From: a virus
Length of the DNA stretch: 64,000 nt
Virus record (IMG/VR): IMGVR_UViG_3300050821_004459
Location: 31,454 to 95,453 of that record
Reading direction: 5' to 3' (one strand)
The notes below the pieces were generated by a model. That model did not search any database and had not been told where the DNA came from. It was given only the letters and a program-made list of their open reading frames with translations. How positions within the stretch are numbered: the stretch's first letter is position 1; each line of letters opens with the position of its first letter. Below, in pieces: positions 1 to 64,000 of this stretch. The position numbers were made by a program, and so were the translations under genes.

Positions 1-158
1 TGAGGGATTGGGCTAGCCAGAATAATGTACCAGATGATGCAGTAGTCGGAGATGAGGACACCGGGGAATTGGCAGTAGATTTGTCATTCAACCCAGCAGA
101 TCCGTCGGTAGATGAACCGGCCACGCTATCTATTCAGTTCGATGATGTCAATGAGTAA
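1..158 (+). CDS. C-terminal end of an unidentified acidic protein (5' truncated by window edge)
   Basis: An open frame enters the window and gives 51 residues ending in FDDVNE before TAA at 156-158. The visible part is rich in Asp, Glu, Pro and Ala and has no recognisable motif; the start lies outside the window. Its stop overlaps the ATG of the exonuclease gene (151) by 8 bases, the same translational-coupling pattern seen through this operon, so it is very probably a real gene of the same transcript. Function cannot be stated. Confidence 0.6.
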   Translation, partial: RDWASQNNVPDDAVVGDEDTGELAVDLSFNPADPSVDEPATLSIQFDDVNE

Positions 159-738
159 GACCGAGCTTTACGTATCTCTGGACATCGAGACCGATGGGCC
201 TTGCCCGGGTCTAAATAGCATGCTAGCAATAGGCGCGGCCATGTACCTAAATGGCAAAGAAATCGAAACATTCTATAGCACAATTGAACCTCTGCCGGAT
301 GGCATGCAAAATAACGATACCATGATATGGTGGAACACTCAGCCCGCTGCATGGCTAGAGGTCAATCGAAATCAGAGAGCCCCGCATGAAGTGATGGGTG
401 AATTCGGTCTACTTCTGGACCAAATGCAGAGCACGTGCAACGCAAAGCTAATTCCGGCAGCTTGGCCAGCCGCCTTCGACTTCGGGCATGTTAACTACTA
501 TCTACATCAGTTCTATGGCATAAACCCTCTTGGCTTCGCATGTCTGGACATTCGAAGCTACGCGAATGGGCTATTCAATACACCGGGATACTATGAGAAG
601 ATTTCAGAGGGTGATCTGTACAAGAAATACAATGTTGATAGATCTGGGCTACGGCCCCACGTCGCTGTAGACGACGCTATCGGTCAGGGCCGCCTACTTA
701 TGGCCCTAATCCACGAGGCTGAAAGTCGGAGGAAGTAG
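151..738 (+). CDS. DnaQ-like 3'-5' exonuclease (DEDDh superfamily)
   Basis: A 195-residue protein with the three exonuclease motifs of the DnaQ/RNase T superfamily: Exo I as SLDIETDG (D11, E13), Exo II as PAAFDFGHV (D110) and Exo III as HVAVDDA (H170, D175), the DEDDh arrangement. Such enzymes remove 3' nucleotides from DNA or RNA using two metal ions. It lies about 2.6 kb before the phage DNA polymerase III alpha genes, so a proofreading role is a reasonable inference but not shown. ATG 151 is preferred over an upstream in-frame ATG (112) because it overlaps the previous stop and leaves only seven residues before the first strand of the fold. Confidence 0.85.
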   Translation: MSKTELYVSLDIETDGPCPGLNSMLAIGAAMYLNGKEIETFYSTIEPLPDGMQNNDTMIWWNTQPAAWLEVNRNQRAPHEVMGEFGLLLDQMQSTCNAKLIPAAWPAAFDFGHVNYYLHQFYGINPLGFACLDIRSYANGLFNTPGYYEKISEGDLYKKYNVDRSGLRPHVAVDDAIGQGRLLMALIHEAESRRK

Positions 739-932
739 TGAAGCTGCGTCGTCCATTCGAGAAACTCATGGAGCTGGTCGATGAAGCCCACAATAAAGAA
801 CCGCAGAGTAAAATAAGAGATCTGTCGAAACGCTGGGATGAAACCCCAGAACGCATAATGGACGCTATCGATGCGCTCCGCGTTAAGAGCGGCGAACGCA
901 CTTACATTGACTTGCCGGAGGAGAAGAAGTGA
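738..932 (+). CDS. Hypothetical small charged protein
   Basis: Encodes 64 residues from GTG 738, which overlaps the exonuclease stop (TAG 736-738); a GGAGGAAG ribosome site sits just upstream. The protein is mostly alpha-helical by composition, rich in Glu, Lys and Arg, with a pattern (IRDLSKRWDETPERIMDAID) that resembles a helix-turn-helix, so DNA binding is possible but unproven. No family recognised. Confidence 0.65.
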   Translation: MKLRRPFEKLMELVDEAHNKEPQSKIRDLSKRWDETPERIMDAIDALRVKSGERTYIDLPEEKK

Positions 933-1219
933 ATATTGTAGCACAACTCGCCTTTATAGATGCGAGGCTCAGGCAGCACGCAAGCGTACCCGGTACAGAC
1001 GATGAAGTTAGTCAGAGAATAATATTCACTGAAACTATGGATGCGATTATAAGCAATATAATAGATTATGAATCGGGCATAGACGAAACAAAATGCTACC
1101 ACAATACAGAGGAGATTCGTAGCGGGGAATGCCATCGAGCAAATCATGGAATAGACTCGCTAAACCTCATAGCTGGCCTATGGTCCGACCACAATGACTA
1201 TATGGAGATTTTCCCGTGA
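929..1219 (+). CDS. DUF6221-like protein
   Basis: Encodes 96 residues from GTG 929 (GTGA overlap with the previous stop). The N-terminus (AQLAFIDARLRQHA) and the C-terminus (LWSDHNDYMEIFP) match the two conserved ends of DUF6221 proteins of streptomycetes and their phages, which begin with a short FLRARLDED-type helix and end with a HPDYRPEW-type motif. The middle is divergent. The family has no known function; the assignment is by eye and moderate. Confidence 0.55.
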   Translation: MNIVAQLAFIDARLRQHASVPGTDDEVSQRIIFTETMDAIISNIIDYESGIDETKCYHNTEEIRSGECHRANHGIDSLNLIAGLWSDHNDYMEIFP

Positions 1220-1764
1220 ATCAAGACATGAATGCAGAAGTTTTCCCACACCCGTTCGGGCTAATCGGGCATGTCGCCATAGCCATGGGTAAGGCTATGG
1301 ATTTCAACTCGACTCCGTATCTGCGAGGCGAGAAGTATGTGCAGCTAGGGGCCGGCAAAAAGTTGATCCAGTACTGGGATAACCTCGACTACCCGGAATG
1401 GGATGCAGAGAAAATGCCTCTGCCTTATGAGAATGACTCGATCGCCGGTATTGCGTCTTATCACACTCTGGACCACATCAAAAGAGTCATCCCGCTACTG
1501 TCAGAGATTCAGCGTGTGCTAAAGACAGGTGGATGGTTTGTAAATATAGTTCCACATTACGACTCGGAACTCTGGCACTCTGATCTGACACATGTCAGCC
1601 AGTTCGGCACCGAAACCTGGCGCAGCGTATTCAGCACGAGGCACTATGATCACGCTGCCGTCGAGGGCCATGTAGAGTGGAAGCTAAAGATCGAATTCAA
1701 CATGATTATGGGATTCACCGAACGAAATACGGTACTGGTAACAAAGCTCACAAAGGGGGCTTGA
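1216..1764 (+). CDS. Class I SAM-dependent methyltransferase
   Basis: A 182-residue protein with a truncated Rossmann methyltransferase layout: motif I as VQLGAGKK near residue 42, an acidic motif II in NLDYPEWDAEKMPLPY, then GIASYHTLDHI and RVLKTGGWFVNIVP (post-motif region typical of Methyltransf_11). The substrate cannot be read from the sequence; phage members may act on DNA, nucleotides or sugars. It starts at GTG 1216 with a GTGA overlap to the gene before it and is followed by a gene starting at its own stop codon. Confidence 0.75.
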   Translation: MNQDMNAEVFPHPFGLIGHVAIAMGKAMDFNSTPYLRGEKYVQLGAGKKLIQYWDNLDYPEWDAEKMPLPYENDSIAGIASYHTLDHIKRVIPLLSEIQRVLKTGGWFVNIVPHYDSELWHSDLTHVSQFGTETWRSVFSTRHYDHAAVEGHVEWKLKIEFNMIMGFTERNTVLVTKLTKGA

Positions 1765-2003
1765 TGCCAGAAACAGGATCATATCGAGCACAAAACAGAG
1801 ACAAAGTTATGCAGAAGAATTTGAAGAAGCAGTTCAAAGCTAGGGTAGAGAACCCATGGCCAATGTGCCATGCTATGGAGCTGCACCTTGAGGGCAATAG
1901 CATAATGTCGGTAGGGAATGATTTGCTGGAGCACCTCGGCTCGCTCGGCGTCGATGAGTCTCAGATCACAAAGCTGATCGAAGTAGAAGATAGGGATAGG
2001 TGA
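1764..2003 (+). CDS. Hypothetical protein
   Basis: A 79-residue basic, helical protein starting at ATG 1764, which shares one base with the methyltransferase stop (TGATG). An open frame extends upstream to 1677 but that part lies inside the methyltransferase gene and is not used. The C-terminal half (ELHLEGNSIMSVGNDLLEHL) looks like a short amphipathic helical domain. No recognised family. Confidence 0.65.
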   Translation: MPETGSYRAQNRDKVMQKNLKKQFKARVENPWPMCHAMELHLEGNSIMSVGNDLLEHLGSLGVDESQITKLIEVEDRDR

Positions 2004-2620
2004 TGGCCGCCTGTGTAGACTGGCCCAACTGCGATGGCAATGGGCGTTACTGCTGGATAAAGTGTCCACCGGGAGTCATTATGGTGACAGAGCAAAATAG
2101 CGAAACGCCGGACGCGGCGGCCGACCCCGCGCTAGGCTACGGGGTAGCGGGAATCCCCGGCCGGCACCCCATAGGCATCACCGGATATAGCATTCACCTC
2201 AAGGGCACACTTACAGATCAAGGAGTACGAATTCTAATGGGCTCGGAAGATGACGATGTGCAAATGGACAGGGAAACAACGCGTGACCTGGCCGGAAGGT
2301 TCCTTGAGGACATGGGAATCACCCCAACCCCCGATGCCCTATCGCAGCTAGTTGAGGTATTCATACCATGCCTCCGGATTATGTGCAGTCGTCCATGGGA
2401 GCCAGATGGTAGTACATGGCGTAGGTCGGGCAGGCTCGGTGTACTAACCGACGCCCACAAGAAGTGGGATAGGTTCTGGTTCCGACTCTGGAGGCACGGG
2501 AAACTCCATGACGATTCAGGACTAGACCTCATCAACTTCATAGGGTTCACTCTTAGGTCGGATGACAATGGATGGGGTGAATGGGGAGAGCCTGGACCAA
2601 CGGACAGGGATAATGTTTAA
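2003..2620 (+). CDS. Hypothetical protein
   Basis: About 205 residues; ATG 2003 overlaps the previous stop (TGATG) and GTG 2000 is an alternative. The N-terminus has cysteines (CVDWPNC, YCWIKC) that could bind a metal; the rest is a soluble mixed alpha/beta protein with a tryptophan-rich stretch (WDRFWFRLWRHGKL) and a glycine/proline-rich end. No known family. It lies in the replication operon; its role is unknown. Confidence 0.65.
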   Translation: MAACVDWPNCDGNGRYCWIKCPPGVIMVTEQNSETPDAAADPALGYGVAGIPGRHPIGITGYSIHLKGTLTDQGVRILMGSEDDDVQMDRETTRDLAGRFLEDMGITPTPDALSQLVEVFIPCLRIMCSRPWEPDGSTWRRSGRLGVLTDAHKKWDRFWFRLWRHGKLHDDSGLDLINFIGFTLRSDDNGWGEWGEPGPTDRDNV

Positions 2621-2999
2621 CATAGTGTCCGGAGTAATAGTTAGCTGGGTGCTAGTTGTATCAGCACTAGTACTCGTGCCAATGGACTTCACATGGCGGG
2701 CAACCCTAGTTCTGTATCTTATCTGCACCACTGCGCTACCTATCACTCTCATGATTATCGCCAAGCAACTATCTAAAACAAGGTTGGTGGTTGCAAGGTA
2801 TGATGATGGAAAGCAGATCAGGGTGAAATGTACAGACTGCACGGGAGGCGCCCAGCTCCTCGGAAGACCACTTCCAAAACATCTCGGCCTAGATCAAGGG
2901 CAGGATAGCAGAGGCCCATTCTTCAACCCGCCACAGGCCAATGTTCACGACTGCAGGACTTGCGGTGGTCGAGGAGAGATGCTAAGCATTAGGGAGTAG
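2613..2999 (+). CDS. Membrane protein with DnaJ-like zinc-knuckle tail
   Basis: The preferred start is ATG 2613 (8-base overlap with the previous stop), giving 128 residues. Two hydrophobic helices (about residues 2-24 and 28-48) form a hairpin in the membrane; the C-terminal part carries CTDCTGG and CRTCGGRG, the paired CxxCxGxG-type knuckles seen in DnaJ zinc domains. A membrane-anchored zinc protein with a cytoplasmic tail is the natural reading. The target is unknown. Confidence 0.65.
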   Translation: MFNIVSGVIVSWVLVVSALVLVPMDFTWRATLVLYLICTTALPITLMIIAKQLSKTRLVVARYDDGKQIRVKCTDCTGGAQLLGRPLPKHLGLDQGQDSRGPFFNPPQANVHDCRTCGGRGEMLSIRE

Positions 3000-3045
3000 C
3001 CCGCTTTGAAATTCATTAACTGCCACCATCACAGAAGGACATGAA

Positions 3046-3282
3046 ATGGGATTCAGACTGTCATTTGGTATTGGCCCACTTCGATACTCGAAATCTCTGT
3101 CTAGCAAGAAGAAAAGGAGAGGAGCACAAGCAAAGAGCAGCAAGACTGCAGAGCCAATGCACGGAATAGTTAAAAATGAAAGAGGCAAGGTAGTTTGGAC
3201 TTGTGAACACAACCACAAAACACAAGCGGCAGCAAAATCATGTGCAGACCGTTACATACGAAACGTCACCCAGGGTAAGTAG
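3046..3282 (+). CDS. Small basic protein, DUF4236-like N-terminus
   Basis: A 78-residue, Lys/Arg-rich protein. The opening MGFRLSFGIGPLRYSKS resembles the start of DUF4236 proteins (MGFRFRKSIKLGPGVRLN-type). The rest (VVWTCEHNHKTQAAAKSCAD) has a Cys-His pair and looks like a small DNA- or metal-binding unit that would recognise nothing specific by eye. A ribosome site GAAGG lies 7 bases before ATG. Function unknown. Confidence 0.6.
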   Translation: MGFRLSFGIGPLRYSKSLSSKKKRRGAQAKSSKTAEPMHGIVKNERGKVVWTCEHNHKTQAAAKSCADRYIRNVTQGK

Positions 3283-3328
3283 TCGAATTGACTGAAGGAG
3301 AACTGCAATTAAATGAGATGATGCTTGA

Positions 3329-4321
3329 ATGAAAACGCCGGTAAATTTCGTTAACCTACACCATCACACTACATTCTCATTTATGGATGGATATGGGAGT
3401 CCAGCCTCCCACGTACAGCGTGCAGTGGAGCTGGGATACTCGGCGGTAGCTGCGACCGAGCACGGGAATGTTAGCTCTCACTTCCAGTTCGAGAAAGCAG
3501 CCATCAAAGCGGGCATAAAGCCCATCTTCGGTATGGAGGCATACTGTGGATCTGTTCTTGAAGAAAATGACGAGGCACGGTTCATCCTGAATGAACAGGG
3601 GAATACGATCCTTCGGCCAGCGAGAGGACAATACAAGCACCACCTCACAATCCTCGCCGAAAATGCCGCTGGATACCGAAGCCTCAACAGAATCGTCACC
3701 CAGTCCTACCTCGATCACCATTACCATCCAACGGTCTCTGGTGACAACCTTGCGGATAACTCCGAAGGAATCATTGTTCTTTCGGGATGCAGCGGGAGTC
3801 TACTTGCCTGTGCACTGCTTGGAGGTAAGGGAACTCCAGAGCACATCGATAGGCCAGACTATGGTACAGCAGGAGTAGTCATTGAAAACTTCAGAGCACT
3901 CTTCGGAGACAGGTACTTCCTAGAGATCCAGCCATTCTATGAACTACCACGTAGCTGCGCCATGAACAAGGCATATGAACGGCTGAGCAGAGAATTTGAT
4001 GTACCACTAGTAGTTACGCATGATGTGCATTACCCTGAGATGGCCGATGCGGAAATGCAAGCCGTACTACATGCCGTAGGTCGCGGTAAGGCTAGCGTGG
4101 ACGACGCCATGCGCGAATGGAACTACAAGGTGCCGCTGACGCTGCCATCATCAGATAAGGCACTAGCTAATCGCCTGAAGCGCACCGGGATATCGCGGGA
4201 CTCCGCGTGGGCCGCGATCGAGGCAAGCGCCTACGTTGGCAGCCTATGTAACGTGACTTTGCCTAAAGCGGAACGTCTCCGCTACAATGCAACGGAAAGG
4301 GATATGCAGCCATGGACATGA
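3329..4321 (+). CDS. dnaE (N-terminal part): DNA polymerase III alpha subunit, PHP domain (N-terminal part of a split polymerase)
   Basis: A 330-residue protein equal to the PHP (polymerase and histidinol phosphatase) domain of bacterial DnaE. The metal-ligand motifs look intact: H11/H13 and D20 (LHHHTTFSFMDG), E44-H45 (TEHGN), GMEAY near E70 and the late THDVHY (about residues 230-235). DnaE proteins with an intact set often have metal-dependent exonuclease or pyrophosphatase activity, whereas the E. coli domain is degenerate. The protein ends at CNVTLPKAERLRY, exactly where the palm domain would begin in an unsplit enzyme; the catalytic part is a separate gene (5382-7667) after three small genes. 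The two products presumably associate. Confidence 0.85.
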   Translation: MKTPVNFVNLHHHTTFSFMDGYGSPASHVQRAVELGYSAVAATEHGNVSSHFQFEKAAIKAGIKPIFGMEAYCGSVLEENDEARFILNEQGNTILRPARGQYKHHLTILAENAAGYRSLNRIVTQSYLDHHYHPTVSGDNLADNSEGIIVLSGCSGSLLACALLGGKGTPEHIDRPDYGTAGVVIENFRALFGDRYFLEIQPFYELPRSCAMNKAYERLSREFDVPLVVTHDVHYPEMADAEMQAVLHAVGRGKASVDDAMREWNYKVPLTLPSSDKALANRLKRTGISRDSAWAAIEASAYVGSLCNVTLPKAERLRYNATERDMQPWT

Positions 4322-4656
4322 ATGACGTACTTTCTGCAATCGAACGAATTGATGACTGGTTGGATGATAACACCAGTAATGAATACAAGGTACAGCCACT
4401 AGCACAAGATCTAGCAAGAGTAGCAAAGGCAGGGGAGGAAGCAGGAGAAGCATTCGAGGCATTCCTGGGTTACACGGGACAGAATCCAAGGAAGGGATTC
4501 AGCAGTGAAATGGAGGATGTATTCAACGAGCTAGCCGATGTTGCAATAACCGGAATCGTGGGGATACAGCATTTCACAAAGGATGTCGAATCCACAAAGA
4601 GAATTATGCTGCAAAGACTTTCATACAGGATCAATAAGATCCCGGAGGATCAGTGA
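4312..4656 (+). CDS. MazG-like nucleotide pyrophosphohydrolase
   Basis: A 114-residue all-alpha protein with the metal-binding signature of the MazG/dUTPase superfamily: KAGEEAGEAFEA (ExxE pair) and EDVFNELADVAI (ExxxELADV). Such enzymes cleave NTPs to NMP and pyrophosphate and clean the nucleotide pool or lower alarmone levels; substrate here unknown. Starts at ATG 4312 (or 4318), overlapping the PHP gene. It is one of three small genes that separate the two polymerase halves. Confidence 0.75.
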   Translation: MDMNDVLSAIERIDDWLDDNTSNEYKVQPLAQDLARVAKAGEEAGEAFEAFLGYTGQNPRKGFSSEMEDVFNELADVAITGIVGIQHFTKDVESTKRIMLQRLSYRINKIPEDQ

Positions 4657-4979
4657 GGTATGTATACCTAGAGATAACAAGAAGAAAATATGACGGAGAG
4701 CGAGCTAGGCTAGAGCGAATATTTTGCGGCATAAAAATGCATCAGATAGCGCAAACGATAGGGTGCCACAGGCAGTCTATATATGCCTGGGAGAAGACCG
4801 GTGTCGATCCAATTACATCAGACAGGATATCATACCAAAGGATAGCGCATGCTATACACAATCATGCTTCACTCGATTACTGGCCTTGCCCTACGCTAGT
4901 TAAGCTCGCACCCGAGAAATGGACCAAGTACAGACTAATGAATATGCGTACGATTCGGAGATGGTATGAGCAACAATGA
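4653..4979 (+). CDS. HTH DNA-binding protein (paralogue 1)
   Basis: A 108-residue basic protein from GTG 4653 (GTGA overlap). Residues about 20-50 (LERIFCGIKMHQIAQTIGCH, then RQSIYAWEKTG) form a typical helix-turn-helix of the Xre/Cro or Trp-repressor sort. The C-terminal half has a conserved HNHASLDYWPCPTLVKLAPEKW block that is repeated almost exactly in the next gene, so the pair arose by tandem duplication. Both sit between the polymerase halves; a role in controlling this operon or the origin is only a guess. Confidence 0.7.
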   Translation: MRYVYLEITRRKYDGERARLERIFCGIKMHQIAQTIGCHRQSIYAWEKTGVDPITSDRISYQRIAHAIHNHASLDYWPCPTLVKLAPEKWTKYRLMNMRTIRRWYEQQ

Positions 4980-5385
4980 CTTTGATGAGGAACTAACATC
5001 AGAGGATCTGAATGAACGTCGCAGACTAGAGCGAACATTCTGCAGGATAAGATTGTACCGGATCGCGATGATCATAGGATGCACAAGAGGAACAGTACAG
5101 AGATGGGAAAGGGATGGAATAAAAACTGATACAGAAGCCACCGAAGCATACCGTAGAATAATGCGAGGCATACATAATCACGTCACCGTAGATTACTGGC
5201 CTTGCCCGACAATAATTAAACTTGCACCCGATAAATGGAACAAACGTCGAATATCAGAGCTGTATGCAATAAATAGAATTTCCGCCAAATGCAGTGATTG
5301 TGATAATTTCATAACGGGCACCGGCAAGACCGGATTGTGCCAAACTTGCTGGGTCACAAAAAAGAACAAGGCGGCCGTAAAATGA
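4966..5385 (+). CDS. HTH DNA-binding protein with zinc-ribbon tail (paralogue 2)
   Basis: 139 residues, overlapping paralogue 1 by 14 bases. It shares the helix-turn-helix (RLERTFCRIRLYRIAMIIGC followed by TRGTVQRWERDG) and the HNHVTVDYWPCPTIIKLAPD block with its neighbour, then adds about 30 residues with CSDCDNF and CQTCW, a four-cysteine zinc ribbon missing from the first copy. The stop overlaps the ATG of the polymerase gene (ATGA), so translation of the polymerase is probably coupled to it. Confidence 0.7.
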   Translation: MSNNDFDEELTSEDLNERRRLERTFCRIRLYRIAMIIGCTRGTVQRWERDGIKTDTEATEAYRRIMRGIHNHVTVDYWPCPTIIKLAPDKWNKRRISELYAINRISAKCSDCDNFITGTGKTGLCQTCWVTKKNKAAVK

Positions 5386-7667
5386 CATCAGAAGATCTAT
5401 ATTGGCAGTGGCTCCGATTCGGCTGGAATTACCGGCAGCTTGGCAAGCGACCAGTAGCCGAAAGGAACTGGTACGGTGAGCGAACAAAGTATGAATCTGG
5501 CCTAATTCTCGGGAAAGACTTTGCAGACTTCTTCCTTGCTACGAGCGACATGGTACGCTGGGCCAAGGACTACCGAGGGCCAGAAGCTCCACATGGCATA
5601 CCTATGGGACCGGGGCGCGGCTCGGTAGCCGCGAGTAATGTGGCCTGGATGCTGAGGATTACCGAAGTTGATCCGATCCGGTACCCCAATCTACTGTTCG
5701 AAAGGTTCATTGATGTCACGCGATCTGACCCGCCGGATATTGACCTGGACATTTCAGACGAGCACCGGTATTTGGTGCGTGACTATATGTCTCGGCGTTA
5801 CGGTGCTGACTGCGTGGGAACTGTCGCTAACTTTGTTCGCTATCGTGGCAAGAATAGCCTGGCTGACGTGGCTCGTGTCTATAATGTTCCGTCTTACGCC
5901 AAGGAAGTAGTTAGCAATCTAGTTATTGAACGATCAGGCGGCGACTCGCGATTTGACGCGAGTCTTGTGGACACCGTGGAACTCTTCCCGGCTGCCAAAG
6001 AGGTATTCGATACCTACCCTGATCTATGGAATGCGGTCCGTCTCGAAGGCAACATGCGCGGGATGAGCGTACATGCCGCCGGTCTGATCGTTACCCCGAC
6101 CCCGATTACCGATATCTGCGCGATCTACGACCGCGATGGCCGCTCCATCCTCAGCATCGATAAGTATGACGTCGACTCGGCCGGCATGCTGAAGATGGAC
6201 CTACTCGGGCTAAGCACCATGGGCGTCATTGCGAAATGCCTTGAGATGATCGGGCTTACCTTGGAGGATCTCTATGCCATCCCGGATGATGATCCATCAG
6301 CTCTCGCAGTCTTCAAGCAGGGAGATGTGGTTGGTCTCTTTCAGTATGAGGGAAGAGCAACCCGGCTCATCAATAGAGATGTCAGTCCTGATAACTTTGG
6401 AGAGGTCATTGATATCAACGCGCTCTCGCGCCCAGGTCCGCTCTTTTCTGGAACAACTGCTGAATATGTTGACGTCAAACACGGACGACGAAAGCCAGAA
6501 CGATACCACGACGTAGTAACAAATATCACAAAGCACACCAAGGGTCAGATTATCTATCAGGAGCAGATCCTGCAAACTGTACGGGATGTCGGGGACTTCG
6601 ACTGGACACATGCCGTCGAGATCCGTCGCATCATCTCGAAGAAGATGGGTGAAGCGGCATTCGACGTCAACAAGGAACGATTCATGGAGGGGGCCGCGAG
6701 GCTCCATGGTATTAGCCCAGAGACAGCAGACAGAATATGGAAGAGACTAGTCACCAGCGGAACCTACGCCTTTGTCTATGCACACTCCGTGAGCTATGCA
6801 ATACTAGCCCTGTGGTGCGCGTGGCTCAAAGCGCACCACCCGCTGGAATTCTATGCCTCGCACCTTGCGAAGACCGACGACAAGGAAGCCCGGTTCCGCC
6901 TAATGCGGGATGCGATGCAACACGATATCCGAATCAGCCCGCCAAGACTTAAGTACAGCCGTAGATCATGGACTCCATGGCTCAAGGCCGATGGAACGGG
7001 CGAACTAATTGCAGGATGGCGCGAGATACCGGGCATCGGCCCTATCGTCTCAGTGAACATCGAGCAGGACGTGAAGGACAATGGTCCATTCAAACATTGG
7101 TCTGATATGGAGCGCATCCACGGAATTGGCCCGAAGACAGTAGAGAAGATCCAGGCATTTGCAACATCAGATGACCCATTTGAGCTGAAGCTAACCGAGC
7201 GACGACTAGGCAGGGTCAATTCCTGGATCAAGAGCCAGGCGCGCGTACCGCGCCTAACACACGACGGGGCAATGCTAGCCGCGATCAGAATGGATGATGA
7301 TAGGGGAAGCGGCAAAAAGCACAAGTTCACGAAAGGGCCGCACATAGTATACGCCGGTATCGTTCGCGAGCGCGCCTATCAGGATGCGGCTGAGAACCAG
7401 AGGTCAAGGTCTGGCGAGGAGATGGAGGATATCCTAGCTAGTATGTATCGGCCCGACCTTCTCAAGTACTGCTCGCTCCGCTGTTATGATAATAGCGATG
7501 AGGAAATATACATCAGGATTAACCGATTCGTGTTTCCGAAACTTCGCAGGTTCGTTGACTCGATTAATGTCGACCATGATGTGGTAGTTTGCTCCGGCAA
7601 CCGTATTGCTGGATTCGGCACCCCGATTCTAGCCGAACAGATATGGGTAGTAGACCCGGATGATTAA
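5382..7667 (+). CDS. dnaE (C-terminal part): DNA polymerase III alpha subunit, catalytic palm/fingers part (C-terminal part of a split polymerase)
   Basis: A 761-residue C-family replicative polymerase lacking the PHP domain. Diagnostic motifs: MGPGRGSVAASN near 75-86, PPDIDLDI with catalytic Asp 121 and 123, KMDLLGL with Asp 273, the FVYAHSVSYA fingers block near 464-473, and a (HhH)2 unit with IPGIGP and IHGIGP near 549-584. The last 150 residues resemble a short OB-like domain; no clear clamp-binding tail is visible. ATG 5382 is chosen over an in-frame ATG at 5337 because it gives the ATGA overlap and avoids 48 bases inside the HTH gene. It should form the phage replisome core with the PHP subunit and perhaps the exonuclease at 151-738. 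Confidence 0.9.
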   Translation: MTSEDLYWQWLRFGWNYRQLGKRPVAERNWYGERTKYESGLILGKDFADFFLATSDMVRWAKDYRGPEAPHGIPMGPGRGSVAASNVAWMLRITEVDPIRYPNLLFERFIDVTRSDPPDIDLDISDEHRYLVRDYMSRRYGADCVGTVANFVRYRGKNSLADVARVYNVPSYAKEVVSNLVIERSGGDSRFDASLVDTVELFPAAKEVFDTYPDLWNAVRLEGNMRGMSVHAAGLIVTPTPITDICAIYDRDGRSILSIDKYDVDSAGMLKMDLLGLSTMGVIAKCLEMIGLTLEDLYAIPDDDPSALAVFKQGDVVGLFQYEGRATRLINRDVSPDNFGEVIDINALSRPGPLFSGTTAEYVDVKHGRRKPERYHDVVTNITKHTKGQIIYQEQILQTVRDVGDFDWTHAVEIRRIISKKMGEAAFDVNKERFMEGAARLHGISPETADRIWKRLVTSGTYAFVYAHSVSYAILALWCAWLKAHHPLEFYASHLAKTDDKEARFRLMRDAMQHDIRISPPRLKYSRRSWTPWLKADGTGELIAGWREIPGIGPIVSVNIEQDVKDNGPFKHWSDMERIHGIGPKTVEKIQAFATSDDPFELKLTERRLGRVNSWIKSQARVPRLTHDGAMLAAIRMDDDRGSGKKHKFTKGPHIVYAGIVRERAYQDAAENQRSRSGEEMEDILASMYRPDLLKYCSLRCYDNSDEEIYIRINRFVFPKLRRFVDSINVDHDVVVCSGNRIAGFGTPILAEQIWVVDPDD

Positions 7668-7776
7668 AGTTTACTTTGACTTCAATGACTGGTGGATCGG
7701 ATATTACCGTGGCAGGAAGTACCACTATGTATGCATAATACCTACAATCGTAATCAGGTGGAGAAGATGGGATTAT
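7660..7776 (+). CDS. Small conserved actinophage protein (38 residues)
   Basis: ATG 7660 overlaps the polymerase stop by 8 bases and the frame runs 38 codons. The protein starts MIKVYFDFNDWWIGYYRG and continues with HYVCIIPTIVIRW, a pattern I recognise from very short proteins found in many actinobacteriophages next to replication genes (usual form DPNDWWIGYYRGPxHHYVC). The aromatic-rich sequence and its position support a real gene that is easily missed because of its size. Function unknown. Confidence 0.65.
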
Positions 7777-8033
7777 ATGATATGAATAGGCCGCCGCGTG
7801 AAATGGTAATATATGAAGTCGAAACTCGAAGCTCCAGGTTTGGAGAATGGATCATCACTGACTTTGAAAGGGAAGAGGGTGCAGCCATAAAGGCATACGA
7901 GAAAAGACTGGTGGACAATACAAATCACAGAAATAAGCGAGTGTCTAGGCTTGTCAAAAGGATCATGATAATCCAGGATGAGGTGCTACTTTCAAATGAG
8001 TCGGATATACGAGTTGATATGCACAAGCCATAA
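7767..8033 (+). CDS. Hypothetical protein
   Basis: 88 residues from ATG 7767, with GGTGGAG three bases upstream; ATG 7782 is an alternative and an in-frame GTG at 7692 lies inside the previous small gene. Charged, mainly helical in the second half (KAYEKRLVDNTNHRNKRVSR). Overlaps its neighbours by 10 and 38 bases. No family recognised. Confidence 0.6.
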   Translation: MGLYDMNRPPREMVIYEVETRSSRFGEWIITDFEREEGAAIKAYEKRLVDNTNHRNKRVSRLVKRIMIIQDEVLLSNESDIRVDMHKP

Positions 8034-8484
8034 TCCAGCACTAGTGATATCCAATTATGAACGTCACGAGCCATACGTACCGGAACGCTCTATGCCAGCC
8101 CTCAGCAATCACCCTGACTGCGATATTATGATGGGAGTATACTCAAACAAACTTGTCGGCGTTGGCTGCTTCGGTATGTCTCTAGAAGGTCCGACCGGTT
8201 GCAGCCTAGAACACTCGCAAATGGTTTGGGTAGACGTAGAGTGGCTGCGACTCCTCCATGCCGCGAGTGGCAAGGTAGACATCGCAATAACGAATCCGCT
8301 TCACCGTGCATGCTGGTCAGCCAAACGCATACATGCAATAGCCCGGGAGATGGGAGCAAGTGTCTTATGGATATCGATAAATCATATATTAGAGATGCAT
8401 GGATTAGGAAACTTTGCCCGTGCTGCGGAAACCCTATGTTCGGCTGGACCGATAACAACGGCGATGAATATGAACCGGAGCTGA
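7996..8484 (+). CDS. Conserved actinophage protein of unknown function
   Basis: 162 residues from ATG 7996. The middle (SNHPDCDIMMGVYSNKLVGV and WVDVEWLRLLHAASGKVDIA) has the regular alternation of a compact alpha/beta domain and resembles small uncharacterised actinophage proteins. Its last 39 codons overlap, in another frame, the start of the zinc-ribbon gene at 8367, an unusually long 118-base overlap; the end of this protein may therefore be shorter in function than in sequence. Confidence 0.6.
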   Translation: MSRIYELICTSHNPALVISNYERHEPYVPERSMPALSNHPDCDIMMGVYSNKLVGVGCFGMSLEGPTGCSLEHSQMVWVDVEWLRLLHAASGKVDIAITNPLHRACWSAKRIHAIAREMGASVLWISINHILEMHGLGNFARAAETLCSAGPITTAMNMNRS

Positions 8485-8597
8485 TAGCCGAGGGAGTTGT
8501 GATATGCGGGAGATGCGTGGGCAATAAGCACTGCGATGATAGCATATCCGGCAAGTTGACGAGGGAATACATTCTGGATGCGATAGTCAATGGATAA
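8367..8597 (+). CDS. Zinc-ribbon protein
   Basis: 76 residues from ATG 8367. Two cysteine pairs (LCPCCGNPMFGW and VICGRCVGNKHC) spaced by about 28 residues form a plausible zinc ribbon, followed by a short helix. The frame extends much further upstream but that part lies within the previous gene and has no matching features. The stop overlaps ATG 8590 of the next gene by 8 bases. Likely a nucleic-acid- or protein-binding module; no specific role can be given. Confidence 0.65.
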   Translation: MDIDKSYIRDAWIRKLCPCCGNPMFGWTDNNGDEYEPELIAEGVVICGRCVGNKHCDDSISGKLTREYILDAIVNG

Positions 8598-8919
8598 GCG
8601 AGCAATGTTTGGATGGTTCGGTGAACCGTGGCCTAGTGTTATATGCTATAACGACAATGGGCAGCTTGATGAGGAAATGCGCAAGCCATTTCCGATCGGC
8701 GAGTCATGCCTGTACTGTAAGCATATCTTCGATGAGGAGGCGGGGGACTCTGGGAAGGCAATCCCGGATGTCAATGGTAATATTTCGCATGCCCACAAGG
8801 AATGCCTTCTGTACGAAATACTCGGATCAATGAATGTGGAAATGGGGATCTCTGAATCGACCACAAGAGAAAAAGCCATTGAAACTTGGAGGCTACTGTC
8901 GAGCAAATATGGCGTCTAA
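8590..8919 (+). CDS. Conserved actinophage zinc-binding protein (MFGWFGEPWPS family)
   Basis: 109 residues; ATG 8590 or the internal ATG 8605, where the conserved MFGWFGEPWPSVICY begins. The pattern of an aromatic start, a CLYC pair, DAGDSGKA-like GDSGKAIPD and HAHKECLL is one I recognise from small proteins shared by many actinophages. Cys and His residues probably bind zinc. The family has no assigned function. Confidence 0.7.
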   Translation: MDKRAMFGWFGEPWPSVICYNDNGQLDEEMRKPFPIGESCLYCKHIFDEEAGDSGKAIPDVNGNISHAHKECLLYEILGSMNVEMGISESTTREKAIETWRLLSSKYGV

Positions 8920-9157
8920 ACGCAGGAGAAATGGAATGGATATATCAGAGGAGGATATGGAGATACTGGGGCCAATACTGCGCGCGGCTCGTGATGGCAT
9001 TATCCGTTCTGGATGGAAGCTTGGCGACCCAATTGAGAACCTATCCGGGTTCATCGCCCTAGTTGTAATTGCCCAGATTACGAAGCAGTTGAGGGAAATT
9101 GGAATCATCAAGGAGGAGCCAAAAGATGGGCCAGATGACTGTGGATTCTACCAGTAA
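8909..9157 (+). CDS. Hypothetical protein
   Basis: 82 residues from ATG 8909, an 11-base overlap with the previous gene. A basic N-terminus (MASKRRRNG) is followed by helices (EEDMEILGPILRAARDGIIR, VVIAQITKQLREIGII). The pattern suggests a small soluble helical protein. Its last 32 bases overlap the next gene. No family recognised. Confidence 0.6.
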   Translation: MASKRRRNGMDISEEDMEILGPILRAARDGIIRSGWKLGDPIENLSGFIALVVIAQITKQLREIGIIKEEPKDGPDDCGFYQ

Positions 9158-9383
9158 ACTTCTGGTCGTAAGTATTGATGATATGGATAGCGGCACTTTT
9201 CGTGTTCATATGAATCACAGGCACCAAGAGAGTCTTGGGTACGCAGGGAAGCTCCCAAGATTTTTCTTTGCAGACAATACTGAGTATATCGAGCGCTGCT
9301 ATCGAGCCTTTCATAGAACCCTGCACAGACTGCGCTTTGATCTTGGCCACGAGCACCAGGAATTAGTATACCTACCGGTCTAA
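9126..9383 (+). CDS. Hypothetical protein, last gene of the left + strand cluster
   Basis: 85 residues from ATG 9126 (alternative ATG 9135). Mixed alpha/beta, His- and Arg-rich at the C-terminus (ERCYRAFHRTLHRLRFDLGH). It is the last coupled gene before a 304-base gap. A 7-base inverted repeat (GGTCTAA / TTAGACC, 9377-9411) straddles its stop and could mark transcript end or attenuation. Confidence 0.6.
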   Translation: MGQMTVDSTSKLLVVSIDDMDSGTFRVHMNHRHQESLGYAGKLPRFFFADNTEYIERCYRAFHRTLHRLRFDLGHEHQELVYLPV

Positions 9384-9687
9384 TAGGGAAGGGCCTAGGA
9401 CGGCTTAGACCCCCTCCCGGCCGGTACCCCCGACGATTCCCCTAGACCCCCGCGAGCGGCCGGATTTACCGCCCTCACGGGGGTGTTCTATTCCCGGCCC
9501 GGACCGCCCCCGCGCCGAGGAAAGGATGCCATGCGGAACCGGGATTACTGGTGCATATGATTATAACGGTTATATAACGCCCCGATACGTTCTCGTTATA
9601 TGCATTCCGATTTAGGAGTAGGTTTCTCTCGACGGACGCGCTGCAACTGCATTATACCTGGCGCGTAACATCTATGTCTGGAGTACA
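9384..9687. promoter_or_regulatory. Non-coding control region before the LysM/Rpf-like gene
   Basis: No gene is seen here. The first 150 bases are GC-rich with C-runs. The second part is AT-rich and holds dyads: ATAACG at 9563, ATATAACG at 9572 and CGTTATAT at 9594, including the perfect palindrome GTTATATAAC (9570-9579) and an outer GCATAT / ATATGC pair (9553 / 9598). These look like operator half-sites. A weak -10-like TATACC lies near 9654. A ribosome site (CTGGAG) precedes ATG 9688. Confidence 0.45.
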
Positions 9688-10473
9688 ATGCATCGACTGC
9701 GTGGCCTAGCAGGCATTGTCGCAACATCGGCGGCAGCAGTGCTTGTCATCGGAGCCCTCGCAACAGGGGCTATGAAGAATCAGTCATTCAATGGACCAGC
9801 CAGCGCGACAAACGGAAGTTCATTCTATGTGCCGGCTGCTGTTCAGAGCCCGAGCGCGAAAATCAATCATCTGAAGATTGGAGGCACGACCGCGCCAAAG
9901 GAGATCTCGCGCCCGACCCTGGCTCATATGCCAAACCAGTACTACCGCGTCGAGTCCGGTGATACCCTATCTAGCATTGCTATTGACAAATACGGCAACG
10001 CTTCTGATTGGCCCGCTATCTACTGGGCGAACAAGAAGTCCATCGAATACGCCAATGACATCGAAGTCGGGCAGAATCTGCTCATCCCTGCTTCGCACCG
10101 GTATGCACCGGTGCCACAAAGTGATATTGCTCCGGCCGCTCCGGCACCAGTGGTGACCGTAGACGCAGCCGTACAGAGCACACATCACAGCGTAGCCGCA
10201 GCTGCTACGCCCCAATCTTCCCAGCAGGGGTACGCAGTAACAAGCTCATTCCAGTCTTGCGTGATTCGAGCCGAGTCCGGCGGCAACAGCCAGGTCATGA
10301 ACTCCAGCGGGCATTACGGCCTATACCAGTTCAGTGAGTCGACCTGGGAAGAGTATGGCGGTAGCGCCGCCGAATTCGGTGATGCCACGCCTGCCGAGCA
10401 GACACAAGTATTCGATAACGCGATGGCAAGCCCAGGTGGTGCTGACAACTGGGCACCCTATGATGGATGCTAG
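9688..10473 (+). CDS. Secreted LysM and resuscitation-promoting-factor/transglycosylase-like protein
   Basis: 261 residues. An N-terminal signal or anchor (about residues 5-28, Ala/Val-rich after two Arg) is followed by a linker, a LysM peptidoglycan-binding domain (residues 86-133, YYRVESGDTLSSIA to NLLIP), an Ala/Pro linker and a C-terminal lysozyme-like domain of the Rpf/transglycosylase type: CVIRAESGGNSQ with catalytic Glu 196, then HYGLYQFSESTWEEYGG. The architecture matches secreted actinobacterial cell-wall hydrolases rather than an ordinary virion lysin. It has its own upstream region and terminator, so it may be an acquired accessory gene that loosens or remodels the host wall; roles in entry, lysis or reviving dormant hosts are all possible. 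Confidence 0.85.
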   Translation: MHRLRGLAGIVATSAAAVLVIGALATGAMKNQSFNGPASATNGSSFYVPAAVQSPSAKINHLKIGGTTAPKEISRPTLAHMPNQYYRVESGDTLSSIAIDKYGNASDWPAIYWANKKSIEYANDIEVGQNLLIPASHRYAPVPQSDIAPAAPAPVVTVDAAVQSTHHSVAAAATPQSSQQGYAVTSSFQSCVIRAESGGNSQVMNSSGHYGLYQFSESTWEEYGGSAAEFGDATPAEQTQVFDNAMASPGGADNWAPYDGC

Positions 10474-10490
10474 CTTGCTCTAGAACAAAA

Positions 10491-10523
10491 AGAGGCCGCG
10501 TCCCTAAATGGGACGCGGCCTCT
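10491..10523. terminator. Strong bidirectional intrinsic terminator
   Basis: A perfect 14-base stem (AGAGGCCGCGTCCC / GGGACGCGGCCTCT) with a TAAAT loop. T-rich sequence follows on the + side (TTGTCTTCTC) and the left flank is ACAAAA, giving a U-tract in the other direction. It lies where the + strand cluster meets the - strand structural cluster and should stop both. Confidence 0.9.
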
Positions 10524-10658
10524 TTGTCTTCTCTTTCTTGCTGTAGGTTCCTGCTTGCTGCTGGCAGCGTTAGCCGACCATCGGACCCACCACCCTTCAG
10601 CCGCCCGCTAGGACGAGTAGCCTCTAGCGTAGCGCGCTATCCGGGGCAGCGCTAAGGA

Positions 10659-10865
10659 TTAAACGATCGGGTCGAATTCTCCGGCCTTGGCGCCAGCGAT
10701 GAACGCCGACCATTCCTCGTTATTGTATTCATGGGGAGCCTTGCTACGGTCCTTCGTGTCACGGACTGCCATGCCACCGTTAGGCAAGTGCGCGACCTCG
10801 ACGCAGCCACCGTTGTGAGCCGAGAATGTAGACTTGTACCAGTTCAGCAGACCAAGATCTTTCAT
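10659..10865 (-). CDS. DUF397 domain protein
   Basis: 68 residues from the internal ATG at 10865 (an in-frame start at 10892 gives nine more). It shows the whole DUF397 signature: NWYKSTFSAHNGGCVEVAHL, MAVRDTKDRS, and EWSAFIAGAKAGEFD at the end. DUF397 proteins are short, abundant in Streptomyces and normally sit beside an Xre-type regulator, together affecting development; some pairs behave like toxin-antitoxin modules. Here it stands alone as the last gene of the - strand cluster, with no partner in this window. It was probably taken from a host and may interfere with host regulation; that is inference. Confidence 0.85.
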   Translation of the reverse strand: MKDLGLLNWYKSTFSAHNGGCVEVAHLPNGGMAVRDTKDRSKAPHEYNNEEWSAFIAGAKAGEFDPIV

Positions 10866-10891
10866 GATTCTCCTTGTCTCGATGAGCATCA

Positions 10892-10928
10892 CGCCCGGCA
10901 GATAGCAATCGATGCTACCTGCCGGGCG
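10892..10928. terminator. Long hairpin between DUF397 and the coiled-coil gene
   Basis: A 16-base stem with one A-C mismatch (CGCCCGGCAGATAGCA / TGCTACCTGCCGGGCG) around an ATCGA loop. It lies between two - strand genes. No clear U-tract follows on either strand, so it may be an attenuator, a processing site or a rho-dependent pause rather than a full terminator. Confidence 0.6.
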
Positions 10929-10977
10929 TACGATACCCTACCGCGCGCCGCGTCGGCGCGCTACCGGTTCACGGATA

Positions 10978-11316
10978 TCAGCTAGATGGCGTCGGCGTCG
11001 GTGTGGTCGGGGTAGTCGTCGGGGTAGTCGTCGAAGTCTCCAGGGCATCGATCGCCGCCTGCGCGGTCTGGAGAGCTGTCACCGCAGAGTCAAGCCCCGA
11101 GGTATTGACGGTTACTCCAGCAGCGGCAGCAGCAGCCGTCAGCTCCGTCTGAATCGTGGTAGCGGCCGTAGTCAGGTCTGCAGCAACTGCCTGGAGAGCA
11201 GCGGTAGCATTGTCAACATCGTTCTGGGCGGTAGTCATAGCATTCACTTTCTTGTTGAGTTCATTGATTTGTGCCTGGAGACTTGATACATCATTCTCCC
11301 ATGGCCATCCCCACAT
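10978..11316 (-). CDS. Coiled-coil protein with Thr/Pro-rich tail
   Basis: 112 residues. After a Trp-rich start (MWGWPWEND) the heptad pattern of an alpha-helical coiled coil runs from about residue 9 to 90 (SSLQAQINELNKKVNAMTTA), and the end is a low-complexity TTTPTTTPTTPTPTP tail. A ribosome site AGGAG is 5 bases before ATG. It lies just after the endolysin gene, so it may be a lysis or virion accessory protein; no family recognised. Confidence 0.65.
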   Translation of the reverse strand: MWGWPWENDVSSLQAQINELNKKVNAMTTAQNDVDNATAALQAVAADLTTAATTIQTELTAAAAAAGVTVNTSGLDSAVTALQTAQAAIDALETSTTTPTTTPTTPTPTPSS

Positions 11317-11350
11317 GAGGACTCCTATTGCGGTAGGGTTCTAGTATACC

Positions 11351-12298
11351 CTACGGGAAATCGATTGTGACTGGAACCGATCCCACATCCTGGCGTGAAA
11401 TAGTCACCCTACTTTCACCAGGAGGCACGGTAATTACGGATGGACTACTCCATGTTGGTTTTACCTCCACCTCGGACCATGCGGGGCCGAAACCGACTCT
11501 AATGATTGGTGATACAGTTGACGCCGCAGAGTCAGCGTATACCACCATCTTCGCGCATCCAGTCGGTACCGGCAGAACGCGAGCGAGTTTATCGGGTAGA
11601 TCAAGGACGTATGCCATTCCGCTCCCTTGTGGTACTGGTCCTGGTTTCGGAGGAGTAATTGATGGACGAGGCCACTGCCCGTAATCCTCAACGGTAGTGG
11701 CATGCCCCCTGATATCGGTATCGCCGCCCGATACCGGTGCAGCAGAGGTAGTCTGATAGAGAACGGCACGCGGGTCAAGATGTCCCCCGGACCATGCCGT
11801 GGCCTGCCAGGCCTTTGTGACTAGGCCCGCATTGAGTAGTCGGTTTACCGCGTAGTATCCGCCGTACACTCCGACTTCATACGGTGGCTTCAGATTGACG
11901 ATAGCCGCGAAGTAGTCGGCTACCGGCCCTAGCTTTGCCCGGGCATTAGCGGGGATATCGGGTAGGCCGGGGGCGTAGTCGGGAATATCGAAGTCAACCG
12001 CGAAGTAGACCGCCATACCCATAGGAGCAGAAAGCGCAATTAGCTGCGCAATAGCGAGACCGCCGTCAGAGGTGCCTTGCGTAGCACCATTTACTGCCGC
12101 ATTAGCTGCATATTCAAATGCAAGGAAGATCGATATCCCCACACCACGCAGTTCGGCGGCCTCGGCCGTAGTGATATTTTTCCCTATGCTCTTGTAACCG
12201 GGCACAGAGTCCCATCCGATGTACCGGCCGACGGCGGTTACCCCTGCCGATTTCAGTGCAGCCATTGTGGGCCTAGCAGTTGAGTAATCGACAATCAT
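11351..12298 (-). CDS. Endolysin with DUF1906 (Rv2525c-like) glycoside-hydrolase domain
   Basis: 315 residues. Residues 1-205 form the TIM-barrel-like DUF1906 domain related to GH25: MIVDYSTARP at the start (Asp 4), VGRYIGWD, MAVYFAVDFDIPD with acidic active-site residues, GVYGGYYAVN and WQATAWSGGHLDPRAVLYQT. After a Pro-rich linker (about 213-225) comes a beta-rich domain of some 80 residues that may bind the wall. Such enzymes act as phage endolysins in actinophages. Its neighbours are small membrane proteins, as expected for a lysis cassette. Confidence 0.85.
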   Translation of the reverse strand: MIVDYSTARPTMAALKSAGVTAVGRYIGWDSVPGYKSIGKNITTAEAAELRGVGISIFLAFEYAANAAVNGATQGTSDGGLAIAQLIALSAPMGMAVYFAVDFDIPDYAPGLPDIPANARAKLGPVADYFAAIVNLKPPYEVGVYGGYYAVNRLLNAGLVTKAWQATAWSGGHLDPRAVLYQTTSAAPVSGGDTDIRGHATTVEDYGQWPRPSITPPKPGPVPQGSGMAYVLDLPDKLARVLPVPTGCAKMVVYADSAASTVSPIIRVGFGPAWSEVEVKPTWSSPSVITVPPGESRVTISRQDVGSVPVTIDFP

Positions 12299-12307
12299 TC
12301 CGTGACC

Positions 12308-13036
12308 TCACTTCTTGATAACATACAGGATAATGAATGTCAGAACGGTAATCAGCAGTGCAGCTATGGAAACAGCAGCACCTACGTTCAGACGAGTTTC
12401 CTGTCTTTGCACATTAGCCCCATCTTCGGAGCCCTCGCCTCGATCAAGGCGACTTGTCAGTCTTAGCTCTAGTGCGCTCACCCGATCAGAGTTGATAGAA
12501 ACTTTGCTTTCTATCGCACTATTTGATGCATCATATTCCGCACGCGGAATGAATGTTGATGTCTGATCGGATAGCGTTTTCCGAAATTCATTGACACTTT
12601 CGAAACGGCGCTCTGCCGCTAGCTCTGCCTTGCCCACCGCCTTCTCTGCTGATGCCAGTGCTGCAGCCACAGCCTCATGAGCCGCGTGCTGCCCATTTAT
12701 CATGAGTTCTCTAAGACTGTTATGCCTATGGGAATTCATCCTTTCAGACTCTGACATGCGTCGGTCTAGTTCTTCCTGCAGAAGCCTATCGGAAAGCAAG
12801 GAGCTGTCGCGCCTCTCATCCATAAGATTCTGCAATGAACTGAACCGCCGATCTATTTCCTCCTGTAGCAGTCTAGTTCTCGTCTCAAGGCCATCAAGAA
12901 GAATAACTCTTGCCTCAGAAGCCGCATCTATTTTGGAATTCAGTAGCTGCTCCATAGATGACATTTCGGCATGCATAGCGTCATGAATCATGCTAAGCAT
13001 TGATGAAATGTCACCATTTGGGACAGTCACGTGCAC
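12308..13036 (-). CDS. Coiled-coil protein with C-terminal membrane anchor (lysis-cassette candidate)
   Basis: 242 residues from GTG 13036. A long helical region full of heptads (for example LLQEEIDRRFSSLQNLMDER and ALASAEKAVGKAELAAERRF, FESVNEFRKTLSDQ) leads to one transmembrane helix at the very end (AAVSIAALLITVLTFIILYV) and a Lys-Lys tail. The EKAVxKAExAxEKRFESVNEFR block is common to a family of actinophage membrane proteins usually found beside the endolysin. Holin, spanin-like or anti-holin function is possible. Confidence 0.75.
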   Translation of the reverse strand: MHVTVPNGDISSMLSMIHDAMHAEMSSMEQLLNSKIDAASEARVILLDGLETRTRLLQEEIDRRFSSLQNLMDERRDSSLLSDRLLQEELDRRMSESERMNSHRHNSLRELMINGQHAAHEAVAAALASAEKAVGKAELAAERRFESVNEFRKTLSDQTSTFIPRAEYDASNSAIESKVSINSDRVSALELRLTSRLDRGEGSEDGANVQRQETRLNVGAAVSIAALLITVLTFIILYVIKK

Positions 13037-13038
13037 CC

Positions 13039-13491
13039 CTAACCGTAGAGATCCTTGCAGTCCCTTAGTGTATCCTTTTGGGATATTAGAGATCGCAGCT
13101 TCTTTATATCATCAGCAGCCGTCTTGGATATCTTTGTCCCTGGCGGAACTATATCATTGATGAATGTATCCCAGACTAGCTTGTCTTCCTGCCGGTCAGT
13201 ATTACTTTGATCACACTGGGTGAGATTTACTTGCTGCACAGATTTTTGTGTGCCCGCCTCCTGCACACTATTGTATGTAAGTCCGATTGTGAGTGCAACA
13301 TCGAGGATGATCGATATCACAAGTGATACAACTAGCCTACGACTTGCCTTGGTTTTCTTGAGATTTGCAAGGCTCTTGGAAATCTTGTCCATAGACTGGG
13401 ACAGTGACTCGGCAAGCACCATAGCCTTACGTGCAGCCTCATCGGCATCTATTTTCCTTTCGGCCTCATGGCCGTTACCTGTACCTGCCAC
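13039..13491 (-). CDS. Single-pass membrane protein
   Basis: 150 residues from GTG 13491, which shares bases with the previous stop. A charged helical N-terminus (residues 10-50) is followed by one transmembrane helix (LVVSLVISIILDVALTIGLT, about 53-72) and an extracytoplasmic domain with two Cys (LTQCDQS, LRDCKDL). It lies in the lysis region. No family identified; a holin-associated or superinfection role would be a guess. Confidence 0.7.
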   Translation of the reverse strand: MAGTGNGHEAERKIDADEAARKAMVLAESLSQSMDKISKSLANLKKTKASRRLVVSLVISIILDVALTIGLTYNSVQEAGTQKSVQQVNLTQCDQSNTDRQEDKLVWDTFINDIVPPGTKISKTAADDIKKLRSLISQKDTLRDCKDLYG

Positions 13492-13643
13492 TATTGCTCC
13501 CCGTGTCCCGGGTCCTGTCCGAGTACGCCCGCGAGGATACTTTTCATGTCCTCCACGGTCTCGCTGAGGTCCCCCATTATCTTTTCCGCTTGTTCTATTA
13601 GCTCGTCAATCTCTTCATCCTTCTTGTGCTCATTTCTTTCCAT
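13491..13643 (-). CDS. Small acidic helical protein (50 residues)
   Basis: ATG 13643 to TAG 13491-13493 gives 50 residues starting MERNEHKKDEEIDELIEQAE, an amphipathic helix rich in Glu, Lys and Asp, with no membrane segment. It overlaps the upstream membrane-protein gene by 14 bases, and its stop overlaps the downstream GTG, so it is embedded in a translationally coupled chain. Too short for family assignment. Confidence 0.6.
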   Translation of the reverse strand: MERNEHKKDEEIDELIEQAEKIMGDLSETVEDMKSILAGVLGQDPGHGEQ

Positions 13644-14034
13644 TTAGTTTTCCATCTATGCGAGCTAGGGAGTCTGTAATCTCTTTCAGTGCATCTATGA
13701 TCATATGTAGGACCGGCACAGTCTGAGATGTTTGCAGTTCAATGAGACGGTCCCTTTGCTCAGTAAGCCTCTCAATCTGCGAAGTTAGTTCGGCACGCAT
13801 TTTCTGTGCCTGATCCCATAGGACTGTAGCCTCACTAGTCCTAGTGGTTCCGGTTGTCTCGCGCCTCCTCAAAATATATGTTACAACTCCGCCGGTAATT
13901 GCAACTACGAATACGAATATGCCTATGAATGTTGATATCTCACCTATCGAAATCCCTGAAGCCGAGGAGTAGGTTCCGATGAGATACTGCATTTCATTAA
14001 CAGATGGAACAGCATTGGTCACTGCCCCGCCCAC
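13630..14034 (-). CDS. Single-pass membrane protein with cytoplasmic coiled coil (holin candidate)
   Basis: 134 residues from GTG 14034. One hydrophobic helix at about residues 31-53 (ISTFIGIFVFVVAITGGVVT) is followed by Arg residues and a coiled coil (AQKMRAELTSQIERLTEQRD). The type II arrangement and position next to the endolysin fit a holin or holin partner, but no family was recognised. Confidence 0.65.
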   Translation of the reverse strand: MGGAVTNAVPSVNEMQYLIGTYSSASGISIGEISTFIGIFVFVVAITGGVVTYILRRRETTGTTRTSEATVLWDQAQKMRAELTSQIERLTEQRDRLIELQTSQTVPVLHMIIDALKEITDSLARIDGKLNGKK

Positions 14035-14342
14035 ATTGCAGCAAGAGCGTTGTTGTAATCAAATGTGGCAGGCTGAGTGGCATCGCCATAGTATATTTCA
14101 GCTATAGTATTCAGGTACCCTATGAGCTGTAGTGCGTAAGCTGCATCACTGATACTTCCAGGATTTGCATCATTCGCGGTAGAACCAAAACCCATTGCCT
14201 CAAGAGTCGCGAGGCCGGTACCCGTACCATTTATCTGCAGTGATAGATTTGATGCCGACTGTAGCAGGTTACGTAGCGCGACTGAGAGGTTGGTGATGTT
14301 CTGACTTATTGATGCCGAATTAGACTGTGCTCCGACGGTCAT
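14019..14342 (-). CDS. Hypothetical structural protein downstream of the tail genes
   Basis: 107 residues from ATG 14342, which overlaps the stop of the large tail gene (ATGA). An in-frame start at 14375 is inside that gene and is not used. Ser/Asn/Ala/Leu-rich with long helices (NITNLSVALRNLLQSASNLS). It ends in a 16-base overlap with the membrane-protein gene. It may be a small tail or lysis accessory; function unknown. Confidence 0.6.
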   Translation of the reverse strand: MTVGAQSNSASISQNITNLSVALRNLLQSASNLSLQINGTGTGLATLEAMGFGSTANDANPGSISDAAYALQLIGYLNTIAEIYYGDATQPATFDYNNALAAMWAGQ

Positions 14343-17300
14343 ATGCCTAGCCTTTCCACTATCGAGTTGGTGCAAACAATGCTTGGGCTACCAGTAGTTG
14401 CCACCCAGCCAGCCTGAAATCCAATATTAGTTGTCGAAGTGCAGTCAAGACCGGATGTGCTCTGCAAGTCAAATGCATAACTTTTGCTGGAACTACCAGC
14501 CACTGAAGTCGTCCAGGTGAAGAATCCTGACAGTGTAGCAGCAGCACTTGATCCACCACTTCCGAATACTATCTGCGCAATACAATGCCAGTGGAATCCA
14601 TTACTTGTAGCCAGGTCTGGTCCTGTTTGTGTAAGACCCATTACAGTGTTAAATGTGAATATCTGAAATTTCAGGGCAACTGAGGTTGACCCCATCGTCC
14701 CATGTCCGCCACAGCTTATCCGATATGCCGTAAACTGTATCGTATCATTAGCCTCGATCACATAGGCCGGGGTGAGATAATTCATGCTTGAAGTAGCATT
14801 GCTACTCCCCGCAGCATTCTGCCCCGTTGAAGCTACCATGCGACCGATGGTGCCATTCGGGCTTGTAAAGGCCGGCACCCCTACAGCATCAGACCATATT
14901 GTCGTTCCGATTGGACTAGCAGAAGGGCTACTGCCAGATGTGGTACCCAGTACCAGGCTACCAACAACCTGCAATCCCTGTGGGAACGAATTACTGTAAG
15001 CATCGGTTCCGGACACCCCGGAAATAGACACAAGCAGGTTGCCAGTAGTCGGGGTACCGGAGTATGCCATATAGCTTTCACTAGTGCCAGTTGCTATAAA
15101 CTGTGCACCGGTAATTGTAGTGGCATTTACAATTCCGGCAACTACAATTCCACTAACAAGTTCCCCTGCAGAAATCGTATTGGCGGCAATATTGCTACCG
15201 GTAATAGTGTTGGCAGCAATATTGCTCGCAACAATCGTGCCAGCCTGGATTAGGGATGATATGATTGTACCAGCTTGAATAACATCAGTAGCATTGAAGG
15301 TGGTTGGCTGCCACGCCCCGGATTCCCATTGGCTAATTAGTCCGGTGGTGCTATTAATCCATATGTCTCCGTTGTTAGGGGTGGCCGGAGCAGTAGAGCT
15401 AATCGTGACTAGCTGGCTATCCGGAGATAGCGATACGATAGCCTGCCCTAGCATCTCCGATTGGAGAATAGCATTCTGGATCAGGCCTTCAATATTAGAT
15501 GTACTAGCCGAAGTATTCCCAGATACGGGCGATCCTATGACCTGATTCGAAACAACAGTACCAGGCGAGTAACCGCTACTGTACGGAATTTCAGGAACGG
15601 TGTTGAATGTTATGGTCCATGTGAGAGCATTTATAGTTTCGGACCATCCGAACACCAATTGCTGTATCGTAGTGTTTACAAGGAACGATGGCGGATTCGT
15701 GATCTGCAGGTAGTCGCCAATCCGCATCGAGGGAATTGACGAGAAGAACGAAGCAACCTGCGATCTTGAAAGATCAAATTGAACAGTGGGGTAACGCTCC
15801 TGACTTACCGTGCCCTGCAGCAGTAGCCAGTTCGCTATCCCGGAAATCTGCGAGTCTAGTGATGTACTTACATTACGGGAATAATTGTATCCGGGCCCAA
15901 TGCCATTTGGCGGAGCCTGTACACTCATAACTCCAACGGTCAGGATAGCATTTACCGTGAATCCGTCATAGTTGGATACAGATACATTATTCCTTGCCAT
16001 CTGATCATCGTAGGTTGGGGTCATCGAGCCAGCTAGAGTTGCACTAGTGAAGCTAACTACGAGTGCAGCCGATTGACTTTGCATACTAGCTAGGGAACGA
16101 TAACCAAGTCCAAACTGATCTCTACTTTCATATAGCAAGCCACAGTCAGTATTCTCAATCAACTGCAAAACGTTCATGATTGTATCATCGACCTGCGGGC
16201 CCATGGTAGCAGTACTAGTGTTAGTCCCTATGGTCTCAGATGCAATTCCCAATTCAGAGCAAAGCCGAGTGAACCGGTCCATGGCATATTCACCGATGTA
16301 CCCATTCAGAGGATACTGAGCACTGGTAAGACTTGGCACCTGATAATCAACGTATAGGTGCCCGACGGCCGTACTATACAGCACTCCTGCACGATTTATC
16401 AGGACCTTAGACACAGCAGCAATAGTGGAGGACGTAGAGTAGGTGCCAGTTACGCTCTCCGTAATGGATGATGCTCCCGGTTTGATAACACGGAGCGCCC
16501 AGGCAATATTAGATCCAGACGGGGTAAGCTCCGCGCTTACCAGTATCGCAACCCCCTGGTAGTTACCGGTGGTTGTTCCAGTAAACAGAATGGTTCCGCC
16601 GGAGTTCCTGCCATCAATAGTCAGCGTGCCATTGAAATTCAGATACACTTCAAGTTTTGCAACTGTACCGGAGCTATCGGTCTCTGATATACACCAATCG
16701 GAAGTACCCGAGGCACTATCACCACCAGTCGGCACGTACAGAAGATATCTGGTTACATTATTTGTTGGGGTCCCACCAGAAGGAACTGTGAATGTAGATA
16801 TCGATGCATTTAGCTGGCAGATCGCATCACTGCCCTGGAAATTAGATACAGCCCCGAAGCTGGGCGGACCTCCGCTAAATGTACCATTAGACTCGCCCGG
16901 TAGAGCCGCGACCCAGGCTGTTGATCCAGAGCCATCCTCCATGGCCCAGTAAGCATGCGGGGCGCTAGAACCGGTCAGGCTAATCATATTGTACCGGTAA
17001 TAGGGGCTGCCTATTGTTACTGTATTCTGTGACAGACGCCGTACGATACCGCTAACCGTAATGTTGGCATATACATCAGTGCCGGTAGAGTCAAAGGCTG
17101 GCGGCCATTCAGATACCTCGCCCCAGAATCGATATCCACTATAAGTAACAAAAGTGGAGGACTCGGAGTTCACCGAAATCCGGAGCTGAGTATTTCGAGT
17201 GATGTACGGGTAGTAAGCCCCGGATGTATTAATCGGGCTGAAACGCCCATCTCGGTTATTCAGAGTGAGTGTTGCCTGAGCAGCCTGTATCGTAGACTGC

Positions 17301-17434
17301 TCATCGGCTCGACCAATGCCGGTTATCTGTATTGGATTACGCTGATAAACATACGTAGATATATCAGTCCACGTAGCATTGACCAATAGCTCGACTTTGA
17401 CGCCGAGGATATTAGCCGGGAACGGAGCTACCAT
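14339..17434 (-). CDS. Large minor tail protein
   Basis: A 1031-residue virion protein directly after the tape measure gene, overlapping it by the ATGA pattern. The N-terminus (VELLVNATWTDISTYVYQRN, then TLTLNNRDGRFSP) is the fold seen in actinophage minor tail proteins of the distal-tail/baseplate hub type. The middle is Ser/Thr/Gly-rich beta structure. Around residues 700-760 the repeating IQAGTIVASNIAANTITGSN pattern suggests a short beta-helix or triple-stranded stem, and the C-terminus is a beta-rich region that could bind receptors. Confidence 0.8.
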   Translation of the reverse strand: MVAPFPANILGVKVELLVNATWTDISTYVYQRNPIQITGIGRADEQSTIQAAQATLTLNNRDGRFSPINTSGAYYPYITRNTQLRISVNSESSTFVTYSGYRFWGEVSEWPPAFDSTGTDVYANITVSGIVRRLSQNTVTIGSPYYRYNMISLTGSSAPHAYWAMEDGSGSTAWVAALPGESNGTFSGGPPSFGAVSNFQGSDAICQLNASISTFTVPSGGTPTNNVTRYLLYVPTGGDSASGTSDWCISETDSSGTVAKLEVYLNFNGTLTIDGRNSGGTILFTGTTTGNYQGVAILVSAELTPSGSNIAWALRVIKPGASSITESVTGTYSTSSTIAAVSKVLINRAGVLYSTAVGHLYVDYQVPSLTSAQYPLNGYIGEYAMDRFTRLCSELGIASETIGTNTSTATMGPQVDDTIMNVLQLIENTDCGLLYESRDQFGLGYRSLASMQSQSAALVVSFTSATLAGSMTPTYDDQMARNNVSVSNYDGFTVNAILTVGVMSVQAPPNGIGPGYNYSRNVSTSLDSQISGIANWLLLQGTVSQERYPTVQFDLSRSQVASFFSSIPSMRIGDYLQITNPPSFLVNTTIQQLVFGWSETINALTWTITFNTVPEIPYSSGYSPGTVVSNQVIGSPVSGNTSASTSNIEGLIQNAILQSEMLGQAIVSLSPDSQLVTISSTAPATPNNGDIWINSTTGLISQWESGAWQPTTFNATDVIQAGTIISSLIQAGTIVASNIAANTITGSNIAANTISAGELVSGIVVAGIVNATTITGAQFIATGTSESYMAYSGTPTTGNLLVSISGVSGTDAYSNSFPQGLQVVGSLVLGTTSGSSPSASPIGTTIWSDAVGVPAFTSPNGTIGRMVASTGQNAAGSSNATSSMNYLTPAYVIEANDTIQFTAYRISCGGHGTMGSTSVALKFQIFTFNTVMGLTQTGPDLATSNGFHWHCIAQIVFGSGGSSAAATLSGFFTWTTSVAGSSSKSYAFDLQSTSGLDCTSTTNIGFQAGWVATTGSPSIVCTNSIVERLGI

Positions 17435-20400
17435 CAGTTATTCTTCCCGAACGCACTCTGCACGTTACCTCCGCCACGAACACGGACCCACTTCTTTAGC
17501 ATCTTTACCATGAACTGTTCAAAATCAGAATTGCCGCCAGTCACTTCGAGGCAAGTCGATCCACTACCACCCCCGGTATCATTAGACAGATGCTCCGGTC
17601 TTCCGGTCCCATTGTAGGCCAGGTTCATACCGGGCTTGAGCCAGCCCCCATTGTCATACCAGTTATACTGCAACTCGTGCGCCCAGGCATTCTGCGGATT
17701 GCCATAACGCCCAGAGATATATCCGATCCCCCACTGCTCCTGGGCGTATACGTTCGAGCTACCGCCCGCGCTGGCCGGCCATGCGGCCTGCGGCATCTTT
17801 GTGAATGGCAGGGCCTGGGGAATTCCATATGCACCGGAAGACGGGTTATTCGCAAACTGGTTCCATCCTGATTCCTGGTTCCAAAGCGCGACCCAGTCTG
17901 TCCAGTTAAATACGTCCGTCCATGATGGCATGAGAGCCCTGGCGATAGCCTGGTTTGTAGAAGCACTCCCGCCGCCGGAAGGGTACGGGCCACCGCCCGT
18001 TGGCTTTATTTTCCCAAGAGCAGATTTTAGGTCGTTAGCCGCAGACTGTCCGAATGCCCCCTCCCAGTCCTTCGTGAATGTGACCCCGTAGCCACCGGCG
18101 GTATCGACCAGGCCGCCAGCGGACATCCCGGGCACACCCATCATCGCGAGTAGCCCTGCATACTTCCTTGTCCTGTATTTATCGACGACAGCCTCGCCAG
18201 GCTCCAGGAGTCGCAGTAGTTTGTCTCCGCCACCGAAACCGGGCAGTAGACCACCAGTACTGAGACCACCGAGCACCATATGTGCAGTAGTCTGGCTCAT
18301 ACCGGGCAGAGTAGAAGTTTCAGATATCCCGCCGCTACCACTCATGTGTAGACCGACCGAAACCGTCTTGCCCTTCAGCGCATTGATCTGGCCCTGCAAG
18401 TTCTGCACATAGCTCTTAGCATCCTGTGCGGAAATTCCGGTCTTCTCAAGGTCATTGATGAGGTTCTGCCTTGCATTATGATATGCGCTAGTCTCATCAC
18501 CGCCGTGCGTCAGGGCATCGGTGAACTGCTGCATGGCTTGGGTCGCACCACTAGACTTCAGCAAGTCGGCCTGGAACTGACTGGTAAGCTGTGTCTGCAA
18601 TACATTGGCGAGCTGCCCGGCCTTAATCGTAGACTGGGCTATGATCCCATTCAGGCCCTGCAGAGATGTGCTATTATTATTGACCCATGTATTCAGGTTC
18701 TTCAGGCTAACCGTGCCAGGGCCAAGCGCATCATTGATCATTGCAACAATCGTAGCGCGGGCTGCGTCATTGTTGCCAGCGAATGGGATCATCTGCGCGG
18801 CTATCGTAGCTGTCGCCGTCGTTAGATTCTTGGTGCTAGCTTCCTGCTGTTCAAGTGCATCGATTACCTGCTGGCCGCTAGTCACCTGCGAGTAGAATGA
18901 TTGCTGCATAGTATAGTCAGCCTGGGTAGTCCCGCCCATAGCAGCACCGACTAGGCTCACCGAGTTCTTGATATCACCTAGAGTGTGACTAGCAGTAGAT
19001 GCAGCGTTGCTCGTTGCACCGAAGTTGCTAGTCATGGTAGCGAGTCCAAGAGCGAACGTGTCTAGACTCGACTCGCCTTCGGTCACAACAGTCATCAGAT
19101 TATCCTGCGCCTGTGTGATGCTCTGGATACTATGCAGCATGTCGCCCAAGAACTGCTCCGGACCACTCAGAGCATTCATTGCAGCAGCGTACCGTCCGGT
19201 GCCGGTAGCTAGCGACTTGATAGCATCATTGTATCCCTCAGCCTCAATAATACTTTCTGCAAATTGCTGCTTACTTGTGGTCAGGAATTGGCTGCTACTT
19301 ATTCCCGCATTATTAAATGCAGCGAGAGCATTGCTAGCACTCCCAAATACACCAGCAGCAATTTTCATATTGCTATTGTATATTGATTGGTCCTGCTGTG
19401 CCGTCTGAATAACCGCAGAATAATCTTCAACATTTTGTTTGGCTTGGTAATAAGCCTGTGAGTATTCTATTACTTCATGTGTTACACCATGGAAATCAGG
19501 TAGCTTTACTTCGTGCGCAGAACTTGCAAGATCATTTTGCTGCTGCTTCGCATAATAGAGAGCTGTGCTGTAATTAGTTATATCATCAGTTATAGTAGAG
19601 CCTAGTGCAGATAGCTTTACGGCCGTGATAGACTGCTGGACTCCCGAGGCAAACTGCTGTGCGGCACTTTTCGCATTTACCAGAGAATAGATAAGGACAC
19701 CTATCGCAGCTGCTGCAATAGTAATCCATCCCCATGGCAGAGTTGCAGCACTTTCGGCTTGAGCTGCAAAGTCGCCCATAACATTAGCTGCGCCACTAGC
19801 CCCGATCTTGCCAAATCCCAATCCAATATTGAGTAGCATAGGAGCCAGACCCGCTAGGGTCTTGGACACAAGGAGAGCTGCGGCAGTCCCTAGAAGACCT
19901 ATGTAAAGGAATGCTCCATGTGCTGCGAGACCAATCCCTATCAGTTTCTCGCCTATACCAGACCCCGTAACGTTCTCCACAAAGTGCGAGAATGCATCCG
20001 CAACATTCAGGATGACCTCGGCATAACCCGGCATCACCTTGAAGAAGTTGCCAAGAATGCCACCAATGTTACCTATCAGGTCACCCCAGCCAGCCAGGTC
20101 AGATGCAGAGTTCTTCATGAACCCGCTGAACCCAGCACCCTGCGTCATCGCATAAGTGAAGCGAGCCCCTAGCTGATCTAGAACAGATCCGGCGGCTAGC
20201 GCTACGCTCTGTAGAAGTCCGGCATTCTTATTGACTACCTGCAGGCCCTCCCCGAGAAGGACATACACCTCTGGCTGAGCGGCCTGATTCATTTTGGAGA
20301 ATGCACCAGTTAGTGGATACACAGATTGCCCGGTCATATCAATGACCTTGTCCATGTTCACAAAGTGATTGTATATCTCATCCGCACTGTCAACTCCGGC

Positions 20401-21741
20401 GGCCGCAAACGCCGCGAGGCCAAGTGCAGCAGGTATCAGAGTCGCGCCAACTTCAATTATGCCATCAATGAGCATGTGAATGCCGGATGCCGTAGCAATA
20501 AATGCCGGCAGCATTCCATTAAGTGCTCCACCGAAGAGAGAGAGGTGTCCTCCAAGCCCGCCCCATAGGATTCCGCCCGACTGCCACATCGGGATACCCC
20601 TGGTAAAGTTGTCATTGAATTGCGATAGGACGGCGGAAGCTACTGCGAATCCACTACTGCTCAGAGCACGGAGGTCGCCAAGAAGAGAACGGGTTCCACT
20701 TCCTGCCGATGCCATAGCACTAACTAGACCATCGCCGATAGAGCTTGCATATAGCCTCGCGCCAGTGATGGCCTGACCGCCCATGTAACTTCCGATATCA
20801 CGCAGGGCATTGAAAGCATCACCGACAGAAGACGGGAAGGCACGCCACGCATTGCCAGCGGAAGTCGCGGCATTAAGCATTTTATCTTGCATGTACTGCC
20901 CGAGAAACTGCAGGACTCTATATGTACCCGAAGCACCGTTTGTTACATTATCCCACATATTAGCTAGATTAGGTAGCATGTTCGAGAAAAGATCACCGAA
21001 CATAGCGCCATACCTAGTGCCATCATCAAGGCCAGCAGAATAATCTAGAACGTCCTTTAGTGCATCGCTGAAGGCATTATCAGAGTCACGAAGGGAACTG
21101 CCCATATCCTCGGAAGCTTTAACCGCATCATCCCAGGATATAGCAAGATGCCCCATATCCGCATTCGCGAGCTTTACTGCATCATCCCATGCCGTCAGGG
21201 AAGATACATCGCCAAACTTCGGAATTTTAGATGCATCATAATTAATGGGGACACTAAGCCCCGTCATACTAAACTTGGGTAGTTTACCGATATCAAAGTT
21301 TACCGGGATTGTTTCGCTAAGCTGCCCAATCCATCCTAGCTGCTTAGTCAGACTAGACTGGTTAATGTTCATGTCCATGATGTCAGCAATGCCAGCTTGC
21401 TGAATAAGTCTCTTCAGGAACTGCAGCTGTGTGATGATCCTGCCCTGCGGAATGTTAATATCCGCTATGTCTGCGATTCCTAGGGACTGCACCCTAGACT
21501 TAATTGACGTCAGTGACGAGTTAATTTCACTCGTGCCAATCTTGACGATTGACATATCACTGATATTTTCCTTGAGCTTGTCTATCTTGTCTGATACACT
21601 ATCGATGTTATCCGACATAGTGCTTGTATCAATGGCACCCTTGGACGCACTCTTCAGCGCCTCCATCTTGGCGAGGGCAGCAGCAAATGCAGGCCCGGTC
21701 AGATCTGTAGCCGTAATCCTAATGTTTACTTCATTAGCCAT
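17434..21741 (-). CDS. Tape measure protein with C-terminal transglycosylase-like domain
   Basis: 1435 residues, the longest gene in the window. Long helical stretches, several hydrophobic segments between about 390 and 700 (for example LIGIGLAAHGAFLYIGLLGT) and Ala/Gln-rich helices are typical of tape measure proteins, which set tail length and pass into the host envelope. The last 180 residues hold a lysozyme-like domain: NQESGWNQFANNPSSGAYG with the probable catalytic Glu, IPQALPFTKMP, and WGIGYISGRYGNPQNAWAH. Preceded by the frameshifting chaperone genes, as expected. GGAGG lies 8 bases before ATG. Confidence 0.92.
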   Translation of the reverse strand: MANEVNIRITATDLTGPAFAAALAKMEALKSASKGAIDTSTMSDNIDSVSDKIDKLKENISDMSIVKIGTSEINSSLTSIKSRVQSLGIADIADINIPQGRIITQLQFLKRLIQQAGIADIMDMNINQSSLTKQLGWIGQLSETIPVNFDIGKLPKFSMTGLSVPINYDASKIPKFGDVSSLTAWDDAVKLANADMGHLAISWDDAVKASEDMGSSLRDSDNAFSDALKDVLDYSAGLDDGTRYGAMFGDLFSNMLPNLANMWDNVTNGASGTYRVLQFLGQYMQDKMLNAATSAGNAWRAFPSSVGDAFNALRDIGSYMGGQAITGARLYASSIGDGLVSAMASAGSGTRSLLGDLRALSSSGFAVASAVLSQFNDNFTRGIPMWQSGGILWGGLGGHLSLFGGALNGMLPAFIATASGIHMLIDGIIEVGATLIPAALGLAAFAAAGVDSADEIYNHFVNMDKVIDMTGQSVYPLTGAFSKMNQAAQPEVYVLLGEGLQVVNKNAGLLQSVALAAGSVLDQLGARFTYAMTQGAGFSGFMKNSASDLAGWGDLIGNIGGILGNFFKVMPGYAEVILNVADAFSHFVENVTGSGIGEKLIGIGLAAHGAFLYIGLLGTAAALLVSKTLAGLAPMLLNIGLGFGKIGASGAANVMGDFAAQAESAATLPWGWITIAAAAIGVLIYSLVNAKSAAQQFASGVQQSITAVKLSALGSTITDDITNYSTALYYAKQQQNDLASSAHEVKLPDFHGVTHEVIEYSQAYYQAKQNVEDYSAVIQTAQQDQSIYNSNMKIAAGVFGSASNALAAFNNAGISSSQFLTTSKQQFAESIIEAEGYNDAIKSLATGTGRYAAAMNALSGPEQFLGDMLHSIQSITQAQDNLMTVVTEGESSLDTFALGLATMTSNFGATSNAASTASHTLGDIKNSVSLVGAAMGGTTQADYTMQQSFYSQVTSGQQVIDALEQQEASTKNLTTATATIAAQMIPFAGNNDAARATIVAMINDALGPGTVSLKNLNTWVNNNSTSLQGLNGIIAQSTIKAGQLANVLQTQLTSQFQADLLKSSGATQAMQQFTDALTHGGDETSAYHNARQNLINDLEKTGISAQDAKSYVQNLQGQINALKGKTVSVGLHMSGSGGISETSTLPGMSQTTAHMVLGGLSTGGLLPGFGGGDKLLRLLEPGEAVVDKYRTRKYAGLLAMMGVPGMSAGGLVDTAGGYGVTFTKDWEGAFGQSAANDLKSALGKIKPTGGGPYPSGGGSASTNQAIARALMPSWTDVFNWTDWVALWNQESGWNQFANNPSSGAYGIPQALPFTKMPQAAWPASAGGSSNVYAQEQWGIGYISGRYGNPQNAWAHELQYNWYDNGGWLKPGMNLAYNGTGRPEHLSNDTGGGSGSTCLEVTGGNSDFEQFMVKMLKKWVRVRGGGNVQSAFGKNN

Positions 21742-22344
21742 AGTAATCCTCCTCCCGTGGTGCGCCCTCGTCCTCGATATGCCCCATATGGTATATCTTG
21801 AGAAGACTAATGATGCCAGCTTCCTCCTGCTTAACGACGCTAGGGACGGTGTGAAATCTGTCGCAGAGCCCGACGATAAACTCTGCTTCGTACAGTTCGT
21901 TTGGCTTGGTTATTATCCGCCCATCCCGAGTGATCGCTCCAGCGAATCGCTTCCATTCATCGAGCCTTTTCCCAGTTCCTCGGATACGCCCGCAATAGCC
22001 TTCTGCCACTGCTGCAGAATTTCCCGGATCACCACCTGCTCGTGAACGGAACATCCCTCCAGGGTGTGCGGAGTCGGCTCTCCCTCTCGGATGGAAGGGG
22101 TATCCTCACCCTCCTTGATCGGTCCATTCTGAGGGTTTTCCAGGTTCCAGTCAATCAGGTAGTCAAGGAACCTCTGCGTTGCTTTGTCATTATTGTCAGC
22201 CACATCGACGTTTGTTGCGGCCTGCCAGCGAAGCATTTCGTTGAACTCCGCGACCGTCGGGCATCCCACCTTGATCCTAAGCCCATCAAGGAATGTGCCC
22301 TCGAAATGTAGATTGTAGACAGTCTTCTCCGGACGGAATCCCAT
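21734..22344 (-). CDS. Tail assembly chaperone, long frameshift product (gpGT-like)
   Basis: Produced by -1 ribosomal frameshifting at GGGAAAA (21967-21973) from the frame that starts at 22344 into the frame ending at 21734; the fused product is 203 residues. After the shift the sequence is RLDEWKRFAGAITRDGRIIT and on to a Glu/Asp-rich end overlapping the tape measure start by 8 bases. The second frame has no convincing start of its own near the join. In lambda-like phages gpG and gpGT bind the tape measure and recruit tube subunits. Confidence 0.85.
21913..22344 (-). CDS. Tail assembly chaperone, short product (gpG-like)
   Basis: 143 residues from ATG 22344 (AAGGGA ribosome site 5 bases before), starting MGFRPEKTVYNLHFEGTF. 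An open frame extends upstream to 22455 but that part overlaps nothing conserved. The N-terminal region resembles actinophage tail chaperones that begin with a beta-strand EGLxVKxxS-type block; the C-terminus is acidic. It stops at 21913 after the slippery site. Its place between the tail tube and tape measure genes fixes the role. Confidence 0.85.
   Translation of the reverse strand: MGFRPEKTVYNLHFEGTFLDGLRIKVGCPTVAEFNEMLRWQAATNVDVADNNDKATQRFLDYLIDWNLENPQNGPIKEGEDTPSIREGEPTPHTLEGCSVHEQVVIREILQQWQKAIAGVSEELGKGSMNGSDSLERSLGMGG
21967..21973 (-). promoter_or_regulatory. Programmed -1 frameshift slippery site GGGAAAA
   Basis: On the - strand the codons CTG GGA AAA GGC contain the canonical heptamer G GGA AAA in the zero frame. 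A -1 slip yields AAA then AGG CTC GAT GAA, which enters the second chaperone frame exactly. Both frames are open across about 140 bases. The arrangement is the classical one for tail assembly chaperones. Confidence 0.9.
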
Positions 22345-22436
22345 TATAATCCCTTGCATTATGTATGTGATTGTATATGCGATGTAGCAGGCGAGTCCCG
22401 ACAGATGAGATGTAATATCCATCGGGACTCCCCTGG

Positions 22437-22865
22437 TTAAGCGTGCGTTGTCCATGTAGGGGAATTACCATCCGCGAGTTGCCCTGGAACCTGCCAGGTA
22501 AGCTCGCCGGTATTCGCACGAGTGATCTGGTAGTCAGTCAAAACATTGTTTACCACGAGGCTCGGCTGACCGGTGGTAGCTCCCAGAGGGTCAATCTCGA
22601 CCGACCGGACTACTGTCGTGGATGGTACTGTCGCGAACACCGCGTGCGACATATTGGCAGCAGTATTGAAAACCCCGTTGAGGGTCAGCGTGTAGTCCGC
22701 GAGGAGCAGGATCGTCTCATTCGCAAACTTGTCAACACCGGTGACATCCTGCGTCGCGCGGGGCGTCGTGAACGCATAGTTCGTGCAGTCATTGGTGATC
22801 GTGCGAGCCACAGAGCCCGAGTCCTGCACGATAATTGCGCCACCAAGTCCAGAGGTCTTTGCCAT
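22437..22865 (-). CDS. Major tail tube protein candidate
   Basis: 142 residues, beta-rich, just before the tail chaperones, which is where siphoviruses encode the tube protein. Features are TNDCTNYAFTTPRATQDVTG, ILLLADYTLTLNGVFN, HAVFATVPS and LTWQVPGQLADG, a pattern I recognise from small actinophage tube proteins. The start MAKTSGLGGAI is nearly the same as that of the gene at 23343-24287 (MAKQSGLGDNF), suggesting distant paralogy. Either of the two could be the main tube subunit. Confidence 0.65.
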   Translation of the reverse strand: MAKTSGLGGAIIVQDSGSVARTITNDCTNYAFTTPRATQDVTGVDKFANETILLLADYTLTLNGVFNTAANMSHAVFATVPSTTVVRSVEIDPLGATTGQPSLVVNNVLTDYQITRANTGELTWQVPGQLADGNSPTWTTHA

Positions 22866-22869
22866 TGAA

Positions 22870-23343
22870 TTACCCTCTCTTCTGTGTTTCTATAATTTTG
22901 TTCTGGTTGATCGAGAAATCCTCGACCCAGTCATCGATGTACTTATGCTGCACCGGCGGCGCGAAGTACTTACGCCAGTCCCCTGCCCTAACGAACAGAA
23001 GCGGTTCCCGGCCGACCGGTAGCCGGTGGTCATGTTTCGTTCCGGCAAACCCCTCGTTGCCGGGAGGATAAATGAAATGGAATAGATACATTCCCTCTCG
23101 ATCTATCGTGTATGATCGTGTCTTATCGTGCGTGACATAGTCGAATTGCTTCTCGCCAAGAGGGGTGCTCTTGTCAATGGTAAGAACGAATCCGTTCAGG
23201 AAGTCTTCACAGTTCACCTCCTCACATGTCGCTTTACGCCAGTGTGTACTCAAGGGACGCGACCAGGAGTATGTCTTGTAATTTTCCGGTCCGACCTTAG
23301 ACACCAGTCTGTTTAGAGGCGGCGGAGTGAATCTTGGAGGCAT
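22870..23343 (-). CDS. Conserved actinophage virion-region protein
   Basis: 157 residues. The order TYSWSRPLSTHWRKATCEEV, CEDFLNGF, REGMYLFHFIYPPG, and FVRAGDWRKYFAP followed by DDWVEDFSINQNKI matches a protein family present in tail regions of many actinophages. It has no signal or membrane segment. It shares the last base with the upstream gene stop. Probably a minor tail or tail completion protein; biochemical role unknown. Confidence 0.65.
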   Translation of the reverse strand: MPPRFTPPPLNRLVSKVGPENYKTYSWSRPLSTHWRKATCEEVNCEDFLNGFVLTIDKSTPLGEKQFDYVTHDKTRSYTIDREGMYLFHFIYPPGNEGFAGTKHDHRLPVGREPLLFVRAGDWRKYFAPPVQHKYIDDWVEDFSINQNKIIETQKRG

Positions 23344-24287
23344 TAGAACACCTGTCCTGCTGTAAGGTTCCTATTCATTGCGACGACGAAAGAACAGTAC
23401 GTAAATGTACCAGTCGTAACTACCTTTAGGAATTCATCTACAGTGGTAGTGTTTGATACAGACTGGCGGAATCCCCCGATTGCTGTCTGCGATCCGAAGT
23501 CCATCAGCGTCGAGTAAGTACCACCCGAGGTAGTGGCATGTGTGATTGTAATGTCTACCGATGTTCCGACAAAGTCCAGTATCTCTAGGTAAGCCTGAGC
23601 CCCAAAGTTAGTCGCAGCACCCTGGTCGACTGCGCCTCCGACAGTCGCTGCAGTATCCGTCCGAATACCAGATGTTAGGAGGGTTCCCCACTCATACCCG
23701 AATCCGCTTGCGTCCACCTCTACCTGGAATGTCAGGTTGCCGTTGGTATCGCGCGTGCCATCGTAGTTCAGCTGAACCCCGGTCATGCAAGCAGCAGGGT
23801 TGCCAACAGCAGTGCCACGAGCATACATGCAAACCGTATTCCCCCGGGGAAGCGGAGCCAATGCATTGTGCATAGCACCAACAGCAATCCAGTTCCATGT
23901 GGGAGCTGACGAGTACGTCATGGCGATACTCGCGGAAGCAGGGAGGAGGTAGGTGCCAGCTGCAGTGCCAGCAGTTACGCCATTAATAGACACATTCGTC
24001 ACAGTCCCGGTAATAGTTACCAGTACGGCGAAATTGTATGTGCTAACATACGGCACCGTGCTCCCGGGAACAAGCGGATTTGTAACTGTTGTCGCATCCT
24101 CGAACAGCGATGTGAACTTCATAGTGCCAGAGCGAAGACCGAATAGCCGCGCCTCCGCAGACTGCTTGATTGATGTAGCCTCAAGGACGGCAATGGCTCC
24201 GCTGATCGAGTCAAGGGAGGCAATGTCTCCAGACAGATCAAAACCGCCAATGTAGAAGTTGTCGCCTAGGCCTGACTGCTTTGCCAT
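23343..24287 (-). CDS. Virion tail protein with inserted Ig-like module
   Basis: 314 residues. The scaffold (MAKQSGLGDNFYIGGFDLSG, LFGLRSGTMKFTSLFED, RGTAVGNPAACMTGVQLNYD, GFGYEWGTLLTSGIRTDTA and a beta-rich C-terminus) matches a common actinophage tail protein. Between residues about 70 and 135 it carries an insertion (NFAVLVTITGTVTNVSINGV, GTYLLPASASIAMTY, APTWNWI) that looks the same as one in the protein at 33088-33846; see the findings. Such Ig-like modules decorate virions and may bind sugars on the host. It is a second tail tube candidate. Confidence 0.7.
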   Translation of the reverse strand: MAKQSGLGDNFYIGGFDLSGDIASLDSISGAIAVLEATSIKQSAEARLFGLRSGTMKFTSLFEDATTVTNPLVPGSTVPYVSTYNFAVLVTITGTVTNVSINGVTAGTAAGTYLLPASASIAMTYSSAPTWNWIAVGAMHNALAPLPRGNTVCMYARGTAVGNPAACMTGVQLNYDGTRDTNGNLTFQVEVDASGFGYEWGTLLTSGIRTDTAATVGGAVDQGAATNFGAQAYLEILDFVGTSVDITITHATTSGGTYSTLMDFGSQTAIGGFRQSVSNTTTVDEFLKVVTTGTFTYCSFVVAMNRNLTAGQVF

Positions 24288-24299
24288 TGCACCCTCTCC

Positions 24300-27200
24300 T
24301 TACGATATCTGCGCATACATGTCGTTTATAATTACGGGAATGGTAACAGTCATAACTCGGTACATATGCCTGTCGATTTCTACATAACCGGCCTGGGCCG
24401 AAAGAGATGTCCCTGTCATCCCAAGTAGGTCCAGCGCTCTGACATCATCATTACCGCCGAGCTGGAAATCATTGGACAGATCATTCATCAGCTCAGCCGT
24501 AGCCGCTGTAATATTAGGGTCTATCATGTCAAACGGCTGTGATGTCATAGACGCATATATTCTCTCCTGTAGAATCAGCATGCCGCTGGTAGCTGACTGG
24601 CCGGAGCTATTAACAGGAGTTATTGCCTGCACCCATATCGAGCAAGTAATGCCATTGCCAGGAGCACTCTTTGGCTCGTGCCCATTTACGCTGTCAAAAC
24701 GCCCGCTATTCTGAGCGTGACTCTGCAGTCGATCAATAATGTCATTTATTTCTGCATCACTGAATGGCACGATTATGTCTACCGTTTCTCCCACGGGCCT
24801 ACCCATGCCACCTTGGACAAGGGACATTGCAGCATTCCCGGTGAAACTCAGATCAGCACGGAAAGTGCCGGCACCACCAAATATCGATACATTCGGTCCC
24901 ACTCCTGGCACATTACTTGGACCCGATGGCGTACCGGACCCGCCAAGGATATTGACCAGAGCCGCCATGCCCTGTACATTTGCGCTGGCAGCAAGCTGTC
25001 CTATTCCAGCCTGTACGAATACATGGCCGCCAGTGCCATTAACATTGGCATTCGGGAAGTACCCTACTCCGCCATCTACACTTACTAGCGCGCCAACTCC
25101 GATTACATTGGCGTTGCCCTCGAATGTCCCGATTCCAGCTATGACATGCTGCTGGGCCCCGGTACCGGTTACATGCTGGTCCGTCAGGAAGGTGCCGGCG
25201 CCACCAGTTACATCTACTAGCGCACCGGTGCCAGTCACCGAACCACTACCGGACGGATTACCAATCCCGCCAGTAACCGCGACTAGGGCACCAGTGCCAG
25301 CTGTAGACCCAGATCCCGTGGCCACTCCAGCACCACCGGTGACCGAAACTAGGCTGCCAGCTCCAGTGACTACCCCAGCACCCGTCGGGATACCGGTACC
25401 GGCTGTCGCTACTACTATTGCACCAGTACCTGCAATTATCGCAGAACCGGTAGCCGCACCAGACCCTCCAGCAACATCTACCAAAGCGCCGGTAGCCGCG
25501 ACCGCCCCGGATCCAGAAACTGTACCAGAGCCGCCAGTTACATCTACTGTAGCGCCTACCCCGGTGACAATTCCTGAACCAGACGGGCTGCCTATTCCGC
25601 CAGTAACATCTACGAGCGCGCCCGAGCCTGCTACATTCGCTGAGCCGGATGGCACGCCAATGCCACCGAGTATTGAAACGGCAGCCCCGACGCCGGTATT
25701 GTTCTGGTCCGATCGAAGTGAGCCTGCCCCGCCAGAAACGTCGACGAGTGCGCCGACTCCTGTAACGTTGGCGTATCCAGCCGGGGTCCCAATCCCGGCA
25801 ATTACACCGACTAGCGCCCCGACGCCAGTTATGTTAGCATTGGGAGCAGTGCCAGTAGCTGTTCCCGCCCCGCCAATTACATTTACCAGTGCGCCCGTGC
25901 CGGTGGGATTTGCCGACCCTGATAGGGCGCCCGATCCGCCGGTTACCGCTACCGTTGCTCCGACGCCAGTGACATTCGATCCGCCACCGGCTGCACCAAT
26001 ACCACCAGTTACATCTACCGTCGCCCCAACACCGGTAACCCCGGCTGAAGCAGAGAAGGTGCCTGTGCCACCAGTTACATCTACTAGCGCACCGGTGCCC
26101 GTTATCTTCTGGTCGGAACGGAGAGATCCTGCTCCGCCAGTTACATCGACTATTGCGCCGACCCCGGGTACATTGGCCGACCCGGCAAGTACTCCTATGC
26201 CGCCAGAAACATCGACTAGCGCGCCGACCCCGGTAACATTACCATAACCGGCCGGGGAGCCAGTACCCCCGGTTACGTCGACTAGCGCACCGACACCGAC
26301 TACATTGGCCGATCCAGATACCGCGCCTGCACCGCCGGTAACATCTACTAGCGCCCCGACGCCCGTTACATTTGCGCTAGGTGAAGTACCGGTGGCTGTG
26401 CCTATTCCGCCAGTTACATCTACGAGCGCCCCGACGCCCGTGATCTTCTGGTCGGATGTATTTGTACCTGCACCACCAATAACCGAAACTAGCGCGCCAA
26501 CGCCTGTTACGTTTGCAGATCCAATTAGAGTGCCAGAGCCACCATTGATATGTACCGCAGCTCCGACGCCCGTAACAGAGCCACTGCCGGATGGAGTGCC
26601 TATCCCTCCGGTTACATCGACTAGCGCGCCGACTCCGGTAACCGGTGCAGAACCGCTCGCTGCACCAACGCCCCCGGTAACGTCAATTATTGCGCCAGTA
26701 CCGGTGATTTTCTGGTCAGAGCGAAGTGAGCCAATGCCCCCGGTGATATCTACTAGCGCGCCAACCCCGGTTACATTAGCAGGACCGGACGGAGTGCCAA
26801 CTCCACCGATTATATCTACCAGTGCCCCGACGCCCGTAACCGGAGCGGAACCGGATGGGGAACCGACCCCGCCAGTTACATCGACTAGTGCTCCGACGCC
26901 TGTTATTTTCTGATCAGACGTATTTGTGCCGGAACCGCCAGTTACATCTATTAGCGCCCCAACGCCCGTTACGTTGGCATCACCCTCGAATACTCCGACT
27001 CCGCCAGTAATGTCTACTAGCGCGCCAACGCCGGTAACATTGGCAGGTGTACTGATAACTACAGGCGGGAGCGGCGGAAGCGAGTAATGCGTCTTCCAGG
27101 CTGCCGGGGAATTGCGACCGGGCGGGGCCAATTGCGGGATCGTCGCATAGATCGGCACGCCTATGGCCATAATGCAGGAGCCAGGGACGTCATCAGCGGG

Positions 27201-27842
27201 CGACTGCGTAAATGTAGGCTGCACGAGGCCAGGGCCAACGCTAGTGGCATAGGCATCAATCGTGTCGCCGGTGTTGATAATTGTCCAGCCAGAAGTTACC
27301 CCTGTGAACTCTCCATTAAGGTCGGAAGTCGATACTACAGCGGTCCCATTGCCCTTCATGCCAATGCCGGGCACCGTATAGCTGGACACAACCGATGCAA
27401 GAACATTGGTAGCTGCTGCATTTAGAATAACAGCATTCGGCGGTATCCCGCTGAATTCTATTACGCCAGCCTCAGACCAGCTTGTGGGAGTCGTAGTAAA
27501 GGTGACTGTAACAGAAGTGAATGCCTTAGTGGCACCATTATTATTAGATGGAAGACAGGTAGCAATAGTAGTGAATGCATATAGTGTATTTGCAGAGTCA
27601 TATACACCTGCACAAGGCGGATTCTGGTTGAGAGGGGTAGCAGTAGTATATGTCCAGTTGTTAGTCCCTCCGGATGCATTATCAGATACAGAGCTAAGGC
27701 TGATCGGGTTATTGCCGGTCATCCACGCAGTGATTGCAGCAAAGTACGTGTCATTGGCCGTACCCGTTATCGAGATGACTAGTGACGCACTCGAATTGCC
27801 GTTGCTAGATTGAAACTGTACGAATGTCGCCACTAATGTCAC
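24300..27842 (-). CDS. Repeat-rich virion protein fused to a tail-terminator-like domain
   Basis: 1180 residues in three parts. Residues 1-265 are a Ser/Thr/Asn-rich beta domain of virion type. Residues about 266-1018 are about 34 tandem units of 22 residues (consensus NVTGVGALVDVTGGxGxxSG). The last 160 residues (DAEINDIIDRLQSHAQNSGR, VNGHEPKSAPGNGI, RALDLLGMTGTSLSAQAGYV, YRVMTVTIPVIIND) match a stand-alone actinophage tail terminator/connector protein. The repeats lack Cys and charge and would suit a beta-solenoid or fibre stalk. An internal ATG at 24806 preceded by AAGGTGG could give a separate 168-residue terminator protein. Either reading is possible. Confidence 0.75.
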   Translation of the reverse strand: MTLVATFVQFQSSNGNSSASLVISITGTANDTYFAAITAWMTGNNPISLSSVSDNASGGTNNWTYTTATPLNQNPPCAGVYDSANTLYAFTTIATCLPSNNNGATKAFTSVTVTFTTTPTSWSEAGVIEFSGIPPNAVILNAAATNVLASVVSSYTVPGIGMKGNGTAVVSTSDLNGEFTGVTSGWTIINTGDTIDAYATSVGPGLVQPTFTQSPADDVPGSCIMAIGVPIYATIPQLAPPGRNSPAAWKTHYSLPPLPPVVISTPANVTGVGALVDITGGVGVFEGDANVTGVGALIDVTGGSGTNTSDQKITGVGALVDVTGGVGSPSGSAPVTGVGALVDIIGGVGTPSGPANVTGVGALVDITGGIGSLRSDQKITGTGAIIDVTGGVGAASGSAPVTGVGALVDVTGGIGTPSGSGSVTGVGAAVHINGGSGTLIGSANVTGVGALVSVIGGAGTNTSDQKITGVGALVDVTGGIGTATGTSPSANVTGVGALVDVTGGAGAVSGSANVVGVGALVDVTGGTGSPAGYGNVTGVGALVDVSGGIGVLAGSANVPGVGAIVDVTGGAGSLRSDQKITGTGALVDVTGGTGTFSASAGVTGVGATVDVTGGIGAAGGGSNVTGVGATVAVTGGSGALSGSANPTGTGALVNVIGGAGTATGTAPNANITGVGALVGVIAGIGTPAGYANVTGVGALVDVSGGAGSLRSDQNNTGVGAAVSILGGIGVPSGSANVAGSGALVDVTGGIGSPSGSGIVTGVGATVDVTGGSGTVSGSGAVAATGALVDVAGGSGAATGSAIIAGTGAIVVATAGTGIPTGAGVVTGAGSLVSVTGGAGVATGSGSTAGTGALVAVTGGIGNPSGSGSVTGTGALVDVTGGAGTFLTDQHVTGTGAQQHVIAGIGTFEGNANVIGVGALVSVDGGVGYFPNANVNGTGGHVFVQAGIGQLAASANVQGMAALVNILGGSGTPSGPSNVPGVGPNVSIFGGAGTFRADLSFTGNAAMSLVQGGMGRPVGETVDIIVPFSDAEINDIIDRLQSHAQNSGRFDSVNGHEPKSAPGNGITCSIWVQAITPVNSSGQSATSGMLILQERIYASMTSQPFDMIDPNITAATAELMNDLSNDFQLGGNDDVRALDLLGMTGTSLSAQAGYVEIDRHMYRVMTVTIPVIINDMYAQIS
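24789..27047 (-). repeat. About 34 tandem 66-base (22-codon) coding repeats
   Basis: Counting units by the TGVGALVDVTGG core gives 34, nearly all exactly 22 residues; two have 3 extra residues (TSP and TAP) and one is a residue short. Several subtypes recur in a similar order (starting SANV, DQKI, SAPV, SGSV), so blocks larger than one unit may have been duplicated. Base changes between units fall mainly in third positions, which points to selection on the protein. Confidence 0.85.
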
Positions 27843-27858
27843 CTCCCTCCGCTATCGA

Positions 27859-28476
27859 TTAGTCGAGAGCTTCGACAATCCACTCTGTACACTGAATGGT
27901 AGCATTTGCCCCGGCCAGAGTAGCAGCCAAGCCAATCCCCGTAACCTGCGTTGTGTCTATGCCTAGCGCAGTTTCGCCGGTGATGTTTGGCATGGGCAAA
28001 ACCGTGTTCCCTGCGCTTCCAAGCGCGACCGGGTTAGCCGGTACAGAAGAGGAAATTTCAAGCCATGCCTGCGTCGAAACGCTACCCGAGGTTCCGCTGC
28101 CGACTGCTGTGCATCGCAAAGTAGCATCCATATGCCACTGCAGACCAGTTACAGAACCCGTGCCGGTAGTGAGGCCAACAGTGGTGGCGAACGTTGTATA
28201 TGTGTTGTTGTTGCCCTTGTTGCAACGTAGGAGCCAGGTTGCTGTTGTGCTTGTGCCCGTTGTGGTCATGTATCCGCGTGCCATACAGCGGATAACAAGT
28301 CCGGGATACCATCCGAGCGGCTGACCATCTGGGTTAACCGATGCCACATCGGATGTTAGAGCCGCAGCCTGACAGGGAGATATCGTAGCGGTAGCAGCGG
28401 TGTTGAGAGCAGTGCCGGCCCCGGTTGCCCGCGAGCTGCCGGCATTGATCAGAGAGACCCAGCTCTGGTTGGCCAT
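27859..28476 (-). CDS. Putative virion protein (beta-rich)
   Basis: 205 residues, Thr/Ala/Gly-rich with four Cys. The pattern WVSLINAGSSRATGAGTALN, YPGLVIRCMARGYMTTTGTS, TWLLRCNKG, LQWHMDATLRCTAVG and ending QCTEWIVEALD resembles actinophage virion surface or head-fibre proteins. Located between the connector genes and the repeat protein. No enzyme motif. Confidence 0.6.
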   Translation of the reverse strand: MANQSWVSLINAGSSRATGAGTALNTAATATISPCQAAALTSDVASVNPDGQPLGWYPGLVIRCMARGYMTTTGTSTTATWLLRCNKGNNNTYTTFATTVGLTTGTGSVTGLQWHMDATLRCTAVGSGTSGSVSTQAWLEISSSVPANPVALGSAGNTVLPMPNITGETALGIDTTQVTGIGLAATLAGANATIQCTEWIVEALD

Positions 28477-28477
28477 G

Positions 28478-28951
28478 CTAAATCGATTCCCAAGACGCTA
28501 GGCCATAAGTTGGGTCGATCGTGTACGTCCAGTTACCGGCGGTAGATGTTACCGTCTGCCCGAAGTCGATGATTGCGACCACAGGGTAGGAAGCATCAGC
28601 CGATCCAACCAATGTGGTATATATGAACCCGCTGGCAGCCGCGAGGGTAATCGTCGAGCCGAAGCTGATTGGGCTAGTGCAAGTCCACTTTTCATACTGG
28701 GCGGTGGTCCCAGTTCCAACTGCAAGTGACGCAAGGCTGACTCTTGCATAGCCACCCGTGCTCACTTCCGTGTATGCACCGGTAATCGATGACACAAACT
28801 GGTATGCCCACTGTGTAGCACCCCAGGTGGCCGCCGCAGACGTGCAGAGGCCCATTTTGAATGCACCAGCGGTGGCAGATGTTAGGTTGATGGAGCCCGC
28901 ATTTATCAGGCTCTGTGCATACGGGTAAACGTGCGAGGTAACAACGGCCAT
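28478..28951 (-). CDS. Putative virion protein
   Basis: 157 residues with a fold pattern common in phage structural genes: YAQSLINAGSINLTSATAGA, FKMGLCTSAAATWGATQWAY, GYARVSLASLAVGT and VVAIIDFGQTVTSTAGNWTY. Members of this type often are short tail or decoration proteins. The gene ends 2 bases before the next start. Confidence 0.6.
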   Translation of the reverse strand: MAVVTSHVYPYAQSLINAGSINLTSATAGAFKMGLCTSAAATWGATQWAYQFVSSITGAYTEVSTGGYARVSLASLAVGTGTTAQYEKWTCTSPISFGSTITLAAASGFIYTTLVGSADASYPVVAIIDFGQTVTSTAGNWTYTIDPTYGLASWESI

Positions 28952-28966
28952 TACATAATGCTCCTA

Positions 28967-29326
28967 TCAGGATAGATTACCGGGAACCATGAGGCCGCTT
29001 CCAGCAGCACGCTCCATAGCCGTCTTCTCACGAACCCCGAGGTGCTGCATGCATGTTGGTAGTGCAACACAAGCCATTATCATCTGGCCACCTACTACCT
29101 GCTGCTGCCAGGCAGCAGCGTTCGTTATGGCAGGTCGAACGGAATCTGAGTATGATGGCTCTTGCCCATCGGGCTGACCACTCTCTATCCACTTGTTCCT
29201 GGCAAGCACATATTCAGAAACGCAAGACAGGCACATCGGGTAAGTCGCTGCGGAAATTACCTCGCCCTCGATGATCCTCTCATCCATGATCTTGCCATTG
29301 TAACTAAACAGATTCCGCTCGGTCAC
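28967..29326 (-). CDS. Hypothetical virion-region protein with paired cysteines
   Basis: 119 residues. Residues 31-36 contain CLSC, with two more Cys later (MACVALPTCMQHLGV), a possible zinc site. The protein is otherwise helical with no membrane segment. It lies between the head-tail adaptor gene and the small beta-rich virion gene. In related phages such genes are usually unassigned. Confidence 0.6.
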   Translation of the reverse strand: MTERNLFSYNGKIMDERIIEGEVISAATYPMCLSCVSEYVLARNKWIESGQPDGQEPSYSDSVRPAITNAAAWQQQVVGGQMIMACVALPTCMQHLGVREKTAMERAAGSGLMVPGNLS

Positions 29327-29338
29327 TGTATCCTCTTC

Positions 29339-29809
29339 TCAGTAGTCATTGATTTCACGTATGTAAGGCTGTATCTCTGTATATGCGATATCCGGTGTTG
29401 CTGAATCAACAATCTGAGTCATTTTCCGGAAGGTGTGGTATCCCGGGAACCGGCCGCCCATGCCACGCTTGACGCGCCCCGGGTAAAAGAATGTATTGCC
29501 AACTGCCACACCCTCAATCCATGGGCCATATATCAGGTCATCTCCAACAACAAGCTCTGAATCTTGCGTGTCGCGCCTGGTGTGAATAGACGCTACTAGA
29601 GCGCCAGCATTCGGCGGAATCGGATTATGTCTGGGATCACCGCCATTATTCCCAAGATACATGTACTGCGTCGGCAGGCAAGCTCGAATCAGGTTAACGC
29701 TCATGTCTCCGAGTACACCCTCAAGATGCACCTTGTATCTGTGTATTATGCCGGGAACGATACCAGCCGGTATTGATCCCCGCAGAGTAACGTCGATGTA
29801 TATCGTCAT
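29339..29809 (-). CDS. Head-tail connector/tail completion protein (HK97 gp10-like candidate)
   Basis: 156 residues. The C-terminal half contains GRVKRGMGGRFPGYHTFRKM and an amphipathic tail, the pattern of HK97 gp10-type neck proteins, and a TRRDTQDSELVVGDDLIYGP beta region precedes it. It follows the head-tail adaptor genes in transcription order, the usual place for such a protein. Assigned by position and pattern only. Confidence 0.55.
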   Translation of the reverse strand: MTIYIDVTLRGSIPAGIVPGIIHRYKVHLEGVLGDMSVNLIRACLPTQYMYLGNNGGDPRHNPIPPNAGALVASIHTRRDTQDSELVVGDDLIYGPWIEGVAVGNTFFYPGRVKRGMGGRFPGYHTFRKMTQIVDSATPDIAYTEIQPYIREINDY

Positions 29810-30123
29810 GGAGTCGCCTGCTCGCTAATGCTAGCAATAGACTCTTTGGTTATCTGCCTACGCCCGGGGTGATCAGGGTGATGCTTCCTGCACAAGTTAT
29901 ATGTGAGACCTTTCGATGCATCAAAGAATTCATGGTGACCTACTCTCCAGCACCACCTGGCGTGACAATTATGTTTCTTGTAAACTGCTACAAGCGCGCC
30001 AACAATAGTGACCTCGGCTATGTCACTACCGAAACCAGACCAGAAGTTATAGTTAGGTGGCGCACCAGAAGTGTTCTCGCTTCCGGTCATATACGATAGC
30101 CAGTGCTGTATAATGTGCCACAT
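29806..30123 (-). CDS. Conserved actinophage membrane-proximal His/Cys protein
   Basis: 105 residues starting MWHIIQHWLSYMTGSENTSG, followed by NFWSGFGSDIAEVTIVGALV and then CHARWCWRVGHHEF and LCRKHHPDH. This sequence order is characteristic of a small protein widespread in actinophages, with one hydrophobic segment (about residues 30-50) and a Cys/His-rich tail likely to bind zinc. Its ends overlap both neighbours by 1-4 bases. Function unknown. Confidence 0.7.
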   Translation of the reverse strand: MWHIIQHWLSYMTGSENTSGAPPNYNFWSGFGSDIAEVTIVGALVAVYKKHNCHARWCWRVGHHEFFDASKGLTYNLCRKHHPDHPGRRQITKESIASISEQATP

Positions 30124-30548
30124 TATGTGTAACTACCCGCCCATGCCAGGAGTCCAGCGCCGATAATTACACCATAGGTGATTAGAACTGCCTTGACACC
30201 CTTTTCGGGGCGCAGTCTAGATATCGCTGCGCCTACCAAAATAACTAGAAGCGCTGCTAGTGCAAATGCTAGTATTCCTCTTGTAAATATAAATGGCACG
30301 CACGGCAAAGTACAGGCAACTAGGGTCGCTAGGCCACAGGAGACTGCAGGCCAGAACCCGGTCTTGTCATCGCTGCTACTAAGGTATAGGGCCGCGAACA
30401 TACCCACTAGCTCACCGAGACCATCACCAAGTCCTGCGTGCCATATCGCAGTCTGATTTCCAGTCAGGCTGGCCATGATCGATACGGCTAGCGTGACACC
30501 GTCTGCTGACCCCAGGATGATGGCAATACGCTGCTTGGACATCGTCAT
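30123..30548 (-). CDS. VIT1/CCC1-like polytopic membrane protein
   Basis: 141 residues with about four or five hydrophobic helices. The start RIAIILGSADGVTLAVSIMA and GLGDGLGELVGMFAALYLSS follow the VIT1/CCC1 family (Fe2+/Mn2+ transporters) motif of a Gly-Asp/Ser-Ala-Asp-Gly turn and an acidic residue in the next helix. Other motifs are shortened, so transport activity is uncertain. Such proteins occur in the structural regions of some actinophages; whether they are virion parts or membrane transporters is not known. Confidence 0.6.
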   Translation of the reverse strand: MTMSKQRIAIILGSADGVTLAVSIMASLTGNQTAIWHAGLGDGLGELVGMFAALYLSSSDDKTGFWPAVSCGLATLVACTLPCVPFIFTRGILAFALAALLVILVGAAISRLRPEKGVKAVLITYGVIIGAGLLAWAGSYT

Positions 30549-31675
30549 ATGACTCGGGTCCTTAGCTTGCGGACGTAAATGCTGTCGCCTAGGAGCTGCA
30601 GCAGGCCCTGGTATCCGACGCCAGGGGCTGCCTCTGCATTAGACCCAAGGAAGTTCATTGCCGATCCGGTCTGGGAGTTGTACGTAGGCACCAGGATCGC
30701 ATAAGCAGACGGTTCGTTCGTGATACCAATCACCGCCGTTGCAATGGCAACATCCTTTACAAGACCCGGCACCTCACTGATAGAAGCCTGGGTGCCTTGG
30801 GTATATGTGGACGGACTTGTGCCCAGAACACCTCTGTTTACCGAAAGAAGCCTATTAGCCCATATAGTTGGATTATTGTGCGTCGTAAGGACAGAGCCAC
30901 CCCATCCTCGCTTCACTACAATATTATTGCCATAGATAGTCTGTATCAGCATCCACTCGGAATCGAGCAGAAGAATCTCGCTCGCCGAGAACTGGGTTCC
31001 ATCCGGGACAGTGAGTGTGTTATCGTTATTCTGAGCCGAGTTGCCGCCCGAACCAGTAGTGGCAATACCGGTCGAGATGTAGTTGCAGTCAGTAACGAGC
31101 ATTCGCTCGCTACCAATTATGAGTACATCCCCAACGCCCGCTCCCGCGAGCGGCCCAGCGGCCATCTGAACGGTATTCTGGGTTGTGGATGTAATTGCCG
31201 CAGCAATCGGCCCACAGGGAGTCGTATTCGTCCAGAACCCAAATGTGCCGGTGATCCCAATGTCATTCTGCGGCGTAGTGTTATTGCCGAAGGACGAATT
31301 GAGATCCCGGCGCAATTGCAGGGAGTTGTACGGCGGACCCTCATTGATGGGGTCCATGAAGTAAGTCCCGGTGGGAATGACAACTGGGGTGTCCAGATAA
31401 GTCCCGGACACCACGAGCGTCGGCTGCGCAGCCATCTCGTACTGGTCGAGCCAGAGCCGCCACGGATAGGCATACTGGTAATTTGGCCAGTCAAATACAT
31501 ATGTAGTATCTTCAGGATAGAACTTGCGCTTGCACATGCCATCTACAGCGCCTGCAGCTGCGACCAGCTTTCGGTCAATCTGCGGCGCTGTGTAAGCGGC
31601 AGGCTTGATGTCCAGCGCTCGCATTACCTCTTCGCGAGTGCAGTAGCACGGACGAGTTACCGTCGCAATTGCCAT
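30545..31675 (-). CDS. Head-to-tail connector (adaptor)
   Basis: 376 residues. The N-terminus, CYCTREEVMRALDIKPAAYT and IDRKLVAAAGAVDGMCKRKF then FDWPNYQYAYPWRLWLD, is the typical start of actinophage head-tail adaptor proteins (gp6-like/Ad1). A Ser/Thr/Gly-rich middle holds two copies of a WMLIQ/RMLVTD-type strand motif (IIGSERMLVTD and LLLDSEWMLIQ). The end returns to helices. It comes after the capsid genes and before the tail completion gene. Confidence 0.7.
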   Translation of the reverse strand: MAIATVTRPCYCTREEVMRALDIKPAAYTAPQIDRKLVAAAGAVDGMCKRKFYPEDTTYVFDWPNYQYAYPWRLWLDQYEMAAQPTLVVSGTYLDTPVVIPTGTYFMDPINEGPPYNSLQLRRDLNSSFGNNTTPQNDIGITGTFGFWTNTTPCGPIAAAITSTTQNTVQMAAGPLAGAGVGDVLIIGSERMLVTDCNYISTGIATTGSGGNSAQNNDNTLTVPDGTQFSASEILLLDSEWMLIQTIYGNNIVVKRGWGGSVLTTHNNPTIWANRLLSVNRGVLGTSPSTYTQGTQASISEVPGLVKDVAIATAVIGITNEPSAYAILVPTYNSQTGSAMNFLGSNAEAAPGVGYQGLLQLLGDSIYVRKLRTRVI

Positions 31676-31751
31676 TCCTGTGCCTTGCTTCCTTGCCGAG
31701 AACCCTCTTGGGGTGGGACTGGCTTATATTCAGTTTTGGGCTATCTTGTGA

Positions 31752-32282
31752 TCACTTGCCTCGCACGGAACGAGCCCTCAGGATCTCTGACCTAGCTTCT
31801 GCGATCTGCCCCTTGAGCGCAGGATCTGTGAGGTCGGCTTCATCGAGTAGCTCATCTGCCATGTCGTAATCCTCGGCATCAAAAGCCTCGCGAGCCAGGT
31901 GAAGCATATCAGCAGCAGTCTTCTTTTCCTCAGTAGTCGCCGGTATAGCCGGAGTCACCGACATTTCGTCCGCCGAAGAGTCCTTGGGGCTCAGCTGGCC
32001 TTGTCCAATCTCTTGGGTACTGCCATCCGTCGAAGGAGCAGTAGAGGATTGTGCTGGGTCCATTGGAGGGTCCTGTGCGAAGGGGTTCTCCGCATATTGG
32101 GCAGGCGATTGGATCAACTGATCCGTTTCCCGGGCTACGGAGCCACTCCATTCTGGCTTGCTTGCGGATGTCGAGAAGCTGGTACCAGCTGATGGTTCAC
32201 CACCGCCCTGCCTGAAGAAAAGATCAGGCTCTCGTTTCACGTCTGCGTTACTAGGTCCGCTTGCATTGCTAACACGAGGCAC
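31752..32282 (-). CDS. Putative virion-region protein with disordered middle, overprinted by a zinc-ribbon frame
   Basis: A 176-residue frame from GTG 32282, which overlaps the previous stop (TAGTG). It has a conserved-looking start (MPRVSNASGPSNADVKREP, FFRQGGGEPS), then about 65 Ser/Gln/Pro/Asp-rich residues, then a clearly helical end (EEKKTAADMLHLAREAFDAE, DYDMADELLDEADL). The middle coincides with the better-conserved zinc-ribbon frame at 31930-32193. Two models fit: one long protein with an overprinted gene inside, or a separate 70-residue protein starting at the internal ATG 31964. Confidence 0.5.
   Translation of the reverse strand: MPRVSNASGPSNADVKREPDLFFRQGGGEPSAGTSFSTSASKPEWSGSVARETDQLIQSPAQYAENPFAQDPPMDPAQSSTAPSTDGSTQEIGQGQLSPKDSSADEMSVTPAIPATTEEKKTAADMLHLAREAFDAEDYDMADELLDEADLTDPALKGQIAEARSEILRARSVRGK
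31930..32193 (-). CDS. Actinophage SW(Y/Q)xLLDI zinc-ribbon protein with no canonical start at the conserved N-terminus
   Basis: The frame reads SWYQLLDIRKQAR, then MEWLRSP, ACPICGEPLRTGP and ILYCSFDGWQYPRDW. This is the conserved order of a small protein found in very many actinophages (MSW-LLDI-KEA, CPxxGEPL, CxFDGW). The codon at the place of the usual ATG is ATC (32191-32193), preceded by GGTGGTGA; the next in-frame ATG is 32151, after the conserved first block. A stop lies at 32197-32199, so the family N-terminus cannot start further upstream. The product may use ATC, or start at 32151 and lose the block. Confidence 0.6.
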   Translation of the reverse strand: MSWYQLLDIRKQARMEWLRSPGNGSVDPIACPICGEPLRTGPSNGPSTILYCSFDGWQYPRDWTRPAEPQGLFGGRNVGDSGYTGDY

Positions 32283-32557
32283 TATCTTTTTCCCCAATCT
32301 GTCAGGAACCCGCCAGCGCTAGGCTCGGCTTCCGAGTAGCCGGACGCGGGCGAGTCGGCCGATTCGGGCGGGCTAGGATCGCCGCTCACGGCCGGTTCGG
32401 CGTCCGGGATAGCGTCGGCGGCCGGAACGTCCCCCGGGGCCTCTCCGTCGCTCTCCGCCATTTCACCAGCTTCCTTCCCGGGGCGCGGCGTAAAGCATGA
32501 CGGGCAAAAATACTGGTTGGTGATACCCGTCGTACTACATACTTCGCATTCCCACAT
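32282..32557 (-). CDS. Zinc-finger protein with long acidic linker
   Basis: 91 residues from ATG 32557 (GAGGTAG ribosome site). The N-terminus MWECEVCSTTGITNQYFCPSC holds a CxxC...CxxC zinc knuckle, followed by a disordered Ala/Pro/Asp/Glu/Ser region and a short end, FLTDWGKR. Such a knuckle plus linker is seen in small actinophage head proteins. It follows the three paralogous virion genes. Role unknown. Confidence 0.65.
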   Translation of the reverse strand: MWECEVCSTTGITNQYFCPSCFTPRPGKEAGEMAESDGEAPGDVPAADAIPDAEPAVSGDPSPPESADSPASGYSEAEPSAGGFLTDWGKR

Positions 32558-32564
32558 AGCTACC

Positions 32565-33086
32565 TCACAGAGCCGTAATCGTTGCGCCAACGTCATACGG
32601 AACGTAGGTGATAGAGTAGACGATCGCCCCTGTGTTAGTTGCGCTTGTCGTAACGTCGATTGTTCCTGCTGGCACTATGCAAATACCGCCGCTAGATACC
32701 GGAACGCCTATTGCTGAAGTAGACCCATTGCCGATCATGACGCCACTAGTCCCACTAAGCACGAGAGCCGCAGGAGTTGTAGCATTCGTGAAGGGCGGAA
32801 CGGCGAGGTACTGACCTACAGCTAGACCCGAGAGGGAGGCGCTAGCCGCAGCTATTGAAGCCGCAGCCGCAGACCCTACTGTAGGAGTATTGCCAACCGA
32901 TAGGGTACAGGCCTGAGCCTGAATGACTGTGCTTACCACGCTATGGAGACTGGTGACAATTACCCGGCCGCCACCAACCGTGAATATGCTCTGCTTGGTG
33001 GAGGCCGGCAGGGTTTTCGCCCCGCCGGTCACCAAGAAGCCATAATACACGCCGAACAGCTCGCTTGGCTTCGGGAACACAGACAT
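32565..33086 (-). CDS. Virion protein, family of three (copy 3)
   Basis: 173 residues. The core (KQSIFTVGGGRVIVTSLHSV, VSTVIQAQACTLSVGNTPTV, LAVGQYLAV, ICIVPAGTIDVTTSATNTGA, IVYSITYVPYDVGATI) aligns by eye with the genes at 33088-33846 and 33855-34325. The three lie in tandem directly after the capsid-proximal genes and probably encode decoration or head-surface proteins built on one beta fold. Confidence 0.7.
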   Translation of the reverse strand: MSVFPKPSELFGVYYGFLVTGGAKTLPASTKQSIFTVGGGRVIVTSLHSVVSTVIQAQACTLSVGNTPTVGSAAAASIAAASASLSGLAVGQYLAVPPFTNATTPAALVLSGTSGVMIGNGSTSAIGVPVSSGGICIVPAGTIDVTTSATNTGAIVYSITYVPYDVGATITAL

Positions 33087-33087
33087 G

Positions 33088-33846
33088 TTACTGTACCTGC
33101 GCTACCTGAGTTGAACCGATACCCACGCCCGGGTAGTTATCGAGCGGGACATAGTGCAAATACCAAGCGATCGCACCCGTATCATTCGCACTTGTGGTCC
33201 AGGTAATGGTGCCCGGAGGCGCAACGAACGCGCCCGCAAGCCCCACATGCTGCCCCAGAGTGCTAGCCCCGCCGCCCGGACCAGTACCAAGGCTCTTCGC
33301 ATTAGCCCAGGTCCAGGTCGGCGTTGCGACCGTGTATGCGACGCTGATGCTGCCGTGCGCCGGAACCGTGTAAGTCCCCGCCGTCGTGCCAACCGTTGCC
33401 CCGTTCACTGTTACATTCGTGATCGTTGCGCCGTTAGCGCTAATCACGGCCGAAATGGCAAACGAGTTCGAGTTAGACTGCGGCGTTCCCGTCGCCGGGA
33501 ACGTAGGCGCAGACACAGACGCACTGCCGTTGATCGGGGCATGAAGCCATGTCCCAACTGCCAAGGAGGTAATCGCCGTGGCATTGGCAATTCCAGCGGT
33601 TTCCGCCGTCCCCGTCGTCGGAGCCATACCGACGCTGAGGTTTGTAGCGGTAGCGCCAATTGCAGTAGTTACCACACCCATCAGCCCGGTGATTAGAACT
33701 GCACTACCAGTCACCGTGTAGAGGGTCTTCGTTGTGTTCTGTGGCAGCGTCTGCGCTGCCTTTGTGACCAGTGTCCCGATAACGATGTTCCGGAGCTGAT
33801 TGCCCTGGATCAGTGCGTCACCTGGGGGATAGGTACGTGAGCTCAT
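33088..33846 (-). CDS. Virion protein, family of three (copy 2), with inserted Ig-like module
   Basis: 252 residues. It has the shared core (KTLYTVTGSAVLITGLMGVV, LSVGMAPTTGTAETAGIA, SLAVGTWLHAP, PGTITWTTSANDTGAIAWYL) but is about 80 residues longer because of an insertion at about 115-182: TITNVTVNGATVGTTAGTYT, VPAHGSISVAYTV, PTWTWANA. The same kind of module is inserted in the tail protein at 23343-24287. The extra domain would project from the virion. Confidence 0.7.
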   Translation of the reverse strand: MSSRTYPPGDALIQGNQLRNIVIGTLVTKAAQTLPQNTTKTLYTVTGSAVLITGLMGVVTTAIGATATNLSVGMAPTTGTAETAGIANATAITSLAVGTWLHAPINGSASVSAPTFPATGTPQSNSNSFAISAVISANGATITNVTVNGATVGTTAGTYTVPAHGSISVAYTVATPTWTWANAKSLGTGPGGGASTLGQHVGLAGAFVAPPGTITWTTSANDTGAIAWYLHYVPLDNYPGVGIGSTQVAQVQ

Positions 33847-33854
33847 GTTGCTCC

Positions 33855-34325
33855 CTAGTTAACCGCAGCACCGGTGTCGAGGGTAACATAAGTCAGGTAC
33901 CACTTGATGGCGCCAGTCTTACTCGCCGTAGTCGTCCAAGTGATGGTTCCAGCTGGGACAACAAACGGAGCAGACAGCCAAACCGCACTTCCGGCGTGCC
34001 CGCCGTTAACGAGCGCACCGGCCGATCCGGTAGAGGCTTGCACGCCAAGCCAGGTGCCGACCTCAGCGCTAGCAATCGACGTGGTGGTCGCGATGCCAGA
34101 AGTCTCGGCCGTGCCGGTAGTCGGCGCAGTACCAAGCGACAAGCCCGGGTCCGTGCCCTGGATAACCGTGGACACGACGCCGAGTAGCGAGGTCACGAGG
34201 ACCGAGCCACCACTAACGGTGAACAGGTTGGCCGTAGCAGTCTGCGGGAGATTCTGGCCCGCCTTAATGATCTGAACACCAAGTGCGATTTCTCGCAGCT
34301 GGTAACCCTGGATGATTACTGACAT
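33855..34325 (-). CDS. Virion protein, family of three (copy 1)
   Basis: 156 residues, the plain form of the family: ANLFTVSGGSVLVTSLLGVV, LSLGTAPTTGTAETSGIATT, AEVGTWLGVQ, PAGTITWTTTASKTGAIKWY. The motif TAPTTGTAETSGIA is almost the same as in copy 2. Copies 1 and 2 are the closest pair. Likely a capsid decoration or head-surface protein, by position between capsid and connector genes. Confidence 0.7.
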   Translation of the reverse strand: MSVIIQGYQLREIALGVQIIKAGQNLPQTATANLFTVSGGSVLVTSLLGVVSTVIQGTDPGLSLGTAPTTGTAETSGIATTTSIASAEVGTWLGVQASTGSAGALVNGGHAGSAVWLSAPFVVPAGTITWTTTASKTGAIKWYLTYVTLDTGAAVN

Positions 34326-34352
34326 GACTATTCCCCTTCTGTAAAAGTCAGG

Positions 34353-34841
34353 TCAGCTAGACAGGATCTCAAGGTTGGCCGGAGCGCGCTCGGCAACCAG
34401 ATCGCCCAGCACAACGTAGCAGAGACCGCTACCAGTGGCGGTAGCCAAGAGGTAGTTAGTCGGGTCCGACAGCTCAGACGTGAAGACGTGGAATGCCGAC
34501 ATCACAGCCGTAGTAAGACCAGTCGTGGTACCATGCGTGTACGTCTGCAGAGGACCGGGGCCGCTACTCGGCCCGCCAGTAAGGTATGGCGCAACCGTAG
34601 AGTTGTAAGTCAGCTTGCTCCAGGCAGCCGTACCAGTCGAAGACGTTGACCAGTAGACGTTCTTGATGGCATACAGGGAAGACGGCGAGCCGCCGAACCC
34701 GGTCTGCTGCTGGAGGGAGATGACGGCCGTCGCGCCAGTCACCACGATCATCGCGGTGCTAGCGCCGCGCAGCTTGAAGGGGGCACCAGACGCGACGGGG
34801 ATGATATTGACATCCCGGCCAAGGATTTCCATACCTGACAT
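34353..34841 (-). CDS. Putative head decoration or virion protein
   Basis: 162 residues from ATG 34841 (AGAAGG ribosome site) or ATG 34832. Beta-rich, Ser/Thr/Gly-rich, starting MEILGRDVNIIPVASGAPFK, then MIVVTGATAVISLQQQTGFG and LLATATGSGLCYVVLGDLVA. It lies two genes after the major capsid gene. No distinct family; possibly head decoration. Confidence 0.6.
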   Translation of the reverse strand: MSGMEILGRDVNIIPVASGAPFKLRGASTAMIVVTGATAVISLQQQTGFGGSPSSLYAIKNVYWSTSSTGTAAWSKLTYNSTVAPYLTGGPSSGPGPLQTYTHGTTTGLTTAVMSAFHVFTSELSDPTNYLLATATGSGLCYVVLGDLVAERAPANLEILSS

Positions 34842-34924
34842 TTCGTAACCTTCTCTTGGTAGTGGGCGTTACTGCACTACTGCTCATTCGGGGGCGGGGG
34901 TTTCAATGCCCGCCCCCTACTCTG

Positions 34925-35179
34925 TTATTCCGACTTTGGTACGTACTGCGTTGTAAAGCTCAACTGCACAGTCGATAGACTGCCCTTGCCGCAGTGTCCG
35001 CTAGCATTTACGCTGTAGCGAACATCCTGCGTATCGGTAGGCTCGGTATTATCCTGAGTCACCAGTTCCTTGGCGAACAGTGCAGCAACAACACCGAGAT
35101 TATTTTCATTCACATTCACGCCGTCAAGACTCGCTAGCGTCTGCGCGCGCGTGCCCGCTGCCGAGAATGAGAAACTCAT
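34925..35179 (-). CDS. Hypothetical head-region protein
   Basis: 84 residues immediately after the capsid gene (1-base gap). Two segments, FSFSAAGTRAQTLASLDGVN and NNLGVVAALFAKELVTQ, lead to a beta-rich end (KGSLSTVQLSFTTQYV). In other siphoviruses a small gene here often encodes a head decoration or completion protein. Not identifiable from sequence. Confidence 0.6.
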   Translation of the reverse strand: MSFSFSAAGTRAQTLASLDGVNVNENNLGVVAALFAKELVTQDNTEPTDTQDVRYSVNASGHCGKGSLSTVQLSFTTQYVPKSE

Positions 35180-35180
35180 G

Positions 35181-36590
35181 TCAGACCGTCGCCAGCTGAA
35201 CGAACGGAGTCAGGTTCGGGCCACCGTTGTGCGGGGTGATGGACGACTGAATCCAGGGCCGACCGTCAAGGCGCTCGATGACGCGGAACGCCGTCTTGTC
35301 GTTCTGGAACCGGTACTGCTCGCTGGAGGCAGACTGCATCATCTGCCGGTCACCGATCAGGTAGTATGACATGTCCACGAAGTTGATCGCACCCGTGGTG
35401 CCGAGCACCGGGGTCTTCTCCGTGAAAAACACCGGGCGGCCGAGGATGGTCACGGGCGGGGTGCTCGCACCAGGGCTCGTGTAGTTACCCATCCAGACCG
35501 GACCACCGCCAGTACCCACGGACAGAGCCATGGTCGCCAGCTCGGGGAAGGTGTCGATGGAGGCAATCCACACGGCGTTGGCAAGCGCCGTCGGCAGCAT
35601 GCGAGCATACATGCCGATGACGTTTTCCCAGACAATCGTCTTCGTTGCCTGGCCAGCCTGGGTCGCGACCTGCACGGAAGCCGGGCAGTTGACGAAGCCG
35701 AGCGGCTCACCAACACCCGTACCGTTCATGAACGCAACATCCTCGTACCACGCGATAGCGCGGGGGAAGATGGTGTCGAAGAATGCCGAGAACGCAGGCG
35801 CGTCGGCCAGAAGCTCGTTCGGCACTTCCGCATACCCAGTCAGCTTCTTGGCATCCAGGACAACCCGGCCGAAGGTCGCCTGGCTCTCAATGAGCTGCGC
35901 ACCTTCTTCCGTCCAGTAGCAGACCACGCCACCGAAGACGCTAGAGACGTTGCTCGTGGTGTCGATCATGGGGATCGGCACTCGCAAGCTGTCCATCGGG
36001 ATGACCTGGGCACGCGGCCGGACGATCGCCGTCTCCAGCGCGACCTGCAGAATGTCACTCCGCAGACGCTCAGGAATCAGGAATCCACCGTCAGCCGGGA
36101 CCTCAGAGCCGTAGCTGTTCTGAATTGTCAGCGCGGCATCGCGCTTCCGCCTCAGGTCACTCGCATTCTTCAGCGTCTCAAACTTCGGCCAGATCGCCTG
36201 GAAGAATTCAGCACTCGTGTTGAACTGGTTCTCAGCGCCCTGCTCGATCTCCAGTCGGGCACCGTAGCTCGCCCGGTTGTAGGCCGCACCCTTGCCATGA
36301 CTGACAGCCTTGGCATTGAAGCCAGGAGTCATGTTCGGAAGAGCATTGCCGAAGTTCAGTCGGTCCCCGCCAAGTCCATTATCACGGGCGAACTCCGCCA
36401 TCGTGGTCTGAACCTGCTCCTTGACCTGCTGCTTTAGGTCATTGTCCTTATCCCACATACGGCGGGCGTAGACATTCATGAACTCCTTGAACTTGCCAGG
36501 CTCGGACATCATCGCCCGTACCCTGGGAAGATCAGACAGCATCTCCTCCAGACCTTCGGCAGTGTCCGGGATGACTAGGGTTGGTGCCAT
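35181..36590 (-). CDS. Major capsid protein (HK97 fold)
   Basis: 469 residues. The first 120 residues are a helical, charged delta-like region (MSEPGKFKEFMNVYARRMWD, LKQQVKEQVQTTMAEFARDN). Then the HK97 core: YGSEVPADGGFLIPERLRSD, IVRPRAQVIPMDSLRVPIPM, CYWTEEGAQLIESQATFGRV, ELLADAPAFSAFFDTIFPRA, FMNGTGVGEPLGFVNC and TILGRPVFFTEKTPV, with YYLIGDRQMMQSASSEQYRF near the end. It follows the prohead protease, which would remove the delta region. Confidence 0.92.
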   Translation of the reverse strand: MAPTLVIPDTAEGLEEMLSDLPRVRAMMSEPGKFKEFMNVYARRMWDKDNDLKQQVKEQVQTTMAEFARDNGLGGDRLNFGNALPNMTPGFNAKAVSHGKGAAYNRASYGARLEIEQGAENQFNTSAEFFQAIWPKFETLKNASDLRRKRDAALTIQNSYGSEVPADGGFLIPERLRSDILQVALETAIVRPRAQVIPMDSLRVPIPMIDTTSNVSSVFGGVVCYWTEEGAQLIESQATFGRVVLDAKKLTGYAEVPNELLADAPAFSAFFDTIFPRAIAWYEDVAFMNGTGVGEPLGFVNCPASVQVATQAGQATKTIVWENVIGMYARMLPTALANAVWIASIDTFPELATMALSVGTGGGPVWMGNYTSPGASTPPVTILGRPVFFTEKTPVLGTTGAINFVDMSYYLIGDRQMMQSASSEQYRFQNDKTAFRVIERLDGRPWIQSSITPHNGGPNLTPFVQLATV

Positions 36591-38108
36591 TTACTGCACC
36601 CCTTTCAGGGTCTGGGCTAGCTGAGCCAGTTCTTCATCGGTAAAATCAAGAATGTTACCATTGTCGTGCGTGTGCGTGTGATTCGTAATGCCATGGCCAT
36701 CGGCCATATCATCACTGCCGCTAGACCAAGCAGCAGCGTGAGCCTTCAGGTGCGCTTCGGCGGCGCTCTTGTTGGTAAGATCCTGTGTCTGGTTTAGACG
36801 CCCGAGGGCCGCAGTAACGCCAGCCTTATTCGGAGGTGACCCAGGACGCTTGTGATGCGGGAGCGCGTGCGCCTCCTGCTTGGATGCATCGCCTGATTTC
36901 CTGCCAGCGCAGATAGCACTTAGAGCGCTGGCCGGGTTAGCCGAGCTAGAGGCAGCCGACATAGCAGCGCCTCCATCCCAAGGCGAGTCATCATAGCTCG
37001 CATTGTGGAGATCAACGTGCATCTTGATTACTGTGCGCTCCTCGTCTTCTGCATTATTCCTTGCAGGAGCAGCCCAGTAGTCATGATCGGTGTCACCAGC
37101 CGCGGAGGCATCATTGTCACCGTCATGATCCGGGTCACTATTGCCGTGAGCATGCGCGTGAGCGTGCGGCCCGTAATTTCCCATGCCGGCTTCATGCGCA
37201 TGCGTGTGTCCACCGCCGTGCGCGTGGCTGTGCTCGTGCATAGTATGCGGGCTGTGATCGTGCACGGCATCGCCATTGTGCGTGTGAGCGTGACTATGGA
37301 TACCATCATCGCCGTCCACGCAGCCGAAGCTAGCATGGTTGTGCGTGTGCATGCCAGTGATCGGCTCATGAGCGGTATCATGATCACCGGTGTAGCTGTG
37401 CGTCGCCGCGTCCTGAACGTCCGCCTTGTTCTGAACGCCCGCTAGCTCCAGTTCCCTTGCATTCTTGTAAATGCTGAGGTCCCAGTCCTTCGCGTTAATC
37501 CGGTCCTGCGCACTGACCGAGTTAGCGCCGCCCCGAGTCTCGATGATCTCGTGAGCCAGGCCAGCCTCGATCGCCATCTCGGCGTTGTACCACTTCTCCT
37601 GGCGCATGATATCGCGCCAGTATGCCTGCGACTGCCCGGTGTGATAGGCATAAATGCCGGCAATGTTGTCGGACTCGAAGTCAAGCTGATCAGCCAGCTG
37701 CCGCATGTCATTGGCATTGCCAATCGCGAGGCAGAAGCCGTCGTGAACCATCATCCGGGCGCTACGGGCAATGCTGATCTTCTTGCCGGCCATTGCAATC
37801 ACGCTTGCGATGCTCGCCGCCATGCCATCGATGAACACGTTGACGTCATCACGCTGCAGCAGAGCATTGTAGATAGCCAGACCCTCGAACACCTCCCCGC
37901 CGGGGGAGTTGAGGTGAACATCAATCGGGCCAGATACAGCAGACAGCTTGTCAATCAAATCGCTGGCACTGACGCCTAGCATGCCGATCTCGTCATAAAT
38001 ATGGAGCTGAGCGGGCTCGTTGCTGGTTGCATTTCGAATTCGATACCAGCTATTTCCCTGGCTTAGCGCCATCACTCGCCTGGCAGTCCGCCAGGGCGTA
38101 CCATTCAT
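36591..38108 (-). CDS. Prohead protease, ClpP (S14) type, with His-rich insert and conserved C-terminal domain
   Basis: 505 residues in three parts. Residues 30-200 are a ClpP-type serine protease: HLNSPGGEVFEGLAIYNAL, DGMAASIASVIAMAG with the likely nucleophile Ser 99, and MMVHDG with His 122. Residues about 237-345 hold about 25 His, mainly as HxH (HSHAHTHNGDAVHDH, HEHSHAHGGGHTHAH). Residues 376-465 are a domain found in other actinophage proteases (SAICAGRKSG, ALPHHKRPGSPPNKAGVTAA, AAEAHLKAHAAA), perhaps with scaffold function. The enzyme cuts the capsid delta domain during head maturation. Its start overlaps the portal stop (ATGA). Confidence 0.88.
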   Translation of the reverse strand: MNGTPWRTARRVMALSQGNSWYRIRNATSNEPAQLHIYDEIGMLGVSASDLIDKLSAVSGPIDVHLNSPGGEVFEGLAIYNALLQRDDVNVFIDGMAASIASVIAMAGKKISIARSARMMVHDGFCLAIGNANDMRQLADQLDFESDNIAGIYAYHTGQSQAYWRDIMRQEKWYNAEMAIEAGLAHEIIETRGGANSVSAQDRINAKDWDLSIYKNARELELAGVQNKADVQDAATHSYTGDHDTAHEPITGMHTHNHASFGCVDGDDGIHSHAHTHNGDAVHDHSPHTMHEHSHAHGGGHTHAHEAGMGNYGPHAHAHAHGNSDPDHDGDNDASAAGDTDHDYWAAPARNNAEDEERTVIKMHVDLHNASYDDSPWDGGAAMSAASSSANPASALSAICAGRKSGDASKQEAHALPHHKRPGSPPNKAGVTAALGRLNQTQDLTNKSAAEAHLKAHAAAWSSGSDDMADGHGITNHTHTHDNGNILDFTDEELAQLAQTLKGVQ

Positions 38109-39571
38109 ACGAGTTCCCTTTCACTCCGTATTACCTCGAAGGAATCACGGATCATGCCCGCAAACTCCACCACAATCATGTCAGACAGTTCCTTGTCCAA
38201 CGTATCGCCCTTCTGTACTGGAGTTACCTTTGGCACCGGGGTAACCTTCGGAACGCGGGCAAGGTCCGATGGCCTGTCTTCCCCGGTATCAGGGCTGTCC
38301 TTGGGCTGTCCGCTTGGCCCAGCCGCAATGGGCATTGGCGGGGACCAGCGCATATTCGGCAGGCCCACAACCTCGCAGGCATCCTGCGCATTGAATCCAG
38401 CCGCGACCAGGATAGACACGGCATTGCTCTTTGCGGTAAGCTCGTCATTAGCATCATTGGCAGATGTCGGGCTCGGGTCATCAAAGTCAAATTCCCGGTT
38501 GTGTGAGGTATCACCCCACATCGGCAGGAACATATTGTTCAGGACGGTGCGCTCACGCTTGAGCCGGGGGATCTCGTGCCATGCAACGTGAATTTCCTCG
38601 GCGGTCTGCGCGTTAGCTCGGTTTACATCCTCGCTGTTGCCGAGCATAGCCTGGTGAATCCGGTATGCTTCCCGGATCACTTCTCTGCTGAGGTTCCGCA
38701 GCTCGACGAACTGCATGTCGTGCATGGTATAAGTGTTGTTGTCAAACGTAGCGCCCTGTTCTAGGACCCCGACCCTGTGACCACGTGCGACACCCTGGTG
38801 CTGCTCACGCCAGCGGGCCACGAATTCGTTGAATTCAGTATCCGATAGTCGTTTGGCGAAAGTGACAATCCCTCCGGGAGTGGCGGAATTGAGAAAGAAG
38901 TTCCTGCTCCACTCGGCAGTGTACTTGGCTGAATCGATGTCAGCCAGCAGAGCCTGGACGGGCGACATGCCACGGTACATATCCAGGGGATTGGGGTATT
39001 TGAGCTGGATGACCTCGGACGCAAGAAGGGGCACAGTTTCGCCGTTAGGTCCCGTATATATCCAGCCGGCAAGGAAGTTTTTGGGATCTGGTACCGGTTC
39101 CATCCGATCTGGACGCACCGGCCACATTTCAATCGGGATACCCTTGCCTGAGGCTCCGCGGTTGAGAATCCAGTACCACTCGCCAACGAGTTCCATGAAC
39201 TGCCAGCCGATTTCACGGAACTGCTCTCCTGTCATGAATGGATTCGGGTTATTCCAAAGAGATAGCGCGGGGTGCTGCAATACCTCGACACGCTGGTCAC
39301 TACCCTTGTCATGACTGGAGTAGCGAACTCGGCCGTCCCGGCTCTTATTCATCATCTTCCAGGAGCCAGTTGCCTGGGCACCGGTGGAAAGCAATTGGAT
39401 GATAGCAAATAGGGTCCCAGTACCCGACATAGCATTCAGCTGGGTAAATCGGTCCTGCAAACCAGAACCGTACAATTGCCCGCCCTGCGTATTCCAGCGC
39501 TGCGGGAACGGGATCGGGTGGTGCGAAGTGGTAGCAAGGTTTGAGATCGCACGAACAAGTGACTTCGTCAT
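38105..39571 (-). CDS. Portal protein (HK97/SPP1 type)
   Basis: 488 residues from ATG 39571 (TAATG overlap). It shows the phage_portal pattern: GTGTLFAIIQLLSTGAQATG, HPALSLWNNPNPFMTGEQFR, WQFMELVGEWYWILNRGASG, LASEVIQLKYPNPLDMYRG, SPVQALLADIDSAKYTAEWS, NFFLNSATPGGIVTFA, AMLGNSEDVNRANAQTAEEI and the MFLPMW-NREFDFDDPSP end. The portal ring is the DNA gate of the capsid and docks the terminase. Order (portal, protease, capsid) is standard. Confidence 0.92.
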   Translation of the reverse strand: MTKSLVRAISNLATTSHHPIPFPQRWNTQGGQLYGSGLQDRFTQLNAMSGTGTLFAIIQLLSTGAQATGSWKMMNKSRDGRVRYSSHDKGSDQRVEVLQHPALSLWNNPNPFMTGEQFREIGWQFMELVGEWYWILNRGASGKGIPIEMWPVRPDRMEPVPDPKNFLAGWIYTGPNGETVPLLASEVIQLKYPNPLDMYRGMSPVQALLADIDSAKYTAEWSRNFFLNSATPGGIVTFAKRLSDTEFNEFVARWREQHQGVARGHRVGVLEQGATFDNNTYTMHDMQFVELRNLSREVIREAYRIHQAMLGNSEDVNRANAQTAEEIHVAWHEIPRLKRERTVLNNMFLPMWGDTSHNREFDFDDPSPTSANDANDELTAKSNAVSILVAAGFNAQDACEVVGLPNMRWSPPMPIAAGPSGQPKDSPDTGEDRPSDLARVPKVTPVPKVTPVQKGDTLDKELSDMIVVEFAGMIRDSFEVIRSERELV

Positions 39572-39894
39572 TATGCCTTCACCCACTTACCCTGCTTGAT
39601 AAATCCGTGATCCCCGCAGGAACAAAGAATGCTCGGAGATAGAGTCAGAGGATCCCAGCTCTCTACCTCCCAGAACGGTCCCATCATTACTTCCCGGGCA
39701 ATCTTGCTATCGAAAGTGATAACGCCTTCACAATCATTTCCGTCGCTGTTCTTATGCCGGATAATCCCGGAGCAGTTCAGCGGCAGGCTATCCTTGTACT
39801 TCACTGCGGTCGGGTTAAGACTGAGATCAGGATCCCAGACCGCGATGCGGATGTAGTGGTCACTACCAAGGTAAATCTCTTCGCTGCTGTTCAT
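39571..39894 (-). CDS. DUF6527-like protein
   Basis: 107 residues. NCSGIIRHKNSDGNDCEGVI, TFDSKIAREVM, WDPLTLSPSILCSCGDHGFI and the final GKWVKA fit DUF6527, a small family in phages and bacteria that occurs near ubiquitin-like conjugation or virion genes; the Cys-Gly pairs may bind metal. It is coupled to the portal gene by a TAATG overlap. Function unknown. Confidence 0.65.
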   Translation of the reverse strand: MNSSEEIYLGSDHYIRIAVWDPDLSLNPTAVKYKDSLPLNCSGIIRHKNSDGNDCEGVITFDSKIAREVMMGPFWEVESWDPLTLSPSILCSCGDHGFIKQGKWVKA

Positions 39895-40100
39895 GGCATG
39901 ACCTTGAACCCGGGTAGAATTACACCCTGAATGATCAGGCTATTGATGATATTGGCTCGGCTAACCCTTACATTGATCGGCAGATCATCCCAAGGCAGGG
40001 TACTGTCCGGGTACTTACTCTTGCCAACTTCATCTTCGTAGTAGGCGCGGGCGATGGCTATCTCAACATTACGATCTGGAATGCTGTTTGTCATTGTCAT
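39891..40100 (-). CDS. Hypothetical protein
   Basis: 69 residues, overlapping both neighbours by four bases. A helical region (RNVEIAIARAYYEDEVGKSK) followed by PDSTLPWDDLPINVRVSRAN and a hydrophobic end. It looks like one of the small soluble proteins that pack between terminase and portal in this phage. No family. Confidence 0.6.
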   Translation of the reverse strand: MTMTNSIPDRNVEIAIARAYYEDEVGKSKYPDSTLPWDDLPINVRVSRANIINSLIIQGVILPGFKVMP

Positions 40101-40441
40101 GAGCTTGAGACCTTCAGCTCGAACAGGATGAAAGCAACGCCAGTAGTGATTAGCCCAGCCTTGTCATTCCAGAGGAAGGCTGCCCAATCGAAGCATGTCA
40201 TAGCAGCGATGGTGAACAGGTGATCCTTCGCCTGCTGGAGTGTCGGGGCTATGGCCACCCTTAGCCCCGACACCGCCCTCGCACCAGCTTTTCCGAGCCA
40301 CTTTGCGGCCTTCCCCAACCGCTCATGCTTCGGCGCTGGCGGAGCATAATCTATCTCGCTGAAATCAGTAAACCTTAGGCCCGTGTTATCGTGGTTCGGG
40401 TAGATCCGCCGGCTGAGCCGGTCAACTTCACTGAGCGACAT
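40097..40441 (-). CDS. Hypothetical protein with C-terminal hydrophobic segments
   Basis: 114 residues from ATG 40441. Basic N-terminal half with LGKAAKWLGKAGARAVSGLR, then two weakly hydrophobic helices (FTIAAMTCFDWAAFLW and GLITTGVAFILFELKV) that may insert in the membrane. Coupled by overlap to both neighbours. No family recognised. Confidence 0.6.
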   Translation of the reverse strand: MSLSEVDRLSRRIYPNHDNTGLRFTDFSEIDYAPPAPKHERLGKAAKWLGKAGARAVSGLRVAIAPTLQQAKDHLFTIAAMTCFDWAAFLWNDKAGLITTGVAFILFELKVSSS

Positions 40442-40670
40442 CGATCCACCTCACAAGCCTGTCATGTATATCCGTCGGGTGTTCTTCGGGCAGAATATGG
40501 TCATCGCACATCGTCCAGGGAATCCCATTGTTCCCCAGAATGTGGTTCGCCCGTAGCTCGCCAACGCCCGGCCTCTTACATCCGACATATTTACATATGT
40601 CCGATGTACCCGGCGTCCGGTTGTGCGGGGGCTTTGTGTTATTGCTTATTCCTGTGCTACTCGTCGACAT
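40428..40670 (-). CDS. Hypothetical Cys/His protein
   Basis: 80 residues. CKYVGCKRPGVGELRANHIL and CDDHILPEEH provide three Cys and several His in spacing that could hold zinc. No membrane segment. Start overlaps the end of the small Arg-rich gene by 14 bases. Unknown function. Confidence 0.6.
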   Translation of the reverse strand: MSTSSTGISNNTKPPHNRTPGTSDICKYVGCKRPGVGELRANHILGNNGIPWTMCDDHILPEEHPTDIHDRLVRWIDVAQ

Positions 40671-40812
40671 TGACGTGCCTCCGCATATAGTGCTGGATGT
40701 AACGCCCCATTACCCTGCGTGCTCGCCTGCGTCCCTTGCCGTTCCAGCGCACGCCGCAGAACTCGGGGCAGTACATGCCCTGCCTGCCATGAACCAGATC
40801 AGGAATTGCCAT
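40657..40812 (-). CDS. Small Arg-rich protein (51 residues)
   Basis: The preferred start is ATG 40812, which overlaps the previous gene by 14 bases; a longer frame to 40938 lies within that gene. The product (MAIPDLVHGRQGMYCPEFCG and then WNGKGRRRARRVMGRYIQHY) is strongly basic with a CPEFC pair, suggesting nucleic-acid contact. No family. Confidence 0.6.
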   Translation of the reverse strand: MAIPDLVHGRQGMYCPEFCGVRWNGKGRRRARRVMGRYIQHYMRRHVNVDE

Positions 40813-41074
40813 TGCCTTGGGCTTTCTTTGCATCAACAATCGCCTGACTAACGGCCCGATCCTTCGACTCCCGCAGCTTGTCAAGCGCAATGGTGAGCTG
40901 CGGCCCATCCTGAAGAGACTGAATGAGGTCAATTGCAAGAGTAGCGAACCTTACGCTGGTCTGCCTAGGCAGACCCTCCGGGAGATGCCCATACTCGAAC
41001 CAGAGCATTTTCTCCTGAGTAGCAATATGCCTTGTTTCTAGCACATCTCCCCAGTCGGGCACCGGCTCAGACAT
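40799..41074 (-). CDS. Acb2/Tad1-like hairpin-domain protein, candidate anti-CBASS sponge
   Basis: 91 residues from ATG 41074. Residues 24-80 (WFEYGHLPEGLPRQTSVRFA, TLAIDLIQSLQDGPQLTIAL, DKLRESKDRAVSQAIVDA) match the two-helix hairpin pattern of the Acb2/Tad1 family: aromatic and LP at the start, a helix, a polar turn DGP, then an ALxxLxESKDAAVxA helix. Acb2 proteins bind cyclic di- and trinucleotides and block CBASS and some other nucleotide-signal defences. It sits among small accessory genes upstream of the portal. Identification is by pattern only; close relatives in actinophages are often annotated only as hypothetical. Confidence 0.6.
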   Translation of the reverse strand: MSEPVPDWGDVLETRHIATQEKMLWFEYGHLPEGLPRQTSVRFATLAIDLIQSLQDGPQLTIALDKLRESKDRAVSQAIVDAKKAQGNGNS

Positions 41075-41327
41075 CTGTGGCCTCCGGCTCCGGTTGTCCA
41101 AATGTCTCAACGGTGAATGCCTTCCGGATACGCGGGTCCATGATCTTGTAAATACGTTCATCAAGGAGGACGTCCAATACCATGGTAGCAGCGCCGCCCG
41201 GGGAGAGCTTTATTGACACATCGACAATGCTGTTCATCATGTCCGTCGGGATAATGCCGACTTCGGCAAGCTCCCTGCAGAACTCGACGGCCATAAGTAC
41301 TCTTGGTTTTTCATTATTATTCAGCAT
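41067..41327 (-). CDS. Hypothetical protein
   Basis: 86 residues with helices (RVLMAVEFCRELAEVGIIPT, TMVLDVLLDERIYKIMDPRI) and an acidic end. Overlaps the Acb2-like gene by 8 bases and the gene before it by 7. No motif or family recognised. Its conserved-looking LPGGAA-like segment (KLSPGGAATMV) may be a turn. Confidence 0.6.
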   Translation of the reverse strand: MLNNNEKPRVLMAVEFCRELAEVGIIPTDMMNSIVDVSIKLSPGGAATMVLDVLLDERIYKIMDPRIRKAFTVETFGQPEPEATDV

Positions 41328-41743
41328 GGTAGTGTGCCCGTCTGCGGAGGGAACTGGCTGATTTGGCCTTTTCTCTTCTCCTGCTGGGCTGCCTTGCGGA
41401 AGTGATCGATCATCATCTCCGCGATGAGATCGCGCATAGCCTCTTTGTCCTGCGACAGGACCGTGAGCTTGACGTCATCGTCGACAACGACAATCGTAAC
41501 GCCCGGGATAAGCCCCCTTAGCCTGCTGCTGATCTCATGAGCCTCGTACTCGCTCAGGCTGCGGCGGAAGCTGAGCACAAGCGTCTCACCGGGCTTGACA
41601 GTAATGCCCTGGCTTATCCCGTCAATGTGCAGATCTGTGGGGGCGCGCAGCCCCTCCGACATACTCTTTATTTCCGTGTCATCACGCCAGTAGATGGGAC
41701 CGCCCCAGTCTGCTGAGGTTTCCAGATTACCCATGTCATTCAC
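41321..41743 (-). CDS. Hypothetical protein
   Basis: 140 residues if GTG 41743 is used (GTGA overlap with the previous stop); ATG 41734 is the alternative. Beta-rich core (TVKPGETLVLSFRRSLSEYE, GLIPGVTIVVVDDDVKLTVL) then a helical end. The pattern of FRRSLSEYEAHEISSRLRGL may form an amphipathic helix. Not assignable. Confidence 0.6.
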   Translation of the reverse strand: MNDMGNLETSADWGGPIYWRDDTEIKSMSEGLRAPTDLHIDGISQGITVKPGETLVLSFRRSLSEYEAHEISSRLRGLIPGVTIVVVDDDVKLTVLSQDKEAMRDLIAEMMIDHFRKAAQQEKRKGQISQFPPQTGTLPC

Positions 41744-41913
41744 TGGAAGTGCGTCCACTTCTGGTGCTTCGGGTCATCTGGGGTATTCATGGCGCTAATC
41801 ACGAGGCAGATACCGATCACGCCGACGAGGATTGCGATAACCTCAATCAGGCTTAGTCTGGTATTGATCCAGAACACGAAGCCAAGGATGATGAAGAAGA
41901 TGCCCGCTATCAT
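41740..41913 (-). CDS. Two-helix membrane protein (57 residues)
   Basis: ATG 41913 overlaps the previous stop (ATGA); stop TGA at 41740-41742 overlaps the next GTG. The protein has two transmembrane helices (MIAGIFFIILGFVFWI and LIEVIAILVGVIGICLVISA) joined by a short polar turn with Asn-Thr-Arg, and a polar tail ending KHQKWTHFQ. A small membrane hairpin coupled on both sides. No family. Confidence 0.65.
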   Translation of the reverse strand: MIAGIFFIILGFVFWINTRLSLIEVIAILVGVIGICLVISAMNTPDDPKHQKWTHFQ

Positions 41914-42251
41914 TTTTCTCTCGTGTTCATGTAGTAGACCGAGCCATCAGGGGTGTCGATGATTATCACGGGAGCATCCGGGAAGGTCATGAGCGCTGCG
42001 GTGAGAGCTGTGCCAATATCATCGTTGCTGAGAGCCACCGGAAAGTGTATTTTCTTCGATCCTGCGGGGGCGATGTCCCTAACCTGTTCGGCCAGCGTCA
42101 GGGGGATCTGACTACTTGCACTTGCCGTTCCCGCTTCCTCCGCTACCTTCCAGAACTCTTCGGCGTCACAGTCGATAACGTGCTCATCGACATACCAATT
42201 GATGCTGCCGTCGTCCGGGCTGTGCTGCTCTATTGCTTCTCTGATATTCAC
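41910..42251 (-). CDS. Hypothetical protein
   Basis: 113 residues, acidic and soluble. EEFWKVAEEAGTASASSQIP and LAEQVRDIAPAGSKKIHFPV, then a beta-like end (DAPVIIIDTPDGSVYYMNTR). Start overlaps the terminase stop by 4 bases. No family seen. Its coupling to terminase suggests a structural-operon role only. Confidence 0.6.
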   Translation of the reverse strand: MNIREAIEQHSPDDGSINWYVDEHVIDCDAEEFWKVAEEAGTASASSQIPLTLAEQVRDIAPAGSKKIHFPVALSNDDIGTALTAALMTFPDAPVIIIDTPDGSVYYMNTREK

Positions 42252-43672
42252 GCTGAGAAACTCCTGTACAGGGCACGAATGCCGAAGTCGCGGTCAGCTA
42301 TTGCGTAGCGCATAGCATCACAGCCGTCGTCATCAACCTTGGCTGGCTGCTCTTTGCCCTTGCCATCCCAGACATAGCCGGGGACTTCCTCGATGGTGCA
42401 GGTAGGCCGAGCACCCTCGACCAGATCAGGGTCGCGCTCCACAATGGCATCAGCGATCAGGAAGATCCTTGCCCTACCGTCACCCTCTTTGCGCAGCCTT
42501 GCCTGTACGGCCTCGATGCCCTCCAGTACCGCTTTGTGTGCTGGCTGGACAGTCATCTCCAACTCGCGCTCCAGGACTTCCCGGCCCTCAGCATCATGGT
42601 CCGCGACGATGTTAGTTGGCTTGGGTTCCAGCCACTCTCGCTCGCAGGCCTGCGGGGAATCAACCTTGCCAGTATGCTCGCAGCCCGACTTGACGCATGG
42701 AGCCACGATGTCGAGGATTCGCTTGGCGTGCTGGTCTACTGTACGGTGAGTATGATAGATCTCGCGATAGAGGAACATACGCCCGTCTGGATCCTCAGCC
42801 CAGCACTGAAGAACAAAGGGGTGAACGAAACCGAAGTCAACGGACCAGAACCGCGGCCAGCTAAATGGGATTCCTGCGGCATCCGTGGGCTCGTCCTCTG
42901 CGAGAAGTTCGCTGAAAGTCTGCCTGCTCATAACGTGAGTATGCTGCTGGAAGTCCTCGTAGATCACGCCCTCAGCCGCGACCCAGTTGCCCTTGCGTAG
43001 CCTCTGGTATCGGACACCGGTTAGGCCATCGAGCTTGCTGATGTAGTCCGCACCCTTGGGAGTAATCTCACCACTGGGCGTGAATAGCATGGGGTTATCT
43101 TCGTGCGTGCTGTGCAGCATCCGGGTCTTGCCCTCGTCACAGCGTCGCTTCAGCCAGTGCGTAGGGGCAGACGGGTTACAGTCCGCGAGGATCTGCTGGA
43201 AGGAAACACGCCAGTTCCGGAGCCGGGTGGTGATTGTCTCCCAGTCATTCTCGGTTAGCTCGGTAGCTTCCTGCACGTAGACCACATCATACTCGGATGA
43301 CATGATCTTCATGGAGTTGTCCATACCGCCGATAGCCACGACGCTCTTGTTGCGGTATTTGTAGCTCGGCGGGTCCTGGGCGCTACCACCGTAGAACCAG
43401 ACATGCCCGGACTCGATGGCCTCAGTTGCTACGAACTTCTGCCAGGTCACGAGGGCAGTGGAGGATAGCGTGGTCGCCGTCTTCCGGCAGATCAGGTAAC
43501 GGCTTCCGGGGTTAGCAAGAGCCATAAGGTGCAGCTTCTCCAGGCAAGCACGTGACTTACCTGTACCCGCTGGCCCGGCAATGAGGACTTCCGGGTCACG
43601 CGCCTTTAGTACCAGTCGGCAGGCTCCTCGCGGGCCATACCTATGTATATTGGACTCTTGCTGCTGTGTTAC
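42248..43672 (-). CDS. terL: Terminase large subunit; start codon not identifiable
   Basis: The packaging motor: Walker A GPAGTGKSR at 43577-43551, a Walker B-like VVYVQEATEL with catalytic Glu, coupling and nuclease motifs (FWSVDFGFVHPF, VADHDAEGREVLE, DDDGCDAMRYA). The first ATG in frame is at 43525, after Walker A, so it cannot be the true start. The frame is open to 43705 but has no ATG, GTG or TTG; the conserved N-terminal block (TQVT, HRYGPRGACRLVLKARDPEV) is present. The coordinate 43672 marks a GTA codon about 10 bases after a GGAG site and is approximate. It may be about 474 residues. Confidence 0.85.
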   Translation of the reverse strand, partial: VTQQQESNIHRYGPRGACRLVLKARDPEVLIAGPAGTGKSRACLEKLHLMALANPGSRYLICRKTATTLSSTALVTWQKFVATEAIESGHVWFYGGSAQDPPSYKYRNKSVVAIGGMDNSMKIMSSEYDVVYVQEATELTENDWETITTRLRNWRVSFQQILADCNPSAPTHWLKRRCDEGKTRMLHSTHEDNPMLFTPSGEITPKGADYISKLDGLTGVRYQRLRKGNWVAAEGVIYEDFQQHTHVMSRQTFSELLAEDEPTDAAGIPFSWPRFWSVDFGFVHPFVLQCWAEDPDGRMFLYREIYHTHRTVDQHAKRILDIVAPCVKSGCEHTGKVDSPQACEREWLEPKPTNIVADHDAEGREVLERELEMTVQPAHKAVLEGIEAVQARLRKEGDGRARIFLIADAIVERDPDLVEGARPTCTIEEVPGYVWDGKGKEQPAKVDDDGCDAMRYAIADRDFGIRALYRSFSA

Positions 43673-43697
43673 TTGGGTTCTACTCCGGTAGCAATGC

Positions 43698-44051
43698 TTA
43701 TGTGCTTATTTCAATTTCCTGCGATGAACTACTAATCCGGATCTTGTCGCCAATTTCAAGCTGACCCTGGGCAATAAGTTTTTCTGCCTGCGGGCTCTTC
43801 AGCCATTTGTCAATTAGTGCTTTTCTTTCCTGATATTCATTCTCGGTCATCTGCCTGTGGGGACGGATGCCTTGTGTGCTTGTGCCGTTGCTGTCTTTCT
43901 GCATGTCCGCAGCGGCTAGTGGGATGCACTGCTGGAAGAGCGTGCATCTTGGGTCGAGGTCACAGCCAGTATCTATGTTGATATTGCAGGCCCCATAGGG
44001 AGAGTAGCCCGCGCTGTTGTTCTGGTAAAGGCTGTGACCGCCAACGTTCAC
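43698..44051 (-). CDS. Hypothetical Cys-containing protein
   Basis: 117 residues. The N-terminal 45 residues hold CNINIDTGCDLDPRCTLFQQ and another Cys (four in all), a potential zinc or disulfide site; the rest is helical and charged (ENEYQERKALIDKWLKSPQA) with a basic turn and a Ser/Ile-rich end. It is the gene immediately before the large terminase. Unknown function. Confidence 0.6.
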   Translation of the reverse strand: MNVGGHSLYQNNSAGYSPYGACNINIDTGCDLDPRCTLFQQCIPLAAADMQKDSNGTSTQGIRPHRQMTENEYQERKALIDKWLKSPQAEKLIAQGQLEIGDKIRISSSSQEIEIST

Positions 44052-44254
44052 GCTGTTACCTCGAAAACGCCATTATTGCATCTGGCCTGAACCGTGCCAT
44101 CGATAGATGCAGTAACAATGGGGAAGTTCAGGCCACGCTCATCTAGAGAAGCCACGAGCCGGAGCATACCTCTGGCAATGCACTTACTTGCAGGCGAAAG
44201 CTGAACAGCAAGATAATGCTCGGCCTCATCGAGGTACGCTGTGTGCATACTCAT
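44048..44254 (-). CDS. Hypothetical protein
   Basis: 68 residues from ATG 44254; the frame is open to 44344 but that lies in the previous gene. Mixed alpha/beta: HTAYLDEAEHYLAVQLSPAS, ASIDGTVQARCNNGVFEV. Starts 2 bases after the previous stop. No family recognised; perhaps a small accessory of the packaging region. Confidence 0.55.
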   Translation of the reverse strand: MSMHTAYLDEAEHYLAVQLSPASKCIARGMLRLVASLDERGLNFPIVTASIDGTVQARCNNGVFEVTA

Positions 44255-44255
44255 G

Positions 44256-44690
44256 CTATGCCTGTGCCTGTACTTGCTGTTGATCTGGCGTGTTCGCTGT
44301 GGAGCGGAAGATTGCATTGACGTAAGAGCTGTCATTCTTGCCAAGCCTGCGGAGCACGTTCATCCGGATCGGGGTCAGAATCCCCTCCCGGTACATGGCC
44401 ATATCGATCGCATCCGCGAGCGGCCCGGTAATGGGCTCTGGCAGGCTACTGACCGGCCGTAGCAGCCTCGCATCAACGCTAGCCAGGAACTGCGGAAGAC
44501 AGCGCGGGCAGCGAACCTGAAAGTTCGGCTGATTGGTGGTCTGTGCCTTCCACTCAGCCTCATGTCCCTTGCAGAACGCGAACTCAGATCCCTCAATCTT
44601 GCAGGGGTGAACGTAATTGGCCTGGTTCCCGCATACCCGGCCAGTCTTCTTGTTCCTGATGTCACAGAAGACGCCATCTTCAGTTCTCAT
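44256..44690 (-). CDS. Zinc-binding protein
   Basis: 144 residues with several zinc-ligand motifs: CDIRNKKTGRVCG, VHPCKIEG, FAFCKGHE and VRCPRCLPQF. The second half is helical (LADAIDMAMYREGILTPIRM, VLRRLGKNDSSYVNAIFRST) and may bind nucleic acid or protein. It starts with a 4-base overlap. No specific family assigned. Confidence 0.65.
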   Translation of the reverse strand: MRTEDGVFCDIRNKKTGRVCGNQANYVHPCKIEGSEFAFCKGHEAEWKAQTTNQPNFQVRCPRCLPQFLASVDARLLRPVSSLPEPITGPLADAIDMAMYREGILTPIRMNVLRRLGKNDSSYVNAIFRSTANTPDQQQVQAQA

Positions 44691-45055
44691 GCGACGTCCT
44701 TGGGCGTAGTATTTGTTTCTGGTGGTGTAGTGGAGCTGGTTGAGGGTGGTGCTGTGCTGAGGGTCTTCTCTGTGGTATTCGGGAGGACTACTAGGGGCCT
44801 GTCGCTCTTCATTGCGGCCTGGAAGTTGGCCTTGAGTTCCCGGAGCTGCTTCGGCGGATACATGTTCAGGGCAATGTGGGTCGTCAGGTAACCGACTAGC
44901 GCAGGCAGGATAATGTAGAGGGAAGTGGCTACCGGGGCAGGGGTCGCACCATGGAACACATACGTCTGCAGTAGCCAGTTGGCAAGCCCTATCAGCGCGA
45001 GGGAGCCCGCGCTGATGTTTCTGGGGTCGGTAGCGATCGCTGTTGCCGTGGCCAT
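44687..45055 (-). CDS. Membrane protein (holin-like layout)
   Basis: 122 residues with two or three hydrophobic segments (ISAGSLALIGLANWLLQTYV, ATSLYIILPALVGYLTTHIA), a positively charged stretch, then a Thr/Pro/Ser-rich tail. The arrangement is like a small phage holin, but it is far from the endolysin and may be unrelated to lysis. Coupled to the zinc protein gene by overlap. Confidence 0.6.
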   Translation of the reverse strand: MATATAIATDPRNISAGSLALIGLANWLLQTYVFHGATPAPVATSLYIILPALVGYLTTHIALNMYPPKQLRELKANFQAAMKSDRPLVVLPNTTEKTLSTAPPSTSSTTPPETNTTPKDVA

Positions 45056-45057
45056 TG

Positions 45058-45351
45058 CTATTTGTTCTCTTCTTCCTGCGCTAGCTCATGAATCTTTTCA
45101 TCATTCTTGCCGTTCAGGAAGTAATCCTGGATTTGCAGCGACCGGTTGAGGATTTTGGCTGTGCCCTCAAACCGGGCGGCCAGACCAGACAGGGCCGGTG
45201 GAGGCTCGCAGGGCGTCACCTCGGCCGGTGGAGTGCTCCACTGAGCAAGGCCCTGCGAGCCTGTGCCCTCGAACCTGATATTTGGGAGTTCCTGCGCTAG
45301 CATGTGGTAGAACTCGGGCGGGAGGAGTTGACTTGCTTTTGTGATCCTCAT
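45058..45351 (-). CDS. Hypothetical protein
   Basis: 97 residues: a helix (LLPPEFYHMLAQELPNIRFE), a Pro-rich middle (TPPAEVTPCEPPPALSGLAA) and a charged helical end (NDEKIHELAQEEEN). Ribosome site and 4-base overlap with the previous gene support it. No known family. It lies between two small membrane proteins. Confidence 0.6.
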   Translation of the reverse strand: MRITKASQLLPPEFYHMLAQELPNIRFEGTGSQGLAQWSTPPAEVTPCEPPPALSGLAARFEGTAKILNRSLQIQDYFLNGKNDEKIHELAQEEENK

Positions 45352-45524
45352 CTGTTGTGCCTCGCTAGGCCCGCTGCTATGATTGCTGTGCAGAAGGTGT
45401 AAAACCCGATCGCCTCGGGGGTGTTCTTGCCGAGTCCGATTAGGTCCGAGATCCCTATTGCCAGGCCGATAATGACTGCTACTGCCAAATCTTTTGGTGT
45501 TACGTCTTTGCTCCTATTTGGCAT
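45348..45524 (-). CDS. Small two-helix membrane protein
   Basis: 58 residues from ATG 45524 (three upstream codons in frame are less likely). KDLAVAVIIGLAIGISDLIG and AIGFYTFCTAIIAAGLARH form a hydrophobic hairpin with Pro/Asp and Lys turns. Adjacent to two other short membrane genes; holin-like in size but not recognisable as a specific family. Confidence 0.6.
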   Translation of the reverse strand: MPNRSKDVTPKDLAVAVIIGLAIGISDLIGLGKNTPEAIGFYTFCTAIIAAGLARHNR

Positions 45525-45633
45525 GATCATCATCCCGGAACAGGATCCAGTCTAGGTCACCATAGATGAGGGCTAGCAGCGCGAGGGCGGGGATACCGAG
45601 GATGGCCGAGAGGACCGCGTAGAATATCTCCAT
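45514..45633 (-). CDS. Single-pass membrane protein of 39 residues
   Basis: ATG 45633 (TAATG overlap with the previous stop) to TAG 45514-45516. The product has one hydrophobic helix (IFYAVLSAILGIPALALLAL) followed by an acidic tail ending in FRDDDHAK. It overlaps the next gene by 11 bases. Both couplings and the good helix support a real gene despite its size. Confidence 0.6.
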   Translation of the reverse strand: MEIFYAVLSAILGIPALALLALIYGDLDWILFRDDDHAK

Positions 45634-45827
45634 TAGGTCAGGGACTCCATACTGCGGCTGCGGGATTCCATGATGGCCTTTTCCACCTCTGGCCAGTCAT
45701 CGCCAAAATCTACCGGGTACTGCTTTGCCCCATCGCGTAGGTCGATGAAGTCCACGCCCTCTGCATCGCCCACAATCTCTAGGTACTTCATGAATACCGT
45801 GCGCCAGTCGGTAGTTGTATTTGTCAC
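45633..45827 (-). CDS. Hypothetical acidic protein
   Basis: 64 residues: DWRTVFMKYLEIVGDAEGVD, FIDLRDGAKQYPVDFGDDWP, EVEKAIMESRS. Soluble, negatively charged, likely one alpha/beta unit. First gene after the small terminase, 4-base overlap. No family. Confidence 0.6.
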   Translation of the reverse strand: MTNTTTDWRTVFMKYLEIVGDAEGVDFIDLRDGAKQYPVDFGDDWPEVEKAIMESRSRSMESLT

Positions 45828-46870
45828 GTCAGGGACTCCAGGATGTCGTCGCCTGTGTCCTGCTCGATGACGTACCGGATGCTCTTGTCCTCTTGCTCTG
45901 CATCCTTCTTCTGCTTGTTCGGGGCGTACTCATCCGCGACTGCCCTCAGGACTGCGATCTTGGCACGGAGCAGGTTCTGGTGACGCCGGGAGCCCAGCAG
46001 CAGGTCGGTGTCGAAGACGTCACCCTTGACCATGCTATCACTACCACTGAGGATTGCCTCTTCCTCAAGCTTCTGCTTGGTGTTCTTCCGCATGACCTCG
46101 ATGACCAGATCGATGTCCTCGAAGTCGCTCTGCAGCTCGCTGATGCGGTTCTGCCGCTTGGAGATCCAGAGACCAGCACTCTCAATCGCGAGCTGCCCGG
46201 CTAGCGCAGCGCGAACCTCAGAGATCTCGTGCTCGTATGTCTCTTTGAAGTCCTCGATGATCTCGACAGGGACGCCAACGCTATCAGCGATGGATCTGCT
46301 TGTCCATTCACCCATGGCGAGGTCACGGATCAGGGCCATCCGCGCCCGGCCCCGGTAGAGCTGGGATGGGTCTAGGTTCCGGCTGACTGGCCTTGGCTTG
46401 GGCTCTGCAGGCTTCCCGTCCATAGTGTGCATGCCATCGGACGTGTGCCTATTGGGGTCATAGACGTGGTCTTCCGGTTCATTGCTGTTGCTGTGTGTTA
46501 GAGCGGGGGTGCTGAGGGACTCTCCCGCCAGCTCGGACTCATCTAGGGCAGCATCGTTGTCTTGCTCCGTTACCGGGGGCGAGCTGACTGACTCGGGCTG
46601 AGCTGACCTATGAACAGCCTTCCGCCGCACGGCTGGCGTTACCCGCGTGACGGGGGGCGTCAACGAGGGTGTCGCCGCATCATCTGCGTTCTTTGCCGTG
46701 TTTGCCACTGCCACCCGGCGTCTAACCGGAGCCTTTGCCTTTGCTGCCCTTGGATCCGAAGCACTTTTAGTCGTGCTAGGGGTGCGAGCCGCTGACTGGC
46801 GTGAGCGTGACGCGCCTACGCTACGCGCCGCCCCGCCATCGCCTGCTTCTTGCGCTTCCCTGCCTGACAT
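45824..46870 (-). CDS. terS: Terminase small subunit with long disordered N-terminus
   Basis: 348 residues, much longer than most small terminases. Residues 1-165 are low-complexity (Ala, Arg, Ser, Thr, Pro; KAKAPVRRRVAVANTA) and likely disordered and basic. From about 170 comes a helix-turn-helix (LIRDLAMGEWTSRSIADSVG, VPVEIIEDFKETYEHEI) and a long helical, oligomer-forming region (LQSDFEDIDLVIEVMRKNTK). The protein recognises the packaging site and feeds DNA to TerL. It is the first gene of the - strand structural cluster, with GGAG before ATG. Confidence 0.75.
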   Translation of the reverse strand: MSGREAQEAGDGGAARSVGASRSRQSAARTPSTTKSASDPRAAKAKAPVRRRVAVANTAKNADDAATPSLTPPVTRVTPAVRRKAVHRSAQPESVSSPPVTEQDNDAALDESELAGESLSTPALTHSNSNEPEDHVYDPNRHTSDGMHTMDGKPAEPKPRPVSRNLDPSQLYRGRARMALIRDLAMGEWTSRSIADSVGVPVEIIEDFKETYEHEISEVRAALAGQLAIESAGLWISKRQNRISELQSDFEDIDLVIEVMRKNTKQKLEEEAILSGSDSMVKGDVFDTDLLLGSRRHQNLLRAKIAVLRAVADEYAPNKQKKDAEQEDKSIRYVIEQDTGDDILESLT

Positions 46871-46951
46871 GTCTCTCCAGCACTCCCGAGAGCCGCACCG
46901 GGGTTACCGGCCCCAGTTTCGCTCTGCCTGACCCCAGGCCTCTTCGACCTG

Positions 46952-46957
46952 AGTATA
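46952..46957 (-). promoter_or_regulatory. Putative -10 element (TATACT) for the structural operon
   Basis: On the - strand TATACT sits about 80 bases before the TerS start, giving a normal 5' leader with GGAG before ATG. The spacing-appropriate -35 region has no good match to TTGACA, so a phage-modified or extended -10 promoter is possible. Confidence 0.4.
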
Positions 46958-47045
46958 GCCTATTATCGCGGATTTGGGTAGGGTATCGCCAAATTTCTAC
47001 TATCCCCGCAGGTAAACCCGGGTTTCCCTTCTCCCGTGCATAGAG

Positions 47046-47051
47046 TATACT
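47046..47051 (+). promoter_or_regulatory. Putative -10 element (TATACT) of a leaderless transcript
   Basis: TATACT ends 7 bases before ATG 47059, so transcription would start at or next to the start codon. No ribosome-binding site lies before that ATG. The layout matches the one at 52960-52972. Confidence 0.5.
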
Positions 47052-47058
47052 TCCGGGT

Positions 47059-47268
47059 ATGCAAAGATACCGCCGCCGTGTTCGCTCCGGCCGTCCCAAC
47101 CGTCCCGTCGGCCCTAGTGTCCGATCCAATCACATCAACGTCATCGTAGCGGCCCTCTTCGTCTGCTGGCCGTTCTTCCTGCCCCGTCCCTACTGGTGGC
47201 CTGTCCTGGCAGGCTGGGTGCTCTTCCTAGTGGTCATCGTTGGAGTATGCAGGCTCTCCCGCAGGTAG
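47059..47268 (+). CDS. Small membrane protein
   Basis: 69 residues: a strongly basic start (RYRRRVRSGRPNRP) then two hydrophobic segments (HINVIVAALFVCWPFFLP and WWPVLAGWVLFLVVIVGVCR). It would be a membrane hairpin with the basic end inside. First rightward gene after the divergent region, with a -10 element but no ribosome site, suggesting leaderless translation. No family recognised. Confidence 0.6.
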   Translation: MQRYRRRVRSGRPNRPVGPSVRSNHINVIVAALFVCWPFFLPRPYWWPVLAGWVLFLVVIVGVCRLSRR

Positions 47269-47271
47269 TCT

Positions 47272-47309
47272 GACTGCACTTTCCAGAAAACATGGAAAAC
47301 TGTGTTAGC
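47272..47309 (+). repeat. Imperfect direct repeat, copy 1
   Basis: A 38-base unit that starts GACTGCA and ends AAAACTGTGTTAGC, repeated 16 bases later (47326-47362) with about 80 percent identity. It lies in a gene-free stretch downstream of the first rightward gene. Such paired units may bind a regulator. Confidence 0.65.
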
Positions 47310-47325
47310 GCAATTTCGGATTTAC

Positions 47326-47362
47326 GACTGCAGTCTTCAGAAACAGCTAAAACTGTGTTAGC
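47326..47362 (+). repeat. Imperfect direct repeat, copy 2
   Basis: Second copy of the unit at 47272-47309, one base shorter, ending in the same AAAACTGTGTTAGC. Confidence 0.65.
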
Positions 47363-47380
47363 AGATGAAAGAGAAGCTCG

Positions 47381-47398
47381 AACAGCGCTAGCGCTGTT
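47381..47398. repeat. Perfect 18-base palindrome
   Basis: AACAGCGCTAGCGCTGTT reads the same on both strands. It may be an operator or the stem of a weak terminator, as a run of six T follows at 47407-47412. Confidence 0.55.
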
Positions 47399-47984
47399 GC
47401 GGAACATTTTTTGAGTACTGGTCCATCGCGCGTCTCCATTCGAACTGACGTTCGACATTCCCTACTATCCCGGTCGGAATGGTCGACCCCGCTTGGACCA
47501 GCTACGGAGGGTAGCGGATGGTAACTGAGAGCGACGACATTCCCGACCATTCCGGTAGGAACAGTTCCTAGGAGTGGTTTGGTAAGGGTTAGCGGAGGGT
47601 AGCCGTGCGGCTACGGAGAGGAACTGCATTCCGTTACCGAAACGAGACCAAAAATCGGCCGAAAATGCTTCCGTTCAACGCATTTCTCCGGTAGGATTGC
47701 CCTAGAAGGGCAGGACGGAAACGGAGCGGGAAGGGAGGTGCGGGGGCGGGGCGGCCGCCGGACGGACGCGGGAAGGGCCCCCGTAGGGGTCGCGCCCGCG
47801 AGAAGCAGGGCAGAGAAGTCCGAGAGGACAGTCGCATCTTGATAACTCAACAGCGGAGAATTCTTCTCTCCTCGGCGTGCGTAGCGCGCGGATGGGGACC
47901 GACGGGACGGCCGGTAGGTAGGCCGATCTGCGGTCCCGCGTCCGGGCGGTATCGGACCGACCCGAATCCCAGAGGAGTAGAATC

Positions 47985-48398
47985 ATGACCAGCATCACCG
48001 AACTCAACGCCGTCAACGCGCCCAAGACCCGCACCAACGCGGACGCGACTGCCGGGGTCGAGATCAAGAAGGCGGCCGCTGCGGCTGCCAAGAAGGCCCG
48101 TGACGACGCGCGCGACGCGCTCGCCAAGGCCTCCGCCGACGCCAAGGCCGCGCGCGACGCCGCGCGCGAGGCAGCCGCCAACGCTCCGAAGCCGGTCACC
48201 GCGCGGACGTTCGTGCGGGACCTGGACCGGGCGATCCTGGAGGCGGCCGGCAAGATCGTCGCCGACGCCGACATCCCGGACGAGCTGCGCGAGGACGTCG
48301 AGCACCTCATCGCCAACCAGCTCCACCACCTGGCCTCGCCCAAGACGGGCTGGGACGTGGAGGGCCTGCCGCTCCCCCAGCGGAGCGAGTGGGTCTAG
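47985..48398 (+). CDS. Ala/Lys-rich helical protein
   Basis: 137 residues. The first 70 residues are an Ala/Lys/Asp-rich helix (KKAAAAAAKKARDDARDALA, AKASADAKAARDAAREAAA) reminiscent of histone-like or coiled-coil tails; the rest is a compact helical domain (FVRDLDRAILEAAGKIVADA, DELREDVEHLIANQLHHLAS). Codon use is far more GC-rich than in the left arm. AGAGGAG ribosome site 7 bases before ATG. It may bind DNA; no family known. Confidence 0.7.
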   Translation: MTSITELNAVNAPKTRTNADATAGVEIKKAAAAAAKKARDDARDALAKASADAKAARDAAREAAANAPKPVTARTFVRDLDRAILEAAGKIVADADIPDELREDVEHLIANQLHHLASPKTGWDVEGLPLPQRSEWV

Positions 48399-48482
48399 TC
48401 GGTAAGCTCGGAAGCCGGGGCGCGCTGCGCCTCGGCCGCCGGGCTGGTTCGACTAGAACCAAGTATCCCAGAGGAGAAGAAA

Positions 48483-48668
48483 ATGCCAACCAAGATGGCC
48501 CTTGAGGTGGCGCGTCGGATCATCACCGCGCGGTACTTCTACTACATGTGCGTGCCTGGTGCCAACCTGGGCTTTGAGTACATGATGTACGACCAGGCCA
48601 TGTACGATCTGACCTCCGGCTGCGGGCCTGCCCGCGCCGTCGTCACCGAGTACCTGGCGACATACTAG
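48483..48668 (+). CDS. Hypothetical small protein
   Basis: 61 residues, aromatic-rich (ITARYFYYMCVPGANLGFEY, MMYDQAMYDLTSGCGPARAV). Strong ribosome site AGAGGAG and a hairpin-bearing leader (GC-rich dyad near 48413-48436). Position and start signals support it; function unknown. Confidence 0.65.
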   Translation: MPTKMALEVARRIITARYFYYMCVPGANLGFEYMMYDQAMYDLTSGCGPARAVVTEYLATY

Positions 48669-48670
48669 CC

Positions 48671-48844
48671 ATGGACATGTACGAGGTACGGTACATGTTC
48701 AACGGCATCGAGCACACCATCGACGTGCCCGCCGTCAGCGAGGCAGAGGCCGCCTGGAAAGCCGGGCAGCACGCAGACACGAGCGCTGAGTTCAGGAGCG
48801 CCCGCAGGCTGGCCAGCGTCAATGGCCAGGTAGTATACGCCTGA
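48671..48844 (+). CDS. Hypothetical small protein (57 residues)
   Basis: ATG 48671, two bases after the previous stop, to TGA 48842-48844. The product starts MDMYEVRYMFNGIEHTIDVP, then AVSEAEAAWKAGQHADTSAE, a beta-beta-alpha order. Its stop codon is the first part of a conserved stop-to-start hairpin element. No family. Confidence 0.65.
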   Translation: MDMYEVRYMFNGIEHTIDVPAVSEAEAAWKAGQHADTSAEFRSARRLASVNGQVVYA

Positions 48845-48900
48845 GTCACCGGGGCGAGGCAGGAGTTCACGACTGCTCCTGCCTGGCCCGGGCAACTCAG
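48841..48900 (+). promoter_or_regulatory. Conserved stop-to-start RNA hairpin element, copy 1
   Basis: Begins CTGAGTCACCGGG at the stop codon and ends CCCGGGCAACTCAG, so the outer arms CTGAGT / ACTCAG and CCGGG / CCCGG can pair; an inner perfect 9-base stem (AGGCAGGAG / CTCCTGCCT) caps it. Ribosome site GAGGAGGAG and ATG 48919 follow. Two further copies are at 49008 and 49877. Confidence 0.65.
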
Positions 48901-48918
48901 CCCACAGAGGAGGAGAAA

Positions 48919-49011
48919 ATGAAGACATTGCTGCTGGACACAACATCGATCACGGTGATAGTCCTGGTCGTCGGATTCTTCATCGGCTACTTCCGGAACA
49001 CCGGCATCTGA
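48919..49011 (+). CDS. Single-pass membrane peptide (30 residues)
   Basis: ATG 48919, preceded by GGAGGAG, to TGA 49009-49011. One hydrophobic helix (ITVIVLVVGFFIGYF) with a short start and polar end. Very short, but the excellent ribosome site and the flanking hairpin elements support expression. Confidence 0.55.
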   Translation: MKTLLLDTTSITVIVLVVGFFIGYFRNTGI

Positions 49012-49062
49012 GTCACCGGGCTGGAGCACAGAGTGTGACTGTGTTCCGACCGGGCAACTCAG
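49008..49062 (+). promoter_or_regulatory. Conserved stop-to-start RNA hairpin element, copy 2
   Basis: CTGAGTCACCGGG at the stop codon, then an inner stem (GGAGCACAG / CTGTGTTCC with a G-U pair) around the loop AGTGTGA, then CCGGGCAACTCAG, followed by the same AGCCCA-AGAGGAGGAG lead to ATG 49082. Confidence 0.65.
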
Positions 49063-49081
49063 CCCAAAGAGGAGGAGAATA

Positions 49082-49546
49082 ATGGAGAACTCAATCGAGT
49101 GGCTGGAGTCTCAGCTCAGGGCGGCACGGCAGGCGGAGCATGCGGCCAAGAGGCAGCGCATGCTTGACACGCCAATCGTGTACCGCTACGTGATCGAGCC
49201 AGACCTCAGCAAGCGCCACAGCGACGACGTGCTGTACGACCGGACCTGCGTGCGGTACGTACTCCGGCGGTTCGCAGTCAACGCTGCCGAGGCCAAGGCG
49301 GCCGGGCACCCCGAGCATGAGCTGCGTGAGGGTGCCTCGGCTTACCTCTACAACACGGGCACCGCGCAGATCGTGTGCTCTGTGGGCGGCGGGACTTCAT
49401 ACATCTTCCCGCCGTGGAACAAGCCGGATGACGGCGCAGACGTCAGAGCATTCCTGCAGATCGGACGATTCCTGCTGGAGCACGCGGACGGCGGGGACAT
49501 CACGGACATCGTGAAGATGTACCTGCTGGAGCGCGGTCTGTCATGA
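49082..49546 (+). CDS. Hypothetical protein
   Basis: 154 residues. Starts with a helical region (ENSIEWLESQLRAARQAEHA), continues with PIVYRYVIEPDLSKRHSDDV, RTCVRYVLRRFAVNAAEAKA and a Gly-rich turn (CSVGGGTSYIFPPW), and ends helical. Mixed alpha/beta soluble protein with GGAGGAG ribosome site. No family found by eye. Confidence 0.7.
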   Translation: MENSIEWLESQLRAARQAEHAAKRQRMLDTPIVYRYVIEPDLSKRHSDDVLYDRTCVRYVLRRFAVNAAEAKAAGHPEHELREGASAYLYNTGTAQIVCSVGGGTSYIFPPWNKPDDGADVRAFLQIGRFLLEHADGGDITDIVKMYLLERGLS

Positions 49547-49704
49547 TAATCGACCCGATCCTCAGCGAGCAGCGGGCGGCCTGGCTGGCCAACCCGACCG
49601 ACCTACACTACAGGGGTGAGCTCATTGAGCTGGGCGTCCGAGTCGTGGACGCCCAGGAGCTGGAGCTCATCCGCAACGACGACATCAGGATGGAGCAGAA
49701 GTGA
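49543..49704 (+). CDS. Hypothetical small protein (53 residues)
   Basis: ATG 49543 overlaps the previous stop (ATGA). The product starts MIIDPILSEQRAAWLANPTD and has a second helix with several Glu/Leu (ELIELGVRVVDAQELELIRN). The following GTG overlaps its own stop. Function unknown. Confidence 0.6.
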   Translation: MIIDPILSEQRAAWLANPTDLHYRGELIELGVRVVDAQELELIRNDDIRMEQK

Positions 49705-49880
49705 GGGACCTAGACTGGTCAGACTATGAGGCTGACGGCCAGCGCATGCGCGATGAGCAGGCCGAGCGCCACATGGACGAGATCGCACAGGAGCTATTCG
49801 GCAAGCCATATGATCAGCTCAACGACAACCAGGCCGAACTGGTCATGGACCAGAGGGACGCGCGCTACCCGGAGGACTGA
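49701..49880 (+). CDS. Hypothetical small acidic protein (59 residues)
   Basis: GTG 49701 overlaps the previous stop (GTGA); TGA at 49878-49880 opens the third hairpin element. Helical and acidic: RDLDWSDYEADGQRMRDEQA, ERHMDEIAQELFGKPYDQLN. No family. Confidence 0.6.
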   Translation: MRDLDWSDYEADGQRMRDEQAERHMDEIAQELFGKPYDQLNDNQAELVMDQRDARYPED

Positions 49881-49932
49881 ATCACCGGGCTGGTCTCCAG
49901 AGTGTGACTGGAGGCTGGCCGGGCGGTATCAG
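49877..49932 (+). promoter_or_regulatory. Conserved stop-to-start RNA hairpin element, copy 3
   Basis: CTGAATCACCGGG at the stop codon, an inner stem (CTCCAG / CTGGAG) around the same AGTGTGA loop as copy 2, then CCGGGCGGTATCAG. The outer stem is shorter (CTGA / TCAG). The usual AGCCCACAGAGGAGGAG leader leads to GTG 49951. Confidence 0.65.
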
Positions 49933-49950
49933 CCCACAGAGGAGGAGAAT

Positions 49951-50154
49951 GTGGTAAAGCAGAAGTACGAACTGTACAGGCAGCTGTTCTACATCACAGA
50001 GTGGCGTGACGGCTGCGTATTCCGGACTAGGCCTGCTGAGTGTGGGTGGTACCCGGAATCGACCATCAAGGCCAACGAGCCACGCAAGACCAACCTGATC
50101 TACTCGGTCGTGGACGTTGACTTTATGACCATCCGCATTGCAAGGAAGGGCTAG
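49951..50154 (+). CDS. Hypothetical small protein
   Basis: 67 residues from GTG 49951 after a GGAGGAG site; the open frame extends upstream but covers the hairpin element. Sequence: KQKYELYRQLFYITEWRDGC, FRTRPAECGWYPESTIKANE, then a beta-rich end (NLIYSVVDVDFMTIRIARK). No family; two Cys. Its stop codon overlaps a putative promoter. Confidence 0.6.
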   Translation: MVKQKYELYRQLFYITEWRDGCVFRTRPAECGWYPESTIKANEPRKTNLIYSVVDVDFMTIRIARKG

Positions 50155-50183
50155 ACTCCAGCAGCCCGGTCGGGTAGAATTGG
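50151..50183 (+). promoter_or_regulatory. Putative promoter, copy A (TAGAAT -10)
   Basis: A 33-base block, opening with CTAG at the stop codon and ending GGTAGAATTGG, shared with 51387-51419 at about 70 percent identity. It offers TAGACT as a -35 and TAGAAT as a -10 at 17-base spacing, before a CCCGGTCGG / CCGACCGGG hairpin and ATG 50228. Confidence 0.5.
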
Positions 50184-50227
50184 AATTGAAGGGGCCGACC
50201 GGGCCTCGGAGTCCGCAGGAGCGAAAA

Positions 50228-50425
50228 ATGTACGTAAACGATACGTATAGCAAGATCGTAAGGTCGCAGGACGACGAAAAGCGGCCTTGCCCGCCGCCGT
50301 CTGTGCTCGATCGGATTGCGGACGAGAAGTTCGCGCCCGGCTATAAGGGCGCGCAGCGCAGCCGGAAGAACGTTTGCCCGGACTGCTACGAGGCCCGGTC
50401 AATCGCCAAAACCTGCGGATGTTAG
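50228..50425 (+). CDS. Small zinc-binding protein
   Basis: 65 residues: YSKIVRSQDDEKRPCPPPSV, LDRIADEKFAPGYKGAQRSR, then NVCPDCYEARSIAKTCGC. The CPxC and CxC motifs near the end make a plausible zinc site. Ribosome site GCAGGAG. A hairpin lies in the leader. No family with known function recognised. Confidence 0.6.
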   Translation: MYVNDTYSKIVRSQDDEKRPCPPPSVLDRIADEKFAPGYKGAQRSRKNVCPDCYEARSIAKTCGC

Positions 50426-50486
50426 CGCAGGTCAAAGACCTAATTCGAACGGAGCGTATCCGATCGAAAATACAGAGGAGAAGAAA

Positions 50487-50921
50487 ATGCAAGTGAGCTG
50501 GTACCTATTCACAGACGCCAAGGGCAATGAAGTGCCCGTCGACTACAGCGGCCAGATCTTCCTACTACTGGAGCCCGCCCGCGCAGATAAGCTCCGGGAT
50601 GGCTGGCCGGGACATATCCTGCACGATATCGCGCTCGGTAATATGCCGCTAGTCGAGCAAATTCGCGGCTACGCGAGCGGGCACTACGACTGTGGCGGCT
50701 GGGACGTCATCGTTGAATGCTGGTCACCGGACAAGATCCGGGGCGCGCTCAGCGTCTGGGGTCCTGGTAACACCCAGCCCCACCAGGCCGCGACGTTGGA
50801 GGAGGCCATCACCAACAGCACTCTGGCATCCTGCGTCGACGTCTGGTCCGATCAGCAGGCGGACGCCGCAGTCGAGGGCTGCACAGGAGACAGCTTCTGC
50901 CTCTATCACGACGCGCACTGA
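50487..50921 (+). CDS. Hypothetical protein
   Basis: 144 residues from ATG 50487 (AGAGGAG site). Mixed alpha/beta: SWYLFTDAKGNEVPVDYSGQ, IFLLLEPARADKLRDGWPGH, WDVIVECWSPDKIRGALSVW. Cys residues near the end (ASCVDVW, EGCTGDSFC). The leader contains TTCGAACG shared with the 47-base elements. Unknown function. Confidence 0.65.
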   Translation: MQVSWYLFTDAKGNEVPVDYSGQIFLLLEPARADKLRDGWPGHILHDIALGNMPLVEQIRGYASGHYDCGGWDVIVECWSPDKIRGALSVWGPGNTQPHQAATLEEAITNSTLASCVDVWSDQQADAAVEGCTGDSFCLYHDAH

Positions 50922-50936
50922 GGTCTGTTCCGCCGG

Positions 50937-50974
50937 GGGTGCTGGCCGCTAGATATATCTAGCGGACAGTGCCC
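50937..50974 (+). repeat. Two-stage RNA hairpin with 20-base palindrome
   Basis: GGGTGCTG / CAGTGCCC outer arms enclose the perfect palindrome CCGCTAGATATATCTAGCGG (50946-50965). It follows the gene ending at 50921 and precedes a second hairpin (GTTACC / GGTAAC, 51013-51029) and a 47-base repeated element. Confidence 0.6.
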
Positions 50975-51031
50975 GGGCAGTGCAAGCCCCCATTCGTTAA
51001 CCTAGCTAACTAGTTACCTGAGAGGTAACCT

Positions 51032-51078
51032 CGCAGGTAGGAAGCGTTTTTCGAACGAAAACGGTACTCAGTACCGCT
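51032..51078 (+). repeat. 47-base duplicated leader element, copy 1
   Basis: Starts CGCAGGTAGGA and ends ACGGTACTCAGTACCGCT; 42 of 47 positions match copy 2 at 51858-51904. It contains TTCGAACGAAAACGG and a short dyad (CGGTACT / AGTACCG). Both copies lie 20-25 bases before the start codon of a gene. A shortened relative is at 50426-50451. Confidence 0.75.
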
Positions 51079-51096
51079 CAACCCGGAGGAGGAGAA

Positions 51097-51390
51097 ATGG
51101 ACGACGAGCGTGGCTACCACGGCCAGATTTTCAACACGCCGAAGCCCGCAGACACGGACGCGATGCTGCGTGATCTCATGAACGAGGCGCGCGGCTTCAT
51201 CTATGACTGCACAGACGAGGTGCCTGCGGACATCGCCGACACCACGGCCATGATCCTGGTCCACAGGAACTTCGAGGGTGGCTGGGCAGGCTTCATCGCC
51301 AGTGACATGACGCTGGACGAGATGCTGGTACACAATGCCATCATCAGCAAGTACGGCGCGCAGTTCGCCGCAACCATCTACCGGGCCTAG
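51097..51390 (+). CDS. Hypothetical protein
   Basis: 97 residues, GGAGGAGGAG ribosome site. Acidic, mixed fold: HGQIFNTPKPADTDAMLRDL, DIADTTAMILVHRNFEGGWA, DEMLVHNAIISKYGAQFAAT. Preceded by the 47-base element. Its stop overlaps putative promoter copy B. Unknown function. Confidence 0.65.
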   Translation: MDDERGYHGQIFNTPKPADTDAMLRDLMNEARGFIYDCTDEVPADIADTTAMILVHRNFEGGWAGFIASDMTLDEMLVHNAIISKYGAQFAATIYRA

Positions 51391-51419
51391 CTTTCAGCGG
51401 CCGGACGCGGTAGAATTGG
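51387..51419 (+). promoter_or_regulatory. Putative promoter, copy B (TAGAAT -10)
   Basis: Counterpart of 50151-50183: CTAG at the stop codon, TAGCTT as a poor -35 and TAGAAT at 51411-51416, ending GGTAGAATTGG. It lies 40 bases before ATG 51459. Confidence 0.5.
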
Positions 51420-51458
51420 CCTAGCGGCCCGCCCCGGGCCACAGAACCGGAGGAGAAA

Positions 51459-51773
51459 ATGGAATTCCAGGACTGGATTCTGACCGAGCCGATCGAAATC
51501 ACCGTCACCAGCACCGATCCCGGCACCGAGGACAATGACAAGGTCCACACCGAGCTGCTGATCGAGCGTGTTCTCGGCCCCGGCGCAGTTCTGCTCCGGA
51601 TAAACTGGAATGGAGAGCTCAGCGCGAACGGCAAGTATGTGAATCTTGGCGACGACTCGCGCTACTGGAGCATCTTCGAGCACGTCGATGAACTCGGTCA
51701 CACAGAGATCGACGTCTGGAGGCCAGCCCCGGTCGGCTTTCACTGCGAAATGACCGTAGACCCGAGTAGCTGA
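51459..51773 (+). CDS. Small protein, paralogue group A (first copy)
   Basis: 104 residues. The order EPIEITVTSTDP, ELLIERVLGPGAVLLRINWN, GELSANGKYVNLGDDSRYW and a Trp-Pro-rich end resembles the proteins at 61374-61793 and 62479-62799 (EPVRITLI / EPVRVTMV, YLVERLA / YLVERIA, FxxDGxxxxNG). So a beta-rich family has at least three members in this arm. Ribosome site GGAGGAG. Function unknown. Confidence 0.65.
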   Translation: MEFQDWILTEPIEITVTSTDPGTEDNDKVHTELLIERVLGPGAVLLRINWNGELSANGKYVNLGDDSRYWSIFEHVDELGHTEIDVWRPAPVGFHCEMTVDPSS

Positions 51774-51785
51774 TCTGCTAGGCCG

Positions 51786-51838
51786 GTTCTGCGCCGGATC
51801 GTATACGATTTTTCGCAGAACTCGGCCGGGCAACTCAG
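51786..51838 (+). promoter_or_regulatory. Stop-proximal hairpin ending CCGGGCAACTCAG
   Basis: A perfect 8-base stem (GTTCTGCG / CGCAGAAC) around a loop that contains the palindrome ATCGTATACGAT, followed by GGCCGGGCAACTCAG, the same 3' part as the stop-to-start elements at 48841, 49008 and 49877. The conserved 5' part is absent. Confidence 0.5.
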
Positions 51839-51857
51839 ACTGCAGAATCCATGTTAC

Positions 51858-51904
51858 CGCAGGTAGGAGCCCTAATTCGAACGAAAACGGTACTCAGTAC
51901 CGCT
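51858..51904 (+). repeat. 47-base duplicated leader element, copy 2
   Basis: See copy 1 at 51032; ends 22 bases before ATG 51927 and just before the AGAGGAG ribosome site. Confidence 0.75.
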
Positions 51905-51926
51905 GCACTTTCCCAGAGGAGAAGAC

Positions 51927-52166
51927 ATGGCAAACAACGACGATGAGCGCGACTTCGCAGAAGAGAACTACAACCGCGCGCTGCTGGAGTCAGGTGATGG
52001 CGAGCAGGAACTCAGCATGGACTGCAAGATCTGCGCGCCGTTCGACTGCGATGACCCAGACACTCACCTGGGTGTCCCCAGCGAGTACACCCCACTCCGC
52101 AACCGAGGCTGCCACTGCGGCGCAGACTTCGATGGCCGCGACTGCATGTGCTTCGAGTTATGCTGA
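51927..52166 (+). CDS. Cys-rich acidic protein
   Basis: 79 residues with an acidic start (MANNDDERDFAEENYN) and nine Cys in the second half (MDCKICAPFDC, GCHCGADFDGRDCMCFELC), a spacing that suggests two zinc sites. Ribosome site AGAGGAG. It overlaps the next gene by 7 bases. No known family. Confidence 0.65.
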   Translation: MANNDDERDFAEENYNRALLESGDGEQELSMDCKICAPFDCDDPDTHLGVPSEYTPLRNRGCHCGADFDGRDCMCFELC

Positions 52167-52315
52167 TCGACGCACCGCATATGTCGCCCGAGGAGCAGGA
52201 TTACATCAATTCACTGCCGGTCGACACCCGTCCCAAGGCAATTTTCCGCTTGCAGCACTTCCGAGAGCAGGAAATGGCGAGATTTATACAGTTCCTACGC
52301 GCCCGGAACGTGTGA
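52160..52315 (+). CDS. Hypothetical small protein (51 residues)
   Basis: ATG 52160 overlaps the previous stop; TGA at 52313-52315. The product MLIDAPHMSPEEQDYINSLP and a basic helix (AIFRLQHFREQEMARFIQFL) lie immediately before a strong terminator, so it is the last gene of this transcript. No family. Confidence 0.6.
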   Translation: MLIDAPHMSPEEQDYINSLPVDTRPKAIFRLQHFREQEMARFIQFLRARNV

Positions 52316-52345
52316 AATACCACTGAAATAGCCCAAAATACCGCC

Positions 52346-52382
52346 AAAAAGGCCCTAAATCACTGCGATTTAGGGCCTTTTT
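52346..52382 (+). terminator. Strong intrinsic terminator
   Basis: A perfect 16-base stem (AAAAAGGCCCTAAATC / GATTTAGGGCCTTTTT) with a 5-base loop; the 3' arm ends in a T-run. It closes the small-gene operon and separates it from the inverted-repeat region. Confidence 0.92.
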
Positions 52383-52425
52383 GCGTGTAATAACATGAAA
52401 ATCCACATAGATTACCATATTGACC

Positions 52426-52488
52426 CATAGATCCCGCATAGAATCCATAGAAACGTTAATTTTAGGGCTTATGTGTAAGAAACTACCG
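52426..52488 (+). repeat. 63-base inverted repeat, left arm
   Basis: Starts CATAGATCCCGCATAG and ends TATGTGTAAGAAACTACCG. The inner 20 bases match the right arm perfectly; over the whole arm about four in five bases match. Confidence 0.85.
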
Positions 52489-52490
52489 GC

Positions 52491-52793
52491 TACCGTTTCT
52501 AAACCCCCTGAATTTTACAGTGTACTCAGAGTATTGCCGCAGGTAGACGCATATATGCAGATAACTGTGCACCCAGAAAATCGGAAAAATCGGACTACCG
52601 TTTCTAGGGGTGTGCAGGCCGGGGGTACCGTTTCTAGAAATACTGCATTATCAAATGTAATGAATATAGTATTTACTGCAATGAAAATCAATAATTCACT
52701 GATGTAGCTAGAATTTCTAGAACCGCTGTGCAGTCGGAGAAATCGTTTGAAACTACCGGCACTACCGTTTCTTCCCTAGAAACTACCGTTTCT
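52491..52793 (+). repeat. Five TACCGTTTCT iterons
   Basis: Exact copies start at 52491, 52596, 52626, 52763 and 52784, all on the + strand, mostly as ACTACCGTTTCTA. An ACTACCGGC variant precedes two of them, and the ends of the inverted repeats carry ACTACCG as well. Confidence 0.8.
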
Positions 52794-52880
52794 AAAATAT
52801 GATATTATAGACTACTAGGATAAATGTAAATACTGCATTTTCAATAATAATAATTAACAGGAGGGTAGAGCGGGGAGATA

Positions 52881-52943
52881 CGGTAGTTTCTTACACATAA
52901 CCCTGAAATTCAACGGTTCTATGGGTTCTATGCGGGTTCTAAG
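52881..52943 (-). repeat. 63-base inverted repeat, right arm
   Basis: Starts CGGTAGTTTCTTACACATAA on the + strand, the reverse complement of the end of the left arm. It ends 28 bases before the ATG at 52972. Confidence 0.85.
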
Positions 52944-52959
52944 CGCTCGTATTATCGGG

Positions 52960-52965
52960 TATACT
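52960..52965 (+). promoter_or_regulatory. Putative -10 element (TATACT) of a leaderless transcript
   Basis: TATACT ends 6 bases before ATG 52972, and the bases between have no ribosome-binding site. Transcription would start at or very near the A of ATG. Confidence 0.55.
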
Positions 52966-52971
52966 CGATCT

Positions 52972-53604
52972 ATGCCGATCTACATTGTTATCTCAGACGG
53001 GAAAGCATACGGGACCTACAGTGACGTCGAAGAAGCAGAAGCCGACATCACAACACTCAAGGATCGCTACGGCTATCATGCAGTAGTAATGCCTGTGGCC
53101 AAGATAAACTGGGACAAGCTCGCAGTCAACGAGGACCTATCCCAGATCAGAACCAAGACCAAAGAGATCCTGCTAGAGCTTTTCCCCACGGTGGGCACTA
53201 TTCACCCAGCCCAGTACGTCAAGGACTTCATTATCAACACGCCTGGCACAACAGCCAAGGCATCATACCTCTCAATCATCCGCCGGGAACTCGGCATCAC
53301 ATCAAAGCCCCACAGAACCAAAGGCATCCTAGGCGTCCAGTACTGGGAGTGGGTCCGAGAGTTCCCGGGAGACCAGCAAGACAACGCCAACGACCCACAA
53401 GCCCCCAGGCCCGCCCACTACAGAACCAAGGAAAATAACAAGAGAAACAAAGCACAAGAGCAGCAAGACACAACAGAGGAATTCCTCGATGACGATGACC
53501 TGATCTTCATCCCGGACCACCAGGTCTGGATTCAGGAGAAGCACATGCAGGAGTACCTCGCCGATCCAGAGAGCTACACAGGCTACCTCGAAAGAGAATC
53601 ATAG
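52972..53604 (+). CDS. Putative DNA-binding protein next to the iteron region
   Basis: 210 residues. An N-terminal compact domain (PIYIVISDGKAYGTYSDVEE), a middle that could form a winged helix (IRTKTKEILLELFPTVGTIH, AQYVKDFIINTPGTTAKASY, LSIIRRELGIT) and a charged low-complexity end (KENNKRNKAQEQQDTTEEFL, DDDDLIF). It lies 28 bases after the inverted-repeat arm with a leaderless-type promoter, so it could be the protein that acts on those repeats (initiator or repressor). No family recognised; function is inference from place. Confidence 0.6.
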   Translation: MPIYIVISDGKAYGTYSDVEEAEADITTLKDRYGYHAVVMPVAKINWDKLAVNEDLSQIRTKTKEILLELFPTVGTIHPAQYVKDFIINTPGTTAKASYLSIIRRELGITSKPHRTKGILGVQYWEWVREFPGDQQDNANDPQAPRPAHYRTKENNKRNKAQEQQDTTEEFLDDDDLIFIPDHQVWIQEKHMQEYLADPESYTGYLERES

Positions 53605-53710
53605 AAAGACTAGATCCCACAAAGGTAATGGAGTAGGCTAGAAGCAGCAATAAGAAGACCCCACAGACTAACAACACAGGACAAACCCCCACAGGAAGAG
53701 GAACACGACC

Positions 53711-54583
53711 ATGGCCACAACGACCATTAGCTGCGAGGGCCAGGGCAAGCCCTGGAACGTGGACAACTCCACCACCCCGCCCACCCTGACCTGCCCCGTC
53801 TGCGAGCTGTCCAACGCCCCCAGCGAGCTCAACATCAAGACACGAACCAACGCCAAGACAGGCAAGATCACGCCCAGCACACTCCCCCAGCACGATATTG
53901 AGGTCGACGGCACCGAGCTGCGGTACATCCTCACCAACGGGGACTTCCAGGTGCACAGCGCTACCTGCCCGCAGCCCGCGAGAGACATCAAGGCCGGCAA
54001 GTCCGACTACCAGAAGCCCGCCACGCTCGTCGCCACCGACGCCCACGATGCAGTGATCCAGCTCTGGGATGACCAGCTCCGCGAGCAGGACGACCTCACC
54101 GAAGCACAGCGTGAGGACCTGTCACTAGTCCCGGACAGCTTCCTCAATGAGCACCACTACTACAACGCCACCCACTTCCACTCGCGCTGCCTCGGCAAGG
54201 TCCCCGGGTTCGAACAAGGCAAATCAAACAAGGCCAAGGGCCAGGGCAACCGCGATGCCCGCCGTCTCCTCGCGGCCCGCATGATCGAGGCGATGGCCAG
54301 GGAACTCACCACACTGAAAGACACGAACCTCACCGACACCACGAAAGAAACACAGGAACAAAGGTTCATCCTGTCCAACCTGACCAACGAGCAGATCGAC
54401 AAGATCGCATCTGCCTGGTGCCACCACTACCCCGCCGACCGCCAGCGCTGGGTCGACTCCGGCATGCCCATCCCCGACCGCTCCGACTGGCGCGAGGTAA
54501 CCACAGCCAGCAACACCGCAGAGACAACCGAGACCACAGACGAAGAGGACGAAGAGACCGACACAGACGAGGACGCGGCATAA
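53711..54583 (+). CDS. Hypothetical protein with Cys motif and acidic tail
   Basis: 290 residues. The N-terminus carries a CxxC knuckle (TLTCPVCELSNAPS), another Cys (SATCPQPARDI) and a His/Cys group (HFHSRCLG); the middle is helical (RDARRLLAARMIEAMARELT); the end is a disordered acidic tail (DEEDEETDTDEDAA). An acidic tail after a folded domain is often seen in phage DNA-binding or DNA-mimic proteins and single-strand binding proteins. Preceded by AGGAAGAGG. No family assigned; followed by a terminator. Confidence 0.7.
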   Translation: MATTTISCEGQGKPWNVDNSTTPPTLTCPVCELSNAPSELNIKTRTNAKTGKITPSTLPQHDIEVDGTELRYILTNGDFQVHSATCPQPARDIKAGKSDYQKPATLVATDAHDAVIQLWDDQLREQDDLTEAQREDLSLVPDSFLNEHHYYNATHFHSRCLGKVPGFEQGKSNKAKGQGNRDARRLLAARMIEAMARELTTLKDTNLTDTTKETQEQRFILSNLTNEQIDKIASAWCHHYPADRQRWVDSGMPIPDRSDWREVTTASNTAETTETTDEEDEETDTDEDAA

Positions 54584-54627
54584 CAAAGCAACCAGCATCC
54601 CCAACCAAGGGAAGCAACCAAGGACAG

Positions 54628-54653
54628 GCCCCCGGCGATCTCAGGCCGGGGGC
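54628..54653 (+). terminator. Intrinsic terminator
   Basis: A perfect 9-base GC stem (GCCCCCGGC / GCCGGGGGC) around an 8-base loop, followed by TATCTTTG. It ends the transcript of the acidic-tailed protein. Confidence 0.75.
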
Positions 54654-54715
54654 TATCTTTGCGTCCCCGAAAAGAGTAGAATAGTACTACCAGAAGAACG
54701 AAAGGAAGCCCAGAA

Positions 54716-55024
54716 ATGGCAAAGCGCTGCGAGGACTACCCCTGCTGCGGGCATACCGAGCAAGATCCCTGCGACCCCGAGGCATTCGGCTTCAAGACAT
54801 CAGCCGAATGGGCCAATGACCCGCACCTCATGTGCGACCACGAGAACGGCATCTGCGAAGCCGACGACAAAGACTACGACGAGGACGAGGACACAGACGA
54901 CGAGGATGAGGAGGCAGACGACGAGGACATAGACAAAGACTATGACATTGATGACGAGGAAGGCGTCGCATTCAACACATCGTCCGGGCGCTTCGAGTAC
55001 CACGGGACATGGGGATACAAATAA
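54716..55024 (+). CDS. Acidic protein with Cys-rich start
   Basis: 102 residues starting MAKRCEDYPCCGHTEQDPCD, a compact Cys/His group shared by small actinophage proteins, then a highly acidic run (residues 50-82, almost all Asp and Glu), then a short folded end (GRFEYHGTWGY). A TAGAAT hexamer at 54677-54682 may be its promoter. Likely binds a metal or basic partner; role unknown. Confidence 0.65.
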   Translation: MAKRCEDYPCCGHTEQDPCDPEAFGFKTSAEWANDPHLMCDHENGICEADDKDYDEDEDTDDEDEEADDEDIDKDYDIDDEEGVAFNTSSGRFEYHGTWGYK

Positions 55025-55025
55025 C

Positions 55026-55193
55026 ATGGAATACGAGACAATGACGCGCAACGGCATCTTCGGCGCAACGATCCAGGCCCAGTCCGACGAGGAAGCCACC
55101 ACACAGGCCAAGGAATACGGCTACAGCGTGATCGAGGTCATCGACGGCACAGATCACTGCACCGACGCAGACTTCATCCTCGTCGTCGAGTAG
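55026..55193 (+). CDS. Hypothetical small protein (55 residues)
   Basis: ATG 55026 follows the previous stop by one base. The product (MEYETMTRNGIFGATIQAQS, DEEATTQAKEYGYSVIEVID, and an acidic end) is a beta-alpha-beta unit resembling small phage proteins that modify or sense nucleotides only vaguely. No family. Confidence 0.6.
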   Translation: MEYETMTRNGIFGATIQAQSDEEATTQAKEYGYSVIEVIDGTDHCTDADFILVVE

Positions 55194-55244
55194 CACAAGC
55201 ACAAGCTCAAGCAAGCATTGCATCCCAGAGGAGGGAAGCACGAG

Positions 55245-56447
55245 ATGGTACCAGCACCGCCACCCGAAGACATAGAAAAAGAGAGCAACCTCGGCGACTC
55301 CACGACACTCGATGAGATCGACGTGTTCGCCGGCAACTGCCTCTACCTCACCCGCGAGCAGCAGACCGTAGTCGTGCTCGCATCCGCCCTCAGCCACGAC
55401 CCGAGAGCCACAGGCTCCGTCCCGCGCATCATCGTTACCGGCAAGAAGCAGTCAGGCAAATCCACCGTGATGGACGTCGGGCTGATGCTATCCAACAACG
55501 GCTGGATGTCCAATAGCACGAACGCCGGCATCCGGGCATTCTACAACACCGAGGGCGAGCACACGCTCTTCTGCGACGAGTCCCAGCGCTACTTTGGCGA
55601 GACCGGCATGCTGGGCAAGGGCCTAGAACTCTACAAGGTCGGCGTGGAGGGCTACCGGCGGCGCGCAACACTCTCATTCAGCGTAGCCCGGGCCCTAACC
55701 ATCGTCAGTTCCTACGGCGTCGCCTGGTTTGCGGGTATCGGGGACTGCGTGCCCACAGACATGATGGACCGGGGCATCCGGATCGAGATGGCTCACAAGC
55801 CAGACAGCGTCGAAAAGTGGGATACGCTCGACGACAGTGTCTGGGCGACCGGCAACGCCTACCAAGAGCAATTGCACGAGTGGGTGATGAGCAACCACGC
55901 CTATCTCGTCTGGTTCGGCAAGAACAATACCCGCCGGATTCACCCGAAGATGACATCCCGACGCAGGCAGATCTGGGGTCCGCTTGCAGGCATCGCCTTC
56001 GCGGCTGGAGGCAAGTGGCCGAAGCTCTTCATGGATGCATTCCTCACCCTCGGCCTCGACGCCGGCAGAGCCAAGCCTACCATCAATCAGCAGATCGTGC
56101 TGGACGCGCATAGCATCATCCAGGAGCAGGACGAAAATAACAAAGAAGCCGACCCCACAGCAGAGCCGCTCGCATTCCTCTACACGATCGACCTCATCAG
56201 CAACCTGCCCGAGCGCGACATCTACGAGGACTGGTCAGAGGAGTTCCTGCTCCAGTCCCTCACGAGAGCCCTCGGCACCACACGCCAGCACAGAGGGCAA
56301 AGATTCACCGGCGAGAAGTGGAATGGCAAGGGCCGGGACACGAAGCCAATCAAAGAACAGGCAGAAGACATCACGGCAAGGCTCTGGCCTGAGGAGCCAG
56401 AGGAGGAAGACCCCATCGACGACGAGCTAGGCACCCCAGACGAGTAA
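55245..56447 (+). CDS. AAA ATPase of DUF3631 type (helicase/primase-like)
   Basis: 400 residues from ATG 55245 (AGAGGAGGG ribosome site). Walker A is GKKQSGKST (residues 66-74), Walker B TLFCDES (Asp 111, Glu 112), followed by GVEGYRRRATLSFSVARALT and a GVAWFAGIGDCVPTDMMDRG stretch with a sensor/arginine-finger-like MMDRGIRIEM. The block WGPLAGIAFAAGGKWPKLFM after RRRQ is typical of DUF3631 proteins of actinobacterial plasmids and phages. The family is related to replication ATPases and may open DNA at the origin. The acidic end may be disordered. It lies about 2.3 kb from the iteron region. Confidence 0.75.
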   Translation: MVPAPPPEDIEKESNLGDSTTLDEIDVFAGNCLYLTREQQTVVVLASALSHDPRATGSVPRIIVTGKKQSGKSTVMDVGLMLSNNGWMSNSTNAGIRAFYNTEGEHTLFCDESQRYFGETGMLGKGLELYKVGVEGYRRRATLSFSVARALTIVSSYGVAWFAGIGDCVPTDMMDRGIRIEMAHKPDSVEKWDTLDDSVWATGNAYQEQLHEWVMSNHAYLVWFGKNNTRRIHPKMTSRRRQIWGPLAGIAFAAGGKWPKLFMDAFLTLGLDAGRAKPTINQQIVLDAHSIIQEQDENNKEADPTAEPLAFLYTIDLISNLPERDIYEDWSEEFLLQSLTRALGTTRQHRGQRFTGEKWNGKGRDTKPIKEQAEDITARLWPEEPEEEDPIDDELGTPDE

Positions 56448-56559
56448 AGACCCCGCCCGCACCCCCAGGCGTATCGGGGGTAGCGGGCGTATCGGGGTTC
56501 CCGAGCGCACGCGGTAGAGCACACGAGAGTGTACACACGGAAGGAAGCGCAGATCCAAG

Positions 56560-56745
56560 ATGGCAGACAACGATAAATCAGCACGGCGGCGAGATTTCGA
56601 GCAGATTCAGGATCTGGTCGAGCAGGGCATCCTCGGCCGCGAGCTGCTGCCAGAGCCCGACTACTGGCACTGGCAGATCCTGGACGAGACACGCCTGCCC
56701 GATAACCTCCGGCACTTCATCCCGATAGGCGAAGTCCGTTGGTAG
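56560..56745 (+). CDS. Hypothetical protein
   Basis: 61 residues: KSARRRDFEQIQDLVEQGIL, GRELLPEPDYWHWQILDETR, and a Pro/Ile end. Follows 112 bases with GC-rich direct repeats (GTATCGGGG twice near 56472 and 56496). Ribosome site GGAAGGAAG is distant (about 13 bases). No family. Confidence 0.6.
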   Translation: MADNDKSARRRDFEQIQDLVEQGILGRELLPEPDYWHWQILDETRLPDNLRHFIPIGEVRW

Positions 56746-56930
56746 ACGAAGTGCAACACAAGGTCGGCAACCCAGTCAGCACCATATCCTGGGGGCGCAG
56801 GATCAAGGGCCGCATATCAAAAGTAAACACGGAAGAAAACCCTCCAACATACAACATCCAGTGGATCCCCTGCGGCGTCAGCCTAGGGGTCATGGTAAAC
56901 AGGCACAACATCGTGCCCAGGAGGTACTAG
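56739..56930 (+). CDS. Hypothetical small protein
   Basis: 63 residues from TTG 56739, overlapping the previous stop. Beta-rich: KVGNPVSTISWGRRIKGRIS, then PPTYNIQWIPCGVSLGVMVN. The TTG start is inferred from the overlap; there is no internal ATG until the end. No family recognised. Confidence 0.55.
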   Translation: MVDEVQHKVGNPVSTISWGRRIKGRISKVNTEENPPTYNIQWIPCGVSLGVMVNRHNIVPRRY

Positions 56931-56931
56931 C

Positions 56932-57192
56932 ATGGAAACACAGCCAAAATTCTACATCGAGCTACCCGCCGACGAGCACGGCAACACGGCCATGCTCCCT
57001 GCCGTCTACGAGGGCACAATTGTTCAGGGAGCAGGCTACCGGAAGATCATCTTCCACGCACCCGAGTACGCCCTAAGGCACAAGGATATGAGACTTGACT
57101 CCTACGGCGGCTACGCTGAAGTGGAAGGACCCGCCCGCATGCTCACCCACGAGGAATGGTCCAAACTCACCCAGGGCAAGAAGCCCATATGA
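56932..57192 (+). CDS. Hypothetical protein
   Basis: 86 residues starting METQPKFYIELPADEHGNTA, a beta-rich small domain with RKIIFHAPEYALRHKDMRLD and a helical end. ATG one base after the previous stop; AGGAGG ribosome site. No family. Confidence 0.6.
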   Translation: METQPKFYIELPADEHGNTAMLPAVYEGTIVQGAGYRKIIFHAPEYALRHKDMRLDSYGGYAEVEGPARMLTHEEWSKLTQGKKPI

Positions 57193-57389
57193 GAGAACAC
57201 TCCCCGGGCTCCGACGAGTACAATGCTATCGCAGAGGAGCTATCCGACCCAGACACAAAGATTACGGACCTTAATCCAGAAGCAGTATCCATAGCAATAG
57301 CAAAGGCATACGCAAAGCGTCAGCATAAGCGTTGGCCGCCCAGTCCCATCAATACAGGTATCCCAATGTCTATCAGAACAGGAGAATAA
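57189..57389 (+). CDS. Hypothetical small protein
   Basis: 66 residues from ATG 57189 (ATGA overlap). Helical: SDEYNAIAEELSDPDTKITD, LNPEAVSIAIAKAYAKRQHK. A proline-rich end. No family. Confidence 0.6.
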   Translation: MREHSPGSDEYNAIAEELSDPDTKITDLNPEAVSIAIAKAYAKRQHKRWPPSPINTGIPMSIRTGE

Positions 57390-57391
57390 TA

Positions 57392-57703
57392 ATGGCAGAC
57401 GGAGCAAGCGCAAACAGGGGCGGTGTCCAGTGCGACGCTATCACGAGGCAGATTGCTGAGACTCAGCCATGGTACAGATACGGCATGGAGTTCAGAGCCA
57501 TTGCCCGGGACGGCCGTAGCAATACAATCGCCGCCTACCCCGACGGCGGCATTGTCATGCTTTATGTCCTTGGCGGCAAGGTCGAGTCCGGAGTTGAAGT
57601 CGGCCCGTTCAGATTTGAGCTAGGCATGGAAAACAATAGCTACAGCGACGACAGCATGAGCTACAAGCCCGAATTTGTGCGTTACCTAGGGGAGCAGGCA
57701 TGA
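57392..57703 (+). CDS. Hypothetical protein
   Basis: 103 residues from ATG 57392 (CAGGAGAATAATA before). Beta-rich core: YRYGMEFRAIARDGRSNTIA, YPDGGIVMLYVLGGKVESGV, GPFRFELGME. The frame is open upstream to 57332, within the previous gene. No family. Confidence 0.6.
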   Translation: MADGASANRGGVQCDAITRQIAETQPWYRYGMEFRAIARDGRSNTIAAYPDGGIVMLYVLGGKVESGVEVGPFRFELGMENNSYSDDSMSYKPEFVRYLGEQA

Positions 57704-57933
57704 GATCACCGAGGCAGATCAGGGCAGACAGGGACCAGCGGCGGATCCAGAAGCTGTTCGAACCCCAGGACAATTACCACGGGCTGACCGGCATTGAGTT
57801 CAGCAGGCTGGCCACCTACAACGCCGAGAAGTCCAGGGGGATCATGCACACAGTAGATTGGCAGAACAAGATGGCCATTCTTCAGATTCAATTCGACCAT
57901 TACCAGCACACAGAAAGGCAGACCCAGTCATGA
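57700..57933 (+). CDS. Hypothetical basic protein
   Basis: 77 residues with a basic start (RSPRQIRADRDQRRIQKLFE) and two helices, ending KMAILQIQFDHYQHTERQTQ. ATGA overlaps at both ends. Could bind nucleic acid by charge; no family. Confidence 0.6.
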   Translation: MRSPRQIRADRDQRRIQKLFEPQDNYHGLTGIEFSRLATYNAEKSRGIMHTVDWQNKMAILQIQFDHYQHTERQTQS

Positions 57934-58229
57934 GTGCAGGATTCATGTACATTCAGCTCCGGAAAAGAACAAACGGAAACATAGCAGCCGAGGTTCGTAC
58001 CAGCGGATATCTCCCCGGCGTCGGCAGCGAGAACAGCAGACTCAATACCGCCCCGTTCGCGGTCTTCCAGATCGATGAGTTCCTCGGACTGGAGAACGTC
58101 GACACGGACAACCTAGTGGAGGAACTCCGTCGTAGGCTCACCCCAGATCAGATAAAGAGGAGATTTGGATACCAGCTAACAGACGCTGATCTCCTCGAAG
58201 AAATCCAGACTAGGATGAACAGGACATGA
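57930..58229 (+). CDS. Hypothetical protein
   Basis: 99 residues from ATG 57930. Beta strands (GFMYIQLRKRTNGNIAAEVR) then Leu-rich helices with repeated acidic turns (DNLVEELRRRLTPDQIKRRF, TDADLLEEIQTRM). No family; overlaps both neighbours by 4 bases. Confidence 0.6.
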   Translation: MSAGFMYIQLRKRTNGNIAAEVRTSGYLPGVGSENSRLNTAPFAVFQIDEFLGLENVDTDNLVEELRRRLTPDQIKRRFGYQLTDADLLEEIQTRMNRT

Positions 58230-58447
58230 AAGTCCCCGACAAAACCTACAAACTCACGGATGAAGAGCAATACTACACCATCAAGACCGCCTCCAGCGAA
58301 TCCGTCTCAGAAGTGCTATCATCATCAGTCAGCGACCCAGACGGCCGCAGCCAGTGGGTCTGGGTCAGGCTCCCAGACGGCGACCTCGTGCTCGGCATCT
58401 TCCCGCAGGGCGACACATACGAACTCACAGAAAGGGATCACCCATGA
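58226..58447 (+). CDS. Hypothetical protein
   Basis: 73 residues: YKLTDEEQYYTIKTASSESV, a Ser-rich segment, WVWVRLPDGDLVLGIFPQGD. Probably a small beta-rich fold. ATGA overlap at each end. No family. Confidence 0.6.
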   Translation: MKVPDKTYKLTDEEQYYTIKTASSESVSEVLSSSVSDPDGRSQWVWVRLPDGDLVLGIFPQGDTYELTERDHP

Positions 58448-58905
58448 GCAGCAACGAGCCAGAAGACTCCCACCTCAAGGCATTCTGGTACATCCAGGAA
58501 TCCCCCACAGCCTCCGGCTACGACTGGCTGCTCACCGAGGAACTCTGGCTCACACTCATCAACCAGGACACAGTACTGGCGGTAGACGAGTCCTCCACCT
58601 TTGCCGCCATCCTCGACACGGATGACAGCACCGGCCACCTCACGGTCAACAATAAGCTCATCAACTGGGGCAGTCACTTCAAGCTTCTCCGTGGCAGAAT
58701 CGATCAGATGCTGGCTCTAGGCCAGGAAGGTCGGAATCCAATACTCTGGGAGCCCATCATCAACCCGATGCTCGCCCCCGGGCAGACCGAGAACAACGTC
58801 GTCAACAAGCTCGACTGCGGGCACGAGCTGGACACAGAGGACGAGCTGGAAGTAGGCACAACGCACTACTGCTCGGTACACGGAATGGTCATGGTGATCA
58901 AGTGA
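58444..58905 (+). CDS. Hypothetical protein with C-terminal Cys/His site
   Basis: 153 residues from ATG 58444. Aromatic helical first half (YDWLLTEELWLTLINQDTVL), basic helix in the middle, and a C-terminal DCGHELDTEDELEVGTTHYC, SVHGM motif that looks like a zinc site. No family. Confidence 0.6.
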   Translation: MSSNEPEDSHLKAFWYIQESPTASGYDWLLTEELWLTLINQDTVLAVDESSTFAAILDTDDSTGHLTVNNKLINWGSHFKLLRGRIDQMLALGQEGRNPILWEPIINPMLAPGQTENNVVNKLDCGHELDTEDELEVGTTHYCSVHGMVMVIK

Positions 58906-59057
58906 GCTGGCGCGATAACCAGGGTCAGATACTCCACTGGGAGACCCAGAGATTCACTCTGCTGCAGATAGTGGCTACATCCCCGGCATATCGCCGCCAC
59001 TACCGCGCGTTCAGTGGTCCGAGGCATGTCATCCTATTCGGGGTGTTCCTGCCATGA
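58902..59057 (+). CDS. Hypothetical small protein (51 residues)
   Basis: GTG 58902 (GTGA overlap) to TGA 59055-59057. The product (MSWRDNQGQILHWETQRFTL, basic middle YRRHYRAFSGPRHV, hydrophobic end ILFGVFLP) is short; both ends couple to neighbours. Function unknown. Confidence 0.55.
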   Translation: MSWRDNQGQILHWETQRFTLLQIVATSPAYRRHYRAFSGPRHVILFGVFLP

Positions 59058-59341
59058 ACAGCCAGCCAAGAGAAATCCACCCGGGCGGCTGCTTCTGCCC
59101 GACCTGCTTCCCGATCAATGGTAATTCAGTTCAGATCCTCGCCGCGACCTGGCGGGATGTCAGGGACGCAGTCACAGACCCCACGCTCAACAAGTCTGGG
59201 GAGGAGTTCGAACTCAGCACCACCAAAGATGGGAAGTTCATCATAGCGCAGCTCGTGAGTCAGCGGCACGTGCAGGAAGATCTCAAGTCATTCTGGATGT
59301 GGAAAAAGGAAACCCCGGACAATGCCACCAAAACTGATTAG
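59054..59341 (+). CDS. Hypothetical protein with CxC and CxxC motifs
   Basis: 95 residues starting NSQPREIHPGGCFCPTCFPI, a possible metal site, then a helix (ATWRDVRDAVTDPTLNKSGE), and a Trp-rich end. ATGA overlap with the previous gene. No family. Confidence 0.6.
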   Translation: MNSQPREIHPGGCFCPTCFPINGNSVQILAATWRDVRDAVTDPTLNKSGEEFELSTTKDGKFIIAQLVSQRHVQEDLKSFWMWKKETPDNATKTD

Positions 59342-59465
59342 GCAGATCCTGCTGATGGCGGGCATTATCGCCATCATGAATCGCATGTACAACTGGCGGG
59401 AAGTGGTCTTCGGGGTCGCGCTCTACCTCGCCCTGCTCCTCACCAGGATAACGAGATCAGCATGA
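59322..59465 (+). CDS. Two-helix membrane protein (47 residues)
   Basis: ATG 59322 overlaps the previous gene by 20 bases; TGA 59463-59465 overlaps the next ATG. Two hydrophobic segments (ILLMAGIIAIM and VVFGVALYLALLL) flanked by basic residues give a membrane hairpin. No family. Confidence 0.55.
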   Translation: MPPKLIRQILLMAGIIAIMNRMYNWREVVFGVALYLALLLTRITRSA

Positions 59466-59674
59466 GACTATCACACCACGGCAGGACAGAGGCCACCGAC
59501 CTCATCCTCAGCATAGGCAGGAAGGGCTGCTACCTCGCGGTTGGCCGCTTCGACGCAGGCATGCACTTCAAAATCCCATTTCCCCGGGACATCCAATACT
59601 CCAACACCAGCCTCAAGATCCAGCTACTCCTCGGGCCAGTCGATATCATGTGGCTGAAGCGAGATGCACCCTGA
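59462..59674 (+). CDS. Hypothetical protein
   Basis: 70 residues: HGRTEATDLILSIGRKGCYL, AVGRFDAGMHFKIPFPRDIQ, and a hydrophobic LKIQLLLGPVDIMWLK. Last gene before a GC-rich non-coding gap with strong hairpins. No family. Confidence 0.6.
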   Translation: MRLSHHGRTEATDLILSIGRKGCYLAVGRFDAGMHFKIPFPRDIQYSNTSLKIQLLLGPVDIMWLKRDAP

Positions 59675-59690
59675 GCCACCGCCGCCGGTC

Positions 59691-59720
59691 CCCCGCCCGG
59701 CCCTCGGCCGCCGGGCGGGG
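59691..59720. terminator. GC-rich hairpin (possible terminator)
   Basis: A perfect 11-base stem (CCCCGCCCGGC / GCCGGGCGGGG) with an 8-base loop, 17 bases after the stop at 59674. No U-tract follows. Confidence 0.5.
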
Positions 59721-59744
59721 TACCGCTGGAACGGGGCGGAGGGC

Positions 59745-59815
59745 GGCCGTAGGCGGCCGATCGGCCCCCGGAACGCCGCTAGGTACCCGGGAAAGCCGAT
59801 CGGCCGCCTACGGCC
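59745..59815. repeat. Perfect 21-base inverted repeat
   Basis: Left arm 59745-59765, which starts GGCCGTAGGCGG and ends CCGATCGGC, is repeated as its exact reverse complement at 59795-59815 with a 29-base spacer. It can form a very stable cruciform or RNA hairpin. Confidence 0.85.
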
Positions 59816-59986
59816 ATCGTAGACCCCTTATAAAGGTTAGCGACGGAAACTAACTACCTACCCCGAAACCCCAGTCGCCTTGCACACCGCAGGAGAATTA
59901 TTCCCGCGATTCTTCCCGTTCAGCGCGAATCTCCGCTAGGCTACCGCTAGCGGCCCGACCGCGAGTCCCGCAGTCCCAGAGGAGAA

Positions 59987-60202
59987 ATGATGGAAGAGCG
60001 TCCATCTGAATTCTACACAAGCCAGAAGGTAACGGTACAGGGTTTCAATACTGCTCAGCGCACCGGTACCGTTACGGAGCTTATCGAGATCCTTTACCAC
60101 AAATGCCCAAGTGGTTCGCCAGGCAGGACCTGGTGGCCAAGGATTTCCCTGTCTGATGGAACTCACGCGGTATTCTGCCCTGAGGTGGTCCGACCATCAT
60201 GA
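59987..60202 (+). CDS. Hypothetical protein
   Basis: 71 residues from ATG 59987 (or 59990), AGAGGAG site. A beta-barrel-like pattern: KVTVQGFNTAQRTGTVTELI, WPRISLSDGTHAVFCPEVV. No family. Confidence 0.65.
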   Translation: MMEERPSEFYTSQKVTVQGFNTAQRTGTVTELIEILYHKCPSGSPGRTWWPRISLSDGTHAVFCPEVVRPS

Positions 60203-60525
60203 CGAGCTCAACCCCGCCCGCACCCACATGCTTCCGAGCCGACATCATCATTCAGCTCGACGACAGGTTCTTCAGCGTTGAGGAGAATGGAGCAAAGCTG
60301 GAAGGGCCCGGCATTATCTCATCTCAGCCACTGCTGATTACCTACCTCGGCACCGGGCAGGCCATTATGACCTATGCCGAGATCTCCCTCAGCGGCACGC
60401 TCGACATCCGATGGGATGGATTCGACGATGACCTGCGTGAGCTGTTCTTCGTGGTGACCGACCGGTTCGCGCCGCAGGAGAAGTTCTCCATCGTCCGGGG
60501 AGCGGAGCTGACCACAGAGCCGTGA
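60199..60525 (+). CDS. Hypothetical protein
   Basis: 108 residues, ATGA overlap. Beta-rich: ADIIIQLDDRFFSVEENGAK, QAIMTYAEISLSGTLDIRWD, DLRELFFVVTDRFAPQEKF. Not identifiable. Confidence 0.6.
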   Translation: MTSSTPPAPTCFRADIIIQLDDRFFSVEENGAKLEGPGIISSQPLLITYLGTGQAIMTYAEISLSGTLDIRWDGFDDDLRELFFVVTDRFAPQEKFSIVRGAELTTEP

Positions 60526-60683
60526 GGATCATCATTGAGGCGGACGTGGACAACGAGACCGCAGAGCGCATCCAGGACTACCTGGTTGACCCAGATAAAG
60601 AGCCAGACGGAGGGTTCGCATTTCACAGCGGACACGGCTGGAACACGGCTATCGACCCGACATCTGTGAGGTTCCTGCCATGA
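60522..60683 (+). CDS. Hypothetical small protein (53 residues)
   Basis: GTG 60522 (GTGA overlap) to TGA 60681-60683. Starts MRIIIEADVDNETAERIQDY, then an acidic turn and AFHSGHGWNTAIDPTSVRFL; a beta-alpha-beta unit. Coupled on both sides. No family. Confidence 0.6.
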   Translation: MRIIIEADVDNETAERIQDYLVDPDKEPDGGFAFHSGHGWNTAIDPTSVRFLP

Positions 60684-60802
60684 AAATGATGCGGTTCTCG
60701 GAAATGACCCCGCTACAGCAGATCAACCTCGCGCTATGCGGTGACCCCGATGATGACGACACTTACATCATGGATGACGATGAGGATGAAGAAGTCGACT
60801 AA
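60680..60802 (+). CDS. Very acidic small protein (40 residues)
   Basis: ATG 60680 (ATGA overlap) to TAA 60800-60802 (TAATG with the next gene). KMMRFSEMTPLQQINLALCG is followed by an almost wholly Asp/Glu end. Short, but coupled to neighbours on both sides. Confidence 0.55.
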   Translation: MKMMRFSEMTPLQQINLALCGDPDDDDTYIMDDDEDEEVD

Positions 60803-61056
60803 TGTTCACGATGCCCGACCCGCCTGACGGCAGCTACCCTTGGAAGATGGGCTACCAGATTTATGGCTACCCACTGGCCACAGTGTTCGCCAATAGCCTA
60901 CATGAAGCTGAGGATATTGCTGGCGGCGGAATCTGCTGCTCAACCTACAGCCAGCGCGACTTCATTGAACTGGCAATAGATTCCACCGAGGCAACGGTAC
61001 GTCTTGGCCTGTTCGCCAGGCACGCCGAGTTCATGGAGATGTGCCGTGGGGAATGA
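60802..61056 (+). CDS. Hypothetical protein
   Basis: 84 residues from ATG 60802. PDPPDGSYPWKMGYQIYGYP, AGGGICCSTYSQRDFIELAI, VRLGLFARHAEFMEMCRGE. A Cys pair and mixed fold. The next gene starts inside its end. No family. Confidence 0.6.
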   Translation: MFTMPDPPDGSYPWKMGYQIYGYPLATVFANSLHEAEDIAGGGICCSTYSQRDFIELAIDSTEATVRLGLFARHAEFMEMCRGE

Positions 61057-61273
61057 AATAAATCAGGAAATGATCGCAGAAGCCGATGCCCTCGCCCTCG
61101 CCCTCGCCCTCGCCCTCGCCCTCATGCGAAAGTACCGGGGCGGCTTTGGCACTACTCTCGGCATTATCGAGGAGACAGAGCGCGAACTCCGCAGGCAGGC
61201 CGGGCAGGTTCATCCGGTACGGCGACGATGGCCTGATCTATGTCGACATTACCGATGGCTCTCTTCTGCATGA
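61046..61273 (+). CDS. Leu-Ala repeat helical protein (frame possibly disrupted)
   Basis: 75 residues from GTG 61046: INQEMIAEADALALALALAL, then MRKYRGGFGTTLGIIEETER and a basic end that loses protein-like character after about residue 58. A hexamer repeat (CTCGCC, five exact copies, 61091-61120) encodes the Leu-Ala run. Another frame, open from 61086 to 61325, has a better-looking end (FIRYGDDGLIYVDITDGSLL, HDGRPGIPGIDPDLVR). The two could be joined by a frameshift near 61200-61210, or be overlapping genes. Confidence 0.45.
   Translation: MGNEINQEMIAEADALALALALALALMRKYRGGFGTTLGIIEETERELRRQAGQVHPVRRRWPDLCRHYRWLSSA
61091..61120 (+). repeat. CTCGCC hexanucleotide repeat, five exact units
   Basis: A simple sequence repeat inside the gene at 61046. 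As the unit is six bases, gain or loss of units changes protein length by two residues (Leu-Ala) without shifting the frame. Confidence 0.9.
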
Positions 61274-61345
61274 TGGCCGCCCTGGGATACCGGGCATTGA
61301 TCCAGATCTTGTAAGACACGACTAGTATCCAGCCCCGACCGCGCG

Positions 61346-61351
61346 TATACT
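61346..61351 (+). promoter_or_regulatory. Putative -10 element (TATACT)
   Basis: TATACT follows CGCG, 22 bases before ATG 61374, with a strong GGAGGAG ribosome site in between. Same hexamer as at 47046, 52960 and, in reverse, 46952. No good -35 was seen. Confidence 0.45.
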
Positions 61352-61373
61352 AGGGGTAACAGGAGGAGAAGAA

Positions 61374-61793
61374 ATGCCCAATAGCAGAAACGAAATGCCT
61401 GACCCGTCCTGGGCCATTCGAGAGCCCGTCCGGATTACACTCATTCAGTCATCAAGCACAGCCGATCCGACGAGCACAGCCGATACATGGTGCATGACAG
61501 CCTACCTCGTGGAGCGTCTCGCCCTGCTGAAGCCGTACGAGCACAACCAGAGCTTCTACGGCCCGCATGACACAGAATTCAGGCCAGATGTACCATACGC
61601 TCCGGTCGCGGTCGTGCTCAGCTTCCGGGAAGACGGCAGGATGTACGTCAATGGGCAGCGATATGACGTCGGCGACGACTTCATGAGCTACACCAGCATG
61701 CTGGAGGAAGCAGACCTTGTCCCGGGCTACCCCGAGCCAGGCACCTGCTGGAACTCAGCACCATTCAATGACGAGCACCACACACTTAACTAG
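61374..61793 (+). CDS. Small protein, paralogue group A (second copy)
   Basis: 139 residues. WAIREPVRITLIQSSSTADP, TAYLVERLALLKPYEHNQSF, VAVVLSFREDGRMYVNGQRY, then PEPGTCWNSAPFNDEH. It aligns by eye with 62479-62799 (VREPVRVTMV, AYLVERIAIPHGF, VAVFLEFTDDGLLLINGESM, PPPGTSWTATPPYGE). Function unknown. Confidence 0.7.
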   Translation: MPNSRNEMPDPSWAIREPVRITLIQSSSTADPTSTADTWCMTAYLVERLALLKPYEHNQSFYGPHDTEFRPDVPYAPVAVVLSFREDGRMYVNGQRYDVGDDFMSYTSMLEEADLVPGYPEPGTCWNSAPFNDEHHTLN

Positions 61794-61802
61794 GGAGGAC
61801 AA

Positions 61803-62138
61803 ATGCTAGCAAAGGATAACCCCGAGGCCGCAGCGATCTGGCCTGTCAATGAATTCGGCGTAATACTCCTGCCTCCCGCGCTCAGCAGGGCGAACTGCTA
61901 CCCGTACCGTCCCGGCGACTCTGGGTACATCGCGAACGACTTCGTTCATGACGGGAAGTACCACAATCAGTTCGGCACCATCACAAGCTTCTCGTTCATC
62001 GTGCCCGGATACTTCCGGCACTATGACCTGGGGACCGGGGTATGGACCGACGAGCCACTCATGGCCTGCCGGCTCCGGCTCAATAGCGGGGAGGAAATTC
62101 AGTTCCAGGGTAGTTTGTTCGAAACTCCATGCGACTAG
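61803..62138 (+). CDS. Hypothetical protein
   Basis: 111 residues, GGGAGGA ribosome site. Beta-rich with many Gly/Tyr: EFGVILLPPALSRANCYPYR, SFIVPGYFRHYDLGTGVWTD, RLRLNSGEEIQFQG. A small virion-like or sugar-binding-like fold cannot be told apart. No family. Confidence 0.6.
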   Translation: MLAKDNPEAAAIWPVNEFGVILLPPALSRANCYPYRPGDSGYIANDFVHDGKYHNQFGTITSFSFIVPGYFRHYDLGTGVWTDEPLMACRLRLNSGEEIQFQGSLFETPCD

Positions 62139-62149
62139 AGGAGCAATAA

Positions 62150-62482
62150 GTGTTCGAATGGGTAATGACCGAAGCGGAATACATTCGACCGCTCGGATCG
62201 ACTATGGGTGAATACCATGCGGTCTTCGAGACTACCGACCATTCCAAAGCGGTCGTAGTACGGTATGCGGGCGACACTGACATCATGTTCTTCAACGAGG
62301 AGATGTATGTCACGGGCGAGGTAGCGGCCGAGTGCCTGGTGACTTGGATGCACGCCGCAAGCACGAGTGTCACGCCGGGAAGCACGATAGAACTACCGGA
62401 ACACGATTGGGATGCGGAATTCGACCCGCTCTGCTTCATCAGGGTGGGCGCTACACTACAGGCAAATAGGGGAGTCACATGA
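62150..62482 (+). CDS. Hypothetical protein
   Basis: 110 residues from GTG 62150 (GAGGAGC site). EYIRPLGSTMGEYHAVFETT, VVVRYAGDTDIMFFNEEMYV, VTPGSTIELPEHDWDAEFD. Beta-rich. ATGA overlap with the next gene. No family. Confidence 0.6.
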   Translation: MFEWVMTEAEYIRPLGSTMGEYHAVFETTDHSKAVVVRYAGDTDIMFFNEEMYVTGEVAAECLVTWMHAASTSVTPGSTIELPEHDWDAEFDPLCFIRVGATLQANRGVT

Positions 62483-62799
62483 CAACATATCCATTGTGGC
62501 CGGTCCGGGAGCCGGTCAGAGTAACTATGGTCAGGCACGGCAGTGAACCGCCATATGCCGCCTACCTCGTGGAGCGGATCGCAATACCACATGGCTTCCG
62601 CCCGGAGACGAACCAGGTTGCGGTGTTCCTGGAGTTCACCGACGATGGCCTACTACTGATCAATGGCGAGTCAATGGGGCTGACCGACGAGGAGCTGCAG
62701 AGTGTCTGCGACCTGGCCGATACCGGCATGGTAGGCTCCAGGCGGGACTACCCGCCGCCCGGTACATCCTGGACTGCCACCCCGCCCTACGGAGAGTGA
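62479..62799 (+). CDS. Small protein, paralogue group A (third copy)
   Basis: 106 residues. Shorter paralogue of 61374-61793 and more distant relative of 51459-51773; see the matching motifs there (EPVRVTMV, YLVERIA, DDGLLLINGE). ATGA overlap with the gene before it. Function unknown. Confidence 0.7.
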   Translation: MTTYPLWPVREPVRVTMVRHGSEPPYAAYLVERIAIPHGFRPETNQVAVFLEFTDDGLLLINGESMGLTDEELQSVCDLADTGMVGSRRDYPPPGTSWTATPPYGE

Positions 62800-62981
62800 A
62801 AATGCCAAACTTCCGGATATTCGCGGACAAGGACGGAGACCCATGGGTCGAATTCCCGCCGGGCAGCAGGATGCTATATAGCCTGGAAGAGAAGGTGCTC
62901 CGCAGACTAGCAGAGAAGAGCAGGCCGATGGCACTACCAGAGGCCACAGAGTACTACGGTCCACTAGTAGAAATGGAATGA
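62796..62981 (+). CDS. Small protein, paralogue group B (short copy)
   Basis: 61 residues from GTG 62796 (GTGA overlap) or ATG 62802. FRIFADKDGDPWVEFPPGSR, MLYSLEEKVLRRLAEKSRPM. It matches the start of the next gene (VLRDPKGNVWIEYPEDSGNY, MEYAISRVAEKFG), so the two are tandem duplicates. Confidence 0.65.
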   Translation: MKMPNFRIFADKDGDPWVEFPPGSRMLYSLEEKVLRRLAEKSRPMALPEATEYYGPLVEME

Positions 62982-62982
62982 C

Positions 62983-63399
62983 ATGAAAGTCCTGAGAGAC
63001 CCAAAGGGGAATGTCTGGATCGAATATCCCGAGGACAGCGGAAATTACGCTGACATGGAATATGCCATAAGCAGGGTCGCGGAGAAGTTCGGCACGGCTA
63101 CCATTGAGTGCATCGAGGCCGAGGGTTATGCACCAATGACCGAGATGGTACCCAAGCCGGACTACGTAGGCTGGACACACTACGACGGATGCGTGGTTTG
63201 CCCTAATCCGGAATGCCAGAAGTGGACGCCCACAGACGACAACATCAATTCAATCCTCGCCGCTATCAGCGATCACATCTGCAAGAAGCCGGAGCCATCC
63301 GGTGATCTATGCTTCTGTGATGTCGGCGGGGACATTCCACACATCCACAAGGAAGACAAGGGAGGAAACTCATGGATCGCAACCGCACACTTGATCTGA
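62983..63399 (+). CDS. Paralogue group B (long copy) with Cys-rich C-terminal extension
   Basis: 138 residues. The first 60 residues repeat the fold of the preceding gene; the rest has Cys/His motifs (CVVCPNPECQKWTP, HICKKPEPSGDLCFC, DIPHIHK) suggesting a zinc site. ATG lies one base after the previous stop. No family. Confidence 0.65.
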   Translation: MKVLRDPKGNVWIEYPEDSGNYADMEYAISRVAEKFGTATIECIEAEGYAPMTEMVPKPDYVGWTHYDGCVVCPNPECQKWTPTDDNINSILAAISDHICKKPEPSGDLCFCDVGGDIPHIHKEDKGGNSWIATAHLI

Positions 63400-63749
63400 T
63401 TGAGGAACTCAAGAAGCAGACTCTCCGCATGGAGCTGCTCATCGAGGAGGGCGACACAGGCAGCATCGTCGAGACCAGGACTCCGCTCAAGGAAGCATTC
63501 GGTGCACTTGCCAAGCTCAGGGACCAGCTGCAGTCAAGTCAGCCCAACTTCATGAATGTCGAGGACGTCAGGGCGCGACTGCTCGACTACTCGGACCATG
63601 CTGTGGTTGAGGTCTGCGTGCGAAGCGAGGACACCGGCGAAGGCGACCCTGGTGTCGGCGCATTCTACCTCATCAAGAGCATCACTGACCTCACGGGGAC
63701 CAGTCCGACCGTCCCCGTCATCGACCTTGGCGAGTGCATTTCCTGCTAG
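63372..63749 (+). CDS. Hypothetical helical protein
   Basis: 125 residues from ATG 63372 (GGAGGAAAC site), overlapping the previous gene by 28 bases. Helical start (TLDLIEELKKQTLRMELLIE, KEAFGALAKLRDQLQ), then beta structure (HAVVEVCVRSEDTGEGDPGV) and a short Cys end. No family. Confidence 0.6.
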   Translation: MDRNRTLDLIEELKKQTLRMELLIEEGDTGSIVETRTPLKEAFGALAKLRDQLQSSQPNFMNVEDVRARLLDYSDHAVVEVCVRSEDTGEGDPGVGAFYLIKSITDLTGTSPTVPVIDLGECISC

Positions 63750-63761
63750 GAGCAGAGCTTA

Positions 63762-64000
63762 ATGGATGATGCGCAGAAACAAGCGGAGCAGTCTGTCCAG
63801 GTTACCACCATATCCGTCGTGGCATTCCGAAGGGTGGAGCAGCAGCGGCTCAATCTTGAACTGGCCGAGCATGTTCTGTGGAAGTCGCTCCGTAACCCGG
63901 CACTCAATATCGATCGATACACCAAAGAAATGGCGTCAGTAATGGCGCAGTTCGAGGCCCGACGCGATGACCTCAGAAGGCAGGGCATGCTCCCAAAGGA
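63762..64000 (+). CDS. Helical protein, 3' truncated by window edge
   Basis: ATG 63762 (AGGAGCAG ribosome site) runs open to the end of the window, 79 codons. Charged and helical: AQKQAEQSVQVTTISVVAFR, RVEQQRLNLELAEHVLWKSL, and RYTKEMASVMAQFEARRDDL. The end lies outside. No family. Confidence 0.55.
   Translation, partial: MDDAQKQAEQSVQVTTISVVAFRRVEQQRLNLELAEHVLWKSLRNPALNIDRYTKEMASVMAQFEARRDDLRRQGMLPK

What the first reader, a model, noticed from the sequence alone, without database searches (positions are those of the whole stretch)
52426..52943. Inverted-repeat and iteron region: candidate origin, centromere or mobile unit
A 63-base near-perfect inverted repeat encloses about 390 AT-rich bases with five TACCGTTTCT direct repe­ats, bounded by a terminator on one side and a leaderless gene on the other. 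A linear phage genome rarely carries such plasmid-like organisation; it may be the replication origin used by the split Pol III, a partition site for a phage-plasmid state, or an array of repressor sites.
Basis: partly seen in the sequence, partly recalled or inferred. Interest (0 to 1): 0.75.

Follow-up and report, generated by a model that had tools for sequence, protein, structure and literature searches.

The report
Phage replication-origin-like iteron region
A 520-base AT-rich, repeat-filled non-coding stretch in an actinophage-like genome sits at the head of an operon of plasmid-type replication genes; a comparable stretch lies at the same place in four distant relatives, so it is most likely the phage's start site for DNA replication and the switch for its initiator gene, although no experiment shows this yet.

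Summary
Arms 52428-52488 and 52881-52941 (61 nt, 87% complementary ungapped, 90% gapped) enclose 392 nt with five exact TACCGTTTCT copies. This is the lowest-GC 500-bp stretch of the whole 95,453-base record and the only separated long inverted repeat found in it. A hairpin terminator lies upstream and a leaderless gene (TATACT-N6-ATG, start 52972) downstream.

Four distant viral relatives (G001, G002, G003, L051) have a low-GC non-coding repeat region at the same place, upstream of the 53711-family gene and a DUF3631 ATPase. DUF3631 is the RepAM replication-initiator family of actinobacterial conjugative elements. Three relatives encode a PrimPol-AAA_25 primase-helicase 4-6 kb further on, whose C-terminal winged helix is related to that of the 52972 protein. 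G001 and L051 regions still align as non-coding DNA (E 1.6e-10).

Best reading: an iteron-type replication origin that doubles as the autoregulated promoter of a winged-helix initiator (0.6). An operator-only region is the main rival. Partition is disfavoured (ParB-like protein, but no ParA and no shared site), as is a mobile unit (no target duplication, no second copy). GC skew does not support an origin here. Binding and replication are untested. Only G000 carries TACCGTTTCT.

The parts
52345..52383 (.). Hairpin terminator (17-nt perfect stem with A/T ends), upstream boundary of the region
52428..52488 (+). Left arm of the inverted repeat; holds CATAGA-type repeats at 52426-52435, 52437-52446, 52446-52455 and an inner GAAACTACCGG (52479-52489)
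52491..52501 (+). Iteron 1 TACCGTTTCTA
52596..52606 (+). Iteron 2 TACCGTTTCTA
52626..52636 (+). Iteron 3 TACCGTTTCTA
52621..52710 (.). AT-rich block 1 (67-75% AT), possible duplex-unwinding element; holds AAATACTGCATTATCAA
52763..52773 (+). Iteron 4 TACCGTTTCTT, preceded by GAAACTACCGGC (52749-52760)
52779..52794 (+). Iteron 5 as the near-palindrome GAAACTACCGTTTCTA
52771..52860 (.). AT-rich block 2 (72-78% AT), possible duplex-unwinding element; holds AAATACTGCATTTTCAA
52875..52885 (-). Degenerate inverted iteron TACCGTATCTC at the inner end of the right arm
52881..52941 (-). Right arm of the inverted repeat; holds CATAGAACCC-type repeats at 52914-52923, 52923-52932, 52934-52943
52960..52965 (+). 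-10 box TATACT, 6 nt before the ATG; a TTCTAA at the outer end of the right arm lies 17 bp upstream
52972..53604 (+). Leaderless gene, 210 aa: beta-beta-alpha-beta N-terminus, winged helix (residues about 56-130), acidic tail; proposed initiator / autoregulator
53711..54583 (+). 290-aa protein with CPxC and acidic tail, conserved downstream of the region in four relatives; function unknown
55245..56447 (+). P-loop ATPase with DUF3631 domain (RepAM-type replication initiator family)
   Evidence: PMC3218068

Best explanation
The region is an iteron-type replication origin that is also the autoregulated promoter of its initiator operon. Proposed mechanism: the leaderless winged-helix protein (52972) binds the TACCGTTTCTA iterons and the flanking arms, brings the arms together, and melts the AT-rich blocks at 52621-52710 and 52771-52860. 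The DUF3631 ATPase (55245), probably with a PrimPol-AAA_25 primase-helicase as in the relatives, is loaded and primes synthesis for the phage Pol III. Binding in the right arm, next to the -35/-10 of the 52972 promoter, limits initiator supply. Shown: the repeats, AT-richness, promoter and terminator, gene order, positional conservation in four relatives, DNA conservation in one pair, and the winged-helix relationship. Inferred: protein binding, melting, helicase loading, and origin activity.
For: Clustered iterons far above chance; lowest-GC stretch and only separated long inverted repeat of the record. Adjacent operon carries a DUF3631 ATPase above the Pfam cut-off, the RepAM initiator family of actinobacterial ICEs, occasionally beside PrimPol (PMC3218068; plasmid NZ_CP108973 has PrimPol, hypothetical, DUF3631 adjacent). 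Four relatives have a low-GC non-coding repeat region in front of the 53711-family gene and the DUF3631 gene. In the fetched DNA of G001, G002 and G003, long inverted repeats with well-separated arms occur only there. G001 and L051 regions align as DNA, 79% over 61 nt, E 1.6e-10. The 52972 winged helix matches the C-terminus of the relatives' PrimPol-AAA_25 (phmmer 3e-4; tblastn 1e-4; predicted H-E-H-H-E-E order). In G002 a leaderless gene leaving the first repeat block encodes the same domain. Winged helices bind iterons or stem-loop origins in P4 alpha and pRN1-type proteins (PMC4234260).
Against: No binding or replication data. Cumulative GC skew has its minimum at the record ends and its maximum near 42 kb, not at 84 kb. 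No DnaA boxes in the region. G000 itself has no PrimPol-AAA_25 in the 95-kb record, although the record may be incomplete. Iterons are not shared with any relative, and repeat significance in the relatives is modest. The first gene after the region is not the same in all relatives. The winged-helix fold hits are individually not significant (best E 0.22).
Confidence: 0.6

Rival explanations
1. Transcriptional control region only: an array of operator sites bound by the 52972 winged-helix protein or another phage regulator, looping between the arms and setting the output of the leaderless early promoter, with replication starting elsewhere.
For: A promoter of one form (TATAMT-N6/7-ATG) lies at the exit in G000, G001, G002 and G003. 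The right arm abuts the -35. A terminator isolates the region upstream. G002 and G003 carry TTAGCGCCGCTAA palindromes, which look like operators.
Against: A few hundred to over a thousand bases of AT-rich DNA with iterons is more than an operator needs. The sites are confined to one locus rather than dispersed over promoters. The downstream genes belong to a replication-initiator family. The two AT-rich blocks lie away from the promoter.
Confidence: 0.25
2. Partition (centromere) site for an extrachromosomal prophage state, bound by the phage ParB-like protein.
For: A ParB-like protein with HTH_ParB domain is encoded at L009:4011-4868 and kept at 57-59% identity in G002 and G003.
Against: No ParA in any of four records, and no tyrosine integrase. 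The ParB-like protein is conserved while the repeats are not, and no palindromic word of 14 or more is shared by G000, G002 and G003 together in the DNA held. The ParB-like gene lies about 15 kb away even on a circular map.
Confidence: 0.07
3. A mobile element: a non-autonomous inverted-repeat element inserted in the phage genome.
For: Long inverted repeats around about 390 bp of anomalous composition.
Against: No target-site duplication visible next to the arms, no second copy in the genome, no match in phages, and comparable regions lie at the same place in four relatives.
Confidence: 0.03
4. An RNA element: a structured untranslated transcript, or an RNA-primed origin as in RedRock-type mycobacteriophages.
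For: Strong pairing potential. RNA-based prophage origins of about 600 bp are known in actinophages (PMC7157519).
Against: No Rfam family passes its threshold. The downstream gene is leaderless, so the region is mostly upstream of that transcript. Protein initiator genes are present.
Confidence: 0.05

Closest known systems
RepAM/PrimPol replication modules of actinobacterial ICEs (pMEA300, pSE211 and SLP1 types; PMC3218068)
   Same: DUF3631 ATPase, in the relatives together with a PrimPol protein; actinobacterial setting suggested by phage terminase hits.
   Different: Sits in tailed-phage genomes with their own Pol III; PrimPol fused to AAA_25 and a winged helix, some kb away; large repeat region upstream; 23-26% identity to plasmid DUF3631 proteins; RepAM is predicted to work by rolling circle, and no nick site was tested here.
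P4 alpha / pRN1 ORF904 primase-helicase initiators with C-terminal winged helix (PMC4234260)
   Same: Winged helix proposed to recognise origin repeats or stem-loops next to a primase-helicase.
   Different: Here the winged helix also stands alone in a leaderless gene; helicase domains are AAA_25 and DUF3631 rather than SF3 fused to the primase; the origin is several kb from the helicase gene.
Iteron theta origins (RK2, RSF1010, R6K and similar; PMC4980987)
   Same: Direct repeats, AT-rich blocks, adjacent DNA-binding protein gene, probable autoregulation.
   Different: Irregular spacing of iterons (105, 30, 137, 21 bp), 61-nt inverted arms with their own repeats, no DnaA boxes.
RepA and RNA origins of cluster A mycobacteriophage extrachromosomal prophages (PMC7157519)
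   Same: Plasmid-like origin in an actinophage genome.
   Different: No RepA of that family and no ParA found; no evidence here for lysogeny.

Membership tests
Iteron-type replication origin | Clustered direct repeats above chance | tested here: met
   Five exact TACCGTTTCT, 0 of 100 shuffles reach the count
Iteron-type replication origin | AT-rich unwinding element | tested here: met
   Blocks of 67-78% AT; lowest-GC 500 bp of the record
Iteron-type replication origin | Adjacent gene for a DNA-binding initiator | tested here: inconclusive
   52972 has a winged helix by weak homology and predicted topology; not shown to bind
Iteron-type replication origin | DnaA boxes (frequent, not universal) | tested here: not met
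   No TTRTCCACA with at most 1 mismatch inside 52384-52971
Iteron-type replication origin | Supports autonomous replication / initiator binds iterons | not testable with these tools
   Needs cloning, EMSA, marker-frequency sequencing
RepAM (DUF3631) replication module | DUF3631 domain above curated cut-off | tested here: met
   29.7 bits against cut-off 24 in the window; 34.4 and 48.5 in relatives
RepAM (DUF3631) replication module | PrimPol partner | tested here: inconclusive
   Prim-Pol domain found in G001; tblastn homologues in G002 and G003; none found in the G000 record
RepAM (DUF3631) replication module | Rolling-circle nick site of pC194 type | not tested
   -
ParABS partition locus | ParB-like protein | tested here: met
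   HTH_ParB 2.1e-13, TIGR00180 above cut-off
ParABS partition locus | ParA ATPase | tested here: not met
   No PF13614 match in G000-G003 while all 14 controls ring; records may be incomplete
ParABS partition locus | Shared palindromic parS among phages with conserved ParB | tested here: not met
   No palindromic word of 14 or more common to G000, G002 and G003 in the DNA held
Inverted-repeat transposable element (MITE) | Target-site duplication and further copies | tested here: not met
   None seen

The most novel reading that the evidence does not exclude
A family of actinophage-like phages has taken up an ICE/plasmid-type initiation system (RepAM-like DUF3631 ATPase plus PrimPol-AAA_25 helicase) as its own replication start. 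One winged-helix module is shared between a stand-alone leaderless initiator and the tail of the primase-helicase, so that both could read the same origin, while the iteron sequence itself turns over from phage to phage with the architecture kept. That would be an origin/initiator pair seen co-evolving.
Probability: 0.3. Interest if true: 0.68.

Novelty: new variant of a known kind. Interest (0 to 1): 0.52.

Why it matters
Origins of most large tailed phages that carry their own Pol III are unmapped. A specific, compact candidate with its probable initiator, kept at the same place in five phages but with different repeats, makes origin use and initiator/site co-evolution directly testable, and would link phage replication to the RepAM/PrimPol modules of actinobacterial mobile elements. 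It might also yield a small replicon for actinobacterial vectors.

Tried and rejected
DNA and protein searches for the region and the 52972 protein in phages, plasmids and viral contigs gave nothing useful; the ATPase alone gave nothing in phages or viral contigs, and its alignments gave nothing in genome contigs. Iteron sequence in relatives: none. Palindrome search AGAAACNNTACCGTTTCT: none. DnaA boxes: none in the region. Shared ParB site: none. GC skew: not supportive. Rfam: only a sub-threshold Thr_leader match at the terminator, taken as chance. The AlphaFold model of the 53711 protein is too poor to use (pLDDT 46). Foldseek of 52972: many of the top hits are winged-helix proteins but none is significant. 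Idea that the 95-aa ORF 52420-52707 is a gene: no support, it overlaps the arm and iterons. L052 is too weak a relative to use.

Full report
WHAT IS THERE. The window is bases 31454-95453 of a 95,453-base virus record (G000). At 52428-52488 and 52881-52941 lie the arms of a 61-nt inverted repeat (87% ungapped; 90% gapped) around 392 nt. Between the arms are five exact TACCGTTTCT, a word with only one other exact copy in the record. TACCGTTTCTA with one mismatch allowed is found 7 times in the window against 0.41 expected. Several copies are preceded by GAAACTACCGG, and one is the near-palindrome GAAACTACCGTTTCTA. Each arm carries three CATAGAAYCC-like repeats 9-11 bp apart. Two AT-rich blocks (67-78% AT) lie between the iterons. 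The region is the lowest-GC half kilobase of the record, and its inverted repeat is the only one with arms within 3 kb at E<1e-3. Upstream is a hairpin terminator. Downstream a TATACT box stands 6 nt before the ATG of the 210-aa gene at 52972.

THE NEIGHBOURS. The 52972 protein has no family hit above a curated cut-off and no database relative by direct search. Its residues about 62-130 match the C-terminus of a PrimPol-AAA_25 protein of the relative G001 (phmmer 3e-4; tblastn 1e-4 in the reverse direction) and two stand-alone small proteins of G002. AlphaFold gives the helix-strand-helix-helix-strand-strand order of a winged helix at pLDDT about 54-81 in that part, with low overall confidence (pTM 0.38). 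PDB fold hits include many winged-helix proteins but none is significant. Next come a 290-aa acidic-tailed protein (53711) and a P-loop ATPase with a DUF3631 domain above the Pfam cut-off. DUF3631 is the RepAM replication initiator family of actinobacterial ICEs, sometimes next to PrimPol genes (PMC3218068). A Streptomyces plasmid hit shows PrimPol, a hypothetical gene and DUF3631 in a row.

RELATIVES. Pol III alpha led to G001, G002 and G003, which carry the DUF3631 ATPase; the 53711 family led to L051, whose ATPase is 33% identical to that of G001. In all four, a low-GC non-coding stretch lies in front of the 53711-family gene and the ATPase: G001 = L021:13180-14145 (GC 0.47, iteron-like TAGAAAATGG array, 25-nt inverted repeats, GTTTAGGGACC repeats); G002 = L036:4700-5913, in two blocks on either side of a small winged-helix gene (49- and 53-nt inverted repeats); G003 = L037:5811-7012 (32-nt inverted repeat with TTAGCGCCGCTAA); L051:7210-7883. 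In the fetched DNA of G001-G003, long inverted repeats with well-separated arms occur only in this region. The exit promoter TATACT/TATAAT-N6/7-ATG recurs in G000, G001, G002 (first block) and G003; L051 has TATACT but with a leader. G001 and L051 regions align as DNA (79% over 61 nt, E 1.6e-10; 70% over 88 nt) although their ATPases are only 33% identical, which points to a constrained cis element. In that pair the repeated unit differs (TTAGGGACC in G001, TTAGGGTAC/TTAGGTACC in L051); I read this as repeats changing together, which is inference. The G000 iteron is absent from all seven relatives searched. Repeat significance in the relatives is modest. The first gene after the region is not the same: winged helix in G000 and G002, other small proteins in G001 and G003. 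G001, G002 and G003 encode PrimPol-AAA_25 4-6 kb beyond the ATPase; G000 shows none, and its record ends fall in that part of the map.

HOW IT PROBABLY WORKS. Best fit: the 52972 protein binds iterons and arms, the AT-rich blocks melt, the DUF3631 ATPase and a primase-helicase load and prime, and the phage Pol III extends; binding in the right arm, which abuts the -35 (TTCTAA, 17-bp spacer, then TATACT), restrains the leaderless initiator gene. Sequence, order and conservation are shown; every binding and replication step is inferred from known systems (P4 alpha and pRN1, PMC4234260, read here; iteron plasmids, PMC4980987 and PMC4081077, abstracts only).

AGAINST. Cumulative GC skew does not turn at 84 kb. 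There are no DnaA boxes. A pure operator region would explain the promoter, terminator and repeats; it explains less well the length, the AT-rich blocks, the single-locus confinement and the replication-type operon. Partition is disfavoured: a ParB-like protein exists and is conserved, but there is no ParA, no integrase of the tyrosine type and no shared palindrome. A mobile unit is disfavoured by the lack of copies and of target duplication.

LIMITS. Records are metagenomic and may be incomplete; only five phages are compared; the host is unknown (terminase nearest to Thermobifida and Streptomyces phages); similarity of the winged helix is weak in sequence.

Noticed in passing
window 3329-4321 and 5337-7667 (+): Pol III alpha is split into a PHP gene and a polymerase gene with two or three small ORFs (with weak HTH matches) between. 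A separate PHP match upstream of the polymerase also appears in six of seven relatives (the seventh is cut off by its contig end), so the split is not a sequencing error.
   Followed up: partly
L009:4011-4868 (+): ParB-like protein with a C-terminal HGxRRRxAGACHACWE cysteine/histidine motif, conserved at 57-59% in G002 and G003 although no ParA is found; it may have a role other than partition.
   Followed up: partly
window 47985-48398 (+) and 53711-54583 (+): Short paralogue of the 53711 family (ends LPLPQRSEW) near the divergent point between virion and early genes; the relatives also have short paralogues.
   Followed up: no
window 61088-61123: Perfect six-fold GCCCTC hexamer repeat in an ORF, giving an Ala-Leu run (ALALALAL); possible phase-variable or slippage site.
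   Followed up: no
L009:1052-2419 (+) and L009:12465-13706 (+): Nucleotide-sugar epimerase and glycosyltransferase genes in the early region; possible DNA or surface glycosylation.
   Followed up: no
L021:13952-13986 and 14310-14338: G001 control region holds long near-perfect palindromes built on TGGAACGGTACTgAGTACCGTTCCA, possibly operators of a dimeric regulator.
   Followed up: no
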